Source: Hymenobacter cellulosivorans (lineage in GTDB: Bacteria; Bacteroidota; Bacteroidia; Cytophagales; Hymenobacteraceae). From it: a stretch of 64,000 bases of DNA. The notes under the pieces are model-generated. The model did no database searches. It saw nothing but the letters and a program-made list of their open reading frames with translations, and had not been told where the DNA came from. The position numbers were made by a program, and so were the translations under genes. The stretch covers positions 3,104,501 to 3,168,500 of the forward strand of contig NZ_CP095049.1 of assembly GCF_022919135.1 (NCBI RefSeq). The letters run 5' to 3'. Below, in pieces: positions 1 through 64,000 of the stretch; within the stretch, counting starts at the first letter, position 1; each line of letters starts with the position of its first letter.

Positions 1-66
1 GAGGTGGAACACGCGTCTGCCGGACAGAAGGCGGTGTGAGAATTGCTTTGGCTGGCAAGCCCGCCG

Positions 67-498
67 TTACTTGGTTTGGCGCCGCAGAAAAAGGTAATAG
101 GCCAGGAAGCCCAGAGCGGTGCTGAACAGCAGGATGATGACTGAGTGCAGGCCCAGCGGCCCAAACCAAGCACATACCGAGAGGCCGGCACCACTGCTCA
201 GCAGCAGGGCCACCCACTTCACCACCTTGTTTTGTTCGTCCTGGGGGCTGGGCAGGAGACGCTCCACAACGCTTTCCGACACGCCAGCTGCTATGATCTG
301 CCGCTTGAGCAGGTAGTTCAGCACCAGCGTGACGGCGGACAGCACGAAGCTGCACAGCAGATAAAGCCCGAATACGGGTAAAAATACCTGCTTGGCCAGC
401 GGGTGCAGGGCGGCCAGATCGAGGGCCGGCAGGGCACTCTGCGCCTGGGCGCCCCAGGCCGGCAGGCAGAAAAGCAGGAGCAAAAGGAAGCGTTTCAT
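67..498 (-). CDS. Small secreted-leader membrane protein of the sigma-factor operon
   Basis: Predicted 143-residue protein of unknown function. It begins with a basic, Leu-rich signal-like segment ending near AQAQS, followed by three hydrophobic spans (about residues 36-65, 90-112 and 116-136) and a short polar loop, so an inner-membrane location is likely. I chose the ATG at 498; an in-frame start at 543 would add 15 residues before an obvious leader. It lies 60 bp downstream of the anti-sigma gene on the same strand and is probably the third gene of that operon. Small membrane proteins of this kind (DUF6249-like) accompany ECF sigma operons in Bacteroidota, but I cannot confirm the family here. 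Confidence 0.7.
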   Translation of the reverse strand: MKRFLLLLLFCLPAWGAQAQSALPALDLAALHPLAKQVFLPVFGLYLLCSFVLSAVTLVLNYLLKRQIIAAGVSESVVERLLPSPQDEQNKVVKWVALLLSSGAGLSVCAWFGPLGLHSVIILLFSTALGFLAYYLFLRRQTK

Positions 499-558
499 AG
501 GCTGAGGAGTGGGGTAGTACCGGATGAGACCGGTCAGTTTCAATCAGGTTGCAAAAAA

Positions 559-999
559 TTATGAAAGGGCCAGCAGGCTCATGCGCCGACGGTGCCGGGC
601 CAGCAGCTCCAGGCACTGACCAGCCACCAGAAAGCCCGCTACCGCCATCAAACCAGCACCCAGCCCCGTAGACACTACCTGAAAAATCGGCAGCAGCGCA
701 GCGCCAAAGAGCAGCAGGAAGACACTTATTACCCCCAGCACGAGCGTTGCCACCAGTACCAGCACCCACGGGAATGTCAGCTTAGGCTGGGGCAGCTGCG
801 CCAGTACGCTGGCTGTCAGGTCGAAGGCAAAGGCCGGCTGCGGCAGGTGGGATGCCGCCGTAAACAGGCGCTGGTAGGTGGCCACCCGGCCCTGGCACAA
901 GGGGCAGCCCTGCAGGTGGGCAGCCTGAGGAGCCGGCAGGCGGGAAAATGATTCGGCGGCCTCCTGGAGGTCCCGTTCGGTAAGATGAGAACTGGTCAT
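559..999 (-). CDS. Membrane anti-sigma factor-like protein
   Basis: 146 residues. The N-terminal cytosolic half holds a His-Cys-Cys cluster (AAHLQGCPLCQ, residues about 26-36) like the HxxxCxxC core of zinc-binding anti-sigma domains. Two adjacent membrane spans (about residues 74-100 and 105-130) and a basic tail follow. It starts inside the stop region of the ECF sigma gene with a 4-bp overlap (996-999), which implies translational coupling. Family knowledge says such proteins sequester the sigma factor encoded next to them; that role is inferred from domain order and position. The signal that releases the sigma factor is not apparent. Confidence 0.75.
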   Translation of the reverse strand: MTSSHLTERDLQEAAESFSRLPAPQAAHLQGCPLCQGRVATYQRLFTAASHLPQPAFAFDLTASVLAQLPQPKLTFPWVLVLVATLVLGVISVFLLLFGAALLPIFQVVSTGLGAGLMAVAGFLVAGQCLELLARHRRRMSLLALS

Positions 1000-1604
1000 A
1001 AGTCGTGGCGGTGGTAGCGGGCCAGCAGGTGCTGCTTGAGCTGCTTGCGCGCCCGGAAAAGGTAGTTTTTCACCGTGCCGTCCGGCAGGGAGGTTATCTG
1101 GGCAATTTCCTCATAGCTCAGCTCCTGCTGATGGTAGAGGGCAATCAGGGTGCGGTAGAGCGGGGGCAGGTGCTCAACGGCGGCGCTCAGAATATCGGCC
1201 AGGTCCTGGTCGAAAAGGGCCGTTTCGGGGTCCTGGTCCGTTACCGGTGGGGGCGGGGCCCGGCGCCCTTCCTCCCCCGTGCTATCCGGGGCGGGCTCGG
1301 TGGGGTCCAGCAGCACCAGGTGCTTTTTTTCCAGGTAGTGCAGGCAGGTGTTGTAGGTGATCTGGCCAATCCAGGTGGAGAGCTTGGCCTGAAACTTAAA
1401 CCCGGCCAGGTTCTTAAAGGCCTTCAGGTATACCTCCTGGGCAATATCAGGACGGTCGGCCGGGTGCCGGATCATCTTAAATACCATCTGCGTAACCAGC
1501 CCTTCCGTGCGCTGCACGATATGCCCAAAAGCCGCGGAGTTGCCCCCCAGCACCTGCGCGACAAGCTGCTGATCGGTTACGGAAGAGGTGGGCTGGTTGC
1601 TCAT
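996..1604 (-). CDS. RNA polymerase sigma factor, ECF/sigma-70 family
   Basis: 202 residues starting at the ATG at 1604; an upstream start at 1679 would add 25 residues that are not sigma-like. Region 2 is visible (DIAQEVYLKAFKNL, then LSTWIGQITYNTCL), and region 4 carries a helix-turn-helix (LSYEEIAQITSLPDGTVKNY). A Pro/Glu-rich linker separates them. It would direct RNA polymerase to a small regulon under control of the anti-sigma factor encoded immediately downstream with a 4-bp overlap. A candidate -7 element lies about 35 bp upstream. Target promoters cannot be identified from this window. Confidence 0.92.
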   Translation of the reverse strand: MSNQPTSSVTDQQLVAQVLGGNSAAFGHIVQRTEGLVTQMVFKMIRHPADRPDIAQEVYLKAFKNLAGFKFQAKLSTWIGQITYNTCLHYLEKKHLVLLDPTEPAPDSTGEEGRRAPPPPVTDQDPETALFDQDLADILSAAVEHLPPLYRTLIALYHQQELSYEEIAQITSLPDGTVKNYLFRARKQLKQHLLARYHRHDL

Positions 1605-1638
1605 CAAGGCATGAGACCGGTCAGCCGGAATGATGTTG

Positions 1639-1646
1639 CAAAGATT
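1639..1646 (-). promoter_or_regulatory. Candidate -7 box for the ECF sigma operon
   Basis: On the minus strand this reads AATCTTTG, one mismatch from the Bacteroidota -7 consensus TAnnTTTG. It lies about 35 nt upstream of the sigma-factor ATG. A TTG-containing stretch about 20 nt further upstream could serve as the -33 element. The call rests on pattern match and position only. Confidence 0.35.
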
Positions 1647-1666
1647 TTTTTTGCGGCAACAACTCC

Positions 1667-1693
1667 GTGTGCGAAGCAACGCTCCGCGCCACG
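1667..1693 (+). repeat. Copy of a dispersed GCGAAGC-type intergenic repeat
   Basis: GTGTGCGAAGCAACGCTCCG followed by CGCCAC. It resembles, allowing a few changes, the reverse complement of 16601-16630 and of 21908-21933, and the near-palindrome at 21981-22006. All four copies are intergenic. It looks like a REP-like family with GCGAAGC/GCTCCGC arms; no function is known to me. Confidence 0.5.
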
Positions 1694-1745
1694 TTAAACG
1701 GGCAGGGGCAGGGTTTGTAAGCCGAAAAACGCCCCCACGAAGCGG

Positions 1746-2135
1746 CTATACCTGGATGAGCCACTCGGTGGCTTTGGTAGTGTCATCAAAGGTGAGGACA
1801 ATGGGCTGCTTGACGTTTTTGATGGCTAAGTCAAACGACATGCGGCTATAGAAACCGGCGGAATACACCCACGCCACATATTGTAGCCCCGTTTGATGCA
1901 TAGCCGGAAACCATACCTGGCCGCCCCACTCCGCCGCGTGCTCCCACATGCTGCTCACCAGAGAGCTATCCATCAGTAGCTTACTACAGCGCTGCTGCTG
2001 CTGGAAGGACAGGATCTGATTGCAGCCTTCCATGATGCTGGCTTCATTCTGCTCGCTCTTCCACGTCACATGAAGCCAATCCTGTACTTGGTTATAAGCA
2101 ATATGGAGGCTACTGGAATCGAACAGCGGGTGCAT
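1746..2135 (-). CDS. Small cytosolic protein, possibly SpoIIAA/STAS-like
   Basis: 129 residues with no signal peptide or membrane span. The arrangement (LHIAYNQVQDWLHVTWKS, then a central helix with CSKLLMDSS, then a C-terminal SFDLAIKNVKQPIVLTFDD strand-helix) resembles the alternating strand/helix pattern of SpoIIAA/STAS-like small proteins common in Hymenobacter relatives. That is a fold-level impression, not a clear motif hit. It appears monocistronic. Its base composition is slightly less G+C-rich than the surrounding genes. Function unknown. Confidence 0.65.
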   Translation of the reverse strand: MHPLFDSSSLHIAYNQVQDWLHVTWKSEQNEASIMEGCNQILSFQQQQRCSKLLMDSSLVSSMWEHAAEWGGQVWFPAMHQTGLQYVAWVYSAGFYSRMSFDLAIKNVKQPIVLTFDDTTKATEWLIQV

Positions 2136-2546
2136 TGGAAGCAGAAAATGTGGACACGCAAAAATAGCAGCCTATTCTAAATGAGGGCTATGCGCTACAG
2201 GTAAATCCAAGGGCCCAGGCCCGGCTAACTTACACGGCGGCACCGGCCGTGGCCCTAAGCTAACCAAGGAAGACCTAGGGAGCAGGCTCTTTAAACGTGC
2301 GGTGGGGAGCTGTCAAACTGGCGAAAGAAACTGGGGTGCCAGGCAAAAAACTCGGGGAAGTCGAAAATGAAGATTGACTTCATATCGACTTCATGTCGGG
2401 TTGAGTGCTTTGTGCTACTCAACGGAAAGGCCGCTGGGCTAACTGCATAAGACAGAGTGCTGCGCTGCCCTTGGCGGCTGGCGTCAATTGCCTTGCCAAC
2501 AGCTCCTTACCTAGAATAGAATCACCAACTGCCTGCTTAGGTCCTT
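2136..2546. promoter_or_regulatory. Intergenic region upstream of the RND drug-efflux operon, with operator-like repeats
   Basis: No gene is evident in these 411 bp. The stretch 2357-2394 has GAAGTCG (2357-2363), GACTTCAT (2376-2383) and again GACTTCAT (2387-2394). The two direct copies are 11 bp apart, one helical turn, and CGACTTC at 2386-2392 forms an inverted pair with GAAGTCG. Such spacing is typical of a transcription-factor site. No regulator gene is adjacent, so the cognate protein is unknown. Confidence 0.4.
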
Positions 2547-3635
2547 ATGAAAAGAATGTTCATGCTCAGCCTGATGAGCTGGAGCGTTTTGTGGTACACC
2601 ACGAGCTGCTCGAAAGAAAAAGAGGAGAAGGAAGAAAAAGTCAAATTCCTGGTCACCAGTCCGCTGCAGAAGGACACGACCATCACCAAGGACTACGTCG
2701 CGCAGATTCATTCCATTCAGCACATCGAGCTGCGGGCCCTGGAAAAAGGCTACCTGCAGAAGATTTTCGTGGATGAGGGCCAGCAGGTGAAACAAGGGCA
2801 GGTGATGTTTCAGATCATGCCACTGCTCTACCAGGCCGAGCTGAAAAAGGCCGAGGCCGAAGCCAAGTTCGTGAACATTGAGTACCAGAACACCAAGAAG
2901 CTGGCCGACGGCAACATTGTGTCGCCCAATGAATTGGCGCTGTCGCAGGCCAAGCTGGAAAAGGCCAAGGCCGAAGTAGCCCTGGCTCAGACGCACCTGG
3001 GATTCACCACCATCAAGGCACCCTTCAGCGGCATCATGGACCACTTCCAGGCCCGGCTGGGCAGCTTGGTCGACGAGGGTGATTTGCTCACGACCCTGTC
3101 GGATAACAGCAAGATGTGGGTGTACTACAACGTCCCCGAGGCTGAGTATCTGGCCTATAAGGCCCACGTGCAGGCCGATGCCAAGCCCCAGGTAAAGCTG
3201 CGCATGGCCGACAACGAGGTGTTCGAGTTTCCCGGCGTAGTGCAAACCATTGAAGCCGACTTCAACAACGAAACCGGCAACATTGCCTTCCGGGCTACTT
3301 TCCCCAACCCCAAAGGCCTGCTGCGTAATGGCGAAACCGGCTCGGTGCTCATGACCGTGCCGCTGAAAAACGCCCTGATTGTGCCCCAGAAAGCCACCTT
3401 CGAGGTGCTGGAGAAGAAATTCCTGTACGTCGTCGACAACAAGAACGTGGTGCACCAGCGCGAAGTCACGGTAGCCTCCGAAATGCCCGACCTCTACATC
3501 ATCTCCGGGGGCCTGAAAGCGGGCGACAAAATCATGCTCGAAGGCATCCGCAAAGTGAAAGACGGCGACAAAATCAGCTTCGAGTACCAAGAGCCCAAGT
3601 CGGTCATTTCCCACCTGAAAGTGTACTCTGAATAG
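2547..3635 (+). CDS. RND efflux periplasmic adaptor (membrane fusion protein, AcrA/MexA type)
   Basis: 362 residues. A hydrophobic leader ends in a Cys (VLWYTTSCSKEK), suggesting a lipid-anchored adaptor. The order is that of AcrA proteins: first beta strand and half lipoyl domain (ELRALEKGYLQKIFVDEGQQ), coiled-coil hairpin rich in Lys/Glu/Ala (about residues 85-150), second half lipoyl domain (TIKAPFSGIMDHF), then beta-barrel and membrane-proximal domains. It would link the inner-membrane pump encoded next (107 bp downstream) to the outer-membrane channel. It is the first gene of a three-gene operon. The intergenic hairpin at 3643-3720 follows its stop codon directly. Substrates are unknown but the pump type indicates hydrophobic or amphiphilic compounds. 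Confidence 0.92.
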   Translation: MKRMFMLSLMSWSVLWYTTSCSKEKEEKEEKVKFLVTSPLQKDTTITKDYVAQIHSIQHIELRALEKGYLQKIFVDEGQQVKQGQVMFQIMPLLYQAELKKAEAEAKFVNIEYQNTKKLADGNIVSPNELALSQAKLEKAKAEVALAQTHLGFTTIKAPFSGIMDHFQARLGSLVDEGDLLTTLSDNSKMWVYYNVPEAEYLAYKAHVQADAKPQVKLRMADNEVFEFPGVVQTIEADFNNETGNIAFRATFPNPKGLLRNGETGSVLMTVPLKNALIVPQKATFEVLEKKFLYVVDNKNVVHQREVTVASEMPDLYIISGGLKAGDKIMLEGIRKVKDGDKISFEYQEPKSVISHLKVYSE

Positions 3636-3642
3636 GTGTTCG

Positions 3643-3720
3643 TTGCTCGTTGTCCGTTGTTAGGGTTGATTTTTTATATGCGCGACTGATGCGCACGACC
3701 TAACAACGGACAACGAGCAA
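3643..3720. repeat. Intergenic inverted repeat, 22-bp perfect arms
   Basis: The arm at 3643-3664 is exactly complementary to the arm at 3699-3720; the loop is 34 nt. The arms are built of TTGT/CGTTG-type words (for example CGTTGTCCGTTGTTAGG). It lies between the adaptor and pump genes and leaves 22 bp to the pump ATG. The right arm, extended to 3728, matches 25 of 30 positions with a segment inside the CusA-like gene at 25588-25617. A stem this stable between co-transcribed genes may tune expression or RNA stability, which is inference. Confidence 0.8.
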
Positions 3721-3742
3721 TGGACAACTAAACTCATCCGCT

Positions 3743-6700
3743 ATGTTTAGTAGATTCCTTCGCCGACCCGTGTTTGCCATCGTTATATCGGTGGTAATCA
3801 TGTTCCTGGGTATGCTGGCCATCAAGACCCTGCCCACGTCCCAATTTCCGGAGATTTCGCCGCCCATGGTGATGGTGAGCACGGCGTATCCGGGTGCCAG
3901 TGCCAAGGTGCTGACCGAATCGGTGCTCATTCCGCTAGAGCAGGCCATCAACGGCGTGCCGGGCATGAAGTACATGACTTCCGACGCCGTTTCGGCTGGC
4001 GAGGCCAACATCCAGATTGTCTTCAACCTGGGTACCGACCCCGAGCAGGCGGTAGTAAACGTAAATACCCGTATTGCCCAGATTCTGAACCGCCTGCCGG
4101 TACTGGTGCAGCGCGAAGGCGTGGTGGTAAACCGCGTGGTGCCCAACATGCTGATGTATGTGAACCTCTACAGTAAAGACAAGAATACCGACATGCGGTA
4201 CCTCTTCAACTTTGCCGGGGTCAACATGCTGCCCGAAATTCAGCGCATCGACGGTATTGGCCGGGCTAGCATCCTGGGTTCCCGGCAGTACGCCATGCGG
4301 GTGTGGCTCAAGCCCGACCGGATGCGGGCCTATAACCTGTCCGTCGACGATGTCATGGAGGCCCTCAACGACCAGAGCGTGATTGGCTCTCCGGGCCGGA
4401 TCGGCCGAAGTGACGGTAAGGAAGCCTCGGCTTTGGAATACGTGCTGACCTACAAGGGCCGCTTCAATGACGTGGAGGAGTATAAAAATGTCATTATCAA
4501 GGCCAACGCCAACGGCGAAACGCTACGCCTCAAGGACGTGGCCAACGTGGAGCTGGGCTCGGAATTCTACGACATCTACTCCAACCTCGACGGCTACCCT
4601 TCGGCGGCCATTATGCTGAAGCAAACCTACGGCTCCAACGCCTCCGACGTCATCAAAAGCGTGAAGGAGAAGCTGAAGGAGCTCAAGAAAACCATGCCGC
4701 CCGGCATGGACTACAAGATCAGCTACGACGTGTCGAACTTCCTCGACGCCTCCACCGAAAACGTCGTTCACACCCTGCGCGACGCCTTTATCCTGGTGGC
4801 CATTGTGGTGTTCCTGTTCCTGGGCGACTGGCGCTCCACGCTTATCCCGATTATTGCCGTGCCCGTGTCGTTGGTGGGTGCCTTCATTGCCATGCAGGCC
4901 TTCGGGATGACCATCAACATGATTACGCTCTTCGCCCTGGTGCTGGCCATCGGTATCGTGGTCGACGACGCCATTGTGGTCGTGGAAGCGGTACACGCCA
5001 AGATGGAGGAAAAGCACCTGTCACCGTATGGTGCGGTGCGCGAAGTGGTAGGTGAAATCAGCGGGGCCATCATTGCCATTACCATCCTGATGACGGCTGT
5101 GTTCGTACCGGTGGCCTTCATGAGCGGCCCGGTGGGCATTTTCTACCGGCAGTTCTCGATTACGATGGCCTCGTCCATCGTCATTTCCGGCATCGTGGCT
5201 CTGACGCTGACGCCGGTGCTCTGCGCCATGATTCTGAAGAACACCCACGGCCAGCCCCGCAAGAAAACGCCCATCAACCGCTTTATCGACTGGTTTAACC
5301 GTGGCTTTGAGCGCCTGACCGGCCGCTACACCAACTTCCTGGAAAAGGTAGTAGACCGCCGCATACTTACTTTCGCCATCCTGATTGCCTTCGGCCTGGG
5401 CATCTTCGGCATCTCGTCCACGCTGCCCTCGGGCTTTATTCCGGCCGAAGACCAGGGCATGCTCTACGCCATCATCCAGACTCCGCCCGGCTCGACGCTG
5501 GAACGCACCAACGCGTTGTCGCAGCAGCTCTCCAAGCTGGCCGAAAAAGTGCCCGGCATCGAAAGCGTGTCGTCGCTGGCGGGCTACGAGGTACTGACCG
5601 AGGGCCGTGGCTCCAACGCCGGCACCCTGCTGATTAGCCTCAAGCCATGGTCGGAGCGGGAGGAATCCGTGCACGATATCGTGGAGAATCTGGAGAAAAA
5701 AGCCAAGGAAATTCCCGGCGCGACCATCGAGTTCTTCGAGCCGCCGGCAGTACCGGGCTACGGCGCGGCGGGTGGTTTCCAGCTCCAGTTGCTCGACAAA
5801 ACCAGCACCGGCGACTACAAGGCGCTGGAAAAAGTGAACGAAGACTTCATGGCCGAGCTCAAAAAGCGCAAGGAACTGGCCGGGCTGTTTACCTTCTTCT
5901 CGGCCAACTATCCGCAGTACGAGCTGCAGATCGACAACCAGCTGGCCATGCAGAAGGGCGTGAGCATCGGCAACGCCATGAATACATTGAGCATTATGGT
6001 GGGCTCGACCTACGAGCTGGGCTTTATCAAGTACCAGCGCTTCTTCAAGGTGTTCGTGCAGGCCTCGCCCGAGTACCGCCGCCTGCCCAAGGACATCCTG
6101 GACATGTGGGTGAAGAATGACAAGGGCGAAATGGTGCCGTTTTCGGCCTTCATGAAGATTGTGAAGGGCCAGGGCGCCAACGAAATCAACCGCTACAACA
6201 TGTACCCCACGGCCTCCATCCGCGGCGACGCAGCCCCGGGCTTCAGCTCGGGTGAGGCCATCAAGGCCGTGCAGGAAGTAGCCAAGAAAACCCTGCCCCG
6301 CGGCTACGACATCGACTGGGGCGGCTTGTCGAAAGACGAGGTGAGCCGCGGCAACGAGGCCATCTACATCTTTCTGATTGTACTCGGCTTCGTGTATCTG
6401 GTACTGGCTGCTCAGTACGAAAGCTTCCTGCTGCCGCTGGCCGTTATTCTGTCGTTGCCGGCCGGTATTTTCGGCTCCTTCCTACTAATCAAAACCCTGG
6501 GCCTGGCCAACAACATCTATGCCCAGGTGGGTTTGGTCATGCTCGTGGGTCTGCTGGGTAAAAACGCGGTGCTTATCGTGGAATTCGCGGTGCAGAAGCA
6601 CGAGGAGGGCATGACGGTGCGCGACGCGGCTATTGAAGGTGCCAAAGTGCGTTTCCGCCCGATTTTAATGACCTCGTTTGCCTTCATTGCCGGTTTGATT

Positions 6701-6931
6701 CCGCTGGTGCTGGCCCACGGCGCGGGCGCCATCGGCAACCGCACCATCGGCACCTCGGCCCTGGGTGGCATGCTGTTCGGCACCGTGTTCGGCGTCATCA
6801 TCGTGCCCGGCCTATACTACATCTTCGGCACCTTGGCCTCCGGCCGCAAGCTCATTGGGGATGAGAATGAACACCCCTTATCCGAATTCGAGCCCCACGT
6901 TTTAGTTGAAGAAGTTGAGTCCCATGCTTAA
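3743..6931 (+). CDS. RND multidrug efflux permease, HAE1 family (AcrB/MexB type)
   Basis: 1062 residues, the usual length for AcrB homologues. The N-terminus MFSRFLRRPVFAIVISVVIM is a typical first membrane helix. The proton-relay Asp pair is present in transmembrane helix 4 (GIVVDDAIVVVEA, residues D408-D409), as in AcrB. Two large periplasmic loops and twelve membrane helices can be traced, with the second half starting near DWFNRGFERLTGRY. It exports drugs or other amphiphiles from the periplasm and outer leaflet using proton-motive force. It is the second gene of the operon; the channel gene overlaps its 3' end by 8 bp. The HAE1 class is supported by the VVDDAI motif; heavy-metal pumps differ there. 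Confidence 0.95.
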   Translation: MFSRFLRRPVFAIVISVVIMFLGMLAIKTLPTSQFPEISPPMVMVSTAYPGASAKVLTESVLIPLEQAINGVPGMKYMTSDAVSAGEANIQIVFNLGTDPEQAVVNVNTRIAQILNRLPVLVQREGVVVNRVVPNMLMYVNLYSKDKNTDMRYLFNFAGVNMLPEIQRIDGIGRASILGSRQYAMRVWLKPDRMRAYNLSVDDVMEALNDQSVIGSPGRIGRSDGKEASALEYVLTYKGRFNDVEEYKNVIIKANANGETLRLKDVANVELGSEFYDIYSNLDGYPSAAIMLKQTYGSNASDVIKSVKEKLKELKKTMPPGMDYKISYDVSNFLDASTENVVHTLRDAFILVAIVVFLFLGDWRSTLIPIIAVPVSLVGAFIAMQAFGMTINMITLFALVLAIGIVVDDAIVVVEAVHAKMEEKHLSPYGAVREVVGEISGAIIAITILMTAVFVPVAFMSGPVGIFYRQFSITMASSIVISGIVALTLTPVLCAMILKNTHGQPRKKTPINRFIDWFNRGFERLTGRYTNFLEKVVDRRILTFAILIAFGLGIFGISSTLPSGFIPAEDQGMLYAIIQTPPGSTLERTNALSQQLSKLAEKVPGIESVSSLAGYEVLTEGRGSNAGTLLISLKPWSEREESVHDIVENLEKKAKEIPGATIEFFEPPAVPGYGAAGGFQLQLLDKTSTGDYKALEKVNEDFMAELKKRKELAGLFTFFSANYPQYELQIDNQLAMQKGVSIGNAMNTLSIMVGSTYELGFIKYQRFFKVFVQASPEYRRLPKDILDMWVKNDKGEMVPFSAFMKIVKGQGANEINRYNMYPTASIRGDAAPGFSSGEAIKAVQEVAKKTLPRGYDIDWGGLSKDEVSRGNEAIYIFLIVLGFVYLVLAAQYESFLLPLAVILSLPAGIFGSFLLIKTLGLANNIYAQVGLVMLVGLLGKNAVLIVEFAVQKHEEGMTVRDAAIEGAKVRFRPILMTSFAFIAGLIPLVLAHGAGAIGNRTIGTSALGGMLFGTVFGVIIVPGLYYIFGTLASGRKLIGDENEHPLSEFEPHVLVEEVESHA

Positions 6932-8360
6932 AAGACGCATTTATCAAGGCCTAAGCGCGGCCGTCCTGGCGTTAGCAGTTGGAGCTTGCAAAACGCCGAC
7001 CCTGGTGCAGAAAAACGAAAACCGCACCGTGCCGGCCAGCTTCACCGGCAGCCCTACCGACTCGACCAACGTGACCCGGGTACCCTGGCGGGAGTTCTTC
7101 ACCGACCCCAACCTGGTGGCCCTCATTGACACGGCCCTAGAGCGCAACCAGGAGCTAAACATCACGCTCCAGGAAATCGACATTGCCCGCCAGGAAGTCC
7201 GGGCCCGCAAGGGCGAATACCTGCCCACGGTGGGCCTGGGCGCGGCGGCCGGCGTGGAAAAAGCCGCCCGCTACACCCTGCCCGGCGCCACTGAGGAAAA
7301 CGTGGACATCAAGCCTGAGCGCCGCACCCCCGACCCGCTGACCGACTTCCAGGTGGGGGCCTACGCCAGCTGGGAAGTGGACATCTGGCACAAGCTGCGC
7401 AACGCCAAAAAGGCTGCCGCCGCCCGTTACCTGGCCTCGGTGGAAGGTAAAAACTTCACGGTGACCAACCTGATTGCCGAAATTGCCACTTCCTACTACG
7501 AGTTGCTGGCCCTCGACAACCAGCTGGCCATCATCCAGCAGAACCTGCAGATTCAGGGCAACGCGCTAAAGGGCGTGCGCCTGCAAAAGGACGCGGCCCG
7601 CGTGACGGAGCTGGCCGTGCGCCGCTTCGAGGCCCAAGTGCACAACACCCAGGCCAAGCAGTTCCTGATTCAGCAGCGCATCGTGGAAACGGAAAACCGG
7701 ATCAACTTCCTGGCCGGCCGCTACCCCCAGCCGATTGTGCGCAACGACGCCACGTTCAACGAGCTGGTGCCCAAAGCTGTGCAAGCCGGCATCCCTGCTC
7801 AGCTGCTGCAAAACCGCCCCGACGTGCGCCAGGCCGAGCAAAACCTGGTGGCGGCCAAGCTGGATGTGCAGGTGGCCCGGGCCAATTTTTACCCTTCGCT
7901 GCGCATTACCGGCGCGGTGGGTTCGGCCGCTTTCCAGCCCGGTTTGCTGGCTACCTTGCCCGAGTCGGTGCTGCTGTCGGTAGCCGGGGATATTGCCGCC
8001 CCGCTGATCAACAAGAACGGCATTAAGGCCTTGTACTACAGCGCCAACGCCCGCCAGACCCAGGCCGTGTACAACTACGAACGGACGGTGCTCAACGCCT
8101 ACATCGAGGTGGCTAACCAGTTGGCCAACATCAATAACCTGGAAAAAACTTACGGCGAGAAAGCCAAAGAAGTACAGGCCCTGGACGAGTCGAGCACGAT
8201 TTCCAACAGCCTGTTCCGCTCGGCCCGCGCCGACTACACCGAGGTGCTCTTCACCCAGCGCGACGCCCTTGAATCGAAGTTCGACCTGGTCGAAACCAAG
8301 ATGCAGCAGCTCAACGCCACGGTAAACGTGTACCGGGCCCTGGGCGGCGGCTGGAAATAA
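6924..8360 (+). CDS. Outer-membrane efflux lipoprotein, NodT/OprM (TolC) family
   Basis: 478 residues from the ATG at 6924; a TTG at 6906 would lengthen the leader needlessly. The leader ends at a lipobox (LAVGACKT), so the mature protein should be lipid-anchored in the outer membrane. Two tandem outer-membrane-factor repeats follow, each with a long coiled-coil hairpin. The OprM hallmark QNRPDVRQAEQNLVAAKLDV lies in the second repeat. It forms the trimeric exit duct for the RND pump; its start overlaps the pump gene by 8 bp. A strong terminator ends the operon 30 bp after its stop codon. Confidence 0.93.
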   Translation: MLKRRIYQGLSAAVLALAVGACKTPTLVQKNENRTVPASFTGSPTDSTNVTRVPWREFFTDPNLVALIDTALERNQELNITLQEIDIARQEVRARKGEYLPTVGLGAAAGVEKAARYTLPGATEENVDIKPERRTPDPLTDFQVGAYASWEVDIWHKLRNAKKAAAARYLASVEGKNFTVTNLIAEIATSYYELLALDNQLAIIQQNLQIQGNALKGVRLQKDAARVTELAVRRFEAQVHNTQAKQFLIQQRIVETENRINFLAGRYPQPIVRNDATFNELVPKAVQAGIPAQLLQNRPDVRQAEQNLVAAKLDVQVARANFYPSLRITGAVGSAAFQPGLLATLPESVLLSVAGDIAAPLINKNGIKALYYSANARQTQAVYNYERTVLNAYIEVANQLANINNLEKTYGEKAKEVQALDESSTISNSLFRSARADYTEVLFTQRDALESKFDLVETKMQQLNATVNVYRALGGGWK

Positions 8361-8390
8361 CGCCCAATCTTAACCTCTATACCCCCGCCA

Positions 8391-8428
8391 AACAGCCCCG
8401 TTCTTCTAGGACGGGGCTGTTTTTTTTG
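8391..8428 (+). terminator. Rho-independent terminator of the RND operon
   Basis: Perfect 11-bp stem (AACAGCCCCGT at 8391-8401 with ACGGGGCTGTT at 8411-8421), a 9-nt loop, and a run of eight T ending at 8428. It lies between convergent genes. The T run and position fit the plus-strand operon. Confidence 0.92.
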
Positions 8429-8454
8429 ACCTAACGGCCGTTTAGGTTTAGCTG

Positions 8455-9546
8455 CTATACGGCATAGAACTGCTGCCGCGTCTGAATCAGTAGGTCTACG
8501 GCGTGTTGCTTGTCGGGGGCGTCGGGTAAGGTTGATTCGGCAAAAGCGGCTTCGACCTGCTGCACCAGCGTTTCGGCCTCGGCTACCAGGGTGTCGTACT
8601 CAAACTCGCCGCGGCGGATTTGGAGCAGGAAGTCCCGGTCGGGGCGGCGCACGTGGAGTTGGCCGGTGGTGGCAATTTCCAGGGCCGTGCGCAGCAGCCG
8701 AAACACGTGGAGCATATTTTTGGCGTCGTAGTTCTTGCCGTGCTGCACCGTGTTTTCGTAGCGCTCCACGTTGCGGCGGCCCACCCAGTCCCAGTATTCC
8801 TTATACACGCGGCAGTAAGTAGAGTAGCCGTTGCGGTTGAACGACAGGTAGGCCACCGGCACCTCGCCCTTGGGCACGGCTGAGAGCAGCACGTCGTTGG
8901 AGGTTACCGCATCCTTTAGTAGGCCGCGGTAACCGAGCCTAGGAACCTCGGCCGTATCCACAAACAGGGCGTACAAATCCGTCAGGTGGGGCACGTTGGC
9001 CAAGCCGCACTGCTCGGCCGTGTAGCCCTGGCGGGTTAGCCACTTATCGGCTGGCATGGCCCCGGCCCCCACCGTCACGTAGCAGAAGTCCAGCACCGAC
9101 TTGCGGGCCGGAGGCTCAGGGTTGTTGATTTTCTTATTGAGCCCCTTCGCCTTGCGAATCTGGGCTACGGCGTACTCGGCAAAGGTCTGGCGGCAGAGCT
9201 TGGACAGAAACTGCGCCGGCCGAAACGCCCGAAACAGCGGGTGCTCAAACCGGACGCAGTCGGCGGGTGAGCCCAGGATTTCCAGGGCTGTGGGGTTGTT
9301 TTTGAGCAGTAATTCCACAAACCGGCGCAGCTCGTAGAACACTTCGTCGTTGGTCGAGTTAGCTACCTGCGGTACGTAGTCGAGGCCGTAGTACAACTCC
9401 TCAGGCAGTACGAACACGCCTTTCAAATCGGTGTCGGAGTGGGGCAAATCGGTGCCGTAGGCCCGGCTGCCGCTCACGGCTTCGAAGAGTATCAGGTTGT
9501 GCTGGCGCAGGTAGTCGATGGTCAAGCCCGTTTCGCTCGGAGTCAT
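8455..9546 (-). CDS. Predicted nucleotidyltransferase (COG3541/YcgL type), RNA-repair locus
   Basis: 363 residues. The N-terminus carries the polymerase-beta-type nucleotidyltransferase signature: GSRAYGTDLPHSDTDLKG has the GS and two Asp that bind metal and nucleotide. A long helical C-terminal region follows, including KNMLHVFRLLRTALEI and a RPDRDFLLQIRRGEF segment typical of this family. Its start overlaps the stop of the second nucleotidyltransferase gene by 4 bp, and both lie just downstream of pnkp on the same strand. Families of this kind are found beside Pnkp/Hen1; the reaction has, to my knowledge, not been firmly assigned. A role in nucleotide addition during RNA 3'-end repair is my inference. 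Confidence 0.85.
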   Translation of the reverse strand: MTPSETGLTIDYLRQHNLILFEAVSGSRAYGTDLPHSDTDLKGVFVLPEELYYGLDYVPQVANSTNDEVFYELRRFVELLLKNNPTALEILGSPADCVRFEHPLFRAFRPAQFLSKLCRQTFAEYAVAQIRKAKGLNKKINNPEPPARKSVLDFCYVTVGAGAMPADKWLTRQGYTAEQCGLANVPHLTDLYALFVDTAEVPRLGYRGLLKDAVTSNDVLLSAVPKGEVPVAYLSFNRNGYSTYCRVYKEYWDWVGRRNVERYENTVQHGKNYDAKNMLHVFRLLRTALEIATTGQLHVRRPDRDFLLQIRRGEFEYDTLVAEAETLVQQVEAAFAESTLPDAPDKQHAVDLLIQTRQQFYAV

Positions 9547-10319
9547 AAGGGTAAGGGAAAGGAGCCAGCCAGCAGCTGTTGGAATACCTTGTTGAGTTCC
9601 GGCGTCGGGTCGGAACCGGTGGGCACGGGCAGCGTGTCGCGAGCCGCTTGGCAGGCGGCGTACTCCTGTTCCAGAAACTCGACCAGGGCTGCCGGCCGGG
9701 GTACGGTCGTTTTTTCGGTAGCCTGGGCTTTACGTTCCAGAAGCTCATCTACTTCCGGACTCAACGCCGCGGGCAGCAGCTCGCGCAGTCGGGTGAATTC
9801 TATCGGCGGCAACGCGTGCCGGGTCCTGATCCAGCGGGCGGCCAGGGCTGAGCGCAAGGCGTAAAACAGCCGCTTGAGCCGCACTGCTTCCCCGGTCAGG
9901 TCGGTTTCCAAACCCCGACGCACTAGCCCTAAGTAGTGGTGCAGCCCCGCCCGCAGATTGAACGTGCCCGCCAGCAGGGGCTGCACAGCCGGCAGAAACT
10001 CGGGTGCTGCGTAGTACACTGCCGGCGACTGTAGCCACTCAAACAGGGCTGCGTTGGAGCTGCGCAGTAGCTTCAGGGCCTTGCGCAAATCCCAGCCGGC
10101 CAAGTCCAGTTCCTCATCCACGGGAAAATTGAGCGTGTCGGGGCCGTCGTCGAGGGTGAGGTACCAGCCCGGCCGCCGCAGGTAGATAAAGCGCACGTCG
10201 TAGTCGGAGTCGGGGGAGGGGAAGCCCCAGGCCCGGCTGCCCGACTCGCAGGCGTACAGAATGCGGATGTCATGGTCAGCTTCAAGCCGGGTGAGGGCAG
10301 CGGCAATGCGGGTCTGCAT
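9543..10319 (-). CDS. Second predicted nucleotidyltransferase (COG3541 type), RNA-repair locus
   Basis: 258 residues. The nucleotidyltransferase signature is near the N-terminus (GSRAWGFPSPDSDYDVRFIY), with the GS motif and DxD intact, so it should be catalytically competent. The C-terminal part is helical (LRAGLHHYLGLVRRGLETDL, FYALRSALAARWI) and shorter than in the neighbouring paralogue. It lies 92 bp downstream of pnkp, separated by a 31-bp-arm inverted repeat, and overlaps the next nucleotidyltransferase by 4 bp. Two distinct active-site paralogues in tandem suggest different substrates or a heteromeric enzyme; this is inference. Confidence 0.85.
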   Translation of the reverse strand: MQTRIAAALTRLEADHDIRILYACESGSRAWGFPSPDSDYDVRFIYLRRPGWYLTLDDGPDTLNFPVDEELDLAGWDLRKALKLLRSSNAALFEWLQSPAVYYAAPEFLPAVQPLLAGTFNLRAGLHHYLGLVRRGLETDLTGEAVRLKRLFYALRSALAARWIRTRHALPPIEFTRLRELLPAALSPEVDELLERKAQATEKTTVPRPAALVEFLEQEYAACQAARDTLPVPTGSDPTPELNKVFQQLLAGSFPLPL

Positions 10320-10326
10320 GGGAGTT

Positions 10327-10407
10327 TAGTTGTTAGTTGCTTGTTGTCAGTTGTTAGTTCGTGCTGACCTCTGCTCCTAACAACTGACAACAAGCAACTA
10401 ACAACTA
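10327..10407. repeat. Intergenic inverted repeat with 31-bp perfect arms
   Basis: Positions 10327-10357 are exactly complementary to 10377-10407, with a 19-nt loop. The arms are made of the words TTGTTAGTTGC and TTGTTGTCAG and belong to the same word family as 3643-3720 and the tandem TTGTTAG copies at 36051-36072. The repeat fills almost the whole gap between pnkp and the downstream nucleotidyltransferase gene. It could act as a processing site or transcription attenuator between the two; that is inference. Confidence 0.85.
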
Positions 10408-10411
10408 CCAC

Positions 10412-13030
10412 CTACAGCCGCGGGTCGACGGCCTCACTTTCCAGGGCCAGCACCCCGAATACGCACTGGTGCACGGCCCGCAGCGGCTGCCCGGCCACGA
10501 ACCGCTCCAACCCTTCCACGCCCAGGGTAAACTCGCGCAAGGCCAGGTTGCGCTTGGCTTTCACACCCCGCTCACGCAGGCGCTCCAGGTTGCCGGGTAG
10601 CAAATAATCAGGGCCGTAAATGATGCGCAGGTACTCCCGACCCCGGCACTTGAGAGCCGGCTGTACCAGGGTTTTTCCTTCGGGGATGAAGTCGTAGGGC
10701 TTCACCACCATGCCTTCCCCGCCGGCGGCCGTCAGGTTGGTCCACCACTGGGTGGCGGCTTCCACGTCGGCAATGTCGCCTAGGTGTACTACGCGGTAGG
10801 GCGTGGCCCGGAGCAGACTTTCGTCGGCCTGGCTCAAGGCACGGAGGGTTTCTATGTGCCAGGCGTGGTCTTTGTCGAAGTAGGTTTTGCCTTCGGTGGC
10901 GAGCAGGTGAAACGGGGCCAGGCGCAAATCGGCCAGGCTTTCCACCGGCCAGCAGTAGCGGCGGTAGGCTTCGGCGTAGTGCTGAGCGGCCGTTTGCCGG
11001 GCCGAGGTGCGGGCCAGCAGCGCCTCCACGCCGTCGAGGCCCCGGGTGGCGGCTTGGGTAAGCACGGCGGCAGCTTCGGGCAAAGCAGCGGTGGCTGCCG
11101 CAGCTACGGCGGCGTACTGATTTTTAATCAGCTCCTGGGCCTTGGCCGACCAGGGCAGCAGCTCGGCATCGAGGCAGAGCCAGTCGGTCTGAAACCGTTC
11201 CCAGAACCCGGCCGCCGTCAGGGCCGCCTGCAGCTTTTCCAGGAAGGCCGCTTCCAGCGCCGGGTCGTTGAAGAAGTTGCGGCCGGTGCGGGTGTAGACT
11301 TTGCCGGGACCTTCGCCTACCACGCCGAAGCGGCGCCGGGCGGCGTCTTCGCTCTGGGCCAACACCACTACTACCCGGCTGCCCATGTGCTTTTCCTCGC
11401 ACACCACCCGACTCAGGCCCTGGCGGCGGAAGTAGTCGAAGGCTTCGGCCGGGTGCTCCAGCAAATCGGGCAAAGCGCTGGTTTCCGACGGGCTCATCGT
11501 GGGCGGCAGGTAGAGCAGCCACTTCGGGTTCAGGGCAAAGCGCGACATGACCTCCAGCGCGGCTGTGGCGTTTTCCTCCCGGATGGTCACCGAGGGCAGC
11601 AGGCGGGTTTTGATGATCTGCTTGCCTAGCACGTCGGTGATGTCGAGCAGTTCGTCGTGCTGCTGTTGGGCAGTTAGGTTGTTGGTTTCTGGTGCTTGAT
11701 TGTTGGCTTCGGCCAACCGGCGCAGGTAATCCAGTGGGCGGACCGGCTCACAGTACACCTGGGCGGCGGGCACGGCCACCAATTCTCGCTCGGGGTAGCG
11801 CAAAGCCGTGAGGCGGCCGCCGAAGACGCAGCCAGTATCAATGTCGATGGTATTGTTGAGCCATTCGGGGTCGGGCACGGGCGTGTGGCCGTAGACCACC
11901 ATGGCCCGGCCGCGGTACTCGGCGGCCCAGTTGTAGCGCACCGGCAGGCCGAATTCGTCGATTTCGCCGGTGGTTTCGCCAAACAGGGCAAAGGCCCGCA
12001 CGGCGCCCGAGCCCCGGCCCTGCATTTCCTCCCGCATCCCGGCGTGGGCCACCACCAGCTTGCCGCCATCCAGCACGTAGTGGCTCACCAGCCCGTCCAA
12101 GAACTGCCGCACCTGGCTTTTGAACGTATCCGATTCCAGGGCCAGCTGGGCCACGGTTTCGGCAAAGCCGTGCTTCTCGTTGACCTGCTTGCCGTTGAGG
12201 TAGCGCAGCAGCTTGATGTCGTGGTTGCCGGGCACGCACAGGGCCTGTCCGCCCTGCACCATGCTCATGACCAGCCGCAACACCTGCGGGGAAGCCGGGC
12301 CCCGGTCCACCAAGTCACCCAGAAATAGGGCCCGGCGGCCTTTGGGAGCCGTCACGCGCACGCCCAGGTCGCGGGCGTCCTGAGTGGGCGCCGTTTCCAC
12401 AGTATAGCCTAGCTTATCAAGCAGTTGCAGCAGCTCGTCGTAGCAGCCGTGCACGTCACCAATGATGTCGAAGGGGCCCGTATCCTGCTTGCGGTTGTTG
12501 TAAAGCGGGTCGCGCACGATGGTTTGCACGGCGTCGATTTCCTCAGTGCCGCGCAAATGGAAAATGTGGCGAAAGCCTTCCTGCTTGAGGGTTTTGAGGG
12601 AGCGGCGCAACTGCTGCCGCTGCTGCGGCACCACGTGCCGGCCCATGTGCTGCCGCTCGGCCCGGGCGCGGTTGCGGTCCTCGGCTACTCGGTCGGGCAC
12701 GTCGAGGATGATGGCCGTGGGCAGCATGTGGTAGTCGCGGGCCAGCTGGACCAGGGTTTTGCGGGCTTCGGGCTGCACGTTGGTTGCATCCACCACGGTG
12801 AGCAGGCCGCGCTTGAGACGTAGACCTACCAGGTAGTGCAGCAGGGCAAAGGCATCGGGGGTAGCGGCCTGATCGTTTTCGTCATCCGACACCAGCGTCC
12901 GGCACTGGTCCGACGACACGATTTCGGAACCCCGGAACAGGCGGCGGGCAAAAGTAGACTTGCCCGCCCCGGACGTGCCGATGAGCAACACCAGGGAAAG
13001 TTCGGGCAGCTTAATATTCGTGTAGGGCAT
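10412..13030 (-). CDS. pnkp: Polynucleotide kinase-phosphatase-ligase Pnkp (bacterial RNA repair)
   Basis: 872 residues, close to the roughly 870 of characterised bacterial Pnkp. Three domains appear in the canonical order. The 5'-OH kinase has P-loop GTSGAGKST (residues 18-26, Lys24). The binuclear metallophosphatase shows GDVHGCYDEL near residue 188, then GDLVDRGP and GNHD. The adenylyltransferase/ligase domain has motif I EEKHMGSR with nucleophile Lys547. In characterised systems Pnkp heals the 3' and 5' ends of ribotoxin-cleaved RNA and, with Hen1, seals them. It is encoded downstream of hen1 on the same strand, interrupted by an opposite-strand gene. A linker near residues 440-455 contains a segment (ANNQAPETNN) coded by DNA resembling the intergenic repeat family. 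Confidence 0.95.
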   Translation of the reverse strand: MPYTNIKLPELSLVLLIGTSGAGKSTFARRLFRGSEIVSSDQCRTLVSDDENDQAATPDAFALLHYLVGLRLKRGLLTVVDATNVQPEARKTLVQLARDYHMLPTAIILDVPDRVAEDRNRARAERQHMGRHVVPQQRQQLRRSLKTLKQEGFRHIFHLRGTEEIDAVQTIVRDPLYNNRKQDTGPFDIIGDVHGCYDELLQLLDKLGYTVETAPTQDARDLGVRVTAPKGRRALFLGDLVDRGPASPQVLRLVMSMVQGGQALCVPGNHDIKLLRYLNGKQVNEKHGFAETVAQLALESDTFKSQVRQFLDGLVSHYVLDGGKLVVAHAGMREEMQGRGSGAVRAFALFGETTGEIDEFGLPVRYNWAAEYRGRAMVVYGHTPVPDPEWLNNTIDIDTGCVFGGRLTALRYPERELVAVPAAQVYCEPVRPLDYLRRLAEANNQAPETNNLTAQQQHDELLDITDVLGKQIIKTRLLPSVTIREENATAALEVMSRFALNPKWLLYLPPTMSPSETSALPDLLEHPAEAFDYFRRQGLSRVVCEEKHMGSRVVVVLAQSEDAARRRFGVVGEGPGKVYTRTGRNFFNDPALEAAFLEKLQAALTAAGFWERFQTDWLCLDAELLPWSAKAQELIKNQYAAVAAAATAALPEAAAVLTQAATRGLDGVEALLARTSARQTAAQHYAEAYRRYCWPVESLADLRLAPFHLLATEGKTYFDKDHAWHIETLRALSQADESLLRATPYRVVHLGDIADVEAATQWWTNLTAAGGEGMVVKPYDFIPEGKTLVQPALKCRGREYLRIIYGPDYLLPGNLERLRERGVKAKRNLALREFTLGVEGLERFVAGQPLRAVHQCVFGVLALESEAVDPRL

Positions 13031-13122
13031 GGGGAAGGAGTACAGGCTTATTATTGCGCAGTTTTGCTAGTAATAAGGCTCAGTAAAAATGGGCAAACTC
13101 TGTTATTTCCAGTGCCTGCCAA

Positions 13123-13620
13123 ATGAAACTATCAATCGAACGACTTATCAGAGAAGATGACATCAGTCCACTCTTCTGGGGGATGAACGAAACGGACCTC
13201 CTACGAATATGGCCGCACATGGCCAACGATATCCGGGAAGGTCGGCAGAGCAAAACTCCGCTTTTAAACCTGGATGAAGTCGAGCTCTATTTTACCAAGG
13301 ATTATTACCAGGGTTTGAGCCAGCTGATTATCCAAGTATGGGCCATTGAACCAGCTGCCGAAACGCAGTATCTGGACTTTGGCTGGATCAACAATCGGGT
13401 AACTTTGGGAGCAGTCCGGAAGCTTTTAACCAGCCGGGGCTGGGAGTATGAAGAAGGACCAAACCCTGGCTATGCAGCGCCCTTGCTAATGGTTGAAAAG
13501 CGGGCAGCTTTCCTGTTTCAGAACGCTGAAGACGGCTACCTGCTAGAGAAAATCGTCATCTACAGTCCCGAAGATGCGCTCCGACGCTACCAGATTGCGC
13601 AGAATATGAAGCGGCTATAA
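13123..13620 (+). CDS. Unknown protein inserted between hen1 and pnkp
   Basis: 165 residues, cytosolic, with no signal peptide or membrane span. I do not recognise the family. The sequence is acidic and aromatic-rich (LFWGMNETDLLRIWPHMAND, GWEYEEGPNPGYAAP). The visible strand/helix mix resembles small immunity-type proteins, but no diagnostic motif is seen. It is on the strand opposite to the flanking RNA-repair genes, 92 bp from the pnkp start and 26 bp from the hen1 stop. Its codon use is visibly poorer in G+C than its neighbours (many AAA, GAA and ATT codons), suggesting later acquisition. Whether it takes part in RNA repair is unknown. Confidence 0.75.
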   Translation: MKLSIERLIREDDISPLFWGMNETDLLRIWPHMANDIREGRQSKTPLLNLDEVELYFTKDYYQGLSQLIIQVWAIEPAAETQYLDFGWINNRVTLGAVRKLLTSRGWEYEEGPNPGYAAPLLMVEKRAAFLFQNAEDGYLLEKIVIYSPEDALRRYQIAQNMKRL

Positions 13621-13646
13621 ATAATCCGCCCCGCCTGCTGATTGGC

Positions 13647-15101
13647 TTACCGCTCAAACACCGCTAGCTGCGAGGGAGCCCCGAATTCCGCCGCTTCCGG
13701 TCCCAGGGGCTCGACGCGCACGTGGTAGCCGTGGCGCTCGGCCACGCCCGTGGCCCACTCTGCAAACTGCGCCCGGCTCCACTCAAAGCGGTGGTCGGTG
13801 TGGCGGAAGTCGCCGGCTGAAAGCTGCTCGTAGCGCTGGTTATAGTCGGCATTGGGCGTAGTTACCAGTACAGCCCCGGGCTGGGCGCGGGCAAACACCA
13901 CCTGCTCGAAGGCCGCCAGCCGGTTTTCGTCGAGGTGCTCTATGACCTCTACCACGGCGGCCGCGTCGTAGCCGGCCAGGCGCGGGTCGTGGTAGAGCAC
14001 CGAGCCTTGCGCGAGAGTGAGCCGCTCGCGCTGCCGCGGCGGCATTTCGGCCACGTGCAACCGCTCCTGGGCCCGCTGCAGCTCCCGCATCGACACGTCC
14101 ATGGCCAGAATAGATTCTACCTGGGGCAGCTTGAGCAGGCGGCGCACCAGCTTGCCTTCCCCGCAGCCCAGATCCAGCACGCGCTTGGCACCCAGGCGGC
14201 GAATTTCCTCGGCTACCCGGTCCAGGCGCACATCGTGGAGCTTCTGCTTTGCGGCGGCCGGCTCGGGTTGGTCGGGCGTCGGGAGTTCGGCTTCTCCGGA
14301 ATTGTCCTCCGCTTCGGCCGCCAGCGGCAAAATGTCTTCCAGGGAGTCGTCCGCGGCGGCTTCGTCGCCGGCGAGCAGGCGTTCCAGGGTCGGGTTGACG
14401 TACTCGGCCAGGTTGCGCAGGTAGCGGCGGGTGATAAACTCCCGGTCGGGGTGCTGGGGCAGCCAGGCCGCGCCCCGGTGCAGCAGCTTCTCGGCCTCCT
14501 GAGCATTTACCCAGTAGTGCTTGTCGTTGTCGAGCACCGGAATCAGCACGTAGAGATGGCTGAGCAAGTCGCGCAGGCGCAGGGCCGAGTGACGCAGGCG
14601 CAGGGTGAAGTAGCGACTGTTACCCCAGTCGGGCACCGTCGGGTCCAGGACGTGGGCCTCGGTTTCGACTTCGTAGCCCAGGGGCGCAAACAGGCGCACG
14701 AGCTGCTCGGCGCTGGCCGCGGGCATCACGGCTACGGTAGCTTCCAGGGGCAGCAACACCTCGGGCAGCTCGGGGCGGTCCTTGCAGGTGCCGTTCATGG
14801 CCGTGTTAAAGGCCTTAATCAGGGCCGCACTCAGAAAGGACGAGGCCACGTAGGGCCGGTCGTTGACGTACTGCTCCAGGGCAAACCCTTCGCCGGCCGG
14901 CCCGCGGTGGTTGCGCACCAACGCCACGGGGTCAATATCGAGCAGCACGGCCGCCGTGCACCGCTCGGGTGTGGCTTCGGGGTAGAAAATATGCACCTGG
15001 CCACCGGCTACTTCCAGGGTTTGCAGGCGGGCCGGGTTCTTGTGCAGCAGGTAGCCCAAATCGGTGGCGGGCTGGTGGGTAGTAGTAATGGTAAGCAGCA
15101 T
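13647..15101 (-). CDS. hen1: RNA 3'-terminal ribose 2'-O-methyltransferase Hen1
   Basis: 484 residues. The N-terminal half is the bacterial-specific Hen1 domain that contacts Pnkp. After an acidic linker (about residues 245-290) comes the SAM-dependent methyltransferase domain with motif I VLDLGCGEGKLV (about 306-317). The metal-binding Hen1 signature EVIEHLDE follows (about 382-389), with the further His in TDHRFEWSR near residue 432. In the characterised system Hen1 marks the repaired 3' end with a 2'-O-methyl group before ligation, protecting it from renewed ribotoxin cleavage. It is the upstream gene of the locus; pnkp follows after an opposite-strand gene. Assignment is firm. Confidence 0.95.
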   Translation of the reverse strand: MLLTITTTHQPATDLGYLLHKNPARLQTLEVAGGQVHIFYPEATPERCTAAVLLDIDPVALVRNHRGPAGEGFALEQYVNDRPYVASSFLSAALIKAFNTAMNGTCKDRPELPEVLLPLEATVAVMPAASAEQLVRLFAPLGYEVETEAHVLDPTVPDWGNSRYFTLRLRHSALRLRDLLSHLYVLIPVLDNDKHYWVNAQEAEKLLHRGAAWLPQHPDREFITRRYLRNLAEYVNPTLERLLAGDEAAADDSLEDILPLAAEAEDNSGEAELPTPDQPEPAAAKQKLHDVRLDRVAEEIRRLGAKRVLDLGCGEGKLVRRLLKLPQVESILAMDVSMRELQRAQERLHVAEMPPRQRERLTLAQGSVLYHDPRLAGYDAAAVVEVIEHLDENRLAAFEQVVFARAQPGAVLVTTPNADYNQRYEQLSAGDFRHTDHRFEWSRAQFAEWATGVAERHGYHVRVEPLGPEAAEFGAPSQLAVFER

Positions 15102-15223
15102 CTAGTTCGGATAAAGCAGAAAGAATGAGGCTGTAATCAAAGGTAGACGGCATTTGCCCAAATGCGGCTAGCCGCGCAGCAGTCAGTTTTGCTATACCTG
15201 CTTTGGTAAGGCCGCCCGCTACC

Positions 15224-16096
15224 TTATTCGCCGCCGTGCGCGGGCTGCGGGCGGCTGGTGGTAAGCGTTGAGCCCGCGCTGGCCACCACAATGAAAAGTA
15301 CCGCCAGCCATTGGGCAACGGTCAGGTTTTCGCCCAGCAGCAGCCAGCCAGAAAGGGCGGCGGCGGCCGGTTCCAGGCTCATCAGGATGCTGAAGGTACG
15401 CGTGGGCATGGTGCGCAAAGCCTGCATTTCCAGTGAAAAGGGCAGCACGCTGGAAAACAGGGCCAACAAACCCGCCAACAGCAGCAAATGCGGCGTCAGG
15501 GCCAGCAGGCCGCCGCTGCCTACCCCAAACGGCAGCACCGGCAAGGCCGCAAACAGCATGCCCACCGTCACGGCTACCGGGCCCGGCAGAGCTGCTGCCG
15601 TGCGCTGCCCCAGCACGATATACACCGCCCAGCACCCACCGGCGGCCAGCGCCAGAACCATGCCCAGCAAGTCGATTCCCTGCCCGCCCCAGGGCGCAAT
15701 CAGAGCAATGCCGGCCGCGGCCAGCGCCACCCACACAAAGTCGAACCAGCGCCGCGAACCCGCCAGGGCCAGACTCAGCGGTCCAATAAACTCCAGTGTA
15801 ACGCCTAAACCCAGCGGAATCCGGGCCAGGGCCTCATAAAACAGGAAGTTCATCGTGCCCAGCGCCAGTCCGTAGGGAATTACCTCGCGCCACTGGGCCG
15901 CGCGCAGCTGCCCCAGCTTCGGCCGAACTACCACCAGCAGCACCACCGCCGATAAGCCGATCCGTAGGCTAGCAGCCGTAGCCGGCCCGAGCACTGGAAA
16001 TAGGCCCTTGGCAATAGCCGCTCCGGCCTGCACGCTTACAATGGCGAGCAACACGGCGGGCAAGGGCGGAAGAGTAAAGCGGGAGGAATTGTTCAT
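15224..16096 (-). CDS. EamA/DMT-family transporter (RhtA-like exporter)
   Basis: 290 residues with about ten membrane helices in two EamA repeats (first ending near RIPLGLGVTLEFIGPLSLAL, second ending near GWLLLGENLTVAQWLAVLFI). The segment GVTLEFIGPLSLALAGSR and the TFSILMSLEPAAAALSGWLL motif are typical of RhtA-type threonine/homoserine exporters of the drug/metabolite transporter superfamily. An amino acid or related metabolite is a plausible substrate. It stands alone, reading away from the copper genes and toward hen1 with about 120 bp between them. Confidence 0.88.
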   Translation of the reverse strand: MNNSSRFTLPPLPAVLLAIVSVQAGAAIAKGLFPVLGPATAASLRIGLSAVVLLVVVRPKLGQLRAAQWREVIPYGLALGTMNFLFYEALARIPLGLGVTLEFIGPLSLALAGSRRWFDFVWVALAAAGIALIAPWGGQGIDLLGMVLALAAGGCWAVYIVLGQRTAAALPGPVAVTVGMLFAALPVLPFGVGSGGLLALTPHLLLLAGLLALFSSVLPFSLEMQALRTMPTRTFSILMSLEPAAAALSGWLLLGENLTVAQWLAVLFIVVASAGSTLTTSRPQPAHGGE

Positions 16097-16178
16097 CTAA
16101 GCCTGACTGCCCCGGCTACTTCACCCGGGGCGGCTGCAAAAGTGGACATTTCCCGGGCCGCAACCCAGGCCCAGGCCG

Positions 16179-16556
16179 CTATTTCACGACCAGGCTGCCG
16201 CGCAGCATGCCCATGCCACAGGTAAACTCAAACCGGCCGGCCTGCTGGGGCAGCAGCTCCACCAGCGTCGTCTGGAAGGCGGGCAGCTCCCGGCGAATGC
16301 TGAAATCCGGAATCAGGAGCTCCTCGGAGCAGCTGTTGTCCTCGGCACGGTAGAAGCTCAGCTGCACGGGCTGACCCCACTCCACCTCTATTACGTCGGG
16401 CGAGTACCCTCCCTTGACGGTAATGGCTACCGCCTGGATACCGCCCGAGCCGGACACGGCAGTCGTGATATGGCGGGTCGAAAAGAAGAAGTACCAGATG
16501 ACATACGCAGCCAGGCCCAGCCCGCCCAGCGTAACAAGAATTTCGGTAGTATCCAT
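16179..16556 (-). CDS. Membrane-anchored cupredoxin-domain protein
   Basis: 125 residues from the ATG at 16556; an upstream start at 16580 would add eight residues. One N-terminal membrane helix (ILVTLGGLGLAAYVIWYFFF) anchors a periplasmic cupredoxin fold: AVAITVKGGYSPDVIEVEWG, then SCSEELLIPDFSIRREL, and the C-terminal copper loop FTCGMGMLRGSLVVK with Cys and Met ligands. It likely binds copper in the periplasm and may hand it to or from the CopA ATPase encoded about 200 bp upstream on the same strand. Together they look like one copper-handling unit at the edge of the metal island. Confidence 0.82.
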   Translation of the reverse strand: MDTTEILVTLGGLGLAAYVIWYFFFSTRHITTAVSGSGGIQAVAITVKGGYSPDVIEVEWGQPVQLSFYRAEDNSCSEELLIPDFSIRRELPAFQTTLVELLPQQAGRFEFTCGMGMLRGSLVVK

Positions 16557-16600
16557 GAGGGTTCCAGAGAAGTTATACATGCGGTACGCAACCGGTTGAA

Positions 16601-16630
16601 TGCGGCGCGACGCTCTGCTTCGCGCTACAC
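16601..16630 (-). repeat. Copy of the GCGAAGC-type intergenic repeat
   Basis: Read on the minus strand it begins GTGTAGCGCGAAGCAGAGCG and ends CGCGCCGCA, close to the copy at 1667-1693. It lies in the gap between copA and the cupredoxin gene. No function is known. Confidence 0.45.
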
Positions 16631-16758
16631 CATTCTGAGAAGCTGCTTGAGCTTCATAGGAGGTATTTTGCGCACCAAGTGACAGCGTCAGTATGCACGA
16701 TTTTCCATTTTGCCTGAAGCGTCAGCCAGTTGCCATGACGTTCAGTCTGGCGATAACC

Positions 16759-19029
16759 CTACCGGGCCGTAAAGCCGCGCAGACGCAGGGAGTTGGTTAG
16801 CACCGATACCGAGCTCAGGGCCATGGCCCCAGCCGCCAGCATGGGCGAAAGCAGCCAGCCAAAGACCGGGTAAAGCAGACCGGCTGCCACGGGGATGCCT
16901 AGCGTGTTGTAGATAAAGGCGAAAAACAGGTTCTGGCGAATAACGCGAATCGTTTGCCGGCTCAGGGCAATAGCCGTAACCACGCCCTGCAAATCGGAGC
17001 GCATGAGGGTGATGCCGGCCGCTTCCATGGCCACGTCGGTACCCGCGCCGATGGCCAGCCCGATGTCGGCTAGGGCCAGGGCCGGCGCGTCGTTGATACC
17101 GTCGCCGACCATAGCCACAGTGCGGCCTTCGGCCTGCAGCTCCAGCACTTTACTGGCCTTGTCCTGGGGCAAGACTTCGGCAAAGTAGCGCGTGATGCCC
17201 ACTTGCCCGGCCACGGCGGCGGCCGTTTGCGGGTTGTCGCCGGTCATCATCACCACCTCGATGCCTTGCTGTTGCAGTTGCCGGATAGCTGCGGCGGAAG
17301 TGTCGCGCACGGTATCGGCCACGGCCAGCACGCCCACGCCCTGGCCGTCTATGGCCACGTAAAGCACGGTTTTGGCCTGGCTGAGCAGCTGCTGGGCGTG
17401 CGTTTCTAATTCCGGCGTTAGCGCAATTGCTTCTGCAGTTAGCAGGCGGCGGTTGCCGATGAGCACCGTTTGGCCCTCAACCGTGGCGGCGGCGCCGTGG
17501 CCGGCTACGGCCCGGAAGTCGGTGGCGGGTAGCGCGGTGTAGTGCTGGGCATCGGCGTAGCGGACAACGGCGGCCGCCAGCGGATGTTCACTTTGCCGCT
17601 CCACGGCGGCTACCAGCTGCAGCAGGCGGGCTGCGTCCTGGCCGGGCGCGGCCGCAAAGTCCGTCACGGCAGGCTCCCCACGGGTGATGGTGCCGGTTTT
17701 GTCGAGCAGCACCGTGTTGACCTGGTAGGCTTTTTCCAGGGCTTCGGCCGAGCGAATAAGTACGCCGTGCTCGGCACCCTTGCCGGTACTGACCATGATG
17801 GCCGTGGGTGTGGCCAGGCCCAGGGCGCAGGGGCAGGCAATGATGAGCACGGCCACGAAGTTGACCAAGGCCAGCGGCAAACGGCTTTCCACCGGAGCCA
17901 AATCAAACCAGAGCACAAAGGTCAGAATGGCAATGACAATGACCGTGGGCACGAAGATGGCGCTGACTTTATCGGCCAGGCGCTGAATCGGGGCCCGGCT
18001 GCCCTGGGCGTCTTCCACCAGCTTCACAATCTGGGCCAGCATCGTGTCGGCCCCCACTTTGGTAACGCGGAAGCGGAAGGAGCCGGTTTTGTTGAGTGTG
18101 GCCCCAAAAACCGGGTCGCCCGGCTGCTTTTCCACCGGCAGACTTTCCCCGGTCAGCATGGCCTCGTCCACGGCTGAGGTGCCTTCCAGCAGCACGCCGT
18201 CGGTAGCCACTTTCTCGCCCGGGCGCACTACTATCACGTCATGAAGCTGCACCTGCTCGATGGGTACGTCGATTTCCTGGCCGCCGGGGCGCACCACCCG
18301 GGCCGTTTTGGCCTGCAAGCCCAGCAGGGTTTTAATAGCGGCTGAAGTTTGGGTTTTGGCCCGTTGCTCCAGCACCTTGCCCAGCAGAATCAGGGCAATG
18401 ATGGTGGCCGTGGTGTCGTAATAGACTTCGGGCATCAGGCCCCGGTTCGTAAACCAGCCCGGCGCCACGGTGGCGGCCAGGCTGTAGAGAAACGCGGCCC
18501 CAGTGCCCACCGCAATCAGGGTATCCATGTTGGCGGCGCGGTGGCGAAAGCCGTTCCAGGCCGAGGCGTAAAACTCCCGCCCACTGTAGAGCAGCACCGG
18601 CAGCGTGAGCAGCAGCAGCAGGTAGTTGAGTGTTTGCATATTGATGCGCTGCATCAGGGCAGGCCAGAGCATGAGCATACTCAGCGGCATAATTACCACC
18701 GACAAACCCACGGCCACCCAGAACCGGCGCTTAAGCTGCTGGTAGGCTTGCGCTTTCTGCTTGTCAATGGCGGCCTGGCGGTCGGCGGCGCTGGTGTCCG
18801 GGGCGCGCTCGGTCACGCCGTAGCCGGCTTTTACCACGGCTTCTTTGAGGGTATTGGGGGAGGCCTGGTCGGGCAAGTACTGCACGGTGGCCTTTTCGGT
18901 GGCATAATTCACCAAGGCACTCTGCACGCCGGGTGTGCGGGTCAGGGACTTCTCCACGAAGGCTGCGCAGGAGGCGCAGGTCATGCCTTCGATGTCGAGA
19001 GTCGTGGTTTCGGGAGCGGAAGTATTCAT
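16759..19029 (-). CDS. copA: Copper-exporting P1B-type ATPase CopA
   Basis: 756 residues. One N-terminal HMA domain carries GMTCASC (residues 15-21). Eight membrane helices are expected, with the metal-site motif [13 protein letters not shown] near residue 400, the phosphorylation motif DKTGTIT near 443, and the hinge motif [16 protein letters not shown] in the last third. The CPC motif and single HMA domain fit Cu(I)/Ag(I) exporters (P1B-1). It pumps cuprous ion from cytosol to periplasm, from which the RND system in this island would expel it. It is divergent from the secreted Cys/His-rich gene at 19413; the shared upstream region should hold both promoters. No CueR- or CopY-type regulator gene is in the window. 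Confidence 0.95.
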
Positions 19030-19412
19030 AGCAACACAGCTAAATCAAAGTGGGAAAGGGCCCGGTGGCCGCCGGGAGCGGCTTGCCTCGGGACCATACA
19101 AAGGAACAAGGCCGCCGGGCGGAAGTTGGTACGGAATCCTGCCAGAATCTTGCATAATTTGTATAGGGCCCACGGCAGTCGACTTACATAATTGCGCTGC
19201 ATACTTGCAGAATATTGGTCGGCCTGGTTTCGCTAAACCAGGGGAGAAGCAGCCACCAGTTTCCTCCTAGCGTCTTTTTCCAGCCTTTTCACCGCCGGTC
19301 TTCCGTACCCAATGGAACCCTTTGCCGGTTTTGGTAGTAAAGAATGAGCCGCCGACTTTCGCCGCTGGTTTTCTACTTTTGCGGGAGCGTAGTGCCTCGT
19401 TTGTTGCCCGTC
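19030..19412. promoter_or_regulatory. Divergent promoter region between copA and the copper-efflux genes
   Basis: This 383-bp gap contains no convincing gene. TACTTTTG at 19374-19381 (plus strand) fits the TAnnTTTG -7 consensus and would give a leader of about 27 nt for the gene starting at 19413. A clear -33 element is not visible. For copA no good -7 box was identified. The middle part is less G+C-rich (around 19150-19220). Confidence 0.4.
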
Positions 19413-19886
19413 ATGTTTCGTAGCCTGTTCCCTTTGCGCCGTTTGCTGGCGACGACCTTTCTGGTCGTCTTCGTCAACGTGTTCGTGGGGCAGTGCTGGT
19501 GCGCGACGCTCACCGCACCGGCTGCCCGCGCCGCTCAGCCGGCCCCGTGCCATACTGCGCCGGTGCCGGTTGCTAAGCCCAGCTGCCACGGCCACGCCAA
19601 AGCCAGCGGCCCGCAAAAAGCCCACAAAGCCCCGGCCCACGCCCCAGCCGGCAAGCACGATTGCTGCAAAGACAAGTCGGCTTCGCTGCTCTCGGCCCTG
19701 ACTAAGCCGAACGACAAGGGCTTTGCTATGCCCACCCCGGCCTTGCTGCCGGCCGTGCAGGACTTCCACTTCCGGCCCGCCGCCGGCCAGTGGGATGTTG
19801 CAGGCAACGTCGTGCTCGTACCTGGGCACTACTTGCCCCCCAAAATCCCCGATATCCGCATTTTCATCCAGTCCCTGACGGTCTGA
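19413..19886 (+). CDS. Secreted Cys/His-rich protein of the copper island
   Basis: 157 residues from the ATG at 19413; a start at 19344 would precede the candidate promoter at 19374. The N-terminus is a signal peptide (LLATTFLVVFVNVFVGQCW). The mature part holds clustered metal ligands: CHTAP, SCHGHAK, then KHDCCKDK. The C-terminus ends in a hydrophobic PPKIPDIRIFIQSL segment. No enzyme motif is present. It heads the plus-strand series of copper genes, so periplasmic or surface copper binding is likely by context. I do not recognise a named family. Confidence 0.7.
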   Translation: MFRSLFPLRRLLATTFLVVFVNVFVGQCWCATLTAPAARAAQPAPCHTAPVPVAKPSCHGHAKASGPQKAHKAPAHAPAGKHDCCKDKSASLLSALTKPNDKGFAMPTPALLPAVQDFHFRPAAGQWDVAGNVVLVPGHYLPPKIPDIRIFIQSLTV

Positions 19887-20125
19887 GTGCTTTGTTGCGC
19901 CCCGGTTCGTACCCGCATGGCCTTGCTATGTCCGGGGCGGGCCGGGGCGCGGCTGTGTAGCGGGCTTTTGCCGCTTGTCCGGGTCTGAATTGGCCCCGGC
20001 CTGCCGCCGGCCCCGAAACCCTTTGCTGCTTCGAAACATGGTTGGCCACGCTAGCCAACTGCTAGCGCCCTGAGCGCCTTGCCGGCCCCACCTGGGCCGC
20101 TTCATCTCCCTTTTTTCTTCTGACT

Positions 20126-21055
20126 ATGAACCGCGTATTTCTTTCTGCGCTGGCTGCGGCCGGCTTGTTTTTCCTGGCTAGCTGCTCCTCCGATTCGGCC
20201 AGCAGCACTGCTACTTCTGAGGCCACACCTACTGCGGCTGGTGCCGAGCACGCCGGGGCGCACACCTATTCCTGCCCGATGCACCCCGAGGTCATCAGCG
20301 ACAAACCGGGCAGCTGCCCCAAGTGCGGCATGAACCTAGAACACACCGACAAGGCCGACAACGGCAAAACCTACCAGATGCAGCTGACGGCCACACCTGC
20401 CCAGCCCGCCGCCGGGCAGCCGGTGCAGCTGGCTTTCACGCCCCAGGAGGTAGGCAACGAGAAAGCCCCAGTACCGCTGGCCGTGGTTCACGAGAAGAAG
20501 ATGCACCTGATTATCGTTAGCAAGGACCTCTCGCAGTTTTACCACGAACACCCCGAATTTACGGCCCAGGGTAATTACCGCGTGCCTTTCACCTTCGCCA
20601 AAGGCGGCGATTACGTGCTGTTTCAAGACTACACGCCCGACGGCAGCGGCCACCAGCTTGGCCGCCAGTCCCTCACGGTGAGCGGGCCGAAATACACGCC
20701 CGTCACGTTCAGTAAAGACCAGATGCAGTGGCGCGGGCAGGGCTATCAGGCCACGCTTTCTTTCGACAAAGGCCTGAAAGTGGGCCAGCTGCTGGGCATG
20801 AAAATCAACCTGGCCAAGGACGGGCAGCCGGTGACGAATCTGGACAACTACCTCGGGGCTTTGGGCCACGTGGTGGTCATCAGTGAGGACACTGAAAAGT
20901 ACCTGCACGTGCACCCCAACGACCAGGCCGACAAAGGTCCCACCATCGGCTTCAACACCACTTTCGAAGCGCCCGGCCTCTACCGCGTCTTCCTGCAGTT
21001 CAACCACGGCGGGCAGATTCATACCGCCGACTTCACCATCAACGTGGCGGCCTAA
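20126..21055 (+). CDS. Lipoprotein with heavy-metal-binding domain (HMBD)
   Basis: 309 residues. The signal peptide ends at a lipobox (FLASCSSDS). A short Thr/Ala linker leads to a heavy-metal-binding domain: YSCPMHPEVISDKPGSCPKC at about residues 50-69, continuing GMNLE. The rest is a beta-rich, His-containing region in two similar halves (MHLIIVSKDLSQFYHEHPEF and HVVVISEDTEKYLHVHPN), each with an HxHP signature that could bind copper. It is likely periplasmic and lipid-anchored, buffering copper for the efflux system. It is followed 37 bp later by the DUF305 gene, probably in one operon. Confidence 0.82.
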   Translation: MNRVFLSALAAAGLFFLASCSSDSASSTATSEATPTAAGAEHAGAHTYSCPMHPEVISDKPGSCPKCGMNLEHTDKADNGKTYQMQLTATPAQPAAGQPVQLAFTPQEVGNEKAPVPLAVVHEKKMHLIIVSKDLSQFYHEHPEFTAQGNYRVPFTFAKGGDYVLFQDYTPDGSGHQLGRQSLTVSGPKYTPVTFSKDQMQWRGQGYQATLSFDKGLKVGQLLGMKINLAKDGQPVTNLDNYLGALGHVVVISEDTEKYLHVHPNDQADKGPTIGFNTTFEAPGLYRVFLQFNHGGQIHTADFTINVAA

Positions 21056-21092
21056 GCCCGGCTTTTCTCCCTCTTTACTTTCTCCAATACCC

Positions 21093-21896
21093 ATGAAAAC
21101 CTCCGCTTTCTTCCTCGCTGCCCTGTCGGCTGGTACCCTCTTGCTCAGCAGCTGCGGCAACAACCAATCGGCCGAAACCAGCACTACCGCCGGTACCGCG
21201 GCCGCCGCTGATTCGGCTGCCGGTGCCGGCCACTCGGCCATGCACCACGGCGCGGCCGCCCCCGACATGATGGGGCTGATGCACGGCATGATGAAAAACA
21301 TGGACAACCTGCCGGCCGCCGGCAACACCGACCACGACTTTGCCCACATGATGATGGCCCACCACAAGGGGGCCGTCGAAATGTCGGCTCTGGAGCTCAA
21401 GGAAGGCAAAGACGCCACCCTGCGGGCTATGGCCGAGAAAATCAACGCCGACCAGCAGCAGGAAATTCTGGCGCTGGAGGAATTTGCCACCCGCCTCGAC
21501 GGCGCCCCGGCCAACTACAAGCCCGAAGACCCCGCTGACCCTTTCACCAGCCAGATGAAGGCCTCCATGGACGGGATGATGACCAACATGGGCCCGGCCA
21601 GCGGCAACGTCGACCAGGATTATGCTGCCCTGATGATACCGCACCACCAGAGCGCCGTGGAGATGGCCAAGGCGGAGCTGGCCCACGGCCGCGACACCAA
21701 GCTCAAGCAACTGGCCCAGCAGATGATTACGGCCCAGGAGCAGGAAATCAAGCAGTTCAAGGCCTGGCAGACCAAAAACGGCGGGGAAACCAAGCCCGCC
21801 GCGGCCATTTACGAGTGCCCCATGGGCGACAGTGCGCCCAGCAACTCCCCCGGCAAGTGCCCTAAGTGCGGCATGAACCTGGAGAAAAAAGCCTAG
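21093..21896 (+). CDS. DUF305 lipoprotein with C-terminal heavy-metal-binding domain
   Basis: 267 residues from the ATG at 21093 (an in-frame start at 20883 lies inside the previous gene). The lipobox is LLLSSCGNN. Two DUF305 half-domains follow, each with paired His: HDFAHMMMAHHKGAVEM and DQDYAALMIPHHQSAVEM. The C-terminus adds a heavy-metal-binding motif, YECPMGDS then SPGKCPKCGMNLEKK. The first Pro pair of the usual CPMHP is altered to CPMGD. A Met/His-rich stretch near residues 45-70 (MHHGAAAPDMMGLMHGMM) adds ligands. DUF305 proteins are often copper-associated; this is probably a periplasmic copper-binding protein. Confidence 0.85.
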   Translation: MKTSAFFLAALSAGTLLLSSCGNNQSAETSTTAGTAAAADSAAGAGHSAMHHGAAAPDMMGLMHGMMKNMDNLPAAGNTDHDFAHMMMAHHKGAVEMSALELKEGKDATLRAMAEKINADQQQEILALEEFATRLDGAPANYKPEDPADPFTSQMKASMDGMMTNMGPASGNVDQDYAALMIPHHQSAVEMAKAELAHGRDTKLKQLAQQMITAQEQEIKQFKAWQTKNGGETKPAAAIYECPMGDSAPSNSPGKCPKCGMNLEKKA

Positions 21897-21907
21897 TCCG
21901 GCGCCTG

Positions 21908-22006
21908 GTGGCACGGAGCTTTGCTTTGCGCATCGTGGCACGACGAGCAATGGTGCCTTGCTATTAATGATTGTGCGGCGATGCGTGAAGCAGAGCTTCG
22001 CACTAC
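21908..22006. repeat. Two GCGAAGC-type repeats in the gap before the efflux operon
   Basis: One copy at 21908-21933 (minus orientation, reading ATGCGCAAAGCAAAGCTCCG) and one at 21981-22006 (ATGCGTGAAGCAGAGCTTCG). The second is nearly palindromic, and the two could also pair with each other. They separate the DUF305 gene from the outer-membrane channel gene and may mark an operon boundary. Confidence 0.45.
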
Positions 22007-22048
22007 TCTCCCGCTAAGGCCGCGCCGCCTTTGTTTCCACACTTTCCA

Positions 22049-23272
22049 ATGAACACACTTCGAATCGGCCACTTACTGCTCGGGCTGCTGGGTGCCGGCG
22101 CGCTCCGGGCCCAGCAGGTAGTGGTGCGCCTCGACAGCGCCGAGCAGCAAGCCCTGCGGCAGCACCCGCGCCTGCGCCAATCGGCCGAGGAAATAGCCGA
22201 GCAGCGCGCCCTGAAGCGCGGCTCCTTCGCCCCGGCCAACCCCGACTTTCTGCTTTCGGCCCCCACGGGGGAACGGTGGGCGCCGGGTGTGGTCCAGACC
22301 ATTGACTTGCCCAACGTGTACCGCCGCCAGGCCCAGGCCACTCAGGCCAGCCTCACATTGGCCGAGCGGGGCCGCGACGTAAACCGCGCCACCGTGCGCC
22401 GCGACGTGCGCCAAGCTTACCTCAGCCTGCAATTTGCCCAGGCCCAAGTTCGGCAGCTCACCTACCAGGATAGTTTGTTTCAGGCCTTGCAAAACGCCAC
22501 CAACCGCCTCTACGCTGCCGGGGAAGTAACGGCTCTGCAACGGGTAAGCACCGAGGCCGAGGCCCGCCAAATCCGCAACCAGCTCGACCAAGCCACCATC
22601 GAGCGGCAGGCCGCCCAACGCCGGCTCGGGCTGCTGCTCGGCCAACCTGAGGCCGACCTGGTGGCCGACACCGACTTGCGCCAAACCGGCCCCGCGCTGG
22701 CCCGCACCGGCACGGAGTTGCTGGCGGCCCTGCCCGCGCAGGATAGTGCCGCCGTGCCCCAGAGCCCCACGCTGGCCTATTACCGGCAGAATGTGGCTCT
22801 GAGTCAGTCGGGTGTCAGTTTGGTGCGGGCCCGGCGCACTCCGGCCCTCACGGTAGGCTACCAGAACCAGGCCTTCGAGAATTCGGCCCTGAAGTACCGG
22901 CTGCAGTTTGGCGTATCGGTGCCGGTCTGGTTCTGGACTTACCGCGCCCAGCTGCAGGCGGCCACGGCCCGGGGCAAGGCGGCCGAGGCCCAGCTGCAAG
23001 TACAAAGCCTGGAGCTGGGCACCGCGTACCAGCAGGCCCTGGCCGACACCCGCAAATTTGCTTCCTCGCTCAGCTACTACGAGCAAACCGGCCTGCCCCA
23101 GTCCCGGGCCATTATCAGCCAGGCGCAACGCCTGTTTCGGGCCGGCGAAATCAGCTACCTGGCCCTAATTCAAAGCCTGAACCAGGCCTTTACCATCCAG
23201 AACGCCTACCTGACCACCATCCGCGACTATGGGCAGGCCATCATTGCACTAAACTACCTGCGGGGGTCCTAA
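22049..23272 (+). CDS. Outer-membrane channel of the metal RND system (CusC/CzcC-like TolC family)
   Basis: 407 residues from the ATG at 22049; a TTG at 22031 is upstream in frame. A signal peptide ends near ALRAQQVVVRL. The body is outer-membrane-factor-like: helical hairpins rich in Gln/Ala (ATQASLTLAERGRDV, QNVALSQSGVSLVRARR) and the terminal hairpin motif LFRAGEISYLALIQSLNQAF. It would form the outer-membrane duct for the adaptor and pump encoded downstream. The stop codon overlaps the next start by one base (TAATG), so it leads a coupled operon. Confidence 0.85.
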   Translation: MNTLRIGHLLLGLLGAGALRAQQVVVRLDSAEQQALRQHPRLRQSAEEIAEQRALKRGSFAPANPDFLLSAPTGERWAPGVVQTIDLPNVYRRQAQATQASLTLAERGRDVNRATVRRDVRQAYLSLQFAQAQVRQLTYQDSLFQALQNATNRLYAAGEVTALQRVSTEAEARQIRNQLDQATIERQAAQRRLGLLLGQPEADLVADTDLRQTGPALARTGTELLAALPAQDSAAVPQSPTLAYYRQNVALSQSGVSLVRARRTPALTVGYQNQAFENSALKYRLQFGVSVPVWFWTYRAQLQAATARGKAAEAQLQVQSLELGTAYQQALADTRKFASSLSYYEQTGLPQSRAIISQAQRLFRAGEISYLALIQSLNQAFTIQNAYLTTIRDYGQAIIALNYLRGS

Positions 23273-23886
23273 TGAAGAATCTGTTGCTGTTTTTGCTGGC
23301 CCTGCTGCTGACTACCGGGGCCTACGCCCACGGGGGCGAAGACCACGGCGGCACGGCCGCCCCCTCGGCTGGCCCGGTAGCTACTACGTTTTCGGTGGCG
23401 GCCCTGTCCGAGAAGTTTGAGTTGCTGCTGCGCTTCGAGCCTCTGGAAAAAGGCACCCCGGCCGACATGCGCCTGTTCGTGTCGGACTACGCTACCAACG
23501 CCCCCGTTCAGGGTGCGAAAATAACCGTGACCAGCCCGGAAGCTGCGGACCTGAAGTTCACCGTCACGGAAAAAGCGCCGGGCTCTTACCTAGTGGAAGG
23601 GCAGTTTCCGGTCAATCAGAAGTACAGTTTGGCCGTCAACATCGTGGCCGGTGACCGGGCCGACCTTATGCTGCTTTCGGGGGTGGAAGTGGGCAAAAAG
23701 CTACCCGTGGCCGCCGGACCTGCAGTGGCAGCGCCTTCCCTGTTTTCATCCTGGCAAAACATCCTGCTGTTGCTCGGGGCCTTTGCCTTGGGCATTGTGC
23801 TCACCGCTTTTTTGATGCGCCGCCACCACCGCCCGGCTACTATTTCCACCACTACTTCGCCTGCTGAGTATGAAAACCACGCCTAA
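23272..23886 (+). CDS. Secreted membrane-anchored protein of the metal-efflux operon
   Basis: 204 residues. A signal peptide is predicted to be cleaved at AYA, which would leave a mature N-terminus starting HGGEDHGG, a likely metal-binding sequence. A beta-sandwich-like domain follows (LRLFVSDYATNAPVQGAKIT, VTSPEAADLKFTVTEKAPGS), resembling FixH/YtkA-like or CopC-like folds. One C-terminal membrane helix (ILLLLGAFALGIVLTAFLM) and a basic cytosolic tail end the protein. It overlaps the upstream channel gene by 1 bp and the downstream adaptor by 17 bp. A periplasmic metal-binding accessory role is inferred from context. Confidence 0.75.
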   Translation: MKNLLLFLLALLLTTGAYAHGGEDHGGTAAPSAGPVATTFSVAALSEKFELLLRFEPLEKGTPADMRLFVSDYATNAPVQGAKITVTSPEAADLKFTVTEKAPGSYLVEGQFPVNQKYSLAVNIVAGDRADLMLLSGVEVGKKLPVAAGPAVAAPSLFSSWQNILLLLGAFALGIVLTAFLMRRHHRPATISTTTSPAEYENHA

Positions 23887-25018
23887 ACTCCTGGCTGCCA
23901 CTGCTGTCTTGGGCCTTGTGCTGAGCGTATTGCTGCCCCCGCCCGCCCAGTTGTGGGCCCACGGCGGCGAAGACCACGGCAATACGGCCGCTGCCCCGGG
24001 CAGCGTAGCTCTGACCGATGCCGTAGCCTTGCCCAAGGAAAGCCAGTTTCTGTTCGGTATTCGCACCGAGTTGGCCCGCTACTCTGCCACCTACAGCCGC
24101 CTGACGCTGTACGGCACCGTGGCGGCGGCCAGTGGGGGAGAGGGCCGCATCGTGGTGCCCCAGACGGGCCGCATCGTGAGTTTGGCGGCGCGGGTGGGCC
24201 AACTGGTGCAGGCCGGGCAGCCCCTGGCCGTCATCGACCAGACCCTGGACGCCACCCAGCAGATTGGGCTGAGCACCGAGCAGGCCAACGCCCAGGCCGA
24301 ACTGCGCGCCGCCCAGCAGGACTACAACCGCCTGCAAACCATAGCCGACATTGCCGCCCGCAAGGACGTGGTAGCCGCCGAGCTGCGCCTGCGCCAGGCC
24401 CGGCAAAACGCGGCTATTCTCAACGGGCAGGCCCGTACCCGCCGCGTGACTATTACCTCACCCATCAGCGGCACCATCGACGTGTTCAGCCTGGCCGTGG
24501 GCCAGCAGGTAACCCAGGGCGACGAATTGTTTCGGGTGCTGAACCCAGGCAAGCTGCGCGTCGAAGCCCAGGTTTTTGCCCAGGATTTGGCCGGCATCAC
24601 GCCCGGGGCCGAGTTTCGGGTGGAAGGCCTGCAGGGACAGAGCGGTAGCGCCCCGGCCCGGCTTATAGTACTCAGCAACGTGGTAAACCCGGTGAACCAG
24701 GCCCGGCAACTGATTCTGGAGTTGGACGCGGCCGGCAGCAACCTGTTTCGGGCCGGGCAGGCCGTCAACGTGCAGGTGCTGGGAGCCGGCAGTAGCGCCG
24801 AAAAGCAACTGGTAGTGCCCACCACGGCCCTCACCGACCTCAATGGCAAGCCCGTAGTCTTCGTGCACACCGCGCCCGAGACCTTTAAAATCCACTACGT
24901 GCAGCCCGGCGCGGCCAACGGTGAGCAAACCGTGCTGCTCGGCGGCGACATCAACGAAAACGACCGGGTGGTAAGCGTCGGCACCTACCAGCTCAAGTCC
25001 ATCTACCTCAATCAGTGA
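23870..25018 (+). CDS. Metal RND efflux periplasmic adaptor (CusB/CzcB-like)
   Basis: 382 residues. A signal peptide is followed by HGGEDHGNT, the same motif found at the mature start of the preceding protein. The adaptor core shows the half-lipoyl motif RIVVPQTGRIVSLAARVGQL, an Ala/Gln-rich hairpin (about residues 125-185), the second half motif TITSPISGTIDVFSLAVGQQ, then the beta-barrel and membrane-proximal domains ending GDINENDRVVSVGTYQL. It would bridge pump and channel and may bind metal itself. Its start lies inside the preceding gene (17-bp overlap). It is followed by a 110-bp repeat-containing gap before the pump gene. Confidence 0.9.
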   Translation: MKTTPKLLAATAVLGLVLSVLLPPPAQLWAHGGEDHGNTAAAPGSVALTDAVALPKESQFLFGIRTELARYSATYSRLTLYGTVAAASGGEGRIVVPQTGRIVSLAARVGQLVQAGQPLAVIDQTLDATQQIGLSTEQANAQAELRAAQQDYNRLQTIADIAARKDVVAAELRLRQARQNAAILNGQARTRRVTITSPISGTIDVFSLAVGQQVTQGDELFRVLNPGKLRVEAQVFAQDLAGITPGAEFRVEGLQGQSGSAPARLIVLSNVVNPVNQARQLILELDAAGSNLFRAGQAVNVQVLGAGSSAEKQLVVPTTALTDLNGKPVVFVHTAPETFKIHYVQPGAANGEQTVLLGGDINENDRVVSVGTYQLKSIYLNQ

Positions 25019-25021
25019 GGT

Positions 25022-25046
25022 GGTGAGATGGTGAAATAGTGAGTTG
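25022..25046 (+). repeat. 25-nt dispersed intergenic repeat (first copy)
   Basis: Identical over 25 nt to 62026-62050; both begin within a few bases of a stop codon. The words are GGTGAGATGG and TGAAATAGTGAG. Downstream at 25084-25119 is an imperfect complementary stretch (CTCACCATCTCACC and similar), so the gap can form a hairpin before the pump gene. Confidence 0.75.
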
Positions 25047-25128
25047 TCGTTCTGCTGGCGCTACTGGCGCGATTTGGATATCAACCTCACCATCTCACCA
25101 CCTCACTACCTCACCATCTCCCTAGAAG

Positions 25129-28100
25129 ATGCTGGATTATATCATCCGCTTTGCCCTGCAAAACCGCCTGCTCATGCTGGCTTTGGCTGTGGGCCTGCTC
25201 GTGGCCGGTTCCTATACCGCCCGGCAACTGCCCGTGGACGTGCTGCCCGACCTGGACCGGCCCCGGGTGACGGTGTTTCTGGAAGCAGCCGGCATGGCCC
25301 CCGAGGAAGTGGAAGCCCTGGTGACGCTGCCCGTAGAAACGGCCCTGAACGGGGCCACCGGTGTGGCGGCGGTGCGCTCCAACTCGGCCATCGGCCTGGG
25401 CATGGTGTTCGTGGAATTCGACTACGGCACCGACATCTTTACCGCCCGCCAAATCGTGGCCGAAAAGCTGCAGACCGTTGGCGAGCAACTGCCCGCCGGC
25501 ATCACGCCCGTGCTAGGGCCTATTTCCTCGGTCATGGGCCAAATCATGCTCGTTGGATTGTCAACAACTACCCCTGCGCGGCCTGAGCCTAAAAACGAAC
25601 AACCAGCAACGAACAACGAAAAAACCACCGCTGCGGACCTGCGCACCCTGGCCAACTACACTGTGCGCCAGCGCCTGCTCAGCATTCCCGGCGTGGCCCA
25701 GGTAATTCCCATCGGCGGCGACAATCTGCAGTATCAGGTGCTGCTGGATATGCCCCGCCTCAACGCTGTGGGCCTGACCATCACGCAGGTAGAAGACGCC
25801 TTGCGTCGCTCCAACCTGAATACTACCGGTAACTTCTTTGACCGCAACGGCTCGGAAGTGCTGATCCGCAACCTGGGCCGCCTGCACTCCGTCCAGGATA
25901 TTGAGAACATCATTGTGGGCTACCGGGAAGGTTCGCCGATTACGGTCAGGCAGGTGGCCAACGTGGAGTTTGGGGCCCGCTTCAAGCGTGGCGACGGCAG
26001 CGTAAACGGGCAGCCGGCCGTAATTCTGAGCATCGAAAAGCAACCCGGCGCCGCCACCGTGGGGCTGACTCAGGCCGTGGAAAAAGCTTTGGTGGAGCTG
26101 CGGCCTTCTTTGCCCCGGGATGTGCAGGTGAACACCCGCCTCTTTAAACAGGCCGACTTTATCGAGTCCAGCATTAGCAACGTGGAAGAAGCTCTGCGCG
26201 ACGGAGCCATTCTGGTAGTTATCGTGCTGTTGGCCTTTTTGCTGAACGTGCGCACCACTTTTATTTCGTTAGTAGCCATTCCGTTGTCGTTGCTGGTTAC
26301 GGCCCTGGTGTTCCGTCTGGCCGGCATCAGCATCAATACCATGACCCTGGGCGGGTTGGCCATTGCCATCGGCGAGCTGGTCGACGATGCCATTGTGGAC
26401 GTGGAAAACGTGTTTCGAAGGCTGCGCGAAAATCAGCAGCTGGCCCAGCCCAAGCCCGCGTTGCAGGTGATTTACGCGGCTTCCTCCGAAGTGCGCAACT
26501 CTATTGTGTACGCTACCATTATTGTGGTGCTGGTGTTTTTGCCGCTGTTTGCCCTCGAAGGCATGGAAGGCCGGATTTTCGCCCCGCTGGGCATTGCTTA
26601 CATCACCAGCATCGTGGCTTCGCTCTTTGTTTCCCTGACGGTCACGCCGGTGCTGTGCTACTATTTGCTGCCGCGTATGAAGCAAATACGACAGGCCGAG
26701 CAGGAGGGAGGCTTGGTGCGCTGGCTCAAGCGCAAGGATACCGGCCTGCTGCACTGGGGGGTGGCCCGGCCCCGGCTGGTGCTGACCGCTACGGCCATCC
26801 TGTTTGCGGTGGCCGCGGCCCTGGTGCCGTTTTTTGGCACCGAGTTTTTACCGCCCTTCAACGAAGGCTCGCTCACAGTCAACTTCTCGGCGCCGGCCGG
26901 TACTTCGCTCTCCGAATCCAATAAGCTGGGCACCCTGGGCGAGCAGCAGATTCTGCAACTGCCGGAAGTGGCCTACACCGCCCGCCGCACCGGCCGCGCC
27001 GAGCTCGATGAGCACGCCGAATCGGTGAACAACTCCGAAATCGAGGTGGCTTTCAAAACTGAGGAGGAGCTGGAAAAAGAAGGCCGGACCATGCGCAGCC
27101 GGGACGAAATCCTGGCCGATTTGCGCCAGCGCCTAAGCCTGATAACGGGCGTCAACGTGAACATCGGCCAGCCCATCAGTCACCGCCTCGACCACCTGCT
27201 CTCGGGCGTGCGGGCCCAGGTAGCCATCAAAGTCTTTGGCAACGACTTGCTCGAACTGCGCCGCTACGCCAACGAAATCCGCGCGGCGGCCGGCTCGGTG
27301 CCCGGCGTGGTCGATTTGCAAGTGGAGAAGCAGGTGCAGATTCCGCAGCTGCTGGTGCGCCCCCGCGACGCGGCCCTGCAAGCCTACGGCCTGGAGCGGG
27401 GTCAGGTAGTAGCCACCTTGCAGACGCTGTTTCAGGGCGAAGTCGTGTCGCAGATGCTCGACGGGCAGAAGCGCTTCGATTTGATTGTGAAGCTACCCGA
27501 AAACCAGCGCAACGACGTGGCTACCATACATAACACCCGCATCGAAACGCCGGCCGGGGCCCTGATTCCGGTGAGCCAAGTGGCCGACGTGAGTTACGAG
27601 CCTGGGCCCAACACCATCAACCACGAAAACACCCAGCGCCGCATTACCATCTCACTCAACGTGGCCGGCCGCGACCTGGGCAGCACCGTGCAGGAAGTGC
27701 AGGCCCGCATCCGGGAGCAAATCAAGCTGCCACCAGGCTACTACCTGACCTATGGTGGGCAGTTCGAAAGTCAGCAGTCGGCGGCCCAGAAGATTCTCTG
27801 GCTGAGTTTGTTTTCGTTGGCGGGCATCTTCCTGGTGCTGTTTTCTCACTTCAAGTCCTGGCTGCTGGTGGCCCAGATCATGCTCAACATTCCGCTGGCT
27901 CTGATTGGCTCAGTGGTAGCGGTGCTGCTCACCGGCGGCACGTTCAGCATAGCTTCGCTCGTGGGCTTTATTACCCTCACCGGCATTGCCTCGCGCAACG
28001 GCATTATGATGATTTCGCACTACATCCACCTCGTGGAGCACGAGGGCGAGAAGTTCAGTAAGGAAATGATTATCCGGGGCTCGTTGGAGCGCCTGGTGCC

Positions 28101-28404
28101 GGTGCTGATGACGGCCCTGGTGGCCGCCCTGGCCCTGGTGCCGCTCACGCTGGCCAAGGACGCGCCGGGCAAGGAAATTCTCTATCCCGTAGCCACCGTC
28201 ATTCTCGGCGGCCTGCTGTCCTCCACCTTCCTCGACATCCTTGTCACGCCGGTCGTGTTCTGGCTGCTGGGCGAAAAAGCCCTGGCCCAGTACCAGCGGG
28301 GCCACCACGAAGTCAGCCTGGACAGCCACCCGCAGGAACTGGCCGCCCAGCCTCTGATGCCACCTGCTGCCCAGAACGCCGGGCAACCCGCAGGGTCGCT
28401 TTGA
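25129..28404 (+). CDS. Heavy-metal RND efflux permease (CusA/CzcA family)
   Basis: 1091 residues, within the family range. Helix 1 (LDYIIRFALQNRLLMLALAV) and helix 4 with IGELVDDAIVDVENVFRRL (E416, D419, D420) are the HME-type form seen in Bacteroidota, unlike the drug pump at 3743. The second half starts near LLHWGVARPRLVLTATAIL. It exports metal cations by proton antiport; copper or silver is favoured by the surrounding genes, although the motif alone does not fix specificity. An extra polar segment of about 20 residues (TPARPEPKNEQPATNNEK, near residues 147-165) interrupts a normally compact porter-domain loop; its DNA matches an intergenic repeat. The C-terminal cytosolic tail is Pro/Gln-rich. 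Confidence 0.93.
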   Translation: MLDYIIRFALQNRLLMLALAVGLLVAGSYTARQLPVDVLPDLDRPRVTVFLEAAGMAPEEVEALVTLPVETALNGATGVAAVRSNSAIGLGMVFVEFDYGTDIFTARQIVAEKLQTVGEQLPAGITPVLGPISSVMGQIMLVGLSTTTPARPEPKNEQPATNNEKTTAADLRTLANYTVRQRLLSIPGVAQVIPIGGDNLQYQVLLDMPRLNAVGLTITQVEDALRRSNLNTTGNFFDRNGSEVLIRNLGRLHSVQDIENIIVGYREGSPITVRQVANVEFGARFKRGDGSVNGQPAVILSIEKQPGAATVGLTQAVEKALVELRPSLPRDVQVNTRLFKQADFIESSISNVEEALRDGAILVVIVLLAFLLNVRTTFISLVAIPLSLLVTALVFRLAGISINTMTLGGLAIAIGELVDDAIVDVENVFRRLRENQQLAQPKPALQVIYAASSEVRNSIVYATIIVVLVFLPLFALEGMEGRIFAPLGIAYITSIVASLFVSLTVTPVLCYYLLPRMKQIRQAEQEGGLVRWLKRKDTGLLHWGVARPRLVLTATAILFAVAAALVPFFGTEFLPPFNEGSLTVNFSAPAGTSLSESNKLGTLGEQQILQLPEVAYTARRTGRAELDEHAESVNNSEIEVAFKTEEELEKEGRTMRSRDEILADLRQRLSLITGVNVNIGQPISHRLDHLLSGVRAQVAIKVFGNDLLELRRYANEIRAAAGSVPGVVDLQVEKQVQIPQLLVRPRDAALQAYGLERGQVVATLQTLFQGEVVSQMLDGQKRFDLIVKLPENQRNDVATIHNTRIETPAGALIPVSQVADVSYEPGPNTINHENTQRRITISLNVAGRDLGSTVQEVQARIREQIKLPPGYYLTYGGQFESQQSAAQKILWLSLFSLAGIFLVLFSHFKSWLLVAQIMLNIPLALIGSVVAVLLTGGTFSIASLVGFITLTGIASRNGIMMISHYIHLVEHEGEKFSKEMIIRGSLERLVPVLMTALVAALALVPLTLAKDAPGKEILYPVATVILGGLLSSTFLDILVTPVVFWLLGEKALAQYQRGHHEVSLDSHPQELAAQPLMPPAAQNAGQPAGSL
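25588..25617 (+). repeat. Intergenic-type repeat embedded in frame in the CusA-like gene
   Basis: This 30-nt stretch starts CCTAAAAACGAACAACC and matches 3699-3728, the right arm of the hairpin in the drug-efflux operon, at 25 of 30 positions by direct comparison. It encodes PKNEQPATNN within an insertion not expected in CusA/CzcA proteins. It is best explained as invasion of coding sequence by the dispersed repeat family. Confidence 0.65.
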
Positions 28405-28532
28405 GCCTACCGGCGGGAGAAATCCTGCAAGTTGCCGGCGCAATTCTGTACCCGCCGGGCGGCACAGGGCAGTACTTTTGGGTGTTTATTATGCCGAACC
28501 CGCCCGACTCCGGGCGGCCCAATTTTGCTCTT

Positions 28533-28739
28533 ATGAAAACCCTGCAATTCAAAACCAACATCAACTGCGGCGGCTGCATCAAAGCCGTAACGCCCACTCT
28601 GAACGGCGAGCAGGCCATTAGCTCCTGGCAAGTCGATACGACCAGCCCGGATAAGATCCTGACCATCACCGGGGAGCTAGACGAAACCCAGGTTATTGCC
28701 CTGGTTGAAGACGCTGGCTTTCAGGCCCAGGCGGTATAG
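28533..28739 (+). CDS. Heavy-metal-associated (HMA) domain protein, copper chaperone-like
   Basis: 68 residues from the ATG at 28533; longer in-frame starts would run into the gap after the pump gene. It is a single HMA fold: LQFKTNINCGGCIKAVTP with the CxxC metal site, and a C-terminal VIALVEDAGFQAQ strand. The usual Met two residues before the first Cys (MxCxxC) is replaced by Ile-Asn, a common variant in Bacteroidota. It is probably a cytosolic copper shuttle. It is the last gene of the copper island and is followed by a terminator. Confidence 0.88.
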   Translation: MKTLQFKTNINCGGCIKAVTPTLNGEQAISSWQVDTTSPDKILTITGELDETQVIALVEDAGFQAQAV

Positions 28740-28756
28740 GGACGGACTTTGCCGCC

Positions 28757-28793
28757 AATAAAAAACGCCTGCATCGAGCAGGCGTTTTTTATT
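28757..28793. terminator. Bidirectional terminator between the copper island and arsenosugar cluster
   Basis: Perfect 16-bp stem (28757-28772 with 28778-28793) containing ACGCCTGC/GCAGGCGT, a 5-nt loop, and A- and T-rich flanks on both sides. It sits between convergent genes and can serve both strands. Confidence 0.93.
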
Positions 28794-28815
28794 ACTACCA
28801 GGTTCCAATACAGGC

Positions 28816-29418
28816 TTAACCCCGGCGGCTTTGCCAGGCCAGCAGGTCGCTGGCGGTGTCTACATCGCTCAGGGGCGGCAGTTGGGCCACGCGCAGGCCG
28901 AGGCGGTCGGCATCAGCCAGAGTATCGGCCAGCACGGTGTCGGTACTCCAGGCTTTGTTCTGGAAAAAATCAGGAATTAAGGTGTTCATGCCCAATAGGT
29001 AATAGCCACCATCCAGGGCCGGGCCCACAACTACGTCGTGACTGGCGAGGTGAGCAAAGGCCTGCTCTAAGTGCGTGCTGGTTAGCTCGGGGCAGTCGGT
29101 GCCGATAATGACGCAGCGGGTGGCGCCTTCAGCAAAAGCGGCGCCGAAGGCCTGGTGCATTCGTTCCCCGAGCTCCCCGGTAGGTTGGGGCCGCTGCTCG
29201 TAGGCTTGCCACTCGGTAAAGGCATTGGGCCCCAAAGGCGGTTCACCGGCCAGCCACAGGGTTTTGGTAGCCGCTACCCCATCGGCGGCCGCGCGCGTAT
29301 GGTCTAGCAGCTCCTCGTATACGCGCAGGGCCTCTGCCTCCCCCACGGTATACGCCAGGCGGGTCTTGACGAGGCCCAGCGCTGGGTGCCGGGCAAAAAT
29401 GAGTAGGTGTTTAGCCAT
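28816..29418 (-). CDS. TIGR04282-family glycosyltransferase (DUF2064), arsenosugar cluster
   Basis: 200 residues. Family features include HLLIFARHPALGLVKTRLAY at the N-terminus (as in molybdenum-cofactor guanylyltransferase-like folds), CVIIGTDCPELTSTHLEQAF in the centre with the metal-binding Asp, and VVGPALDGGYYLLGMN. The family is annotated as a glycosyltransferase of arsenosugar biosynthesis on the basis of gene clustering; its donor and acceptor are not established. It is the last gene of the minus-strand cluster, 34 bp after arsS. Confidence 0.88.
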   Translation of the reverse strand: MAKHLLIFARHPALGLVKTRLAYTVGEAEALRVYEELLDHTRAAADGVAATKTLWLAGEPPLGPNAFTEWQAYEQRPQPTGELGERMHQAFGAAFAEGATRCVIIGTDCPELTSTHLEQAFAHLASHDVVVGPALDGGYYLLGMNTLIPDFFQNKAWSTDTVLADTLADADRLGLRVAQLPPLSDVDTASDLLAWQSRRG

Positions 29419-29452
29419 AAGCCGGAGGATAGCAGTTTAAAACGAATAAAAG

Positions 29453-30502
29453 CTAGGCCACAGTGCCGCCGCAGCTGGAGCCGGCCCCGGCCGTGCAGCC
29501 GTAGCAGTGCTGGTTGACCACGATGCCGCGCTGGGCCAGAATGGCCGCGTCGAAGTCGCGGATGTGGCGCACGGGGCTGGCCACGTGCAGGTCCAGCATC
29601 TGGTTGAAGTCGCAGTCGTAGAGGCCGCCGTCCCAGCCCACGGAAATGGTGTTGCGGCACATCACGCCGGCCGCGGCCGCGGGGTTGAAAGCGTTGACCA
29701 GCTTTTCCATGTAGCCCGCATAGTTGCCCGACTCGATGAGGTAATCGAGGTAGCGGCTCACGGGAATGTTGGTAATGGCGTACAGCTCGTTGAACACAAT
29801 GCTGTGGTCCTTGAGCAGCACCCGCTTAAACTGGTCCTGCAAGCCCTTCTGCCCGCCGGGCAAAAACGCCCCGGCCGGGTTGTATACCAGGTTCAGCACC
29901 AGGCCCGAGCCTTCCTGCCCGTAGCCCACGGCGTTGAGCATTTTCAGGGCCCGAATCGAGTCCTCAAACACCCCGTCGCCGCGCTGACTGTCGGTTTTGG
30001 CCGCGCTATAGAAGGGCAGGGAGCTGACTACTTCCACGCCGTGCTTTTTGAAGAACTCGGGCAGGTCGTAGTACTTCTTGTTGGCTACAATGATGGTCAG
30101 GTTGCAGCGCACCAGCACCTTGCGGCCCAGCTTGCTGATTTCCTCCACAAACCAGCGGAAGTCGGGGTTCATTTCCGGGGCTCCGCCGGTCAAATCCACC
30201 GTCGGAATGTCGGTTTGGGCCAGCGCGTCGAGGCAGTACTGCATGGTCTGCCGGGTCATGATTTCCTTGCGGTCCGGGCCAGCATCCACGTGGCAGTGCT
30301 TGCAGACCTGGTTGCACATCTTGCCCACGTTGATCTGGAGCACGGCCGGGGCCACGGGCGTCAGCGGAAACAGGCCCGCGCCGCCCAGCTTCTCGTGAAA
30401 CAGGGGCAGGTGCAGCGTGTCGGCTACTTCCCGGCGCAGCACGGTGAGTTGAAACGACGAATCGGCCAGCTGGTGGCCCGTGGCCCTCAAGGACTTAATC
30501 AT
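29453..30502 (-). CDS. arsS: Arsenosugar biosynthesis radical SAM protein ArsS
   Basis: 349 residues. The radical-SAM cluster motif CNQVCKHCHVDAGPDR (CxxxCxxC) lies near residue 62-70, followed by VDLTGGAPEMNPDFRWFVEE. The C-terminal DUF3641 region has extra Cys (VMCRNTISVGWDGGLYDCDF and NQHCYGCTAGAGSSCGG). In studied cyanobacterial and related systems ArsS uses SAM to form the deoxyadenosyl-dimethylarsinoyl precursor of arsenosugars after ArsM has methylated arsenite. It lies 36 bp downstream of arsM. Assignment is strong. Confidence 0.93.
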   Translation of the reverse strand: MIKSLRATGHQLADSSFQLTVLRREVADTLHLPLFHEKLGGAGLFPLTPVAPAVLQINVGKMCNQVCKHCHVDAGPDRKEIMTRQTMQYCLDALAQTDIPTVDLTGGAPEMNPDFRWFVEEISKLGRKVLVRCNLTIIVANKKYYDLPEFFKKHGVEVVSSLPFYSAAKTDSQRGDGVFEDSIRALKMLNAVGYGQEGSGLVLNLVYNPAGAFLPGGQKGLQDQFKRVLLKDHSIVFNELYAITNIPVSRYLDYLIESGNYAGYMEKLVNAFNPAAAAGVMCRNTISVGWDGGLYDCDFNQMLDLHVASPVRHIRDFDAAILAQRGIVVNQHCYGCTAGAGSSCGGTVA

Positions 30503-30538
30503 GAGCTCGGTAGTAAAGCAGTAGCAGGCAAACCGGGG

Positions 30539-31585
30539 TTAGCAGCAGCTGCCGGTGGTTTCGGTGGCCGCGGCGGTGCTGGCAGGAGCGGGGCCGCAGG
30601 GGAATAAGCCGAAATGCTGGTTTTTGGTGCCATCCACGCGGAAATGGGTGCCGTAGCGGGTCAGCGTGAGCATGTCGGCGGTGTTGCCGCAGACAAGCAC
30701 CGGGCGGCCCGTTTCGAACACGTGGTGGTCGTCGAGGGTGAAGCTGTGGGGCTCGTCGGGGGAAGTGCCCAGGTAAGTGGCCACCTGACCGTAATCCTCG
30801 CACTGGTCTTCCAGGTCGAGCTTGAAGGCCCGCACCGTAAGAGAGTAAAACTTGATGTTGCCGACTTTGCGCTCAATCTCGGCGTTGCCGATGGTGAGGC
30901 GGCGCTGGGCCGTAAGGCGGTAGTCGCGGATGCCCAACTCGCGCAGCAGGCGGCGGAAATCCTCGATATACAAAGCCCCGCTGAGGCACTCGCCGTAGAG
31001 CACCGGGTCCTGGCGCAGGTTTTCGGGCACGCGCCGGTCCGAGAATACGTCGGCAATGAACAGCTCCCCGCCGGGCTTGAGCACCCGGAAAATCTCGCGG
31101 TAGGTGGCGGCCTTATCGGTACTCAGGTTCAGCACGCAGTTGCTGACGACCAAGTCCACGCTGTTGTCGTCGAGGCCGGCCGAGAGCAGGTCTTCGATAA
31201 AGCCGTGGCGGAATTCCACGTTGGGCTGCCGGTAGCCAAACCGCTCAGTGTGGGCCGCCACGTGGCGCCGGGCCACGGCCAGCTGCTCCTCGGTCATATC
31301 TACGCCGATGACGCGGCCCTGCTCCCCGACCAGCTTAGACAGCAAGTAGGCGTCGCGGCCCGAGCCCGAGCCCAAGTCGAGCACGGTGAGGCCTTCCACG
31401 GCCGAGGGAATGCAGACCCCGCAGCCGTAGTATTTCTCCAGCACTTCCGTTTCGAGCTGGGCCAGAATCTGCTTGTGGGCCGCCGGAATATCGTCGGTGC
31501 AGCAGGCGTTGGTTTTCAGGTCGTGGCTGGTTTGCAGCTCGGTGCCATAATAGTCCTGAACCTGGGCCTGAATATGTTGCTCCAT
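30539..31585 (-). CDS. arsM: Arsenite S-adenosylmethionine methyltransferase ArsM
   Basis: 348 residues. The class I SAM methyltransferase motif is VLDLGSGSGRDAYLLSKLVG with acidic motif VIGVDMTEEQL. Cysteines expected for As(III) binding are present: NACC near residue 28, YGCGVCIPS near 53-61, SNCVLNLS near 150, and GECLSG near 195. The C-terminus has FPCGPAP and a terminal double Cys. It methylates trivalent arsenic, giving the dimethyl species used by ArsS encoded immediately downstream. A 216-bp gap upstream separates it from the SDR gene and may hold its own promoter. Confidence 0.93.
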   Translation of the reverse strand: MEQHIQAQVQDYYGTELQTSHDLKTNACCTDDIPAAHKQILAQLETEVLEKYYGCGVCIPSAVEGLTVLDLGSGSGRDAYLLSKLVGEQGRVIGVDMTEEQLAVARRHVAAHTERFGYRQPNVEFRHGFIEDLLSAGLDDNSVDLVVSNCVLNLSTDKAATYREIFRVLKPGGELFIADVFSDRRVPENLRQDPVLYGECLSGALYIEDFRRLLRELGIRDYRLTAQRRLTIGNAEIERKVGNIKFYSLTVRAFKLDLEDQCEDYGQVATYLGTSPDEPHSFTLDDHHVFETGRPVLVCGNTADMLTLTRYGTHFRVDGTKNQHFGLFPCGPAPASTAAATETTGSCC

Positions 31586-31801
31586 GAGAAAGAGTAGCGT
31601 TAGATGAAAAGGAAGAATGCGCGCCGACTATGAAGTGCTGTCCAGGAAGGTGCCCGCCGCTTTCAGCTTAGGGCAGCTACGAAATTGGGTAGCCTCTCAG
31701 ATTGGCATGTAAGCCCGGATGGGCAAAAAAAGCGGGCTAGTTTGGCTAATGGGGCCCGGCGAACAAGTTAACACATCTGCCGGGGTTCTGTTGCCGGAAC
31801 A

Positions 31802-32689
31802 TCATTCGTAAAAATGCCGCAGGCGTTGCGTGGTCTTGAGCACAATCCAGTCGCCGAGGCGGGGCAGCCAGGTGTGCACCAGCACGATAAGCCGGCCCAG
31901 GGCCGAAATAACGGTGCGCTGCCGCCGCCGCCGGATGTGGCTCAGGATAATGGCCGCCACCTCGGCCTGCGACTTTTGCCAACGGGGCGGGCGGTGGGCA
32001 ATGGGCACGGGCTGCCCGGCCGCGTCGAGGACGCGCTTTTCCGGGTCGTTCTGGGTGAAGCCGATGTGGACCACGCCGAAGTGGATACCGGTGTGGGCTA
32101 GTTCCAGGCGCAGGGTGTGAGCCAGGTTCGACACGGCTGCCTTGCCGGCGCAGTAGGCCGAGCCGCTGGGCATGCCGTTCAGGGCCGAAATGGAGGAAAT
32201 AAACGTGACGCTGCCCCGGGTTTGGGTTAGGTAGGGCAGAGCGGCTTTGAGCGGGTACACCGAGCCGTACACGTTGCTGTCGAGCACCTGACGGAATACC
32301 TCGGGCTGCATGTCGGCAAAGTAGGCCCGCTGGGAAATGCTGGCGTTGGTAATGAGTATATCGAGCCGACCAAAAGCCTGGATGGCCGTGGCAATGAGCA
32401 GTTCGCAGGCCGCATAGTCGGTTACGTCGGCCACGCAGCTGGCTACGGGCAGGCCGGCGGCTTCAAACTCCTGTCGGGTGGTTTCCAGGCGCTCAGCATT
32501 ACGACCGTTGAGCACCACGGCCGCGCCCTGCTGCGCCAACTGCCGGGCTGTTTCGCGCCCAATCCCTGATTCAGAGCCGGTGACAATGGCCACCTTGCCC
32601 CCGAATCCTCCAGAGGCCCCCGTCAGGGGCGGCCAGATAGCCATTGGCTGAGCCGGGGCGGCCATAGCAGTGGGTTGGAAATCAGGCAT
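31802..32689 (-). CDS. Short-chain dehydrogenase/reductase of the arsenosugar cluster
   Basis: 295 residues. The classical SDR pattern is complete: VAIVTGSESGIGRETARQLA (TGxxxGxG), NAS in ILITNASISQ, catalytic Ser in FISSISALNG and YCAGKAA (YxxxK). The first 25 residues are an Ala/Pro-rich extension. The C-terminus is basic and hydrophobic (RLIVLVHTWLPRLGDWIVLK), suggesting membrane association. It overlaps the upstream epimerase gene by 8 bp. Substrate unknown; a role in modifying the sugar or lipid part of arsenolipids is only a guess from location. Confidence 0.88.
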   Translation of the reverse strand: MPDFQPTAMAAPAQPMAIWPPLTGASGGFGGKVAIVTGSESGIGRETARQLAQQGAAVVLNGRNAERLETTRQEFEAAGLPVASCVADVTDYAACELLIATAIQAFGRLDILITNASISQRAYFADMQPEVFRQVLDSNVYGSVYPLKAALPYLTQTRGSVTFISSISALNGMPSGSAYCAGKAAVSNLAHTLRLELAHTGIHFGVVHIGFTQNDPEKRVLDAAGQPVPIAHRPPRWQKSQAEVAAIILSHIRRRRQRTVISALGRLIVLVHTWLPRLGDWIVLKTTQRLRHFYE

Positions 32690-33680
32690 AATGGTGGTCT
32701 TTAAACCAGGCCAGGGCTTCGGTCACGGCCGTTTCCAGGCTGGTCTGGGATAAGGTGAGCTCCGTGCGTGCTTTCTGCACCGAGAAATAATGCCCGTCGT
32801 TGGCTACGGCCGTCATGGCCGAGTTGAGCTGGGCCGGCCGGCCGGTCAAGTGAGCCTGCAAGTCGCAGAAGTGGCCGTAGAGCATGGCCAGACCGCCCGG
32901 CAACGGCCAGCGCGGCGGGGCCACGCCCAACACCCGGGCTATGCGGGCAAAAGCGTCCCGGTAGCTCAGGTTTTCATTGCCCAAAATGTAAGATTCGCCG
33001 ACCCGGCCCTGGGTCAGGGCATTCACCGTGGCCTGGGCCACGTCCCGCACGTGCACGTAGTTTTTGCCGCCCGGTGGGTAGCCCGGCAGCTTGCCCCGGT
33101 AGAGTTCCAGCAACAGGGCGTTGGACGTCGGTTTGGCGTCGCCGGGGCCGAGCATAAACGTGGGATGCACCAGCACGGCCGGCAGCTGCTCCCGGGTCAC
33201 GGCCTGCAGCACCAAGTCGGTGGCGGCTTGTTTGCTGTCCATGTAGTCGAGGCCGTAGGGCCGGCCGGCGTAGGGCTTGGTTTCGTCGCCGGGCCGCGCT
33301 TGGGTGCCGAAGCCGAAAACGTTGGCCGTGCCCACGTACACAAAGCGGCTGACGCCGGCCTGCCGGGCCAGCTGCAGCACGTTCTCGGTGCCGGTCAGGT
33401 TGGCGGCCCACACGGCCGGGTTACGGGCCGGATTGACCTGGGCCAGGGCCGCGGCGTGGACTACGGCCCCGCACCCATCGGCGCAGCCGGCCACGGTAGC
33501 GTACTGCGTGATATCACCTTCCTGGACCTCGATGGGTAGGGCCGAAAGCGGGGGCAACGGGCCAGAAGCTGCCGCGCTACGTACCAGGGCCCGGACCGGG
33601 TAGCCCCGCCGCAGGAGCTGCTCCACGAGGTGACGGCCCAGAAAGCCGCCCGCGCCGGTAACGAGAACTTTGGGCAGCAT
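32682..33680 (-). CDS. NAD-dependent epimerase/dehydratase family protein
   Basis: 332 residues of the extended SDR type. The Rossmann motif is VLVTGAGGFLGRHLVEQLLR, the catalytic pair YMDSK (YxxxK) lies near residue 145, and a C-terminal substrate domain follows. It resembles dihydroflavonol-reductase-like or hopanoid-associated sugar epimerases. It overlaps the glycosyltransferase upstream by one base (TAATG on the minus strand) and the SDR downstream by 8 bp, so these three genes are translationally coupled. The substrate is not determined by sequence. Confidence 0.88.
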   Translation of the reverse strand: MLPKVLVTGAGGFLGRHLVEQLLRRGYPVRALVRSAAASGPLPPLSALPIEVQEGDITQYATVAGCADGCGAVVHAAALAQVNPARNPAVWAANLTGTENVLQLARQAGVSRFVYVGTANVFGFGTQARPGDETKPYAGRPYGLDYMDSKQAATDLVLQAVTREQLPAVLVHPTFMLGPGDAKPTSNALLLELYRGKLPGYPPGGKNYVHVRDVAQATVNALTQGRVGESYILGNENLSYRDAFARIARVLGVAPPRWPLPGGLAMLYGHFCDLQAHLTGRPAQLNSAMTAVANDGHYFSVQKARTELTLSQTSLETAVTEALAWFKDHHYA

Positions 33681-34372
33681 TAGCGGTAGTTGAGCATGGC
33701 CTTGTAGGTGCGGGCAATGCGGGTGGGGGCCACGTTGAGGAAAAACAGCGAAAAGGCCGTCAGATTGGCTAGCTGCACGCGCAGCCAGCTGTTGGTTTCG
33801 TACTTGCGGGCCGACACTACCACGTCCTGGGGCACAATCAGGAAGCGGGCCTGCCGCCGAATGCGCCGGATGATGTCGAAGTCCTCCATGATGCAGTAGT
33901 GCTCGTCGAAGCCGTGCAGGCGCTCAAACAAGCCGCGGGTGATGAACAGGGTCTGGTCGCCGCCCCGGCTCATGATGCCCTGGAAGCGGGTGCCGTAGCT
34001 GTTGAGGCGCAGCAGCGGGTGGCGGGAGTCGAAGCGGAACCGGTAGCAGCCCGCTTCGTAGCCCTCGGCTACCGCCTGCCGGATGGTGGCCACGTAGTCG
34101 GGGTGAATACCTACGTCGGCATGCACGAAATAAAGAATGTTGCCAGTGGCGTGCTGGGCGCCGTAGTTCATTTGGGCGGCGCGGCCGGGTTTAGGGCTTA
34201 GCAGTACCGTTGCGCCGGCTTGCCGGGCCAATTCGGCCGTGCCGTCGGAGCTGTTGGCATCTATTACCAGCACTTCTACCGCGCCGGTAGGCGCATACTG
34301 GTGCAGCTGCCGGACCAGATTGGCAATACCAGCAGCCTCGTTGTAGGTGGGAATGATGACGCTGAGAAGCAT
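33680..34372 (-). CDS. TIGR04283-family glycosyltransferase, arsenosugar cluster
   Basis: 230 residues from the ATG at 34372; a start at 34438 would add 22 residues before the GT2 core. GT2 features are SVIIPTYNEAAGIANLVRQL, LVIDANSSDGTAEL and the metal-binding VHADVGIHP. The C-terminus FFLNVAPTRIARTYKAMLNY is typical of the family. It probably transfers a sugar during arsenosugar formation, as inferred from consistent clustering with arsM and arsS. It is the first gene of the minus-strand cluster and is divergent from the DUF547 gene. Confidence 0.9.
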   Translation of the reverse strand: MLLSVIIPTYNEAAGIANLVRQLHQYAPTGAVEVLVIDANSSDGTAELARQAGATVLLSPKPGRAAQMNYGAQHATGNILYFVHADVGIHPDYVATIRQAVAEGYEAGCYRFRFDSRHPLLRLNSYGTRFQGIMSRGGDQTLFITRGLFERLHGFDEHYCIMEDFDIIRRIRRQARFLIVPQDVVVSARKYETNSWLRVQLANLTAFSLFFLNVAPTRIARTYKAMLNYR

Positions 34373-34565
34373 GGAGTAGCGCGGCGGAAAAGGAAAGCAG
34401 GTTTTATCCAGGCATTCTACGAAGGTTTCGGCCGGCAATGGCAGTATAAGCCCGCCGAAGTGGTTGCCCCGAAGAAGCCGTACTTTGCAGTCCTACGCAA
34501 TGCGGCGGGCATAGAGTTTGCCTCGCCCAATCTTTCCGCCGGTCCGGCCCCGTATATTCCGGTTA

Positions 34566-35390
34566 ATGCACCTACTCATGAGTTTCTCCCGCCTGCTTCC
34601 CCGCCTGCTTCCCCGCCTGCTGACCACCACCGCCCTGGCCGCCATCAGCCTCGTTCCTGTACCCGCTGCTACGGCCGCTAAAGCGCCCCGCGCTACTACT
34701 TCCGCCGCAGCCGGTGTCGACCACAGCGCCTTCGATAAGCTGCTGAAAAAGTACGTCAACGAGAAAGGACTGGTCAATTACAAGGCCTGGAAAGCCGACC
34801 AGGGCGCTTTCAACCAATACTTGGCGATGCTGAGCAAGAATCCGCCGGCGGCCAATTGGAGCAAGCCCGAGCAGATGGCCTACTGGATTAACGCCTACAA
34901 CGCCTACACCATCCGTCTTATTCTGGACCATTACCCGCTGCAAAGCATCAAGGACATCGGCACCAAAATCCAGATTCCATTCGTGACCACGCCCTGGGCG
35001 TCGAAGTTTTTTAGCATCGGCGGCGAGAAGATGAGCCTCGACAACATCGAGCACAGCATTCTGCGCAAGAACTACAACGACCCGCGGATTCACTTTGCCC
35101 TGGTCTGCGCCTCTATTTCCTGCCCCCGCCTGCGCACTGAGGCCTACACCGCCGCCAAGCTGGACGCCCAGCTCGACGACCAGGGCCGTGACTTCCTAAA
35201 CAACCCGGCCAAAAACAAGCCCGGAAAATCCTCCGCCCAGCTCTCCAAATACTTCGACTGGTATAAGGGCGACTGGTCGGAAAACGGGCAGTCGGTAACC
35301 AGCTGGGTGAATAAGTACGCCACCACCAAGCTGGACAAAAACGCCAGCATCAGCTTTCTGGACTACAACTGGCAGCTCAATGAGCAGTAA
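34566..35390 (+). CDS. DUF547 domain protein, exported
   Basis: 274 residues from the ATG at 34566 (34578 is also possible; 34518 would precede the leader). A basic-hydrophobic signal peptide is followed by the DUF547 core: MAYWINAYNAYTIRLILDHY, LQSIKDIGTKI, then ALVCASISCPRLRTEAY with a conserved Cys pair, and a late SWVNKYATTKL. The fold is related to papain/transglutaminase-like proteins, with the Cys possibly catalytic; no reaction is known. It is divergent from the arsenosugar operon, and such genes often neighbour these clusters in Bacteroidota, so a link is possible. Confidence 0.87.
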   Translation: MHLLMSFSRLLPRLLPRLLTTTALAAISLVPVPAATAAKAPRATTSAAAGVDHSAFDKLLKKYVNEKGLVNYKAWKADQGAFNQYLAMLSKNPPAANWSKPEQMAYWINAYNAYTIRLILDHYPLQSIKDIGTKIQIPFVTTPWASKFFSIGGEKMSLDNIEHSILRKNYNDPRIHFALVCASISCPRLRTEAYTAAKLDAQLDDQGRDFLNNPAKNKPGKSSAQLSKYFDWYKGDWSENGQSVTSWVNKYATTKLDKNASISFLDYNWQLNEQ

Positions 35391-35420
35391 ACGTGGCGGG
35401 CCGGGTAGGGAAGGAGCGGA

Positions 35421-36047
35421 GTGGTGGTGCTGAGCTGGCGGCTTGCTGTGCTCGGGGTGTACCTGGCCCGGCCACTGCTGGCGCCGGCCCAAACGCCCGC
35501 TGCCCCCGAAACCCGGCGCTACGCCATTGAGGTGGCCGGCCTGCGCGTGGGCACCATGACGGCCACGCGGCAGGCCGGTGCCGCGCCGGCCGAGGTCATA
35601 ACCACGCTGGTGAGCGACGTGCAGGTTAATTTTCTGCTCTACCATCTCAAAATATATTACAAGGTCGTCAACCGCAGCCGCCACGGGCAGTTGCGGCTGT
35701 CGACCGTGGAAGCCCACACCAACCAAGGCAACTTTGCCTCCCGCGCCGAGTGGAAGGGCGACCATTACGACATCGTGGCCAATCAGTACAAACACCACTA
35801 CCAGGCCACCGAGCAGCAGCCGATTACCTATACCGTCACGGATATGTTTTTCGGCGAGCCAACCGGCGTCAGTCGCGCGTACGCCGAGTATTTCGGCGAC
35901 TTTTTTACCCTGGTCCGCCCGGCGGCCGGCCAGATCAAGGCCACCCGGGACGGGCGGGAAGACGAGTACCGCTACGCCAACGGCCAGCTGGTGACCATCG
36001 TCAAGAAAAATCCGCTCAAGAACTTTATCATCCGCCTAGAGCCGTAA
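35421..36047 (+). CDS. DUF6134-family secreted protein
   Basis: 208 residues starting at a GTG at 35421, 30 bp after the DUF547 stop. A signal peptide ends near LLAPAQTPA. The beta-rich body has the family pattern YAIEVAGLRVGTMTATRQ, LLYHLKIYYKVVNRSRHG, ITYTVTDMFFGEPTGVSRAY and the end motif NFIIRLEP. It resembles periplasmic lipid-handling beta-barrel or YceI-like sandwiches only loosely. Function unknown; probably co-transcribed with the DUF547 gene. Confidence 0.78.
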   Translation: MVVLSWRLAVLGVYLARPLLAPAQTPAAPETRRYAIEVAGLRVGTMTATRQAGAAPAEVITTLVSDVQVNFLLYHLKIYYKVVNRSRHGQLRLSTVEAHTNQGNFASRAEWKGDHYDIVANQYKHHYQATEQQPITYTVTDMFFGEPTGVSRAYAEYFGDFFTLVRPAAGQIKATRDGREDEYRYANGQLVTIVKKNPLKNFIIRLEP

Positions 36048-36050
36048 GTA

Positions 36051-36072
36051 GTTGTTAGTTGTTAGTTGTTAG
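36051..36072 (+). repeat. Tandem TTGTTAG repeat after the DUF6134 gene
   Basis: GTTGTTAG followed by two more TTGTTAG units, starting three bases after the stop codon. It shares words with the hairpin arms at 10327-10407. No complementary arm is visible nearby, so this copy looks like a half element. Confidence 0.6.
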
Positions 36073-36141
36073 GTTTGGGTCCAAAGTCGCAAATGCCGAA
36101 TGGTAATTCTTACTTGCCATTTCTTACTTATTAATTGACCA

Positions 36142-37584
36142 ATGGCATACGATGCGGTGGTAGTGGGGTCGGGGCCCAATGGATTGGCGGCGGCCATTGT
36201 GCTGCAGCAGGCTGGCCTGGCGGTGCTGCTGCTGGAAGGCAAAAGGGAGTTGGGCGGCGGACTGCGCACGGCCGAGCTGACGCTGCCCGGCTTTAAGCAC
36301 GACATCTGCTCGGCCATTCACCCGCTGGCGGTGGCCTCGCCGTATCTGCAAACCCTGCCGCTGGCCCAATACGGCCTCGAATATATTACCCCGCCCGTGG
36401 CCGCAGCCCACCCTTTCGACAACGGCACGGCTGCTACAGTGGTCAATTCCCTGGACGCTACGGCCCGTAGCTTGGGCCTTGATGAGCGCGCCTACCATCA
36501 GCTGCTCAAGCCGCTAGTGGCGCAGTGGCCCGGCATTGCCCCCGACGTGCTGGCGTCTTTACAGCTGCCCCGCCACCCCCTGGACATGGCCCAGTTTGGC
36601 TTCTCAGCCCTGCAGCCGGCCACGCTGCTGACCAAGCGTTTTCAGACCATGGAAGCCCGGGGCCTGTTTGCTGGTATGGCTGCCCACGCCATTCAGCCCC
36701 TGGAAAACCTGACGACCTCCGCCATCGGCTTGGTGCTGCTCATTGCCGCGCACCGCCAGGGCTGGCCGCTGCCCAAAGGCGGCTCCCAAAGCATTGCCGA
36801 CGCGCTGGTGGCCCACTTCCGGGCCCTGGGCGGGCACGTGCAACCCAACACGATGGTCACGTCCCTGCGTGAGTTGCCCGAGGCCCGGGCCGTACTTTTC
36901 GACGTGACGCCCGCCCAGCTCCTGCGTATTGCCGGCCACAGCTTGTCGGCCATTTACCAGTGGCAATTGCGGCGCTACCGCTACGGCATGGGTGTTTTCA
37001 AGGTCGATTGGGCCCTCGACGCCCCGATTCCCTTCACTGCACCGGAGTGCGCCAACACGGCCACGGTGCATTTGGGCAACACGCTGGAAGAAATTGCGGC
37101 TAGCGAAAAAGCCACCAGCCGGGGCCAGCACCCGGAGCGGCCCTTTGTGCTGCTGGCCCAGCAAAGCCTGTTCGACGCTACCCGCGCCCCGGCCGGGCAG
37201 CATACGGCCTGGGCCTATTGCCACGTGCCCCACGGCTCCCGCCAGGACATGACCCAGGCCATCGAGCAGCAGGTCGAGCGGTTTGCGCCCGGCTTCCGGG
37301 AGCGGATTATCGGCCGCCACACCTTCGACACGGCCCAACTGGAAGCCTACAACCCTAATTATGTGGGCGGCGACATCAACGGCGGCCGGCTCGATATCAG
37401 CCAGCTCTTTACCCGGCCCGCGTTGCGCGCCTCGCCCTACCGTACCTCCCGCCGCGGGCTGTATTTGTGCTCGTCGGCCACCCCGCCAGGTGGGGGCGTA
37501 CACGGCATGTGCGGTTACCACGCCGCCAGCCAGGCCCTGCGCGACATTTTCCGGCTTCAGCCCCCGCCCTTGCACCGCGGCTAA
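36142..37584 (+). CDS. FAD-dependent oxidoreductase, CrtI/phytoene-desaturase-like (COG1233)
   Basis: 480 residues. The dinucleotide-binding N-terminus is VVVGSGPNGLAAAIVLQQAG, followed by LLLEGKRELGGGLRTAEL. The C-terminal FAD motif is LYLCSSATPPGGGVHGMCG. This is the amine-oxidase/CrtI-like family that includes carotenoid desaturases and isomerases, but it is more like the broad NAD(P)/FAD-dependent COG1233 group than a classical CrtI. No other carotenoid gene is nearby, so the substrate is unknown. It appears monocistronic. Confidence 0.88.
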   Translation: MAYDAVVVGSGPNGLAAAIVLQQAGLAVLLLEGKRELGGGLRTAELTLPGFKHDICSAIHPLAVASPYLQTLPLAQYGLEYITPPVAAAHPFDNGTAATVVNSLDATARSLGLDERAYHQLLKPLVAQWPGIAPDVLASLQLPRHPLDMAQFGFSALQPATLLTKRFQTMEARGLFAGMAAHAIQPLENLTTSAIGLVLLIAAHRQGWPLPKGGSQSIADALVAHFRALGGHVQPNTMVTSLRELPEARAVLFDVTPAQLLRIAGHSLSAIYQWQLRRYRYGMGVFKVDWALDAPIPFTAPECANTATVHLGNTLEEIAASEKATSRGQHPERPFVLLAQQSLFDATRAPAGQHTAWAYCHVPHGSRQDMTQAIEQQVERFAPGFRERIIGRHTFDTAQLEAYNPNYVGGDINGGRLDISQLFTRPALRASPYRTSRRGLYLCSSATPPGGGVHGMCGYHAASQALRDIFRLQPPPLHRG

Positions 37585-37703
37585 AAGGTGCGTTTGGGTC
37601 GCAGAAATAAGGGTGACCAAAATGGGCGACCGGGCCGCGGCCAAGTCAGGCCAGATTCCTACCTTGGGGCATTCTTCCTGACTCGCGTTTAGCCTCTGCC
37701 GCT

Positions 37704-39167
37704 ATGCACCCCGACTCGACCCACGCGAATCACTCGGAATTATGGTCCAGGCTGGAAGCCTTCGACCTCGATGGAACAGCTCCGCTGTCCTTCACCCACC
37801 GCCTGGCTCGCGACAATGGCTGGAACCCGGCCTTTGCCCGGCGCGTGGTGCACGAATACAAGAAGTTCGTGTTTCTGGCCGTCACCTGCGGTCACCCCGT
37901 CACGCCCTCCGACGAAGTAGACCAGGCCTGGCATCAGCACTTGGTGTACACCCGCTCGTATTGGGAGGAGCTCTGCGGGCAGGTGTTGGGCTTTCCGTTG
38001 CACCACGGCCCTACCAAGGGCGGGGCAGCCGAGGGCCACAAGTTTCGCGACTGGTACGCCCAGACGTTGCAAGCCTACTACACCGCCTTTGGCACTATGC
38101 CGCCGGCCGACATCTGGCCCCCGGCGGCTGTACGCTTTGGCGAGGCACCCTACTTCCGGCGGGTCAATCTGCGGCGGCACTGGCTGCTGCCCCGGCTGCA
38201 GTGGCCGGGGCCGGGTTTCAGCCGTAAGTCGGCGGGGCTGCTGGCCTTGCTGGCCCTGGTGCTGATGGGCTGCACGGCACAGCTGCCGCTAAATCCGCTG
38301 AACTGGTACGGGCAGAAATTCCTGGCTTTTTACTGGCTGCTCTGCCTGACGCTGTTGCCCCTTACTTTATGGTGGCGGCACCGGGGACGAGGTTCCGAGG
38401 ATTCTGCGGCGGCCGAACCGTCGCCTACTACCTACGAACTGGTGCGCCTGGCCGAGCACGGCCAGCGGCTGCCCGACAGCGCCCTGGCCGCCTTGGCGCA
38501 CGCGGGTAAGATTGAGCTGCTGCCCCACCAGAGAGCCCGACGCTCTATTAATGCCTCGCCCCCCACGGATGCTTACGAACTGGTCGTCTGGAACCGGGTG
38601 CTACCCGAGGGCTCGACGCTGGACTCGGTACGGCGCTGGGTTATGCAGCCTACCCTCGAGGCAGTACAGGCCCTGGATGCTGGCCTCGAAGCCAAGGGCT
38701 GGCTACTGCCCGAGGCCGAGCGGCGCCGCCTCAATCAGCCGGTAACGCTTACCCTGGTAGTGCTGGGCTTGCTGGGGCTGGCCAAGGTAGTAGTTGGCCT
38801 GACGCGGGAGCGGCCCGTGGGGTTTCTGGTAGCCACGCTGCTGGGGCTGGTTGTAGTGGCTTTCTATTCCTACCACCAACGAGCCTGGGCTACCGGCCGT
38901 GGAACCCGGGTGCTGCGCGAGGCCGCGGCGGTAGTGCGCCAGGAGCGGTACTCGGAGCCAGTGTCGACCCAGTACGTGGCTCTGACAGTAGGCATGTTTG
39001 GAGTGCAGGGGCTCAATATTTTGGGTCTGAACCACGTAGCCGTCCTGCTGGTGCCGCCCGGTCGTCATGACGCCGGATACGGCGGTGATTCCGGCAGCAG
39101 TGGGGGCGGCGACTCCGGCTGCGGCAGCAGTGGCTGTGGCGGGTGCGGGGGCTGCGGCGGTGATTAG
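37704..39167 (+). CDS. TIGR04222-domain membrane protein with Gly/Cys-rich tail
   Basis: 487 residues. The N-terminal 170 residues form a cytosolic domain with VTPSDEVDQAWHQHLVYTRS, as in glycine-rich-domain (GRDP-like) proteins. Membrane spans (SAGLLALLALVLMGCTA, FLAFYWLLCLTLLPLTLWW, VTLTLVVLGLLGLAKVVVGL, GFLVATLLGLVVVAFYSY) frame a TIGR04222 segment. The end is a Ser/Gly/Cys tail (GDSGCGSSGCGGCGGCGGD). Function unknown; the tail could bind metal or be trafficked. A terminator follows. Confidence 0.85.
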   Translation: MHPDSTHANHSELWSRLEAFDLDGTAPLSFTHRLARDNGWNPAFARRVVHEYKKFVFLAVTCGHPVTPSDEVDQAWHQHLVYTRSYWEELCGQVLGFPLHHGPTKGGAAEGHKFRDWYAQTLQAYYTAFGTMPPADIWPPAAVRFGEAPYFRRVNLRRHWLLPRLQWPGPGFSRKSAGLLALLALVLMGCTAQLPLNPLNWYGQKFLAFYWLLCLTLLPLTLWWRHRGRGSEDSAAAEPSPTTYELVRLAEHGQRLPDSALAALAHAGKIELLPHQRARRSINASPPTDAYELVVWNRVLPEGSTLDSVRRWVMQPTLEAVQALDAGLEAKGWLLPEAERRRLNQPVTLTLVVLGLLGLAKVVVGLTRERPVGFLVATLLGLVVVAFYSYHQRAWATGRGTRVLREAAAVVRQERYSEPVSTQYVALTVGMFGVQGLNILGLNHVAVLLVPPGRHDAGYGGDSGSSGGGDSGCGSSGCGGCGGCGGD

Positions 39168-39200
39168 CGCTGGTTAAAGACGCAGCAGCCCATTCAGCAC

Positions 39201-39235
39201 AAAGAAGCCCTTCTGGTCTGCGGAAGGGCTTCTTT
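39201..39235. terminator. Bidirectional terminator
   Basis: 12-bp perfect stem (AAAGAAGCCCTT at 39201-39212 with AAGGGCTTCTTT at 39224-39235) and an 11-nt loop, between the convergent TIGR04222 and ferritin-like genes. Confidence 0.85.
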
Positions 39236-39258
39236 ATAATTGCTACAACCGAAAAGGC

Positions 39259-39753
39259 TTACTCGGCCTTGGCGTTGAGGTAGTTCTTGGCCAGGTCGTT
39301 GAGCTTGGTATCGGTCAGCTGCTCCTCGTCCAGGGTTTGCTGCAGCAGTTCGGCGGCATCGGTGTAGCCCAGGCGCTGGGCGAAGTGGGCCGCCGTGCCG
39401 TAGCCTGATATTTCGTAGTGCTCGATGCGCTGGGCCGAGGCAATCAGGGCCGCGTCCATGACTTCGTCGGTAGCGTTTTCCGACATGGTTTCCTGACCTT
39501 CGGCAATCAGACCTTCCATGGCCTTGCAGGTGTGGCCGCTCAGGTCGAAGTCCTGGGCTTTGGCAATTTTTTCGAGGCGAGCCACCTGATTTTCGGTTTC
39601 GCGCAAGTGCTTTTCAAAGCCGCGGCGCAGGCGGCCGTCCTTGGCGGTTTCGGCCATCTGGGGCAGGGCCTTGAGCAGCTGCTTTTCGGCGCTGTAGAGG
39701 TCTTTGAGCTGCATTTCAAACAGGTCGTCCAGGGTTTCCAGTTTATCGAACAT
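39259..39753 (-). CDS. Ferritin-like protein of the YciE/YciF (DUF892) family
   Basis: 164 residues, almost all helical. Family signatures are DLFEMQLKDLYSAEKQLLKA, LRRGFEKHLRETENQVARLE and MDAALIASAQRIEHYEISGY, with Glu/His residues placed as in four-helix ferritin-like bundles. Members are induced by stress in enterobacteria and may bind di-metal centres; the function is not settled. A good Bacteroidota promoter lies about 85 bp upstream (39840-39868), so it is probably transcribed alone. Confidence 0.9.
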   Translation of the reverse strand: MFDKLETLDDLFEMQLKDLYSAEKQLLKALPQMAETAKDGRLRRGFEKHLRETENQVARLEKIAKAQDFDLSGHTCKAMEGLIAEGQETMSENATDEVMDAALIASAQRIEHYEISGYGTAAHFAQRLGYTDAAELLQQTLDEEQLTDTKLNDLAKNYLNAKAE

Positions 39754-39839
39754 AAGGCTGTGGGGGTAGAAAGGTGAATTGGATAGGTACTCATTTCTCC
39801 TACGAATCGGCCCCCAGAGCGTTCCGGATGAGCTTTTAG

Positions 39840-39868
39840 CAAAATTATGTCCGGTTCAGTTTCCCAAA
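39840..39868 (-). promoter_or_regulatory. Candidate promoter of the ferritin-like gene
   Basis: On the minus strand a -33 TTTG (39865-39868) is followed after 17 bp by TAATTTTG (39840-39847), an exact match to TAnnTTTG. The resulting leader would be about 80 nt. Spacing and both elements fit the Bacteroidota primary sigma consensus. Confidence 0.6.
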
Positions 39869-39975
39869 ACCTTGCCGCCCCTGAGGTTGTCTTACCGGGC
39901 ATCGTCCTGGCCGCGGCCCCGGAGCCACCTGGTACCCCGGCCGACTTATTCACCTTCTACCTTTCCGCGTTACCA

Positions 39976-41001
39976 ATGGAATACCGCCAACTAGGGGCCT
40001 CGGGCCTGCGCATTCCCGTGCTGAGTTTTGGCACCGCCACCTTCGGGGGTGGCAACGAGTTTTTCAAGGCCTGGGGCAGTACCCAGGTCGACGAAGCCCG
40101 CCACCTGATTGACATCTGCCTCGAAGCCGGCGTCAACCTCTTCGACACGGCCAACGGCTACTCCGACGGGGCCGCCGAAACCATTCTGGGCAAAACCCTG
40201 GAAGGCCGCCGCCACGAGGTGCTGATTTCTACTAAAGCCACCTTCCCGACCGGCCCCGGCGCCAACGACTACGGCTCCTCCCGCCACCACCTCATCCAGG
40301 CCTGCGACGACAGCCTGCGCCGCCTCGGCACCGACTACATCGACATCTACCACATGCACGGCTTCGACGCCCACACGCCCGTGGATGAAACCCTGCGCAC
40401 TCTCGACACGCTTATTCAGAGCGGCAAAGTGCGCTACATTGCCTGCTCCAACTTCTCGGGCTGGCATTTGATGAAGTCGTTGTCGGTGGCGGAGCGCCAT
40501 GGCTGGGCCCGCTACGTGGGGCACCAGGCGTATTATTCGCTGGCGGCCCGCGAGTTTGAGTGGGAGCTAATGCCCCTGGGCCTCGACCAGGGCGTAGGTA
40601 CCATCGTCTGGAGTCCGTTGTCAGCCGGTTTGCTCAGCGGCAAGTTTCGCCGCGGCCAGCCCGTGCCCGAAAGCAGCCGCCTGGCTCAGGGCGGTGGCCA
40701 GGGCCCACAGGTGCCCGACGAGCTACTGTTCCGCATCGTGGATGCCCTGGACGAAGTGGCGGCCGAAACCGGCAAAACCGTGGCCCAGGTAGCGCTAAAC
40801 TGGCTCTTGCAGCGCCCCACCGTGGTCAATATCGTAGTTGGCGCCCGCAACGAGGAGCAACTGCGCCAGAACCTGGCCGCCGTGGGCTGGAACCTCACGC
40901 CCGAGCAGGTAGCCCGCCTCGACGCAGCCAGCGCCACCGAGCCGATTTATCCCTACTGGCACCAGCGCCGCTTTCCCATGCTGGGCCACACTGGAGTTTG
41001 A
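39976..41001 (+). CDS. Aldo/keto reductase
   Basis: 341 residues from the ATG at 39976; an in-frame start at 39847 would overlap the divergent promoter and add a non-homologous extension. The AKR tetrad is visible: Asp and Tyr in NLFDTANGYSDGAAE, Lys in ISTKATFP, His in IYHMHGFD. The NADPH-binding end has VVNIVVGARNEEQLRQNL. It probably reduces aldehydes or sugar ketones; the YghZ/YakC-like subgroup fits. Substrate unknown. It is followed by a hairpin at 41103-41144. Confidence 0.92.
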   Translation: MEYRQLGASGLRIPVLSFGTATFGGGNEFFKAWGSTQVDEARHLIDICLEAGVNLFDTANGYSDGAAETILGKTLEGRRHEVLISTKATFPTGPGANDYGSSRHHLIQACDDSLRRLGTDYIDIYHMHGFDAHTPVDETLRTLDTLIQSGKVRYIACSNFSGWHLMKSLSVAERHGWARYVGHQAYYSLAAREFEWELMPLGLDQGVGTIVWSPLSAGLLSGKFRRGQPVPESSRLAQGGGQGPQVPDELLFRIVDALDEVAAETGKTVAQVALNWLLQRPTVVNIVVGARNEEQLRQNLAAVGWNLTPEQVARLDAASATEPIYPYWHQRRFPMLGHTGV

Positions 41002-41541
41002 TGAGGACAATGTGAGAAATATGCTGATGTGCTAAGGCAAAAGCTCGTGTCCTGGCGAGCAACGCGAAGCACTCCGCCCTCTGCGAAGTAACCAACTTTT
41101 ACCAGAAAGCCCCTTGCTGCCACGCCGTAGCAGGGGGCTTTCTGCGTGAGGGAAAGGCGGTTCAGATAATCAGCAAGAGCTTTTAAGCGGCGAAGTCGAC
41201 AAGTTGCACCAAGCTCATGTTGCAACGTTGCTTTGTCTTTAAGGTCGGTATACAAGTTGTAAGAATACGTGCTTCCGCATACTAAGCTTGGGTATATAGA
41301 GCTTTGAATTAAGGGATTTTGTATATCAGTTATTGGTATGCGCACAAAAGAAATAGTAAAACTGTATACCATTGACTATTGGTAAGTAACAGAAAGCAAA
41401 GCTGCTGTCTACGGCTGATTGCTCCGTCTTTTCATAGAGTGCTTGGCCCGCATGCGGTGGCCGCGGAACTGGTTCTGGCCGTAAACTGCCCCGTTTCCCT
41501 TTTCTTTGTCGGGCCTAAGCCTGGCTCCACTCGTCTGCTCT
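41002..41541. other. Intergenic region with hairpin and AT-rich island
   Basis: No gene is supported in these 540 bp. A 16-bp stem with one G-U pair (41103-41118 with 41129-41144, CAGAAAGCCCC/GGGGCTTTCTG type) lacks a strong T run and may be a weak terminator for the aldo/keto reductase gene. From about 41160 to 41420 the sequence is visibly AT-rich, unlike everything around it. It contains GGTATAC (near 41246) and GTATACC (near 41364). It may be a promoter region or a remnant of foreign DNA. Confidence 0.5.
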
Positions 41542-42342
41542 ATGTCCGAAACTATTTCTCCGCTCCGAACCGTTGCCGTGACGCGCTACGTCACGCCCCT
41601 GCGCGAAGGAGGTTCCCTGCCGGCCTTGGTCGAAGCCGACGACGAGTTTATGTACGTCGTCAAGTTTCGGGGTGCGGGGCAGGGCATCAAGGCCCTCATT
41701 GCCGAGCTGATTGTAGGTGAGCTAGCCCGGTTTCTGGGCCTGCGCGTGCCCGAGCTGGTGTTCTGTGAGCTCGACGTAGCCTTTGGCCGCTCCGAGCCCG
41801 ACGAGGAAATCCAGGATTTGCTGCAAGCCAGCACCGGCCAGAACTTGGGCCTGCACTACCTGTCGGGTGCCATTACCTACGATGCCCTGGTGACGACCAT
41901 CGAGCCGCGCCTGGCCTCCCAAATCGTGTGGCTCGACGCCCTGACGCTAAACGTGGACCGCACGGCCCGCAACACCAATATGCTGATCTGGCACAAGGAG
42001 CTCTGGCTGATTGACCACGGTGCGGCCCTGTACGTGCACCACGCCGGCCCCGGCTGGGCCGCGCCCCGGCCCCGGCCCTTCCCCCAAATCAAGGACCACG
42101 TGCTGCTGCCCCAGGCCGCGGAGCTGCGGGATGTAGATGCTGAGTACCGCGCCAAGATTACCGCCGAGGTATTGACCGACATCCTGGCCCTGGTGCCCGA
42201 TGCCTGGCTCGAAGAGGCCGCTGCCGGCGACGCTACGGCCGCCGAGCAGCGCACTAGCTACGTCGGGTTCCTGGCCAATCGACTGGCCGCATCAGAAACC
42301 TTTGTTCAGGAAGCCCAAGATGCCCGAAAAGCACTTATTTGA
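41542..42342 (+). CDS. HipA-like kinase family protein
   Basis: 266 residues from the ATG at 41542; an upstream start at 41506 would add 12 residues. HipA-type kinase elements are visible: DDEFMYVVKFRGAGQGIKAL (ATP-site Lys), the catalytic loop LDALTLNVDRTARNTNMLI and the metal motif LWLIDHGAALY. It is a short, stand-alone HipA-like kinase (PF20613-like) without the N-terminal HipA1 domain. It overlaps the DUF3037 gene by 23 bp, a pairing seen in many genomes. Whether the pair is a toxin-antitoxin unit or a regulatory kinase is unknown. Confidence 0.85.
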   Translation: MSETISPLRTVAVTRYVTPLREGGSLPALVEADDEFMYVVKFRGAGQGIKALIAELIVGELARFLGLRVPELVFCELDVAFGRSEPDEEIQDLLQASTGQNLGLHYLSGAITYDALVTTIEPRLASQIVWLDALTLNVDRTARNTNMLIWHKELWLIDHGAALYVHHAGPGWAAPRPRPFPQIKDHVLLPQAAELRDVDAEYRAKITAEVLTDILALVPDAWLEEAAAGDATAAEQRTSYVGFLANRLAASETFVQEAQDARKALI

Positions 42343-42706
42343 GTACGCCGTGCTGCGCGTGGTGCCCCGCGTGGAGCGCGAAGAGTTTCTGAACGTCGGC
42401 GTGATTCTCTACTGCCGGGCCCAGGGCTTTCTGCAAACCCGCTGCCACCTGCCCGAAGCCCGCCTGCAAGCCTTTGCCAGCGCCGAGCTGGACTTCGACG
42501 AGCTGCGCCAGCGCCTGCAGGCCTTCGAGAAAATCTGCCGGGGCAAGCCCGAGGGCGGCACCATCGGGCGGCTGGGACTGGCCGAGCGGTTCCGTTGGCT
42601 CACGGCCACCCGCAGCACCATCGTCCAGACCTCGCCCACTCACCCCGGCCTCTGCGAAGATGCCGCCGCTACCCTGGAGCAGCTCTATCAGCAGCTGGTG
42701 GGGTAG
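42320..42706 (+). CDS. DUF3037 protein, partner of the HipA-like kinase
   Basis: 128 residues from the ATG at 42320, which lies 23 bp inside the kinase gene; a longer frame open from 42200 is an overlap shadow. The family core is EYAVLRVVPRVEREEFLNVG then VILYCRAQGFL and the LAERFRWLTATRSTIVQTSP segment. It is cytosolic with no enzymatic motif. The strong overlap implies coupled translation with the kinase and suggests a physical partner or substrate. Function unknown. Confidence 0.87.
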   Translation: MPEKHLFEYAVLRVVPRVEREEFLNVGVILYCRAQGFLQTRCHLPEARLQAFASAELDFDELRQRLQAFEKICRGKPEGGTIGRLGLAERFRWLTATRSTIVQTSPTHPGLCEDAAATLEQLYQQLVG

Positions 42707-42869
42707 GTTGTAGTTGGCATTTTAAGCAAAGCATTCCGCGCGTTAAGTGAGAAGACCTTGCTTTATGCAGCGACAAACAGACTTCAGACCTGATTGAGCT
42801 TTTCATGCAGCCAGCCTTTATTTATTTTGAAGGCGCTGCTCTAGCAGTAGTTGACCGGGAGCAGGGCCT

Positions 42870-45800
42870 TTACCGAAACAGCTCCCGCAGCTCGTCCCGG
42901 CTTAGGTTTTTGATGAGCGTGGCGTCGGTGTGAATCAGCTCGTGGGCCAGCTCGCGCTTGGCGTCCTGCAGCTTCATGATTTTCTCCTCGATGGTGTCGG
43001 GGCAAATCAGGCGCACGGCCACCACTTTCTTGTCCTGCCCGAGGCGGTGGCTGCGGTCAATGGCCTGGTTTTCCACGGCCGGATTCCACCACGGGTCCAC
43101 CAAGTACACGTAGTCGGCCTCGGTCAGGTTAAGACCCGTGCCGCCGGCTTTCAGGCTAATCAGGAACACCCGCACTGAGTCGTCCATCTGGAAGCGGGCC
43201 ACGGTGGTCGCGCGGTTTTTGGTTTGGCCGGTGAGGTAGGTAAAGGGAATGTTGTGGGCCTGCAGCTCGGCGCGAATCAAGTCGAGCATGGTCACGAACT
43301 GCGAGAAAATCAGAATTTTGTGCTGCGGGGCCTTGCTGCGCACTTCCTCCAGCAGCACGTCCAGCTTGCTGGAGGCCCGGCCGTAGTCGGCCTCGTCGGG
43401 CAGCAGGGCGGGGGAGTTGCAGATCTGGCGCAGCTTGGTCAGGCCCTGCAGAATGTGGATGCTTTCCTTCTGGGGCGCGTCCTCGTGAATGCCCAGCAGC
43501 AGGTCGTGGTACTCCTTTTTGCAGGCGTCGTACACCCGGCGCTGCTCGGTGCCCATTTCGCAGTACAGCACCATTTCCGTTTTGTCGGGTAGCTCCCGGG
43601 CCACCTGACCTTTGGTGCGGCGCAACACGAAGGGGCTGATGCGCTGCTGCAGTTCCCGGGCCCGCCGCTCATCCTTGAACTTGTCGATGGGCCCGGCATA
43701 CAAGTCCTTGAAGTGCTTGAGGGAGCCCAGCAAACCCGGGCAGGCAAAGGACAAGAGCCCGTAGATGTCCAGCGTGTTGTTTTCCAGCGGCGTACCGGTC
43801 AGCACTACCCGGTTGCGGGCCTGCAGCAGCCGGGCCGCCTTGTAGCGCTGCGACTCGGGATTTTTGATGGCCTGGGCCTCGTCCAGAAACACGTAGTTGA
43901 ACGCATACGCGCGCAGCTCCCGGATGTCGGAAACCAGCGTGTTGTAAGTCGTCAGTACGATGTCGTGGGCGTCGAACTGGGCGGCCTCGGCCCGGCGCAA
44001 GCTGCCGCGCAGCACGTGGACTCGCAGCTCGGGGGCAAACTTTTCCACCTCGGCCTGCCAGTTGAATACCAACGAAGTCGACACCACTACCAGGCTGGCC
44101 GGGCGCCGGGGGCCGTGCTGGCGCTGGTGCAGCAGAAAGGCCAGCACCTGCAGGGTTTTGCCCAGGCCCATATCATCGGCCAGGCAGCCCCCAAAGCTGA
44201 ACGTATCCAGGAAGTTGAGCCAATTGAGCCCCTGGCGCTGATACTCACGCAGGGTTGCCAGCAAACCCACCGGCGGCTCCACCGCGGCAATACCAGTGAA
44301 GTCGGCCACGGCGGCTTCGTAGGTGGCCAGGCGGGTTCGGGCAGCCTCATCCAGGGCGGCCGGGTCGTAGAGCTCCCGAATCAGGCGAAAGTTGATGCTG
44401 GGCGTGCGGATTCGGTCTTCTTCTACCTCGCCGGCGGCAAAATACTCGGCGAACTTCTCGACCCATTCGCGGGGCAGCAGGCCGCGGGTGCCGTCGTCGA
44501 GGCGCACGTAGTGGCTACGGTTGCGGATGGCCTGCTGCACCTGCCGCAACGAGGCTTTCTGCTGGCCGAAGCGCACGTTGAGCTTGGTGTCGAACCAGTT
44601 GGTTTCGCCCGTTACGCGCACCGAAATCCGGGCCCGGTACGGGTTCAGGGTATTGCCTTTGAGTTGGTTGAAGCCCAGAATCGTGATACCCGCCCGCTGC
44701 CAGTCTTCAAAGGCCGTCAGCACCCATTCCTCGTCCAGAAACAACGCCCGGGGCGCGTCGAAGGAGCCCTGGTGCAGCTGCTCCTGCCAGGCTGGGTACT
44801 GGCGCAGTAAGGCGGTGGTAAAGCCCGCCTCGGCGGCCGTGTCGCGGTTCAGGGCGAAGGGGCGGCCCAGTTCGTCGTGGGCCAGCAGCTGCCGCTTCGA
44901 GAGCACCGGTACTTCCCGGGTCCCGTAGCGCATCACGGGCAGCACTTCCACGCCCCCGGCCCCGTGGTCGGAGAGGTAAAGCAGCTTTTCTGGGGCCTGG
45001 TCGAAGCCGTTGCTCACGCGCAGCTCGGGTGGGGCGGGCCGCACGAAGGAGTAGCTGACCCGCAACTTGTCTTCCAGGTTGGCCAGTACCTGCTGCTGAA
45101 ATTCCCGGAACTTGCTTTGGTGAATCAGCAGGGTGTTGTTGCGGCGCTGGAAAAAGTCGATTACCCGCCATACGGCCAGGTCTTCGAGCAGGTAGAGCGC
45201 CTGGTTGAAGGCCACGAAATAGTCGAACCGGATGGGCGCGGTGCTCAGGTCCACGGGCTGGTCGTGGAGCAGCAGGCGGCCCGTCACTTCGTAAAACTCC
45301 TGTTGCTCACTCACGTGCAAATGCAAATCGGTGGGCACCCAGCGCAGCGTGAGCGGGGTCAGGGCCGGGCCGGTGAGCTTGTCCGACACACTGGGGTTGT
45401 GGGCAAAAACGGGCAGCTCTTCCGGGTTGTCGACAATGGCCCGCAAGGCCTGCAGCGTGGCCACCGAGCGTTTCTCGTCGTAGTTGTGCTGAAAGCGGGC
45501 CAGGCCGGAGTAGAACTTGAGCTCCGCCAGATTACCACTGGTTCCCAGCCGGTCGAGCGGGTTGAGTACCGTTACCGGGTTCTTAACCTTGCCGGCACTC
45601 GTTAGCACGGCCTCGGCTAGCTGCACGGTGAGGTGGCCGTAGTACTTGTGCCGCCCAAATACCACGATGCGCCGACTACCCGCAGCGGCCAGTGGCCCGC
45701 GCTCCTCCGGCAGCAATTGGCTCACCAGCTCCTGCGTGGTGGTGGCCGTCACCGGAAACAGGCCCGCCTGCCGGGGCAAGACCTGTACCTGAGTCCGGTT

Positions 45801-46256
45801 GTAAGTCAGCTCGAAGTAGGCGTCGAGGTCGGTGGCGTGTTCCAGGCCATAGTCGCGGGCGGCGGCCTGGAGCAGCGTATGGCGCTGCCCAGCGTCGAAA
45901 AATACGCGCAGCTCCTTGCGCTGCACAATACTGAGCAGCACCAGGGCCTCATGCTCGCACAGGGCGCCCGCCGGGGCCGGGCAGGTACACGTTAGCAGCA
46001 CGCCCTGGGTTTGCTGCTCTACAGTCACGGGCGGAAATGGCTGGGCACCCAGGGTTGGCGCGCCGGTAAACGTGCCGAAGTTCAGCGTCAGGGTGTGGGG
46101 CTGAATGGCCGCCATAGCGCGGTAGTCAACCGGCGGCAGATGCGTCCCGTGCCGCTCGACGTCGGCGCTGGTCAGGGCCGCTACGCTCGTGCCTGCCAGG
46201 CGGTAGTGGTGCCGGCCCGGCTCGGCAGCAGACGTTGTTTCCGGGGAGCTGGGCAT
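42870..46256 (-). CDS. SWIM zinc-finger SNF2-family helicase/ATPase
   Basis: 1128 residues. An N-terminal SWIM motif (CTCPAPAGALCEH, CxCxnCxH) lies near residues 85-97. The central region is of unknown fold. The SNF2 ATPase begins near residue 680 with CLADDMGLGKTLQVLAF (Walker A), FLDEAQAIKN (motif II, DEAQ, near 790) and VLTGTPLENN. The helicase C part has FLISLKAGGTGLNLTEADYV and DRSHRLGQDKKV. Such proteins remodel protein-DNA or RNA-polymerase complexes; no specific target can be inferred. It appears monocistronic. A TGCTTTTG box just upstream of the ATG hints that translation may start slightly downstream. Confidence 0.93.
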   Translation of the reverse strand: MPSSPETTSAAEPGRHHYRLAGTSVAALTSADVERHGTHLPPVDYRAMAAIQPHTLTLNFGTFTGAPTLGAQPFPPVTVEQQTQGVLLTCTCPAPAGALCEHEALVLLSIVQRKELRVFFDAGQRHTLLQAAARDYGLEHATDLDAYFELTYNRTQVQVLPRQAGLFPVTATTTQELVSQLLPEERGPLAAAGSRRIVVFGRHKYYGHLTVQLAEAVLTSAGKVKNPVTVLNPLDRLGTSGNLAELKFYSGLARFQHNYDEKRSVATLQALRAIVDNPEELPVFAHNPSVSDKLTGPALTPLTLRWVPTDLHLHVSEQQEFYEVTGRLLLHDQPVDLSTAPIRFDYFVAFNQALYLLEDLAVWRVIDFFQRRNNTLLIHQSKFREFQQQVLANLEDKLRVSYSFVRPAPPELRVSNGFDQAPEKLLYLSDHGAGGVEVLPVMRYGTREVPVLSKRQLLAHDELGRPFALNRDTAAEAGFTTALLRQYPAWQEQLHQGSFDAPRALFLDEEWVLTAFEDWQRAGITILGFNQLKGNTLNPYRARISVRVTGETNWFDTKLNVRFGQQKASLRQVQQAIRNRSHYVRLDDGTRGLLPREWVEKFAEYFAAGEVEEDRIRTPSINFRLIRELYDPAALDEAARTRLATYEAAVADFTGIAAVEPPVGLLATLREYQRQGLNWLNFLDTFSFGGCLADDMGLGKTLQVLAFLLHQRQHGPRRPASLVVVSTSLVFNWQAEVEKFAPELRVHVLRGSLRRAEAAQFDAHDIVLTTYNTLVSDIRELRAYAFNYVFLDEAQAIKNPESQRYKAARLLQARNRVVLTGTPLENNTLDIYGLLSFACPGLLGSLKHFKDLYAGPIDKFKDERRARELQQRISPFVLRRTKGQVARELPDKTEMVLYCEMGTEQRRVYDACKKEYHDLLLGIHEDAPQKESIHILQGLTKLRQICNSPALLPDEADYGRASSKLDVLLEEVRSKAPQHKILIFSQFVTMLDLIRAELQAHNIPFTYLTGQTKNRATTVARFQMDDSVRVFLISLKAGGTGLNLTEADYVYLVDPWWNPAVENQAIDRSHRLGQDKKVVAVRLICPDTIEEKIMKLQDAKRELAHELIHTDATLIKNLSRDELRELFR

Positions 46257-46406
46257 ACAAAAGCAATGGGTATGGTGAGCAGGCTGGGGCCCGCAGACCT
46301 GCAGCTCCCAACCGCGAAGATACGGCCGGAACGTTGTCGGCCCCGGCTTTGTGGCCCGCGTTTGGTACCCTGGTTTTCTGGTGTTGCTCGTCGGCCGTGG
46401 GCAACA

Positions 46407-46443
46407 CGAAAAAAGCTCCCACCAACGGCGGGAGCCTTTTTCG
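46407..46443 (-). terminator. Terminator of the first MACPF-like gene
   Basis: A 14-bp stem with one mismatch (46407-46420 with 46430-46443; GCTCCC/GGGAGC core), with A- and T-rich outer parts. It starts 20 bp after the stop codon at 46463 on the minus strand. Confidence 0.82.
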
Positions 46444-46462
46444 TATTCACTTGGAATTCCGC

Positions 46463-48316
46463 TTAGGCCGAAACCGGCTCACTCTGCGAAACTGCCTCCT
46501 GGGCCGGAACCGTGACCGAGCCCGGAATCAGGGAGTTGGCCACGTACCAGACGCTCAGCGTGTTGTTGAATCCCCGGTCGTATTCCGATTCGCAGTGGAT
46601 CCGGGCGCTGTTGTTGAGCAGGATGTAGTCCGAGTTGTTGTTCTGGTTGTTCTTGTGCCAGGTGCCGTCGGAGCCGTCGTCCCAGACCTGATGCAGTTCC
46701 CACTGCACGATGGTCCCGTCGACGGCAATATCGAAGTCGTGGCTGCGGTGCCCGATCTTGTAGCCTTGCTCGTAGTTCTGGGAGGTGTATTGAATTACAA
46801 AGGCCGGGTCGTTGGCGGCGTTGGTATAGTTGGTCGAGCCAAACTTGCCGGATTCCGACTGACTAGCGCCGATGGCCGGCTCGGACGACTGCAGCTTCTG
46901 AATCGTCTGAATGAAGAGGTAGCGCTGGCTCAGGTTGTTCAAATCATTCAGCAGGGCGCTGACCTGGCCGCTCAGGCTGGTGCGGGTCGCGTCGTCTTCG
47001 ACCAGGGTCTGGGCGTTGGCCATTACCTTCTTGACCACGCTGTTGACCTGCGTCGGATAAGAGCCCTGCCAGCTGGAAGGCAAGGAGTTGAGCGTAATCT
47101 GGAGCAGGTACGTGTTGAAGTAGATGTCGCCGACGGCGCTGAAGATGTTGGGGTCAATTGGCAGCGTAGTCGGAATTTTGGCGCTGATCTGGCTGTAGTG
47201 AATCATTTCGGCATGGCCAGGCACAGGCTCGTTGTACTGCTGAAACCACTGCAGGTACTCTTGCACCGTATCCATGCCGATGGGGGCCGTGGGGCGGTTC
47301 GGCGCGTTGGTGGGCATGCCCTGCATGTCCAGGAAAAAGCTCACCGAAACATTCTTATTGGCAATGGCGCTTTTAAATTCGGCCTCGCCCTGGGCCGTAA
47401 ACATATCCGGGGCCGATGCGCCCAGCGAAGCTTTTACCTGCGTAAGCGTTTCCGACGAATTGGCACTAACGGTATACACGGCCCGAAATGTAGCCTGCCG
47501 CCGGCTGCCCGCCAGGTAATAGTCGCCGTACAGGGCGCGAAACTTGTCAAACTGTCCGGCATCAATCAGCTGCTGGGCCTGCGGGGCAAACGAGACGGTG
47601 CTGCTGTTGATGGTGTCATAGTCGTTGTACTCTACCTGGTAGGTAGCCAGAATCGTCAGGTCCAGCGTCGACTGCTTGATCTGGCTCAGGTAAGACGTGG
47701 ACGCGTTAACGGTGATGCCGTCCATGTTGTAGCTGCCGCTGGCCGACACGTTGATGAGCTGGTCAACGTCACTGGTAGAAAAGATGTTGGCGTAGGTGGT
47801 GTGCGAGTTCTGGGACTGGGCCTGCTTCACCGTGAACGGGTTGAGGGCCTGGGCGCTCAGCACGCCCGTCACCGCGTTGACGCCCTTGCCCAGGGCATAG
47901 CCATCCAGCCAGGGCTGCCCGCTCAGGTCACTCACCAGCGTCGTCGTGGTACTGTTGGTGGCCTGCAGGCTGGGAATGCGGGCCCTAAAGCCGCGGCGGG
48001 CAGGAGCAGGAGCAGGAGTTCCAACTAGCTTGCAGAGCACCACCTGGCCGGTCCAGTCGCGGTCCTGTACGGTGGTCGCGCCCGAGAAAGTCTTGTCATA
48101 GGCTTTCTGAAACTGGCCCATAACGCTTTCACAGCCGCAGTCGAGCTTGAAATTGACGGTGTAGCCCAGGGGGCCAGTGGGGGTTGGGGCGCTCATACTG
48201 CCTTTTACAGCTAGGTTGGCGTAGCACTTCAGGTATTGCTGGCCGAATACCTGAAAGGGCTTTTCCGCTTTGAACTTCAGCTCAAAGGTGCCTTCAGAAA
48301 TGATTGGGTCAATCAT
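46463..48316 (-). CDS. Large unknown protein, candidate MACPF/perforin-like (paralogue A)
   Basis: 617 residues without a signal peptide. An N-terminal domain of about 105 residues (FELKFKAEKPFQVFGQQYLK, then LDCGCESVMGQFQKAYDKTF) is absent from the paralogue at 52662. The rest is shared. It has a glycine turn LGKGVNAVTGVLSAQ, a Ser/Gly beta hairpin (SASGSYNMDGITVNASTSYL), then FRALYGDYYLAGSRRQATFR, which resembles the YGTH-type signature followed by a strand in MACPF proteins. Further shared motifs are DMQGMPTNAPNRP and IPTTLPIDPNIF. A C-terminal beta domain has IVQWELHQVW, SDYILLNNSARIHCESEYDR and NNTLSVWYV, possibly a ligand-binding module. Pore formation is inferred only from these resemblances. 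Confidence 0.7.
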   Translation of the reverse strand: MIDPIISEGTFELKFKAEKPFQVFGQQYLKCYANLAVKGSMSAPTPTGPLGYTVNFKLDCGCESVMGQFQKAYDKTFSGATTVQDRDWTGQVVLCKLVGTPAPAPARRGFRARIPSLQATNSTTTTLVSDLSGQPWLDGYALGKGVNAVTGVLSAQALNPFTVKQAQSQNSHTTYANIFSTSDVDQLINVSASGSYNMDGITVNASTSYLSQIKQSTLDLTILATYQVEYNDYDTINSSTVSFAPQAQQLIDAGQFDKFRALYGDYYLAGSRRQATFRAVYTVSANSSETLTQVKASLGASAPDMFTAQGEAEFKSAIANKNVSVSFFLDMQGMPTNAPNRPTAPIGMDTVQEYLQWFQQYNEPVPGHAEMIHYSQISAKIPTTLPIDPNIFSAVGDIYFNTYLLQITLNSLPSSWQGSYPTQVNSVVKKVMANAQTLVEDDATRTSLSGQVSALLNDLNNLSQRYLFIQTIQKLQSSEPAIGASQSESGKFGSTNYTNAANDPAFVIQYTSQNYEQGYKIGHRSHDFDIAVDGTIVQWELHQVWDDGSDGTWHKNNQNNNSDYILLNNSARIHCESEYDRGFNNTLSVWYVANSLIPGSVTVPAQEAVSQSEPVSA

Positions 48317-48601
48317 GATGATGGAGTAAGTAAGAAGTAAGAAGTGAAGAGTGAACAGAGCGTCATCGGGGCAGCCAGGTCGGAAGCGGCTGGCACGAAT
48401 CGGTACAAGCAGTAGGGTAGACCAGCCCGGTAGCGCGGGCTGCGGGGCCCTCCCAGGTCGCGACGGCTGGAGGGCAGAGCAAGGCGTGGTGGCAAGGCGG
48501 GCCGGGGTAGGCAGCTAGCTGACCTTCACTCGGAAGAGTAAGGCAAAGGAAGAAGTTGAGGAGCGGCGGTTTGCGCGAAAAAATACCCAGCCTGACAAAA
48601 C

Positions 48602-48616
48602 GGGTATTTTTACCTG
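48602..48616. promoter_or_regulatory. Operator-like palindrome, site A
   Basis: GGGTATTTTTACCTG: GGTA and TACC arms separated by four T. It shares the arm and spacer pattern with the sites at 48687-48702 and 54439-54472. Confidence 0.5.
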
Positions 48617-48686
48617 ATGCCGTGTAACTCTGCCAGGGATAGGTCCTGCGTAACCCTTTGCTACCGGTTGGGAGTGGAGCCACAAC

Positions 48687-48702
48687 CAGGTATAAATACC
48701 TG
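48687..48702. promoter_or_regulatory. Operator-like palindrome, site B
   Basis: CAGGTATAAATACCTG: six-base arms CAGGTA and TACCTG are perfectly complementary around TAAA. It is the best copy of the motif and lies about 113 bp upstream of the gene at 48815. Confidence 0.55.
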
Positions 48703-48814
48703 TTTTTGCAGCTCCCGTGTTTCTACTCACTGGCGCGTTGTGCTTAATGCGGTACTTTGGCCCGACCTGTGGTGCTTACTCCAGGTGCCCCGCTATTTCA
48801 TTCTTCTCCGCTTT

Positions 48815-49534
48815 ATGACCACCACTACTACCGCCAACATCCTGAGCCCTGGTGCCTATGAGCGCCGCGCTGCCAAATGGGCCACTATTCTAAGTAAAAT
48901 CAAAAGCGACGCTCTGCAGCAGAGCTTCCTGGTGGCTACCCCTGCCGGGCAAGAGCGCCTGGCCTACGTAAGCTTCCCAATTCAGCATATCGTGTGGCTT
49001 ATGTCGACGGTGGGCGTGCGTCACATTCAGGCCCGTTTCCTGATTGCCACCAAAAAGGTTGACGGACAGCGCCACCCGTATTTCACGCTGGCCCTGTACG
49101 CCACCGATGCGCTGGGAGCCCGGGTTTCAGCTTTCTACCTGCCCAGCACGTACGCGGGCGAGCCCAAGCCCAGCGAGCTGCCCACCGAACAGGCGCCGCA
49201 CGACCTGGTGAAAGCCTGGCTCAACAACTGGGCCACCGCTCCGGAAATAACCTCGGCTTTGTTTGCCAACAGCTACGGTCCCTTGCTGGGCTATAGCTTC
49301 AGCGTGGAAGACTTTATGCGGCCGCTGTTCGAAGCCCAGCCTTTTACCAATCAGGAGCTGCGGGTGGGTTTCGGGCTGCACGAGTACTACCCGGCGCTGC
49401 CCGTTGGCGCGGAGCGGGCTTACACCTTTGGCCTGGTCCTGCGGCTTTACACACCACCTACCGAAGAGTCGGCTGCTGCTATATCGAGTGCACCCTTCTT
49501 CGATTTGTCGACACCCTGCCCGCCCGGCACCTGA
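48815..49534 (+). CDS. Unknown cytosolic protein beside the MACPF-like genes
   Basis: 239 residues from the ATG at 48815; an in-frame start at 48617 would run through the operator region. There is no signal peptide or membrane helix. The sequence has SFPIQHIVWLMSTVGVRHIQ, RHPYFTLALYATDALGARVS, SVEDFMRPLFEAQPF and LRVGFGLHEYYPALP. I recognise no family. The N-terminus MTTTTTANILSPG is low-complexity. It lies 59 bp upstream of the 7-TM/kinase genes on the same strand and is divergent from paralogue A, so co-regulation with either is possible. Confidence 0.72.
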   Translation: MTTTTTANILSPGAYERRAAKWATILSKIKSDALQQSFLVATPAGQERLAYVSFPIQHIVWLMSTVGVRHIQARFLIATKKVDGQRHPYFTLALYATDALGARVSAFYLPSTYAGEPKPSELPTEQAPHDLVKAWLNNWATAPEITSALFANSYGPLLGYSFSVEDFMRPLFEAQPFTNQELRVGFGLHEYYPALPVGAERAYTFGLVLRLYTPPTEESAAAISSAPFFDLSTPCPPGT

Positions 49535-49593
49535 TTTCGTTTCGTGTAAAAGCTGTTCTTTACGTCGCGCTCCTTGTCGCGCTCTTTCCTCGT

Positions 49594-50241
49594 ATGCCTC
49601 TCACACTGCAGCAACTTTTAATGAGGCTGACCCTGGTGCCCGTCCTGGTGGCGGGCATCATTGGTTTCATCCGTTACCGTCATCTGCCCCTAAACCTACG
49701 TTTGCTGGCCGGGCTGGTGTGGTTTGTGCTGCCCATCGAAATCCTGGGGCTGGTCTTGCTGATTCTGCACCGCAACAACCTGTTTCTAATGCCCATCTAC
49801 ATGGTCGGCGAAACGGTGCTGCTGGGCCTAGTGTACCGGCATACGCTGCAGTCCCGGTTTTTCAACCGTCTTATGCCCTGGGTGGTGGGCGGCTTTGCCC
49901 TCTACGCCCTAGCCGACACTATTTGGGCGGGCAAGCTAACCCAGTTTCGGCCGGGCCAGCAGGTGCTGCAGGCCGTGCTGGTGTTGGTATTCGTGGGCTG
50001 GTATTTCCGCAAGCTGCTCAATGAGCTGCAGGTGCTGCATCCCACGCGGGAACCTCTGTTCTGGGTGTCTACGGGCCTGTTTATCTACTTTCTGGGCTAC
50101 CTGCAGATTGCCCTGTTCAGCAACTACCTGCTGCACTACTCCCAGCAGCTGAACCATAACATCTGGGCCGTGCACTCGCTGCTCTACGTCGTGCTGCACG
50201 GCTGCTTTGGCTACGCTCTATGGTTGCACCCCCGGAAGTAA
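49594..50241 (+). CDS. Seven-helix membrane protein coupled to a histidine kinase
   Basis: 215 residues with about seven hydrophobic spans (among them LVPVLVAGIIGFIRYRHLPL, VWFVLPIEILGLVLLIL, IYMVGETVLLGLVY, AVHSLLYVVLHGCFGYALWL). No enzymatic motif is seen. Its 3' end overlaps the histidine kinase start by 22 bp, a strong sign of coupled expression. It may be the sensory partner of that kinase, whose own membrane part is a single helix. Proteins of this type precede NarL-type kinases in Bacteroidota. Ligand unknown. Confidence 0.82.
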   Translation: MPLTLQQLLMRLTLVPVLVAGIIGFIRYRHLPLNLRLLAGLVWFVLPIEILGLVLLILHRNNLFLMPIYMVGETVLLGLVYRHTLQSRFFNRLMPWVVGGFALYALADTIWAGKLTQFRPGQQVLQAVLVLVFVGWYFRKLLNELQVLHPTREPLFWVSTGLFIYFLGYLQIALFSNYLLHYSQQLNHNIWAVHSLLYVVLHGCFGYALWLHPRK

Positions 50242-51032
50242 CCTTTGCCCAGCTGCTCTTCAGCGGCATTGCCTTTATGCTACTGGCCGCGGGCAGCCTG
50301 GTGGTGTTTCTGATAACCTACCAGAAGCGCCTGCTGCACCAGCAGCTACGCCTGCGCCTGGCCGAAGCCGAACACCAGCAGCAGTTGCTGACGGCCATCA
50401 TTGAGGCCCAGGAAGGAGAGCGGGAGCGAATCGGGCGGGACCTGCACGACGGTATCGGCTCCACCATCTCGACGGCCAAGCTGCTGCTCAACCGGCTGGA
50501 AAGCCTGCCCGCCCACGCCGAAGATGCCCAGGGGTTGCTCAAGCTCATCCGCGAAATCATGAGTGGAGCCGTGCAGGATGTGCGCAGCATTTCTCACAGT
50601 CTGTACCCGGCCGTGCTGGCCCGATTTGGTCTGGCCGAGGCCCTGCAGCACCTGGTGGACGTAGCCAACGAAACAGGCAAACTGCCCATTCTACTGGAGG
50701 TTGATTACGCTCGGCCATTGGCTCTGGCCCAGGAGCTGGCCTTGTACCGGATCTGCCAGGAGCTGGTGCATAATGCCCTAAAGCACGCCCATGGAGCTAC
50801 CCGCCTCGTGGTAAGCCTGCTGCAGCAAGGACCACTGCTCACGCTGACCGTGGAAGATAACGGCTGCGGGTTTGAAGCCGCCAACGCCGCCGGTAGTGCG
50901 CCCCCAACCCGCGGGGCCGGCTTGCGCAGCATCGACGTGCGCGTGCAGATGCTGCAGGGGCACCTGCGTCAGCATTCAGTTCTCGGCCAGGGCACCCGTA
51001 TGGTCGTCGAGCTCGACACTACGATGGCGTAG
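50220..51032 (+). CDS. Sensor histidine kinase, NarL/LiaS type (HisKA_3)
   Basis: 270 residues. A single membrane helix (LLFSGIAFMLLAAGSLVVFL) is followed by a coiled coil and the HisKA_3 dimerisation helix ERERIGRDLHDGIGSTISTA, with the phospho-acceptor His in DLHD near residue 77. The HATPase_c domain shows ICQELVHNALKHAHGATRLV (N box), VEDNGCGFEA (G1) and GAGLRSIDVRVQMLQGHL (G2). It has no extracytosolic sensor domain, so sensing probably depends on the 7-helix protein overlapping it upstream. It would phosphorylate the LuxR-type regulator encoded 69 bp downstream. Confidence 0.93.
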   Translation: MVAPPEVTFAQLLFSGIAFMLLAAGSLVVFLITYQKRLLHQQLRLRLAEAEHQQQLLTAIIEAQEGERERIGRDLHDGIGSTISTAKLLLNRLESLPAHAEDAQGLLKLIREIMSGAVQDVRSISHSLYPAVLARFGLAEALQHLVDVANETGKLPILLEVDYARPLALAQELALYRICQELVHNALKHAHGATRLVVSLLQQGPLLTLTVEDNGCGFEAANAAGSAPPTRGAGLRSIDVRVQMLQGHLRQHSVLGQGTRMVVELDTTMA

Positions 51033-51101
51033 ATGGTGGCAATTTGTGTTAGTATTACGGGGCCGTTCGGCTTATTTTAGCTTACTCCTATCCGTTATTT
51101 T

Positions 51102-51770
51102 ATGACCACTATCCCCACGCCCGTACACATTGCCCTGCTCGACGACCACGCCCTGTTTCGCCAGGGGATGCGCTATATCCTGCAGTCCTGGCCCTACGTG
51201 GAAACCGTGGTGGAAGCGGCTACTTTCGCCGAGCTGCTGGTTCAGTGCCGCCTGCGCCAGCCCGATGTGCTGTTGCTCGATCTGCAAATGCCCGAAGTAG
51301 ATGGGGCGGAAGCCGCCCGGCAGCTGCTGGCCGAGTTTCCCGACCTGAAAATTATTGTGCTGTCGATGTTTTCAGCCGATAAGTTTATCACCCAAATGAT
51401 GAAGCTAGGCGTGCGTAGCTACCTGCCCAAGGACGCCGACCAGGAGCAGCTGCGCGAGGCCATCGAAGCCGTACTGCTAACCGGCCACCACTTTACGCCC
51501 AGCATTTCGCGGGCCCTGGTACGGGCCGTGCAGCAGCCCATCCGGCAGGTACCCACTATGCTGCCTAACTTGGTGCAGCTGACGCCGCGGGAGCTAGAAG
51601 TACTACACCGCATCTGCCAGGGACGCAAAGCCGCCGAAATTGCCGATGAGCTCTTTCTGAGCCGGCGTACGGTGGAGGGGCACCGCCAGAAGCTGCTGGA
51701 AAAAACCGGCGCCCCTAACTCAGCCGGCCTAGTCGTGTACGCTGCCCAGCACGGCCTGCTGCCCAGCTAG
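51102..51770 (+). CDS. Response regulator, NarL/LuxR family
   Basis: 222 residues. The receiver domain has the acidic pair LLDDHALF and phospho-acceptor Asp in VLLLDLQMPEVDG, with Lys in RSYLPKDADQ. The C-terminal LuxR helix-turn-helix is LTPRELEVLHRICQGRKAAE then DELFLSRRTVEGHRQKLLEK. It is the output of the upstream kinase. NarL-type regulators often bind short inverted repeats, so it is a candidate for the AGGTA-N4-TACCT sites at 48602-48702 and 54439-54472; that link is inference. Confidence 0.95.
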   Translation: MTTIPTPVHIALLDDHALFRQGMRYILQSWPYVETVVEAATFAELLVQCRLRQPDVLLLDLQMPEVDGAEAARQLLAEFPDLKIIVLSMFSADKFITQMMKLGVRSYLPKDADQEQLREAIEAVLLTGHHFTPSISRALVRAVQQPIRQVPTMLPNLVQLTPRELEVLHRICQGRKAAEIADELFLSRRTVEGHRQKLLEKTGAPNSAGLVVYAAQHGLLPS

Positions 51771-51864
51771 GCCAGCGGCGTAGTACCAGGACAGGTTCTG
51801 CAGAACAGCCGGGGCCTGCCCTGCCAAGCACCTAACGTTTATAGGCGTGTTTCGAATGCGATGG

Positions 51865-52548
51865 TCACACTGCAGCTTCTATCCCAGTTCGTGTAGGTCG
51901 CTGTGCTGTTGCCCAGCGCATCTCGGTCAACATGGTTGACCCCAATGGTAATTTCCTTTCCCCACATAGATCGAGACCAAAAGGGGGCTCACTTTCTTCC
52001 CAAAACACTATTCGCCACGACTTATCATCCCGGGCCGGCACTATTTGGTGGGAGATGCTACTCATATTCCACACCAACGGGAGCTGAGCCGATGTGACAT
52101 CAGCCTTTGTGGCTCCATTAATCAGTAGAAAAGAGACATCTGGTCCAGTCCCATCTGCTTTGTCCCACGGCTCTCCTGTATCGGCGGTAAAATTCATTTT
52201 TGTTACTCGTACCTCTTTTACGGCCCGGATTCCAACTCGTAAGGTGATAGAGGTACTGACTGGGATATCATCTAGGTTGTAGGCCGTCAACTCTACTGAA
52301 TAGATTCCTGGCTTCGGGAATGTAACAGCTAAGTCCCGTTGCGTTGATACGGTACCATCAGGCAGTTTCCACTCATAATGAGCAGCATGAGTGCTCATGT
52401 TACTCAGCCAAAAGGATTCATTCACCTCTAGAATCGTCCCACTTGAGGAAATGCCGGCGGTAGCAAGCGGCGCAGGCTCTTTCTTACAGCCGAGCAGCAG
52501 GAAAGTGAGAAGCAGAAGGAATTGCGCGTAGTACTGGGATAAAAACAT
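51865..52548 (-). CDS. PKD-domain lipoprotein, probably frameshifted near its C-terminus
   Basis: 227 residues as read. The leader ends at lipobox LLLGCKKEP. A PKD fold follows (NESFWLSNMSTHAAHYEWKL, then FPKPGIYSVELTAYN), then a C2-like beta domain (VRVTKMNFTADTGEPWDKAD). The last 25 residues (CGERKLPLGSTMLTEMRW onward) look non-native. If one base is added in the C5-T4 tract at 51979-51987, the frame reads PPFWSRSMWGKEITIGVNHV, then DRDALGNSTATYTNWDRSC and SVTIAFETRL, stopping at 51839. That is a much more protein-like ending. Either a real mutation or a sequencing error could cause this. The gene is visibly poorer in G+C than its neighbours. Confidence 0.72.
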   Translation of the reverse strand: MFLSQYYAQFLLLLTFLLLGCKKEPAPLATAGISSSGTILEVNESFWLSNMSTHAAHYEWKLPDGTVSTQRDLAVTFPKPGIYSVELTAYNLDDIPVSTSITLRVGIRAVKEVRVTKMNFTADTGEPWDKADGTGPDVSFLLINGATKADVTSAQLPLVWNMSSISHQIVPARDDKSWRIVFWEESEPPFGLDLCGERKLPLGSTMLTEMRWATAQRPTRTGIEAAV

Positions 52549-52609
52549 GTACGATAGATTTTTTCAAACCTAGCGCTTTCCCGGCACAGAATAGTGCTAT
52601 TTACATCAG

Positions 52610-52637
52610 AAAGCCCCCAGCAACTGCCAGGGGCTTT
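52610..52637 (-). terminator. Terminator after MACPF-like paralogue B
   Basis: 8-bp perfect stem AAAGCCCC (52610-52617) with GGGGCTTT (52630-52637) and a 12-nt loop. It lies 24 bp after the stop codon at 52662. The T run is stronger on the plus strand, so it may act in both directions. Confidence 0.7.
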
Positions 52638-52661
52638 TTGTAAGCTCACTTGCGCAACTGG

Positions 52662-54224
52662 CTACTCTGCCTCCGGGGCGCTGGCGGTTACCTTGCCGGG
52701 AGTATAATTCGGAATCAGCGACTTATCGACGTACCACACCGTCAGAGTATTGTCGTAGCCCCGGTCGTAGTCCGAGCGGCAGCGAATCTCCGCGCTGTTG
52801 TTGAGCAGCACGAAATCAACATTGTTGTGCTGGTGATTCTTCCACCACACGCCGTTATCTGAGCGGTTTTGTTTGAGTTCCCACTGCACAATCGGGCCGC
52901 CGGCGGGTAGGGAAAAATCGTGTTCCATATGGCCCATTTCCCAGCTCTCGGCATGGCTCACAGTGGCCGATTTAATCACGAAGAGCGGATCTTGAGCCTC
53001 GTTCGGGTAGACAGACGTGCCGTAGCGCACCGTAGAGCCCTGCGCCACGCTCACGGGCGGCTCGGTCGCCTGCATTTTGCGGATGTTTTGTAAGAAGATG
53101 TAACGGTGATTCAGATTGTCGACGTCGGTAAGCAGGGCGGTGGTCTGGGCCGAAAGCACCTGCAGCACCGGCTCGTCGTCTACCAGATTCTGGGCGTTGG
53201 CGTTCACCTGGGCCACCTGCTTCTGCACCTGCGACGCGTAGGTACTCTGCCAGGTCGAGGGCAGGGAATGCAGCGTAATGCGGAGCAGGTAGGTTTCGGA
53301 ATAGAGCTGGCCTACGGCAACGAAGATATCCGGACTGATGGGCAGCGTCGTTGGGATGCGGTGGTCAATCTGACTGTAGTGAAACAGCTCGCCCCGGTCG
53401 GGTACGGGCACGCAGTTGTTGAGAAACCACTGCTGGTACTGCTGCATGGTCTCGACGCCGGCCGGTACGGGTGGGCGACCCGGCGCGTTGGGCGGCATGC
53501 CCTGCATATCGAGCGAGAAGCTGATGGAAATGTGACTGTTGGAAGTAGCCTGCTTAAAGGCCGCCACGCCCTCGGCCGTAAACATATCCGGCACCTTGGC
53601 CCCGATGGCGACTTTCACCTCCTGCAAGGCTTCTTCCGTGTCGGAGCTTATGGTATATACCGCCCGGAAAGTAGCCATGCGCTTGTGCCCGCCCAGGTAA
53701 TAATCCCCGTATAAATTGCGGAACTCCTGCAGCTTGCCTTCGTCGAGCAACTGCTTGGCCTCGGCCGAAAACTGGAGGCCATTGTGCTCAATGGTGTCGT
53801 AATCCCGGAAGGAAACCAGGGAGGTGGCCAGAATGGTCATATCCAGCTTCGACTGCTTCACCTGGTTCAGGTACTCGGTAGAAGCCGTAAGGTTGAGCCC
53901 CCCGATGTTGTAGCTGCCGCTGGCCGATCCGCTGATCAGGCGTTCTACCTCGCTGGTGCTGGTCACGGAGGAAAACTCGTCGCGCGAATCCGAATACTGG
54001 GCCGGCACCACCGTGTAGGGGGCCAGGGCCGAGCCGCACAGCACGCCCGTTACCGCATTGATGCCCTTGCCCAGCGTGTAGCCATCCTGCCAGGGTTGGT
54101 TGGCCAGGTCACTGATTAGGGTAGTGGTGCTGGCATCGGGCTGTTCACCGGGCACGCGGGCCGGCCCCGTCAGGGTTTCGGAAGCCACTTGGGAAGCTTC
54201 GAGGGGAGGGGTGTTCACGGACAT
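52662..54224 (-). CDS. Large unknown protein, candidate MACPF/perforin-like (paralogue B)
   Basis: 520 residues without a signal peptide, paralogous along its length to residues 120-617 of the protein at 46463. Shared elements in order are WQDGYTLGKGINAVTGVL, SGSASGSYNIGGLNLTASTE, FRNLYGDYYLGGHKRMATFR, DMQGMPPNAPGRPPVP, RIPTTLPISPDIFVAVGQLY, LNHRYIFLQNIRKMQATEPP, IVQWELKQNR and NNTLTVWYV-like YDNTLTVWYVDKSLIP. The YGDYY segment and flanking Ser/Gly-rich hairpins recall MACPF proteins. Transcription is likely driven from the region at 54225-54480, which carries two operator-like palindromes. Role unknown; antagonism or self-lysis are possibilities. Confidence 0.7.
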   Translation of the reverse strand: MSVNTPPLEASQVASETLTGPARVPGEQPDASTTTLISDLANQPWQDGYTLGKGINAVTGVLCGSALAPYTVVPAQYSDSRDEFSSVTSTSEVERLISGSASGSYNIGGLNLTASTEYLNQVKQSKLDMTILATSLVSFRDYDTIEHNGLQFSAEAKQLLDEGKLQEFRNLYGDYYLGGHKRMATFRAVYTISSDTEEALQEVKVAIGAKVPDMFTAEGVAAFKQATSNSHISISFSLDMQGMPPNAPGRPPVPAGVETMQQYQQWFLNNCVPVPDRGELFHYSQIDHRIPTTLPISPDIFVAVGQLYSETYLLRITLHSLPSTWQSTYASQVQKQVAQVNANAQNLVDDEPVLQVLSAQTTALLTDVDNLNHRYIFLQNIRKMQATEPPVSVAQGSTVRYGTSVYPNEAQDPLFVIKSATVSHAESWEMGHMEHDFSLPAGGPIVQWELKQNRSDNGVWWKNHQHNNVDFVLLNNSAEIRCRSDYDRGYDNTLTVWYVDKSLIPNYTPGKVTASAPEAE

Positions 54225-54438
54225 CGGTTCAGGAAAATAGTGAGAGGGTGGAAATACTTGGTAAAGGCAAACCGATAGTGAAATAGCTGAGCTGCTGGCC
54301 GGTGAATGACCAGCTCCTAAACCGGATGAGTGGTAACCTGCGAAAGAAGGGCTCTGAACAAAACTGGCCGGGCAGGTGGGCGAGTAGTGGTGGCAAGGTA
54401 GACGAAAGCGCAGCCATAAAAACCTCGAAAAGCTAAAT

Positions 54439-54472
54439 CAGGTGTTTCTACCTAACCACGTATTTCTACCTG
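54439..54472. promoter_or_regulatory. Pair of operator-like palindromes, sites C and D
   Basis: CAGGTGTTTCTACCTA (54439-54454) and CGTATTTCTACCTG (54459-54472), 18 bp apart start to start. Both fit AGGTA-N4-TACCT with one or two changes in the left arm. They lie 215-250 bp upstream of paralogue B. The rest of the gap 54225-54565 holds no recognised gene or signal. Confidence 0.5.
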
Positions 54473-54565
54473 GATTCATGAAGTAATAGATTGTTTATCA
54501 GTGGGGTAATAGTAGTTGGTCTTTGGTGAAATAGTTTCCGGGCACTGGCCCCCTGGCCTAGAAAG

Positions 54566-54628
54566 CAAACACCCGCTCCTGTATTGTGCCTTCCGTGAGA
54601 AGCGGCACAATACAGGAGCGGGTGTTTG
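54566..54628. terminator. Strong hairpin, 25-bp perfect stem
   Basis: 54566-54590 is exactly complementary to 54604-54628 with a 13-nt loop; the core is ACCCGCTCCTG/CAGGAGCGGGT with TTTG on the outside. It lies 27 bp after the stop codon of the M3 peptidase gene (minus strand), so terminator or mRNA 3'-end protection is likely. Confidence 0.75.
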
Positions 54629-54654
54629 TAGACCAGCCGAGGCTTCAGTAGAAG

Positions 54655-56883
54655 CTAGCTTTTCTTGGCCGGCGCTTTTTTGGCCGGGGCGGGCTTGGTC
54701 GTCGCCGTTTTCAGCGGGAAGCCGCGCTCCTTCATCAGGGCATCGATTTTCGGGTCGCGGCCACGGAACTTGCGGTAGCCGTCGGCCGGGTCGATGGTGT
54801 TGCCCACGGAGAAGACGTTGTTGGTCAGGCGTTTGGCTACGGGTTTGTCGTAGGGTCCGCCGGCTTCGGTAAAGGCCGAGTAAGCATCCGAGGCCAGCAC
54901 CACCGACCACAAATAGCTGTAGTAGCCCGCTGAGTAGCCATCCGAGGAGAAGACGTGCGAAAACTGCGGCGTGCGGTGGCGCATCACGATTTCGCGGGGC
55001 ATGCCCATCTGGGTCAGGGTTTCGCGCTCAAACTTGTCGGCGTCAATCTTCTGGGAGCCAGCCAAATGCAGCTTCATGTCAATCAGGGCGCTGGCCAGGA
55101 ACTCGGTGGTTTCGAAGCCCTGGTTGAAGGTCGAGGCCTTCTCAATCCGGTCGACCAGAGCCTGCGGAATCGGCTTGCCTGTCTGGTAGTGCAGGGCAAA
55201 GCGGTTGAGTACCTGGGGCGTGGGCAGCCAGTTTTCGAGCAGCTGGGAGGGGAATTCGACGTAGTCGCGCACCACGCTGGTACCCGAGAGGGTAGGGTAG
55301 GTCACGTTCGACGACAAGCCGTGCAGGGCGTGGCCGAACTCGTGGAACAGGGTGGTGGCGTCGGTCCAGGAAATGAGCGTGGGCTCCCCGTCCTTGCCCT
55401 TCACGAAGTTGGAGTTGTTCGACACGATGGTCGTCACGTTGCCGTCGAGGCGCTGCTGGTTGCGGTAGGCGTTCATCCAGGCTCCCGAGCGTTTGCCGGG
55501 CCGGGCGTAGGGGTCGAAGTACCACAGGCCGATGTGCTTGCCCGAAGTCTTGTCTTTCACTTCCCACACCTTCACGTCGGGGTGGTAAACGGGTACGTTG
55601 GTCACGGGCGAGAACGAGAAGTTGAACAGCTCCCCGGCCACCCAGAACATGCCTTCCCGCATTTTATCCAGCTGCAGGTACTGCTTTACCTCGTTCTGGT
55701 CGAGGTCGTAGCGCTGTTTGCGCACTTTCTCAGCGTAGTAGCGGTAGTCCCAGGGCTCGATCTTGAAGTCGGCGCCGGCACCTTCTTTCTTGGCCAGGGC
55801 CTGCATGTCGGCCACTTCTTCCTTGGCCCGGGCTACGGCCGGCGTCCAAACCTGCTCCATGAGCTGCATGGCGGCTTCGGGCGTCTTGGCCATGGTGTTG
55901 TCGAGGCGCCAGTGGGCGTGGGTAGCGTAGCCCAGCAGCTTGGCCCGCTCGGCCCGCAGCTGCAGAATCTCACTGATAATGGCGTTGTTGTCGTGCGCTC
56001 CGCCGTTGTCGCCGCGGTTGTAGAACATGCGCCAGGCCTTCTCGCGCAGCTTGCGCTGGTCGGAATACGTCAGGAAGGGCTCCACGCTGGAACGAGTGTT
56101 GGTGATGACCCCGGCCGCGCCTGCAATCTTGCGGCTGGTGGCGGCAGCGGCGGCATCGGCCTGCAGCGAAGCCGAGAGGCCGCCCAGGTCAGCGGGCGTT
56201 TTGAGCACCAGCACCGAGTCGGTTTCATCGGCCAGCACGTTCTGGCTGAAGCGGGTAAACAGGCCCGCCAGCTGCTGGTTGATGGCCGACAAGCGGGTTT
56301 TGGCCTTGGCGTCGAGCTTGGCGCCCGAGCGCACGAAGTTGTTATAGTAAATCCAGGTCAGGCGCTGCTGCTCGGGGGTGAGCTTCTTCTTATCGGGCGA
56401 GTTGTAGACGGCCTCGATGCGCTTGAACAGGGCTTCGTTCTGGTTGATCTGGTCGCCGAAAGCGGCCATGCGCGGGGCCATTTCGCGCTGAATGGCCTGG
56501 ATATCAGGCGTGCTCAACGAGCCCGACCAGATGCCATAGATGGTCTGTACCTCGTCGAGGCGCTGTCCGGCCCGCTCCATGGCGGCAATGGTATTGTCGA
56601 ACGTTGGGGCCTGCTTGTTGGTAGCAATGGCCTGAATTTCGGCCAGGTTCTGGGCCATGCCAGCTTCAATGGCGGGCTTGAACTGCGAAACCTGAACTTT
56701 ATCGAAGGGCGGCACGCCGCCGTAGGGGCCTTCCCAGGCCATGAGCAACGGGTTGGCGACGGCGGCCGAGCTGGCCGCCGGGGTTTGGGCAACACTGGAA
56801 GTAGGATACACGAAGGCAGCCAAGCTGAGAGTGAGAAAGGTATTGGCCAGCAGAAACTTGCTGGATGGGGACATTTTGGACAT
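54655..56883 (-). CDS. M3-family metallopeptidase (oligopeptidase/peptidyl-dipeptidase Dcp-like)
   Basis: 742 residues from the ATG at 56883 (a TTG at 56889 is also in frame). A signal peptide (FLLANTFLTLSLAAFVYPTS) directs it to the periplasm. The zinc-binding motif TTLFHEFGHALHGLSSN (HExxH near residues 512-516) and the later Glu in FETTEFLASALIDM are typical of M3. The C-terminus is an unusual Lys/Ala/Pro tail (KPAPAKKAPAKKS). It cleaves short peptides from their ends or interior. It is the only gene in its unit and is followed by a strong hairpin. Confidence 0.93.
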   Translation of the reverse strand: MSKMSPSSKFLLANTFLTLSLAAFVYPTSSVAQTPAASSAAVANPLLMAWEGPYGGVPPFDKVQVSQFKPAIEAGMAQNLAEIQAIATNKQAPTFDNTIAAMERAGQRLDEVQTIYGIWSGSLSTPDIQAIQREMAPRMAAFGDQINQNEALFKRIEAVYNSPDKKKLTPEQQRLTWIYYNNFVRSGAKLDAKAKTRLSAINQQLAGLFTRFSQNVLADETDSVLVLKTPADLGGLSASLQADAAAAATSRKIAGAAGVITNTRSSVEPFLTYSDQRKLREKAWRMFYNRGDNGGAHDNNAIISEILQLRAERAKLLGYATHAHWRLDNTMAKTPEAAMQLMEQVWTPAVARAKEEVADMQALAKKEGAGADFKIEPWDYRYYAEKVRKQRYDLDQNEVKQYLQLDKMREGMFWVAGELFNFSFSPVTNVPVYHPDVKVWEVKDKTSGKHIGLWYFDPYARPGKRSGAWMNAYRNQQRLDGNVTTIVSNNSNFVKGKDGEPTLISWTDATTLFHEFGHALHGLSSNVTYPTLSGTSVVRDYVEFPSQLLENWLPTPQVLNRFALHYQTGKPIPQALVDRIEKASTFNQGFETTEFLASALIDMKLHLAGSQKIDADKFERETLTQMGMPREIVMRHRTPQFSHVFSSDGYSAGYYSYLWSVVLASDAYSAFTEAGGPYDKPVAKRLTNNVFSVGNTIDPADGYRKFRGRDPKIDALMKERGFPLKTATTKPAPAKKAPAKKS

Positions 56884-57037
56884 AAGCAAAAAGCCGGTCG
56901 GAGGGTGAAAGGAAGTCGGAAGATAACACGGAAAAACCGCTGGGGTTGCGTGGCGGGCGGGTTAGCGTGTCGGGCAAAACAACCCGGCACACGTATAAAT
57001 CGTGCCAGTCCGGCCCGGCTTCCCGACCTTTGCCCGC

Positions 57038-58357
57038 ATGCACACCCTCGAACAGCTGCGTAGCGGCGCTTTGGCCGGTACCACCCGCCTCGACCTTTCC
57101 GGCGGCCTGACCGAATTTCCGCGCGAAATCCTCGACCTGGCCGATACGCTGGAAGTCCTGAACCTGACCGGCAACCAGCTCTCGGCCCTGCCCACCGACC
57201 TAAGCCGCCTGCGGAAGCTGCGCATCCTGTTCTGCTCCGAGAACCGCTTTACGGAAGTGCCTGCCGTGCTGGGCCAGTGCCCGGAACTGAGCATGGTGGG
57301 CTTTAAGGCGAACCAGATTCAGACCCTGCCCGGCGCGGCCCTGCCGCCCAAGCTGCGCTGGCTGATTCTGACCGACAACCAACTTCAGGAGCTGCCGGCC
57401 GAAATTGGCAACTGCCCCGAGCTGCAAAAGCTGATGCTGGCTGGCAACCAGCTCACCGCCTTGCCCGAAGCCCTGCGCCACTGCCACCGCCTGGAGTTGC
57501 TGCGCCTGGCCGCCAACCGCCTGCCTGAGCTGCCTGCCTGGCTGCTGGCGCTGCCCCGCCTGACCTGGCTGGCTTACGCCGGCAACCCGTTCAGTGAGGC
57601 CGCCCAAACCCAGGCCGAAACTCAGCACCCCATCCGGGAAATCGACTGGGCGGAACTGGAACTGGGGCGGCGGCTGGGCGAAGGTGCTTCGGGCGTAATT
57701 TCCCAGGCTCGCTGGCAGCCCGGAAACGCCCCGGCTCAGGAAGTAGCCGTCAAGGTCTTCAAAGGCGCCGTAACCAGCGACGGACTGCCGCACAGCGAAA
57801 TGGTGGCCTGCATCAGCGCCGGAGCCCACCCCAACCTGACGACGGTGGACGGCAAAATACACGCCCATCCGCTGAAAGCCGAAGGCCTGGTGCTGGAATT
57901 GATTCCGCCCGAGTTCCGAATTCTGGCCGGGCCGCCCAGCTTCGAAACTTGCACCCGCGACGTGTACGCACCTGGTACTAGCTTCAGCTTGGGCACGGCC
58001 CTGCGCATCGCGCGCGGTGTGGCTTCGGCGGCGGCCCACCTGCACCAGCGCGGCATCCTGCACGGCGACCTGTACGCCCACAACATCCTGACGACCCCGG
58101 CCGGCGCGGCCCGGCTCAGCGACTTTGGGGCCGCCAGCTTCTTCGCGCCTAGTTCGGCTTTGGCCCCCGGGCTGCAACGCCTGGAAGTGCGAGCTTTCGG
58201 CTGCCTGCTGGAAGAACTGCTGGCTCATTGCGAAGCTGGGGAAGCCGATGCCGAGGCCTTCCAGAAGTTGCAGGAGCTGCAGCAGCGGTGCGTAAGTTCG
58301 CCGGGCGAGGTGCGGCCGTTGTTTGCCGAAGTTGAACGGGAACTGGCTGGTTTGTAG
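57038..58357 (+). CDS. Leucine-rich-repeat protein kinase
   Basis: 439 residues from the ATG at 57038; a GTG at 57002 is upstream. About eight leucine-rich repeats fill residues 1-200 (LEVLNLTGNQLSALPTDLSR, LRWLILTDNQLQELPAEIGN). The kinase domain begins LGRRLGEGASGVISQARWQP, with the ATP Lys in VAVKVFKG. The catalytic loop is ILHGDLYAHNIL (HGD in place of HRD, with Asp and Asn kept) and the metal motif LSDFGAASFF. It is cytosolic and probably active. Similar LRR-kinases occur in Pseudomonas and Bacteroidota; no substrate is known. GACCTTTG ends 5 nt before the ATG, so the transcript may be nearly leaderless. Confidence 0.9.
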   Translation: MHTLEQLRSGALAGTTRLDLSGGLTEFPREILDLADTLEVLNLTGNQLSALPTDLSRLRKLRILFCSENRFTEVPAVLGQCPELSMVGFKANQIQTLPGAALPPKLRWLILTDNQLQELPAEIGNCPELQKLMLAGNQLTALPEALRHCHRLELLRLAANRLPELPAWLLALPRLTWLAYAGNPFSEAAQTQAETQHPIREIDWAELELGRRLGEGASGVISQARWQPGNAPAQEVAVKVFKGAVTSDGLPHSEMVACISAGAHPNLTTVDGKIHAHPLKAEGLVLELIPPEFRILAGPPSFETCTRDVYAPGTSFSLGTALRIARGVASAAAHLHQRGILHGDLYAHNILTTPAGAARLSDFGAASFFAPSSALAPGLQRLEVRAFGCLLEELLAHCEAGEADAEAFQKLQELQQRCVSSPGEVRPLFAEVERELAGL

Positions 58358-58424
58358 CCAGGCGGGAGGTGGCGGCTGGTAAAATCCGGCGGCCGGGCCT
58401 TGACTTTGAACCGCCGGCTTGCCT

Positions 58425-58432
58425 TATCTTTG
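58425..58432 (+). promoter_or_regulatory. Perfect -7 box 5 nt from a start codon
   Basis: TATCTTTG matches TAnnTTTG exactly; TTG/TTTG elements lie at 58400-58408. The ATG at 58438 begins only 5 nt after the box, so the transcription start would nearly coincide with the start codon. Confidence 0.5.
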
Positions 58433-58437
58433 TGACT

Positions 58438-58731
58438 ATGAATGCTCCCCTGTTTCACGTAGGCCAGCCCGTGGTCTGTACCAACGACGACTTTACTTTG
58501 CTGCTGGTGCAGAACCCGGCCATCCAGACGCCCAAGCGCGGGCCTATTTATACTGTGCGCAGCCTGTTTGACACCCACCGCGGGTTTGGCATCACGCTGG
58601 AGGAAATCAACAATGCGGGCGTGGCGCCGGGCTTTCCAGAAGCCAACTTCCACGAGAGCCGCTTTGCCGCCGTACCGCCCGTCGAAGAGCTGGATCTGGC
58701 CGAACTCATGGCCGAGGAAGTAACCGCGTAG
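58438..58731 (+). CDS. Small conserved-looking cytosolic protein
   Basis: 97 residues from the ATG at 58438; an in-frame start at 58369 is upstream of the promoter. No signal or membrane helix. It reads PLFHVGQPVVCTNDDFTLL, GPIYTVRSLFDTHRGFGITL and an acidic C-terminus (VEELDLAELMAEEV). The beginning resembles an SH3-like beta barrel (Val-Gly-x-Pro-Val, Tyr-Thr-Val-Arg), but I recognise no named family. It probably follows its own promoter. Confidence 0.75.
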   Translation: MNAPLFHVGQPVVCTNDDFTLLLVQNPAIQTPKRGPIYTVRSLFDTHRGFGITLEEINNAGVAPGFPEANFHESRFAAVPPVEELDLAELMAEEVTA

Positions 58732-58844
58732 CTCCCGGCCCGCGGCCGGCGGGTAAGCCCAACGAGAAGCCCGGCCGTGGGAACAATCGGGCCGCTGGTT
58801 TGCGTATAGAATATGCCCGCCCAGCAAACCCAGCGGCTAATTGT

Positions 58845-58979
58845 ATGAAGATTCCCGGCTTGAAAATGCGTCCCCAGCGGGACGGCTCTCCCGACGATAA
58901 CTACAGCAAATGGGGTTGGTACGCCATGGCCGTCCTCTCTATTGCCTGGATTATTTACAACCTGATGGACGGCAAGTAA
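58845..58979 (+). CDS. 44-residue single-span membrane protein
   Basis: A short open frame, ATG at 58845 to TAA at 58979. It is polar at the start (MKIPGLKMRPQRDGSPDDNY) and ends with one hydrophobic span (MAVLSIAWIIYNLMDG). It lies 113 bp downstream of the 97-residue gene and 75 bp before a strong terminator, on the same strand, which supports it as a real small gene. Function unknown. Confidence 0.55.
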   Translation: MKIPGLKMRPQRDGSPDDNYSKWGWYAMAVLSIAWIIYNLMDGK

Positions 58980-59054
58980 GCCGCCCGCTTTAGAGTATAG
59001 TGCAACGGCCAAGCCTTCCGGTTTCGCCGGTTGGCCCGTGTGTACCGCGGGGCG

Positions 59055-59094
59055 AAAGGTCGGGCGACTCCGCAGAGTCGCCCGACCTTTTTTG
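59055..59094 (+). terminator. Rho-independent terminator
   Basis: 16-bp perfect stem (59055-59070 with 59075-59090; GGTCGGGCGACTC/GAGTCGCCCGACC), a 4-nt loop and a run of T at 59088-59093. It follows the 44-residue gene. Confidence 0.93.
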
Positions 59095-59463
59095 TTTGAA
59101 AACGAACCAAGCGGTGGTTGTCTTACACGATTTTGGCCTAAGTAAGAAAATGTAAGACAAGGCTTGGCCTTACACGATTTGGCTGCGGCCAAAAAAAAGT
59201 AAGAAGATGCCTGCCGAGTCGGATGGCTTTAATGCACGAAAAAGCCGGCGCAAAATATTTTTCAGTCGGGCTGTAACCTTGCTTCGGTAGGGCAGTGTCC
59301 ACGCATACTAATTCCGGACGGCTTGTGCCGTGGCCACCGTGAGCCACCGCGGGGCTTTGAATTTTTCTGATTCTTTCCTCTTGCTCAAGCGCCGTTTTTC
59401 GGCTGCCGGGCTTCGCTTTGCCCTTGCTGTTCCGCGCTTCTACTCTGCCAAAACGCTCCTGCC
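59095..59463. promoter_or_regulatory. Upstream region of the DUF5916 gene with repeated CTTACACGATTT module
   Basis: No gene is seen. CTTACACGATTT occurs twice exactly (59122-59133 and 59169-59180), each followed by GTAAGAA (59142-59148 and 59199-59205). GTCTTACA (59120-59127) and TGTAAGAC (59151-59158) form an inverted pair. This resembles a multi-site operator. The remainder (59210-59463) holds no clear signal apart from a long leader. Confidence 0.45.
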
Positions 59464-62025
59464 ATGACTTTTACCGCTACGCTGCGCGGCCTGCTGCTCG
59501 GCTGCTTTTTCCTCCTGATGAGTCCGGCTATGGGCCAAACTGCTCCCGGTCCGGCGGCAGCTACTAAGGCTACGGCCGCGCCGAAGAAGCAGCTCCAGGC
59601 CGTGCGCATCACCGATGCTATTAAGCTCGATGGGGTGCTGGATGAGGCCGTCTGGCAGCAGGCGCCCCTGGCCACCGACTTTGTGCAGCAGCGGCCCAAC
59701 CCCGGCGTGCCCGAACGCCACAAAACCGAAGTGCGGGTGCTCTACGACGATGCCAACCTTTACGTGGGCGCCATCATGCACGATATTTCACCCGACTCGA
59801 TTCTACGGGAAATGACGGCCCGGGACCAGTTTGGCAACTCCGACCTGTTCAGCATCTTCCTCGACACCTACCACGACCAGCTCAATGGCTACAACTTCAC
59901 CGTGACCCCCTCGGGCGTGCAGCTCGACGCCCGCTACTCGCCGGCCGGTGGCGAAGACTTCAACTGGAACGCCGTTTGGGATGCCCGCACCACCCAGCGC
60001 GGCTCCGACTGGGTGGCCGAAATGCGCATTCCGTACTCGGCCATCCGCTTCAGTAAAAATGCCGAGCAGCTCTGGGGCCTTAACTTCGCGAGGCAGCGCA
60101 AGCGCGACAACGCCCAGTACTTCTGGAACGAGGTGAAGCCCGCCGTGAACGGCTTCGTAAACCAGTGGGGCGAGCTGCGCGGCATCCGCGACGTGCAGCC
60201 TCCGCTGCGCCTTTCGCTGACGCCCTACGTGAGCAGCTACGTGAATCACAACCCGCTGAGCGCCGAGGGCACGCGCCGTACCACGACCAGCTTCAACGGC
60301 GGGGCCGACGTGAAGTGGGGTATCAATGAGAGTTTCACCCTGGATGCCACGCTGGTGCCCGACTTCGGGCAGGTGCAGAGCGACAACCAAGTGCTGAACT
60401 TGTCGCCGTTTGAGGTGCAGTTTGCCGAAAACCGGCAGTTCTTTACCGAAGGCACCGAGCTGTTTAGCAAAGGCAACCTGTTTTACTCCCGCCGGGTGGG
60501 GGCCACACCCATCGGTTTTTATGACGTGAAGGCCGGGGAGGGCGAGAAAATCGTGCGCAACCCCGCCGAAAGTCAGCTGCTGAACGCCACGAAGGTGTCG
60601 GGCCGCACGAGTAAAGGGCTGGGCGTAGGCGTGTTCAACGCCGTGTCGCGGGAAATGCAGGCCACCATCCGCAACGACGAAACAGGGCAGGAGCGGCAAG
60701 TACTGACCCAGCCGCTGAGCAATTACAGTATTGCCGTGCTCGACCAGAGCCTGAAAAACAACTCCTATGTTTCGCTCATCAACACTAACGTGACCCGGGC
60801 CGGTAGCACCTACGACGCCAACGTAACCGGCGGACTGTTTCGCTTCAACGACAAAAAGAACGCCTATGCCCTGGATGGCAGCGTGGTGTACTCGCGGCGG
60901 CGGGGGCAGGTGTTCGGCAAAGACGAGCAGATCAACGACCAGGATGGCTATAAGTACACGGTGGGCCTGAGCAAAATCAGCGGCAACTTCACCTGGGACC
61001 TGAACCACCGCATCGAGTCCGACACCTACAACCCCAACGACCTGGGCATCCTGTTCGGCAACAACAACATTACCCAGTCGGCCACGGTAGCGTACCGCAA
61101 GTACCAGCCGTTTTGGAAGGTGAACAACATGGCCTTTTTCGGACAAATCGGCCATGCCCTGCTGTATAAGCCCACCCGCTACCAGAGCTTGTATTTCTAC
61201 AACGGCTTCAACACGACCTTCACCAAGAGCTTCCTGCAAATCGGCTACGACCTGCAGTACGGCGCCAAAACCCACGATTTCTTCGAGCCCCGCACCTCGC
61301 GGCTAGGCGAATACTTTGTGCGGGTGCCGGCCTGTACGGATTTCGTGGCTTTTCTCAACTCCGATACGCGCAAGCAGTTTTCCTACGGGCTCAATGCCGG
61401 CATTCAGTACTACGCCCAGGATGGCACGCCGCCCGGTCGGCCCCGGCGCACCCGCTACAGCTTCGGGGCTTACCCGCGCTACCGCGTCAACAACCACCTG
61501 ACCTTCCGCTACAGTCTCGACTGGAGCCAGAGCAATAACCAGATTGGCTACGTCAACGGCGGGCTGAGCGACGACGAGCCCCTGGACCAGCCCTTTCAGG
61601 ACCAGATTCTGCTGGGTCGCCGTAATGTAAGCACCGTGTCGAACGTGCTGTCGGTGGCCTACACGTTCACCAACCGGATGTCGTTCACGCTGCGCACCCG
61701 GCACTACACCAGCAATGTGCACTACCTGGACTTTACGACTCTGCAGCCCGACGGCCAGGAAACCCGGGCCGATTACCAGCGCCGCCGCGACAATACCTAC
61801 AACGCCTTCAACGTGGACGCGGTGTACTCCTGGTGGTTTGCGCCCGGTTCCCAAATCAGCGTGGTCTGGAAAAACGCCAACAGCCCCAACATCCAGGCCA
61901 ACGAGTTTACGCCGCTCTATTTCCGCAACCTGACCAACACCATCAACACGCCCCACAATAACTCCCTGTCGGTAAAAGTGCTCTACTACCTCGATTACCT
62001 GGCTTTCCGCAAGCGCCGGGTGTGA
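59464..62025 (+). CDS. DUF5916-family outer-membrane protein with CBM9-like N-terminus
   Basis: 853 residues. A signal peptide is followed by a carbohydrate-binding-module-9-like domain: AVRITDAIKLDGVLDEAVWQ, then DANLYVGAIMHD and SIFLDTYHDQLNGYNFTVTP (about residues 40-210). The remaining 600 residues are DUF5916 and show alternating beta strands with aromatic girdles (NHLTFRYSLDWSQSNNQIGY), consistent with a beta barrel, ending FRKRRV. Members are common in Bacteroidota and predicted to be outer-membrane; their substrate is not known. It is monocistronic with a long upstream region. Confidence 0.88.
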   Translation: MTFTATLRGLLLGCFFLLMSPAMGQTAPGPAAATKATAAPKKQLQAVRITDAIKLDGVLDEAVWQQAPLATDFVQQRPNPGVPERHKTEVRVLYDDANLYVGAIMHDISPDSILREMTARDQFGNSDLFSIFLDTYHDQLNGYNFTVTPSGVQLDARYSPAGGEDFNWNAVWDARTTQRGSDWVAEMRIPYSAIRFSKNAEQLWGLNFARQRKRDNAQYFWNEVKPAVNGFVNQWGELRGIRDVQPPLRLSLTPYVSSYVNHNPLSAEGTRRTTTSFNGGADVKWGINESFTLDATLVPDFGQVQSDNQVLNLSPFEVQFAENRQFFTEGTELFSKGNLFYSRRVGATPIGFYDVKAGEGEKIVRNPAESQLLNATKVSGRTSKGLGVGVFNAVSREMQATIRNDETGQERQVLTQPLSNYSIAVLDQSLKNNSYVSLINTNVTRAGSTYDANVTGGLFRFNDKKNAYALDGSVVYSRRRGQVFGKDEQINDQDGYKYTVGLSKISGNFTWDLNHRIESDTYNPNDLGILFGNNNITQSATVAYRKYQPFWKVNNMAFFGQIGHALLYKPTRYQSLYFYNGFNTTFTKSFLQIGYDLQYGAKTHDFFEPRTSRLGEYFVRVPACTDFVAFLNSDTRKQFSYGLNAGIQYYAQDGTPPGRPRRTRYSFGAYPRYRVNNHLTFRYSLDWSQSNNQIGYVNGGLSDDEPLDQPFQDQILLGRRNVSTVSNVLSVAYTFTNRMSFTLRTRHYTSNVHYLDFTTLQPDGQETRADYQRRRDNTYNAFNVDAVYSWWFAPGSQISVVWKNANSPNIQANEFTPLYFRNLTNTINTPHNNSLSVKVLYYLDYLAFRKRRV

Positions 62026-62050
62026 GGTGAGATGGTGAAATAGTGAGTTG
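62026..62050 (+). repeat. 25-nt dispersed intergenic repeat (second copy)
   Basis: Identical to 25022-25046. It begins at the base after the TGA of the DUF5916 gene. No complementary arm lies nearby, unlike the first copy. Confidence 0.75.
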
Positions 62051-62080
62051 GTGAGTTAGTAAAGTAGAATCCTTTCAACC

Positions 62081-62326
62081 GTTATGCCGAGCAGCGCGAA
62101 GACTCTGGCGTGCTGATGTTGTTTTATTGGTCATCCTGAGCGGCGTGTAGTAGAGCGAAAGACTTTCCTCTATGTTCTGATAACCGTTATTCAACGTACT
62201 AAAGCCCTATACCGCAGCTGTAAAGTGTTTTTGTGCATTGGTAAAAGCTGCAGTGGGGTAGGGGAGGAAGGTCCTTCACAAAGCGGACGTCAGATAAAGG
62301 ATGACCAATAGAAAGAAAGACATGAC
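62081..62326. repeat. MITE-like intergenic element with imperfect terminal inverted repeats
   Basis: TATTGGTCATCCT (62125-62137) is exactly complementary to AGGATGACCAATA (62298-62310), and the similarity continues inward with gaps (AGCGAAAGACTTTCC against GGAAGGTCCTTC). The left end starts GTTATGCCGAGCAGCGCGAA. No gene lies inside. The words GGTCATCCTGAGCG and CGAAAGAC resemble a repeat family I associate with Hymenobacter genomes; that link needs a search. The region 62026-62433 otherwise holds nothing recognisable. Confidence 0.55.
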
Positions 62327-62433
62327 AGCCAGCTAGAGCAGCAGGTACGGCAGGCGGCATAGTTGGCTACCTTTGGGTTCCCATCCGCCCTTGGTGCAAG
62401 CCCCCGCTTGTACTGCCGTTTCCCACCCGCTTC

Positions 62434-63624
62434 TTGGAACCCGCCGCCTGCAAACCCCGCCCCTGGATTCTGCCCGTTATAGTATTCGCCCAATTTGCCG
62501 GCACCTCGCTCTGGTTTGCCGGCAACAGCGTGCTGCCCGAGTTGCTCCGAAACCCCGGCCTGCGAGGGGCTAGCCTGGGCGGAGTGGTGTCGGCTGTGCA
62601 GCTGGGCTTTATCGTGGGTACGCTGGTATTTGCCCTGCTCTCCCTGGCCGACCGGGTGCCGCCGGCCCGCCTGTTTTTGCTCAGTGCCCTGGCCGGCAGT
62701 CTGACCAACCTGGGCTTGCTGCTGCCCGAATTATCAGCCGCCGGACTGCTGGCGATGCGGTTCGGCACGGGCCTGTGCCTGGCCGGCATCTACCCGGTGG
62801 GCATGAAAATAGCGGCCGACTACTACGCCGGGGGCTTGGGCAAAGCGCTGGGCTTTCTGGTGGGGGCACTGGTGTTGGGTACGGCCTTGCCCCACGGCCT
62901 GCGCTGGCTCGGGGCCGGTTTGCCCTGGCCGGCGGTGGTGCTGGCCACCTCGGGCCTGGCAGCCGGCGGCGGACTACTGCTCTGGCTACTGGTGCCCAAC
63001 GGTCCGTTTCGGCGGCCCGGTGCGCGGTTGGCGCTGAGCGCCGTGCGCGGTGTCTGGCAGCATCCACCGTTTCGGGCTGCGGCCCTGGGGTACTTTGGGC
63101 ACATGTGGGAGCTCTACACGTTCTGGGCCTTTGTGCCGCTGCTGCTGACCATTTACCGGCAGCTTCATCCTGAACTGCGGGAGCTGCCGGCCGGGCTGGC
63201 TTTTGGAGCCATTGCCAGCGGGGCTTTGGCCTGCGTGGGCAGCGGCTACCTGGCCCAGCGCTGGGGCTCACTGCGGCCGGCCCGGCTGGCGCTGTGGGTA
63301 TCGGGGGCGGGCTGCGTGCTGAGCCCTCTGCTGCTGCAGTTGCCGCTGCCCCTGTTTGGGGCGGGCTTGCTAGTTTGGGGCATGGCCGTCGTGGCCGACT
63401 CGCCGCAGTTTTCGGCCCTGGTGGCTCAGCAGGCCCCGGCGGCCATCAAGGGCACGGCCCTCACGCTGGTTACTTGCCTGGGCTTCGCGCTGACCATCGT
63501 AAGCTTACAGGCTTTTGGGGCATTGCAAAGCCTGGTCGATGGGCGCTACCTGTTTTTGCTGCTGGCTCCGGGCCCGGCGTTGGGGCTGTGGGCCACACGC
63601 CAGGCCCGAAGCCAGCAGTTTTAG
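62434..63624 (+). CDS. MFS transporter
   Basis: 396 residues with twelve predicted membrane helices (first WILPVIVFAQFAGTSLWFAG, last LFLLLAPGPALGLWATR). The loop after helix 2-3 has LADRVPPARL (GxxADRxGRR-like) and helix 5 has GLCLAGIYPVGMKIAADYYA. The start is a TTG at 62434 because no ATG is available in frame. It is a member of the major facilitator superfamily of the CynX/YbjJ-like group, probably an exporter; substrate unknown. Confidence 0.87.
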   Translation: MEPAACKPRPWILPVIVFAQFAGTSLWFAGNSVLPELLRNPGLRGASLGGVVSAVQLGFIVGTLVFALLSLADRVPPARLFLLSALAGSLTNLGLLLPELSAAGLLAMRFGTGLCLAGIYPVGMKIAADYYAGGLGKALGFLVGALVLGTALPHGLRWLGAGLPWPAVVLATSGLAAGGGLLLWLLVPNGPFRRPGARLALSAVRGVWQHPPFRAAALGYFGHMWELYTFWAFVPLLLTIYRQLHPELRELPAGLAFGAIASGALACVGSGYLAQRWGSLRPARLALWVSGAGCVLSPLLLQLPLPLFGAGLLVWGMAVVADSPQFSALVAQQAPAAIKGTALTLVTCLGFALTIVSLQAFGALQSLVDGRYLFLLLAPGPALGLWATRQARSQQF

Positions 63625-63736
63625 CGAATGCCGTCAGCAATGTTGGGTAGAATATAAGATCCGATTGAAAAGTAAAAGATAGCAACTAATGGCGGCTGGT
63701 CCGGGCAAACCGGCCCCGGACCCGTATACTTGCCCC

Positions 63737-64000
63737 ATGAGCCTCGACCCCACCACTTACTTTCACCACGCCGCCGACGAGGAGAAAACCACCGTCTACA
63801 CCCAGACCCCCGACGGTGACCTGGAATCCCACGACGCGCTGCTGATTGCCCAGACGCACCAGCAACGCTTGTTTGTAACCCTGGAAAAACGCCGCCGCTA
63901 CGTGACTTACACCTTCGTGGACGATTCCTCGGATGAGGTGGAGCTGGATTTTGTGCAGGACTACCAGGAGGTAGAAGACCTGCTCGAAGACGCGGGCCTC
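63737..64000 (+). CDS. Unknown acidic protein, truncated by the window end
   Basis: The first 88 codons of a gene that runs off the end. It reads MSLDPTTYFHHAADEEKTTV, then QTHQQRLFVTLEKRRRYVTY and a highly acidic stretch (DDSSDEVELDFVQDYQEVED). No signal or membrane segment is seen. TATACTTG at 63725-63732 resembles a -7 box only 4 nt before the ATG. No family is recognised. Confidence 0.6.
   Translation, partial: MSLDPTTYFHHAADEEKTTVYTQTPDGDLESHDALLIAQTHQQRLFVTLEKRRRYVTYTFVDDSSDEVELDFVQDYQEVEDLLEDAGL

Follow-up and report, generated by a model that had tools for sequence, protein, structure and literature searches.

Two paralogous proteins encoded in a 64,000-nucleotide stretch of the Hymenobacter cellulosivorans genome (the window) have a core that, by sequence comparison, belongs to the MACPF superfamily and lies outside the Pfam family PF01823 itself. 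The family to which they belong is a wide and apparently uncharacterised bacterial branch of the perforin/complement superfamily; its C-terminal domain is family-specific, and some members carry a protease-like fusion. New in this analysis is an inverted repeat, CAGGTA-N4-TACCTG, that lies 5′ of both paralogues and next to an operon encoding a NarL/LuxR-type regulator. Homology, architecture, distribution and the sharing of this repeat beside a two-component operon were obtained directly; from them we infer regulator binding, pore formation, release and a target, and we narrowly favour reading the proteins as sensor-controlled pore-formers that would be made in the cytoplasm and act on other cells after release.

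Both open reading frames proposed in the first-pass annotation stand with exactly the same coordinates and lengths, on the minus strand: paralogue A at positions 46463–48316 (617 aa) and paralogue B at 52662–54224 (520 aa), each also supported by homologues. The claimed paralogy was confirmed at 53% identity and 72% positives over 501 residues (E reported as 0.0), and all the motifs it had quoted occur in both proteins (LGKG[VI]NAVTGVL, SGSYN, LYGDYYL[AG]G, DMQGMP[TP]NAP[NG]RP, IVQWEL and YDRG[FY][ND]NTL). The resemblance is far beyond chance, because a protein search yielded 15 proteins, including both window paralogues, and scanning genome contigs with an alignment gave 38 loci encoding relatives in nine phyla. 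A contig scan with a single sequence as query gave zero relatives, and searching the protein database with a profile brought up 7 proteins, none of which was new.

Each paralogue comprises a MACPF-like core (residues 121–395 of A, 47132–47956; residues 30–304 of B, 53313–54137) and a C-terminal beta-type domain (residues 479–598 of A, 46523–46882; residues 388–505 of B, 52710–53063), with a largely helical middle segment delimited between them in B (residues 305–387, 53064–53312). From alignment and per-domain identities, paralogue A has an extra N-terminal domain of ~100 residues (residues 8–100, 48017–48295), which also occurs in proteins P0004, P0005, P0007 and P0009 and is missing from the 520 aa type. 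The first-pass annotation had named neither this domain nor the operon lying between the two genes nor the repeats that both share upstream. An obligate pairing of the two types was rejected because the 617 aa type stands alone in genomes G045 and G261 and the 520 aa type in H. nitidus.

Neither paralogue was recognised by Pfam, NCBIfam or PADLOC, and the curated PF01823 cut-off was reached neither by them nor by any match in the host genome; the relatives P0014, P0015, L047 and L048 scored 12.3–16.1 bits on this model against a cut-off of 21.5. Profile–profile comparison using hhalign placed 28 family sequences on 12 PF01823 proteins at 96.6% with a score of 86.4 (columns 49–240), colinearly and with the family signature YGDYY (53697–53711, minus strand, in paralogue B) on FGTHF. 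Decoys scored at most 20.2 (200 column shuffles), 22.4 (reversed) and at most 32.9 (100 block shuffles), and masking the signature left a score of 60.7; on the same scale, two accepted MACPF groups compared with a third give 65.2 and 130.4. The family alignment was built from 19 of the 38 loci and nine searched proteins, leaving out lipoprotein-type loci, L062 and the near-duplicates L043 and L045, and the PF01823 set from 14 loci in other genomes, with L018 and L019 unrecovered by the seed profile. Among PF01823 subgroups, g2 gave no alignment with the family (18.9) and g3 a weak one (43.0, 55%), and two accepted subgroups likewise fail against each other (25.9). Family profiles also matched PF01823 proteins in two other genomes, the first with E values of 2.2e-4 and 1.7e-17 at one place and the second with 1.3e-5 and 7e-21. 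The first-pass suggestion of MACPF-like features, to be checked against PF01823, holds for homology of the core, but not for membership of the Pfam family or for the strict motif.

The core profile further matched PDB entry 9uj0 (‘Aeg-L’), a solved assembly containing one 488-residue sequence in 36 chains, at E 3.6e-7, with the next best match at 0.5; the full-length profile gave 1.7e-6 and an earlier, smaller profile 0.034. This protein is similar in length to the window proteins and resembles them in the core (profile positions 14–244 on chain residues 5–239) and in a YGD-x-F signature, but it retains X6-GG (YGDRF-IADFIK-GG) and its C-terminal half does not align with the family profile. Its organism and function were not found in the literature searched.

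The strict motif Y/W-G-T/S-H-F/Y-X6-GG is replaced in the family by YGDY-x-X6-x-[AS]: YGDY is present in 28/28 aligned members and the hinge glycine pair in 0/28, the first hinge position being G in 11/28 and the second A or S in 28/28. Bth-MACPF (BT_3439), whose structure is solved, also deviates at motif positions 3–5 and retains GG, according to its description (PMC2954219). Family-averaged periodicity points to two stretches of beta-type, two-residue hydrophobic alternation at positions 85–118 and 189–246 of a 518-residue form. These define candidate TMH1 (residues 87–120, 53865–53966) and TMH2 (residues 191–248, 53481–53654; one periodicity window within it is neutral) stretches of paralogue B, both on the minus strand. 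By the same measure, a helix would precede the signature and a helix with a conserved WF would come after the second alternating stretch, an order that matches the one described for Bth-MACPF (PMC2954219). In the reading that we favour, oligomerisation would most likely be followed by insertion of the two hairpin regions around YGDY and permeabilisation of the target cell.

Full-length family genes were found by a genus scan in four Hymenobacter genomes (G000, G045, G261 and G509), and the family occurs in 7 of 120 genus genomes, that of the window included. Between the window and G045, the MACPF protein is 64% identical, versus 82–94% for the neighbouring SNF2 protein, 215 aa protein, kinase, regulator and M3 peptidase. 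Some MACPF proteins do not lyse cells, and the missing glycine pair could point to proteins that have the MACPF fold but form no pores and serve in, say, surface attachment or signalling. We regard this as distinctly unlikely, since the alternation of both hairpin regions is kept family-wide, as inserting hairpins would need, and the patchy spread and lower identity better suit an antagonism gene.

The C-terminal domain is, on present alignments, the family's own and of beta type, and neither Pfam nor the PDB sequences gave a match to it; it most likely would bind a target membrane or receptor. Among the closest known systems, PF01823 proteins, such as Bth-MACPF and signal-less Hymenobacter members, have a homologous core and the same order of secondary structure, and Bth-MACPF has an extra C-terminal domain (PMC2954219), but the window family differs in its sub-threshold Pfam score, its signature and its unmatched C-terminal domain. 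Bacteroidales secreted antimicrobial proteins (BSAPs) likewise join a C-terminal domain to MACPF, and that of BSAP-1 is described as its receptor-binding part (PMC12853789), but BSAPs have PF01823 and sit on the surface as lipoproteins; the hydrophobic N-terminus of a lipoprotein signal for surface export is absent from both window proteins. The insecticidal Mpf2Ba1/Plu-MACPF group also pairs MACPF with a C-terminal domain and is reported to have a helix-turn-helix at the strand 4 bend and an oligomeric pre-pore (PMC10344926), but in this group that domain folds as a beta-prism and carries DLN repeats, none of which were seen in 18 family rows.

The first-pass view that neither protein has a signal peptide agrees with a crude hydropathy test (not SignalP), in which the highest 12-residue Kyte-Doolittle mean over the first 45 residues was 0.51 in paralogue A and 0.42 in paralogue B. 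The 28 aligned members reach at most 1.6 and are without a signal peptide-like start. Among Geomonas/Synergistota relatives, 8/16 loci have means of 2.99 to 3.33; 11 of these relatives align across family columns 28–505 (score 397.5), 8 of them beginning with a strongly hydrophobic, lipobox-like stretch. Such exported-looking, full-length relatives would support action outside the cell. For the window proteins, for which no export signal, immunity gene or partner was identified, synthesis in the cytoplasm would then be followed by exit through lysis of some cells or a non-Sec route. Loading into an extracellular contractile injection system, in place of release by lysis, is very improbable: at ~4.77 Mb the host genome encodes Pvc16_N, sheath, CIS_tube and spike components, with no VipB-type T6SS sheath found, but these genes lie 1.6 Mb from the MACPF genes, the tube gene occurs in 21/120 genus genomes (own included), and of the four genomes that carry a full-length family gene, G000 and G045 have it, but it is absent from G261 and G509.

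The lack of signal peptide-like starts in the 28 aligned members would also suit proteins that stay in the cytoplasm and permeabilise their own membrane once activated, possibly by proteolysis. This would make them the MACPF equivalent of bacterial gasdermins, serving in stress or in defence against phage. The two kinds of pore would have in common the lack of a signal and a possible link to proteases, and two-component control suits a stress response. A C-terminal trypsin-like extension is present in 5/38 family loci, and four of the extended proteins (two near-identical) have TAAHC/TAGHC, D-L and G-x-S-G-x-P segments; Pfam backs this weakly (L041 falls short of the Trypsin cut-off of 20.6 bits at 19.3, E 0.001; L031 matches Trypsin_2 at 0.31; L034 has no Pfam trypsin match), and the extensions are 34–51% identical to one another, with plasmid matches annotated as proteases. 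Where the core ends, the alignment to the 9uj0 chain also includes the segment LEVLFQGP, which we take to be an engineered 3C-protease site. We nevertheless consider this intracellular reading unlikely. Both window proteins are without the protease extension and without a gasdermin match in Pfam or PADLOC, full-length relatives look exported, and the L034 extension resembles Clavibacter proteases that are presumably secreted. Neighbouring genes in 16 other genomes are also mostly housekeeping-like (among 25 of 68 Pfam families listed). This survey scanned 54 of the 90 neighbours listed, as greedy longest-ORF calls that are unreliable in high-GC loci, and a defence library matched 12 families, each in 1 or 2 of the 54 proteins (best mad3, E 4.2e-35). 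A defence-island setting is not supported by this survey.

A mobile-element origin of the 520 aa protein was considered and rejected: searches of phage and plasmid records gave no match for it, and viral contigs yielded no confirmed relative. The trypsin-extended L034 matches 34 plasmid records; among the 20 matches listed, most fall in the extension and one hits the MACPF-like core (Streptomyces griseoaurantiacus, E 2e-6).

The two-component operon, which sits between the two paralogue genes, is on the plus strand and encodes an uncharacterised, fast-evolving protein ending in STPCPPGT (48809–49534, frame readable from 48617), a 215 aa protein that is hydrophobic by inspection and has no Pfam match (49594–50241), a histidine kinase (HisKA_3 and HATPase_c by Pfam; 50220–51032) and a response regulator with a LuxR/NarL-type GerE DNA-binding domain by Pfam (51102–51770). 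Retention of the first gene beside a MACPF gene in G045 and G261 had suggested a dedicated partner, an idea that was rejected. It occurs in 30/99 genomes, own included, and only two of these, the host and G045, also carry a full-length family gene; in 5/5 examined stretches without MACPF the 215 aa protein and the kinase come after it, and the regulator is present in 4/5, the contig ending in the fifth. Because it is found widely with the operon and without MACPF, we assign it to the operon and not to the toxin.

Inverted repeats lie in the intergenic region between paralogue A and the divergent operon, at 48602–48615 (GGGTATTTTTACCT, one mismatch, with counterparts in G045 and G261) and 48688–48701 (AGGTATAAATACCT, perfect), and upstream of paralogue B at 54440–54453 and 54458–54471 (one mismatch each). 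Four of the five window sites with ≤1 mismatch are thus upstream of the two genes, against 0.75 expected in the whole window, and 7/7 perfect sites in the first 47 loci scanned (750,515 bp) are upstream of family genes, one of them in Niabella; part of this evidence comes from the regions where the motif was first noticed. Of five Hymenobacter proteins above the PF01823 cut-off, the four without a lipoprotein-like start have a site upstream (one perfect, two with one mismatch and one with two), and the lipoprotein-like one has none. Upstream of L005 and L091, distant signal-less MACPF-like genes of the genus, no site with ≤1 mismatch was found, and a Bacteroidota promoter motif has 3 window matches, 0 of them upstream of the paralogue genes. 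Expression of both genes is probably switched by the NarL/LuxR-type response regulator through putative binding at these sites. The tie to this particular regulator is circumstantial, because in genomes without a family MACPF gene only 5/25 examined homologues of the first operon gene have the repeat (≤1 mismatch) upstream.

Signal-less MACPF proteins lack an obvious exit from the cell, which raises the matter of when bacteria make them; the shared site offers a direct handle on this timing that could lead to further regulon members and perhaps to the release mechanism. More speculatively, and with low probability in our estimate, a two-component system and this one DNA site could serve several highly divergent, signal-less MACPF families in programmed lysis, with pores that open the producer's membrane or escape as the producer lyses; protease-fused relatives in other phyla would then be self-activating versions, the MACPF counterpart of gasdermins.

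Paralogue B may have its own promoter, since a perfect, terminator-like 25-nt inverted repeat (54566–54628) lies in the interval between it and the M3 peptidase gene. An M3 peptidase gene adjoins the family gene in 4/4 Hymenobacter loci.

The two large proteins that the first-pass annotation had called paralogues are both real open reading frames, one of 617 aa (46463-48316, (-)) and one of 520 aa (52662-54224, (-)), with 53% identity across 501 residues. Neither gave a meaningful match in Pfam, NCBIfam or PADLOC, or among PDB sequences in a single-sequence search. An extra N-terminal domain of ~100 residues is present in the 617 aa protein and in four homologues (P0004, P0005, P0007 and P0009). 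Relatives comprised 15 proteins from a protein search, the two window proteins included, and 38 loci from a scan of genome contigs; two of the proteins (P0003 and P0007) carry the UniRef name 'MACPF domain-containing protein', which is a database label and not a test. The named homologues point to Hymenobacter as the genus. In open-licence literature we found no paper bringing together MACPF, Bacteroidetes and Hymenobacter, and recognised no description of this family.

We compared a profile of 28 signal-less-type members with 12 PF01823 proteins encoded by other genomes of the window's phylum. The two aligned in order over 188 columns with 96.6% probability and a score of 86.4, against decoy scores of at most 20.2 for column shuffles (n=200), 22.4 for the reversed profile and at most 32.9 for block shuffles (n=100); with the signature masked, 60.7 remained. 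Among accepted MACPF groups, g1 scored 65.2 against g2 and 130.4 against g3, and unrelated controls gave 12.9-17.1. The family aligned only weakly with g3 (43.0, 55%) and not at all with g2 (18.9), both of which count against the MACPF reading; g2 and g3 likewise fail against each other (25.9). Independently of this comparison, single proteins were also shared with PF01823: the family profile matched one in genome G122 at E 2.2e-4, where PF01823 gives 1.7e-17, and the core profile one in G508 at E 1.3e-5, for which PF01823 gives 7e-21.

The strict MACPF motif, given in PMC2954219 as Y/W-G-T/S-H-F/Y-X6-GG, is absent from the 28 aligned members. The suggestion that YGDYY plus glycine recalls this signature stood in part: YGDYY pairs with the FGTHF motif of the PF01823 proteins in the profile-profile alignment, and YGDY occurs in 28/28 sequences, but GG occurs in 0/28. 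The second hinge position is A or S in all 28. Beta-alternation is seen at 85-118 and 189-246 (numbering of the 518-residue form), with a helix preceding the signature and a helix with conserved W-F following the second alternating stretch; C-terminal to this lie a largely helical segment and then a beta C-terminus. This order, as read from sequence, fits that of solved MACPFs, in which two TMH insertions flank the motif strands and the strand-4 insertion contains a conserved helix (PMC2954219 and PMC10344926). The proposed MACPF identity is thus upheld as profile similarity to PF01823 proteins and not as membership: PF01823 itself was reached neither by either window protein nor elsewhere in the window's genome, and the strict motif failed, so we place the family in the MACPF superfamily as a sister family.

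The core profile, for which only family members were used, also matched PDB entry 9uj0 'Aeg-L' (36 chains, each 488 residues long) with E 3.6e-7, followed by a second-best match of 0.5; E was 1.7e-6 with the full-length family profile and 0.034 with an earlier, smaller one. The alignment passes through the letters LEVLFQGP at the core end, which we take to be an engineered 3C-protease site; if so, this relative would have been studied as a cleavage-activated protein. We found no literature on 9uj0 'Aeg-L' in the open-licence papers searched.

The 38 family loci span nine phyla (Bacteroidota, Pseudomonadota, Actinomycetota, Cyanobacteriota, Chloroflexota, Acidobacteriota, Verrucomicrobiota, Thermodesulfobacteriota and Synergistota), which are intermixed in the family tree (31 inner branches, 13 well supported and 12 open, several long). 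A strongly hydrophobic, lipobox-like start occurs in Geomonas and at 7 of the 15 Synergistota loci; at the others, scripted start choice or a contig end may hide such a stretch. The signal-less family can be aligned with eleven Geomonas and Synergistota proteins across columns 28-505 (score 397.5); export of this architecture is therefore probable in these lineages.

The C-terminal domain (~120 residues, with conserved D-x-x-x-G-x-W and R-G) was rightly described as unrecognised, having no PDB sequence match up to E 10, and among 296 genomes of the phylum, the window's own included, it occurs only in the family itself. Five loci (L031, L032, L034, L041 and L043) carry a C-terminal trypsin-like extension, interrupted by a stop in L032; catalytic-type segments are visible in four of the proteins. 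Pfam support is weak, the best being Trypsin at E 0.001 in L041, below the cut-off; L034 has none, and plasmid genes that match its extension bear the annotation trypsin-like serine protease. A MACPF-like core with ~300 trypsin-like C-terminal residues was seen in Oerskovia, Cellulomonas and Pseudomonas.

Within the genus, the core profile matches 7 of 120 genomes (own included), four of these having full-length family members. Two other Hymenobacter genomes (G045 and G261) have the 617-type gene flanked by genes for an SNF2 helicase and an M3 peptidase; a four-gene operon runs divergently from it and encodes a fast-evolving protein, a 215 aa protein, a histidine kinase and a LuxR-type regulator. 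In H. nitidus these flanking genes enclose a 520-type gene only. Relative to G045, identity is 90-94% for the SNF2 protein, 215 aa protein, regulator and peptidase, 82% for the kinase, 64% for the 617 aa protein and 41% for the fast-evolving protein. Outside the genus, no outstanding conserved neighbour was seen at family loci.

Aligning the window's intergenic region with those of G045 and G261 revealed conserved copies of an inverted repeat, CAGGTA-N4-TACCTG. The window holds five copies at ≤1 mismatch (0.75 expected). Four precede the MACPF genes: those at 48602 and 48688 lie ahead of the 617 aa gene and are common to the divergent operon, and those at 54440 and 54458 lie ahead of the 520 aa gene. 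A further one-mismatch copy at 376-389, far from these genes, is a possible regulon member or chance. The shorter core GGTAGAAATAC has seven matches at ≤1 mismatch (0.17 expected), five upstream of the two genes. Across 47 scanned loci (750,515 bp) all seven perfect copies lie upstream of family genes; five come from regions where the motif was first seen, and the independent ones are from H. nitidus, upstream of the 520-type gene, which has no adjacent operon, and from Niabella drilacis (L039). In the latter, a perfect and then a two-mismatch copy separate a 92-aa GerE-protein gene from a gene pair ending in the MACPF gene; the GerE protein shares 54% identity over 61 residues with the DNA-binding part of the window regulator, and a neighbouring full regulator 32%. 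The window's 6.1-Mb genome has three perfect copies, of which the two besides that at 48688 lie inside long reading frames.

Five Hymenobacter proteins that pass the PF01823 cut-off formed a second independent set. Among them, the genes of the four without a lipoprotein-like start are closely preceded by a site (perfect for L008, with one mismatch for L011 and L092 and with two for L009), and the lipoprotein-like L010 has none; three proteins below the cut-off (L005, L006 and L091) have none at ≤1 mismatch. Among 25 genes homologous to the first gene of the operon, from genomes that lack a family MACPF gene, 5 have the site upstream at ≤1 mismatch; for five of the 25 a position in the operon was confirmed. 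The link between the site and the operon's LuxR-type regulator is therefore plausible but circumstantial. Two of these sites are perfect (L119 in G043 and L127 in G047); in G047, ~290 kb from L127 on its contig, a canonical MACPF gene is likewise preceded by a perfect copy.

Most likely, the LuxR-type regulator would switch on the two signal-less putative pore-formers, which, once released, would target other cells; the main rival is that they form an intracellular suicide pore. The window's genome has a contractile injection system (Pvc16_N, sheath, CIS_tube and spike; G000:C1:4760001-4779000), but the system does not track the family: counting the window's own, 21 of the 120 genomes of the genus have the tube gene. 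In the favoured reading, target choice would lie with the C-terminal domain, as has been shown for the Bacteroidales antimicrobial protein BSAP-1 (PMC12853789).

Three neighbouring features were noted. The 520 aa gene is followed directly by one for a PKD-domain protein with a lipoprotein-like N-terminus (51865-52548, (-)), for which no counterpart was found at the loci of G045, G261 or H. nitidus. Adjoining the M3 peptidase gene, a protein kinase domain joined to leucine-rich repeats (57002-58357, (+)) is conserved at all three, and a HipA-like kinase gene overlapping a DUF3037 gene (41506-42706, (+)) is kept with it as a pair near the SNF2 helicase in each.
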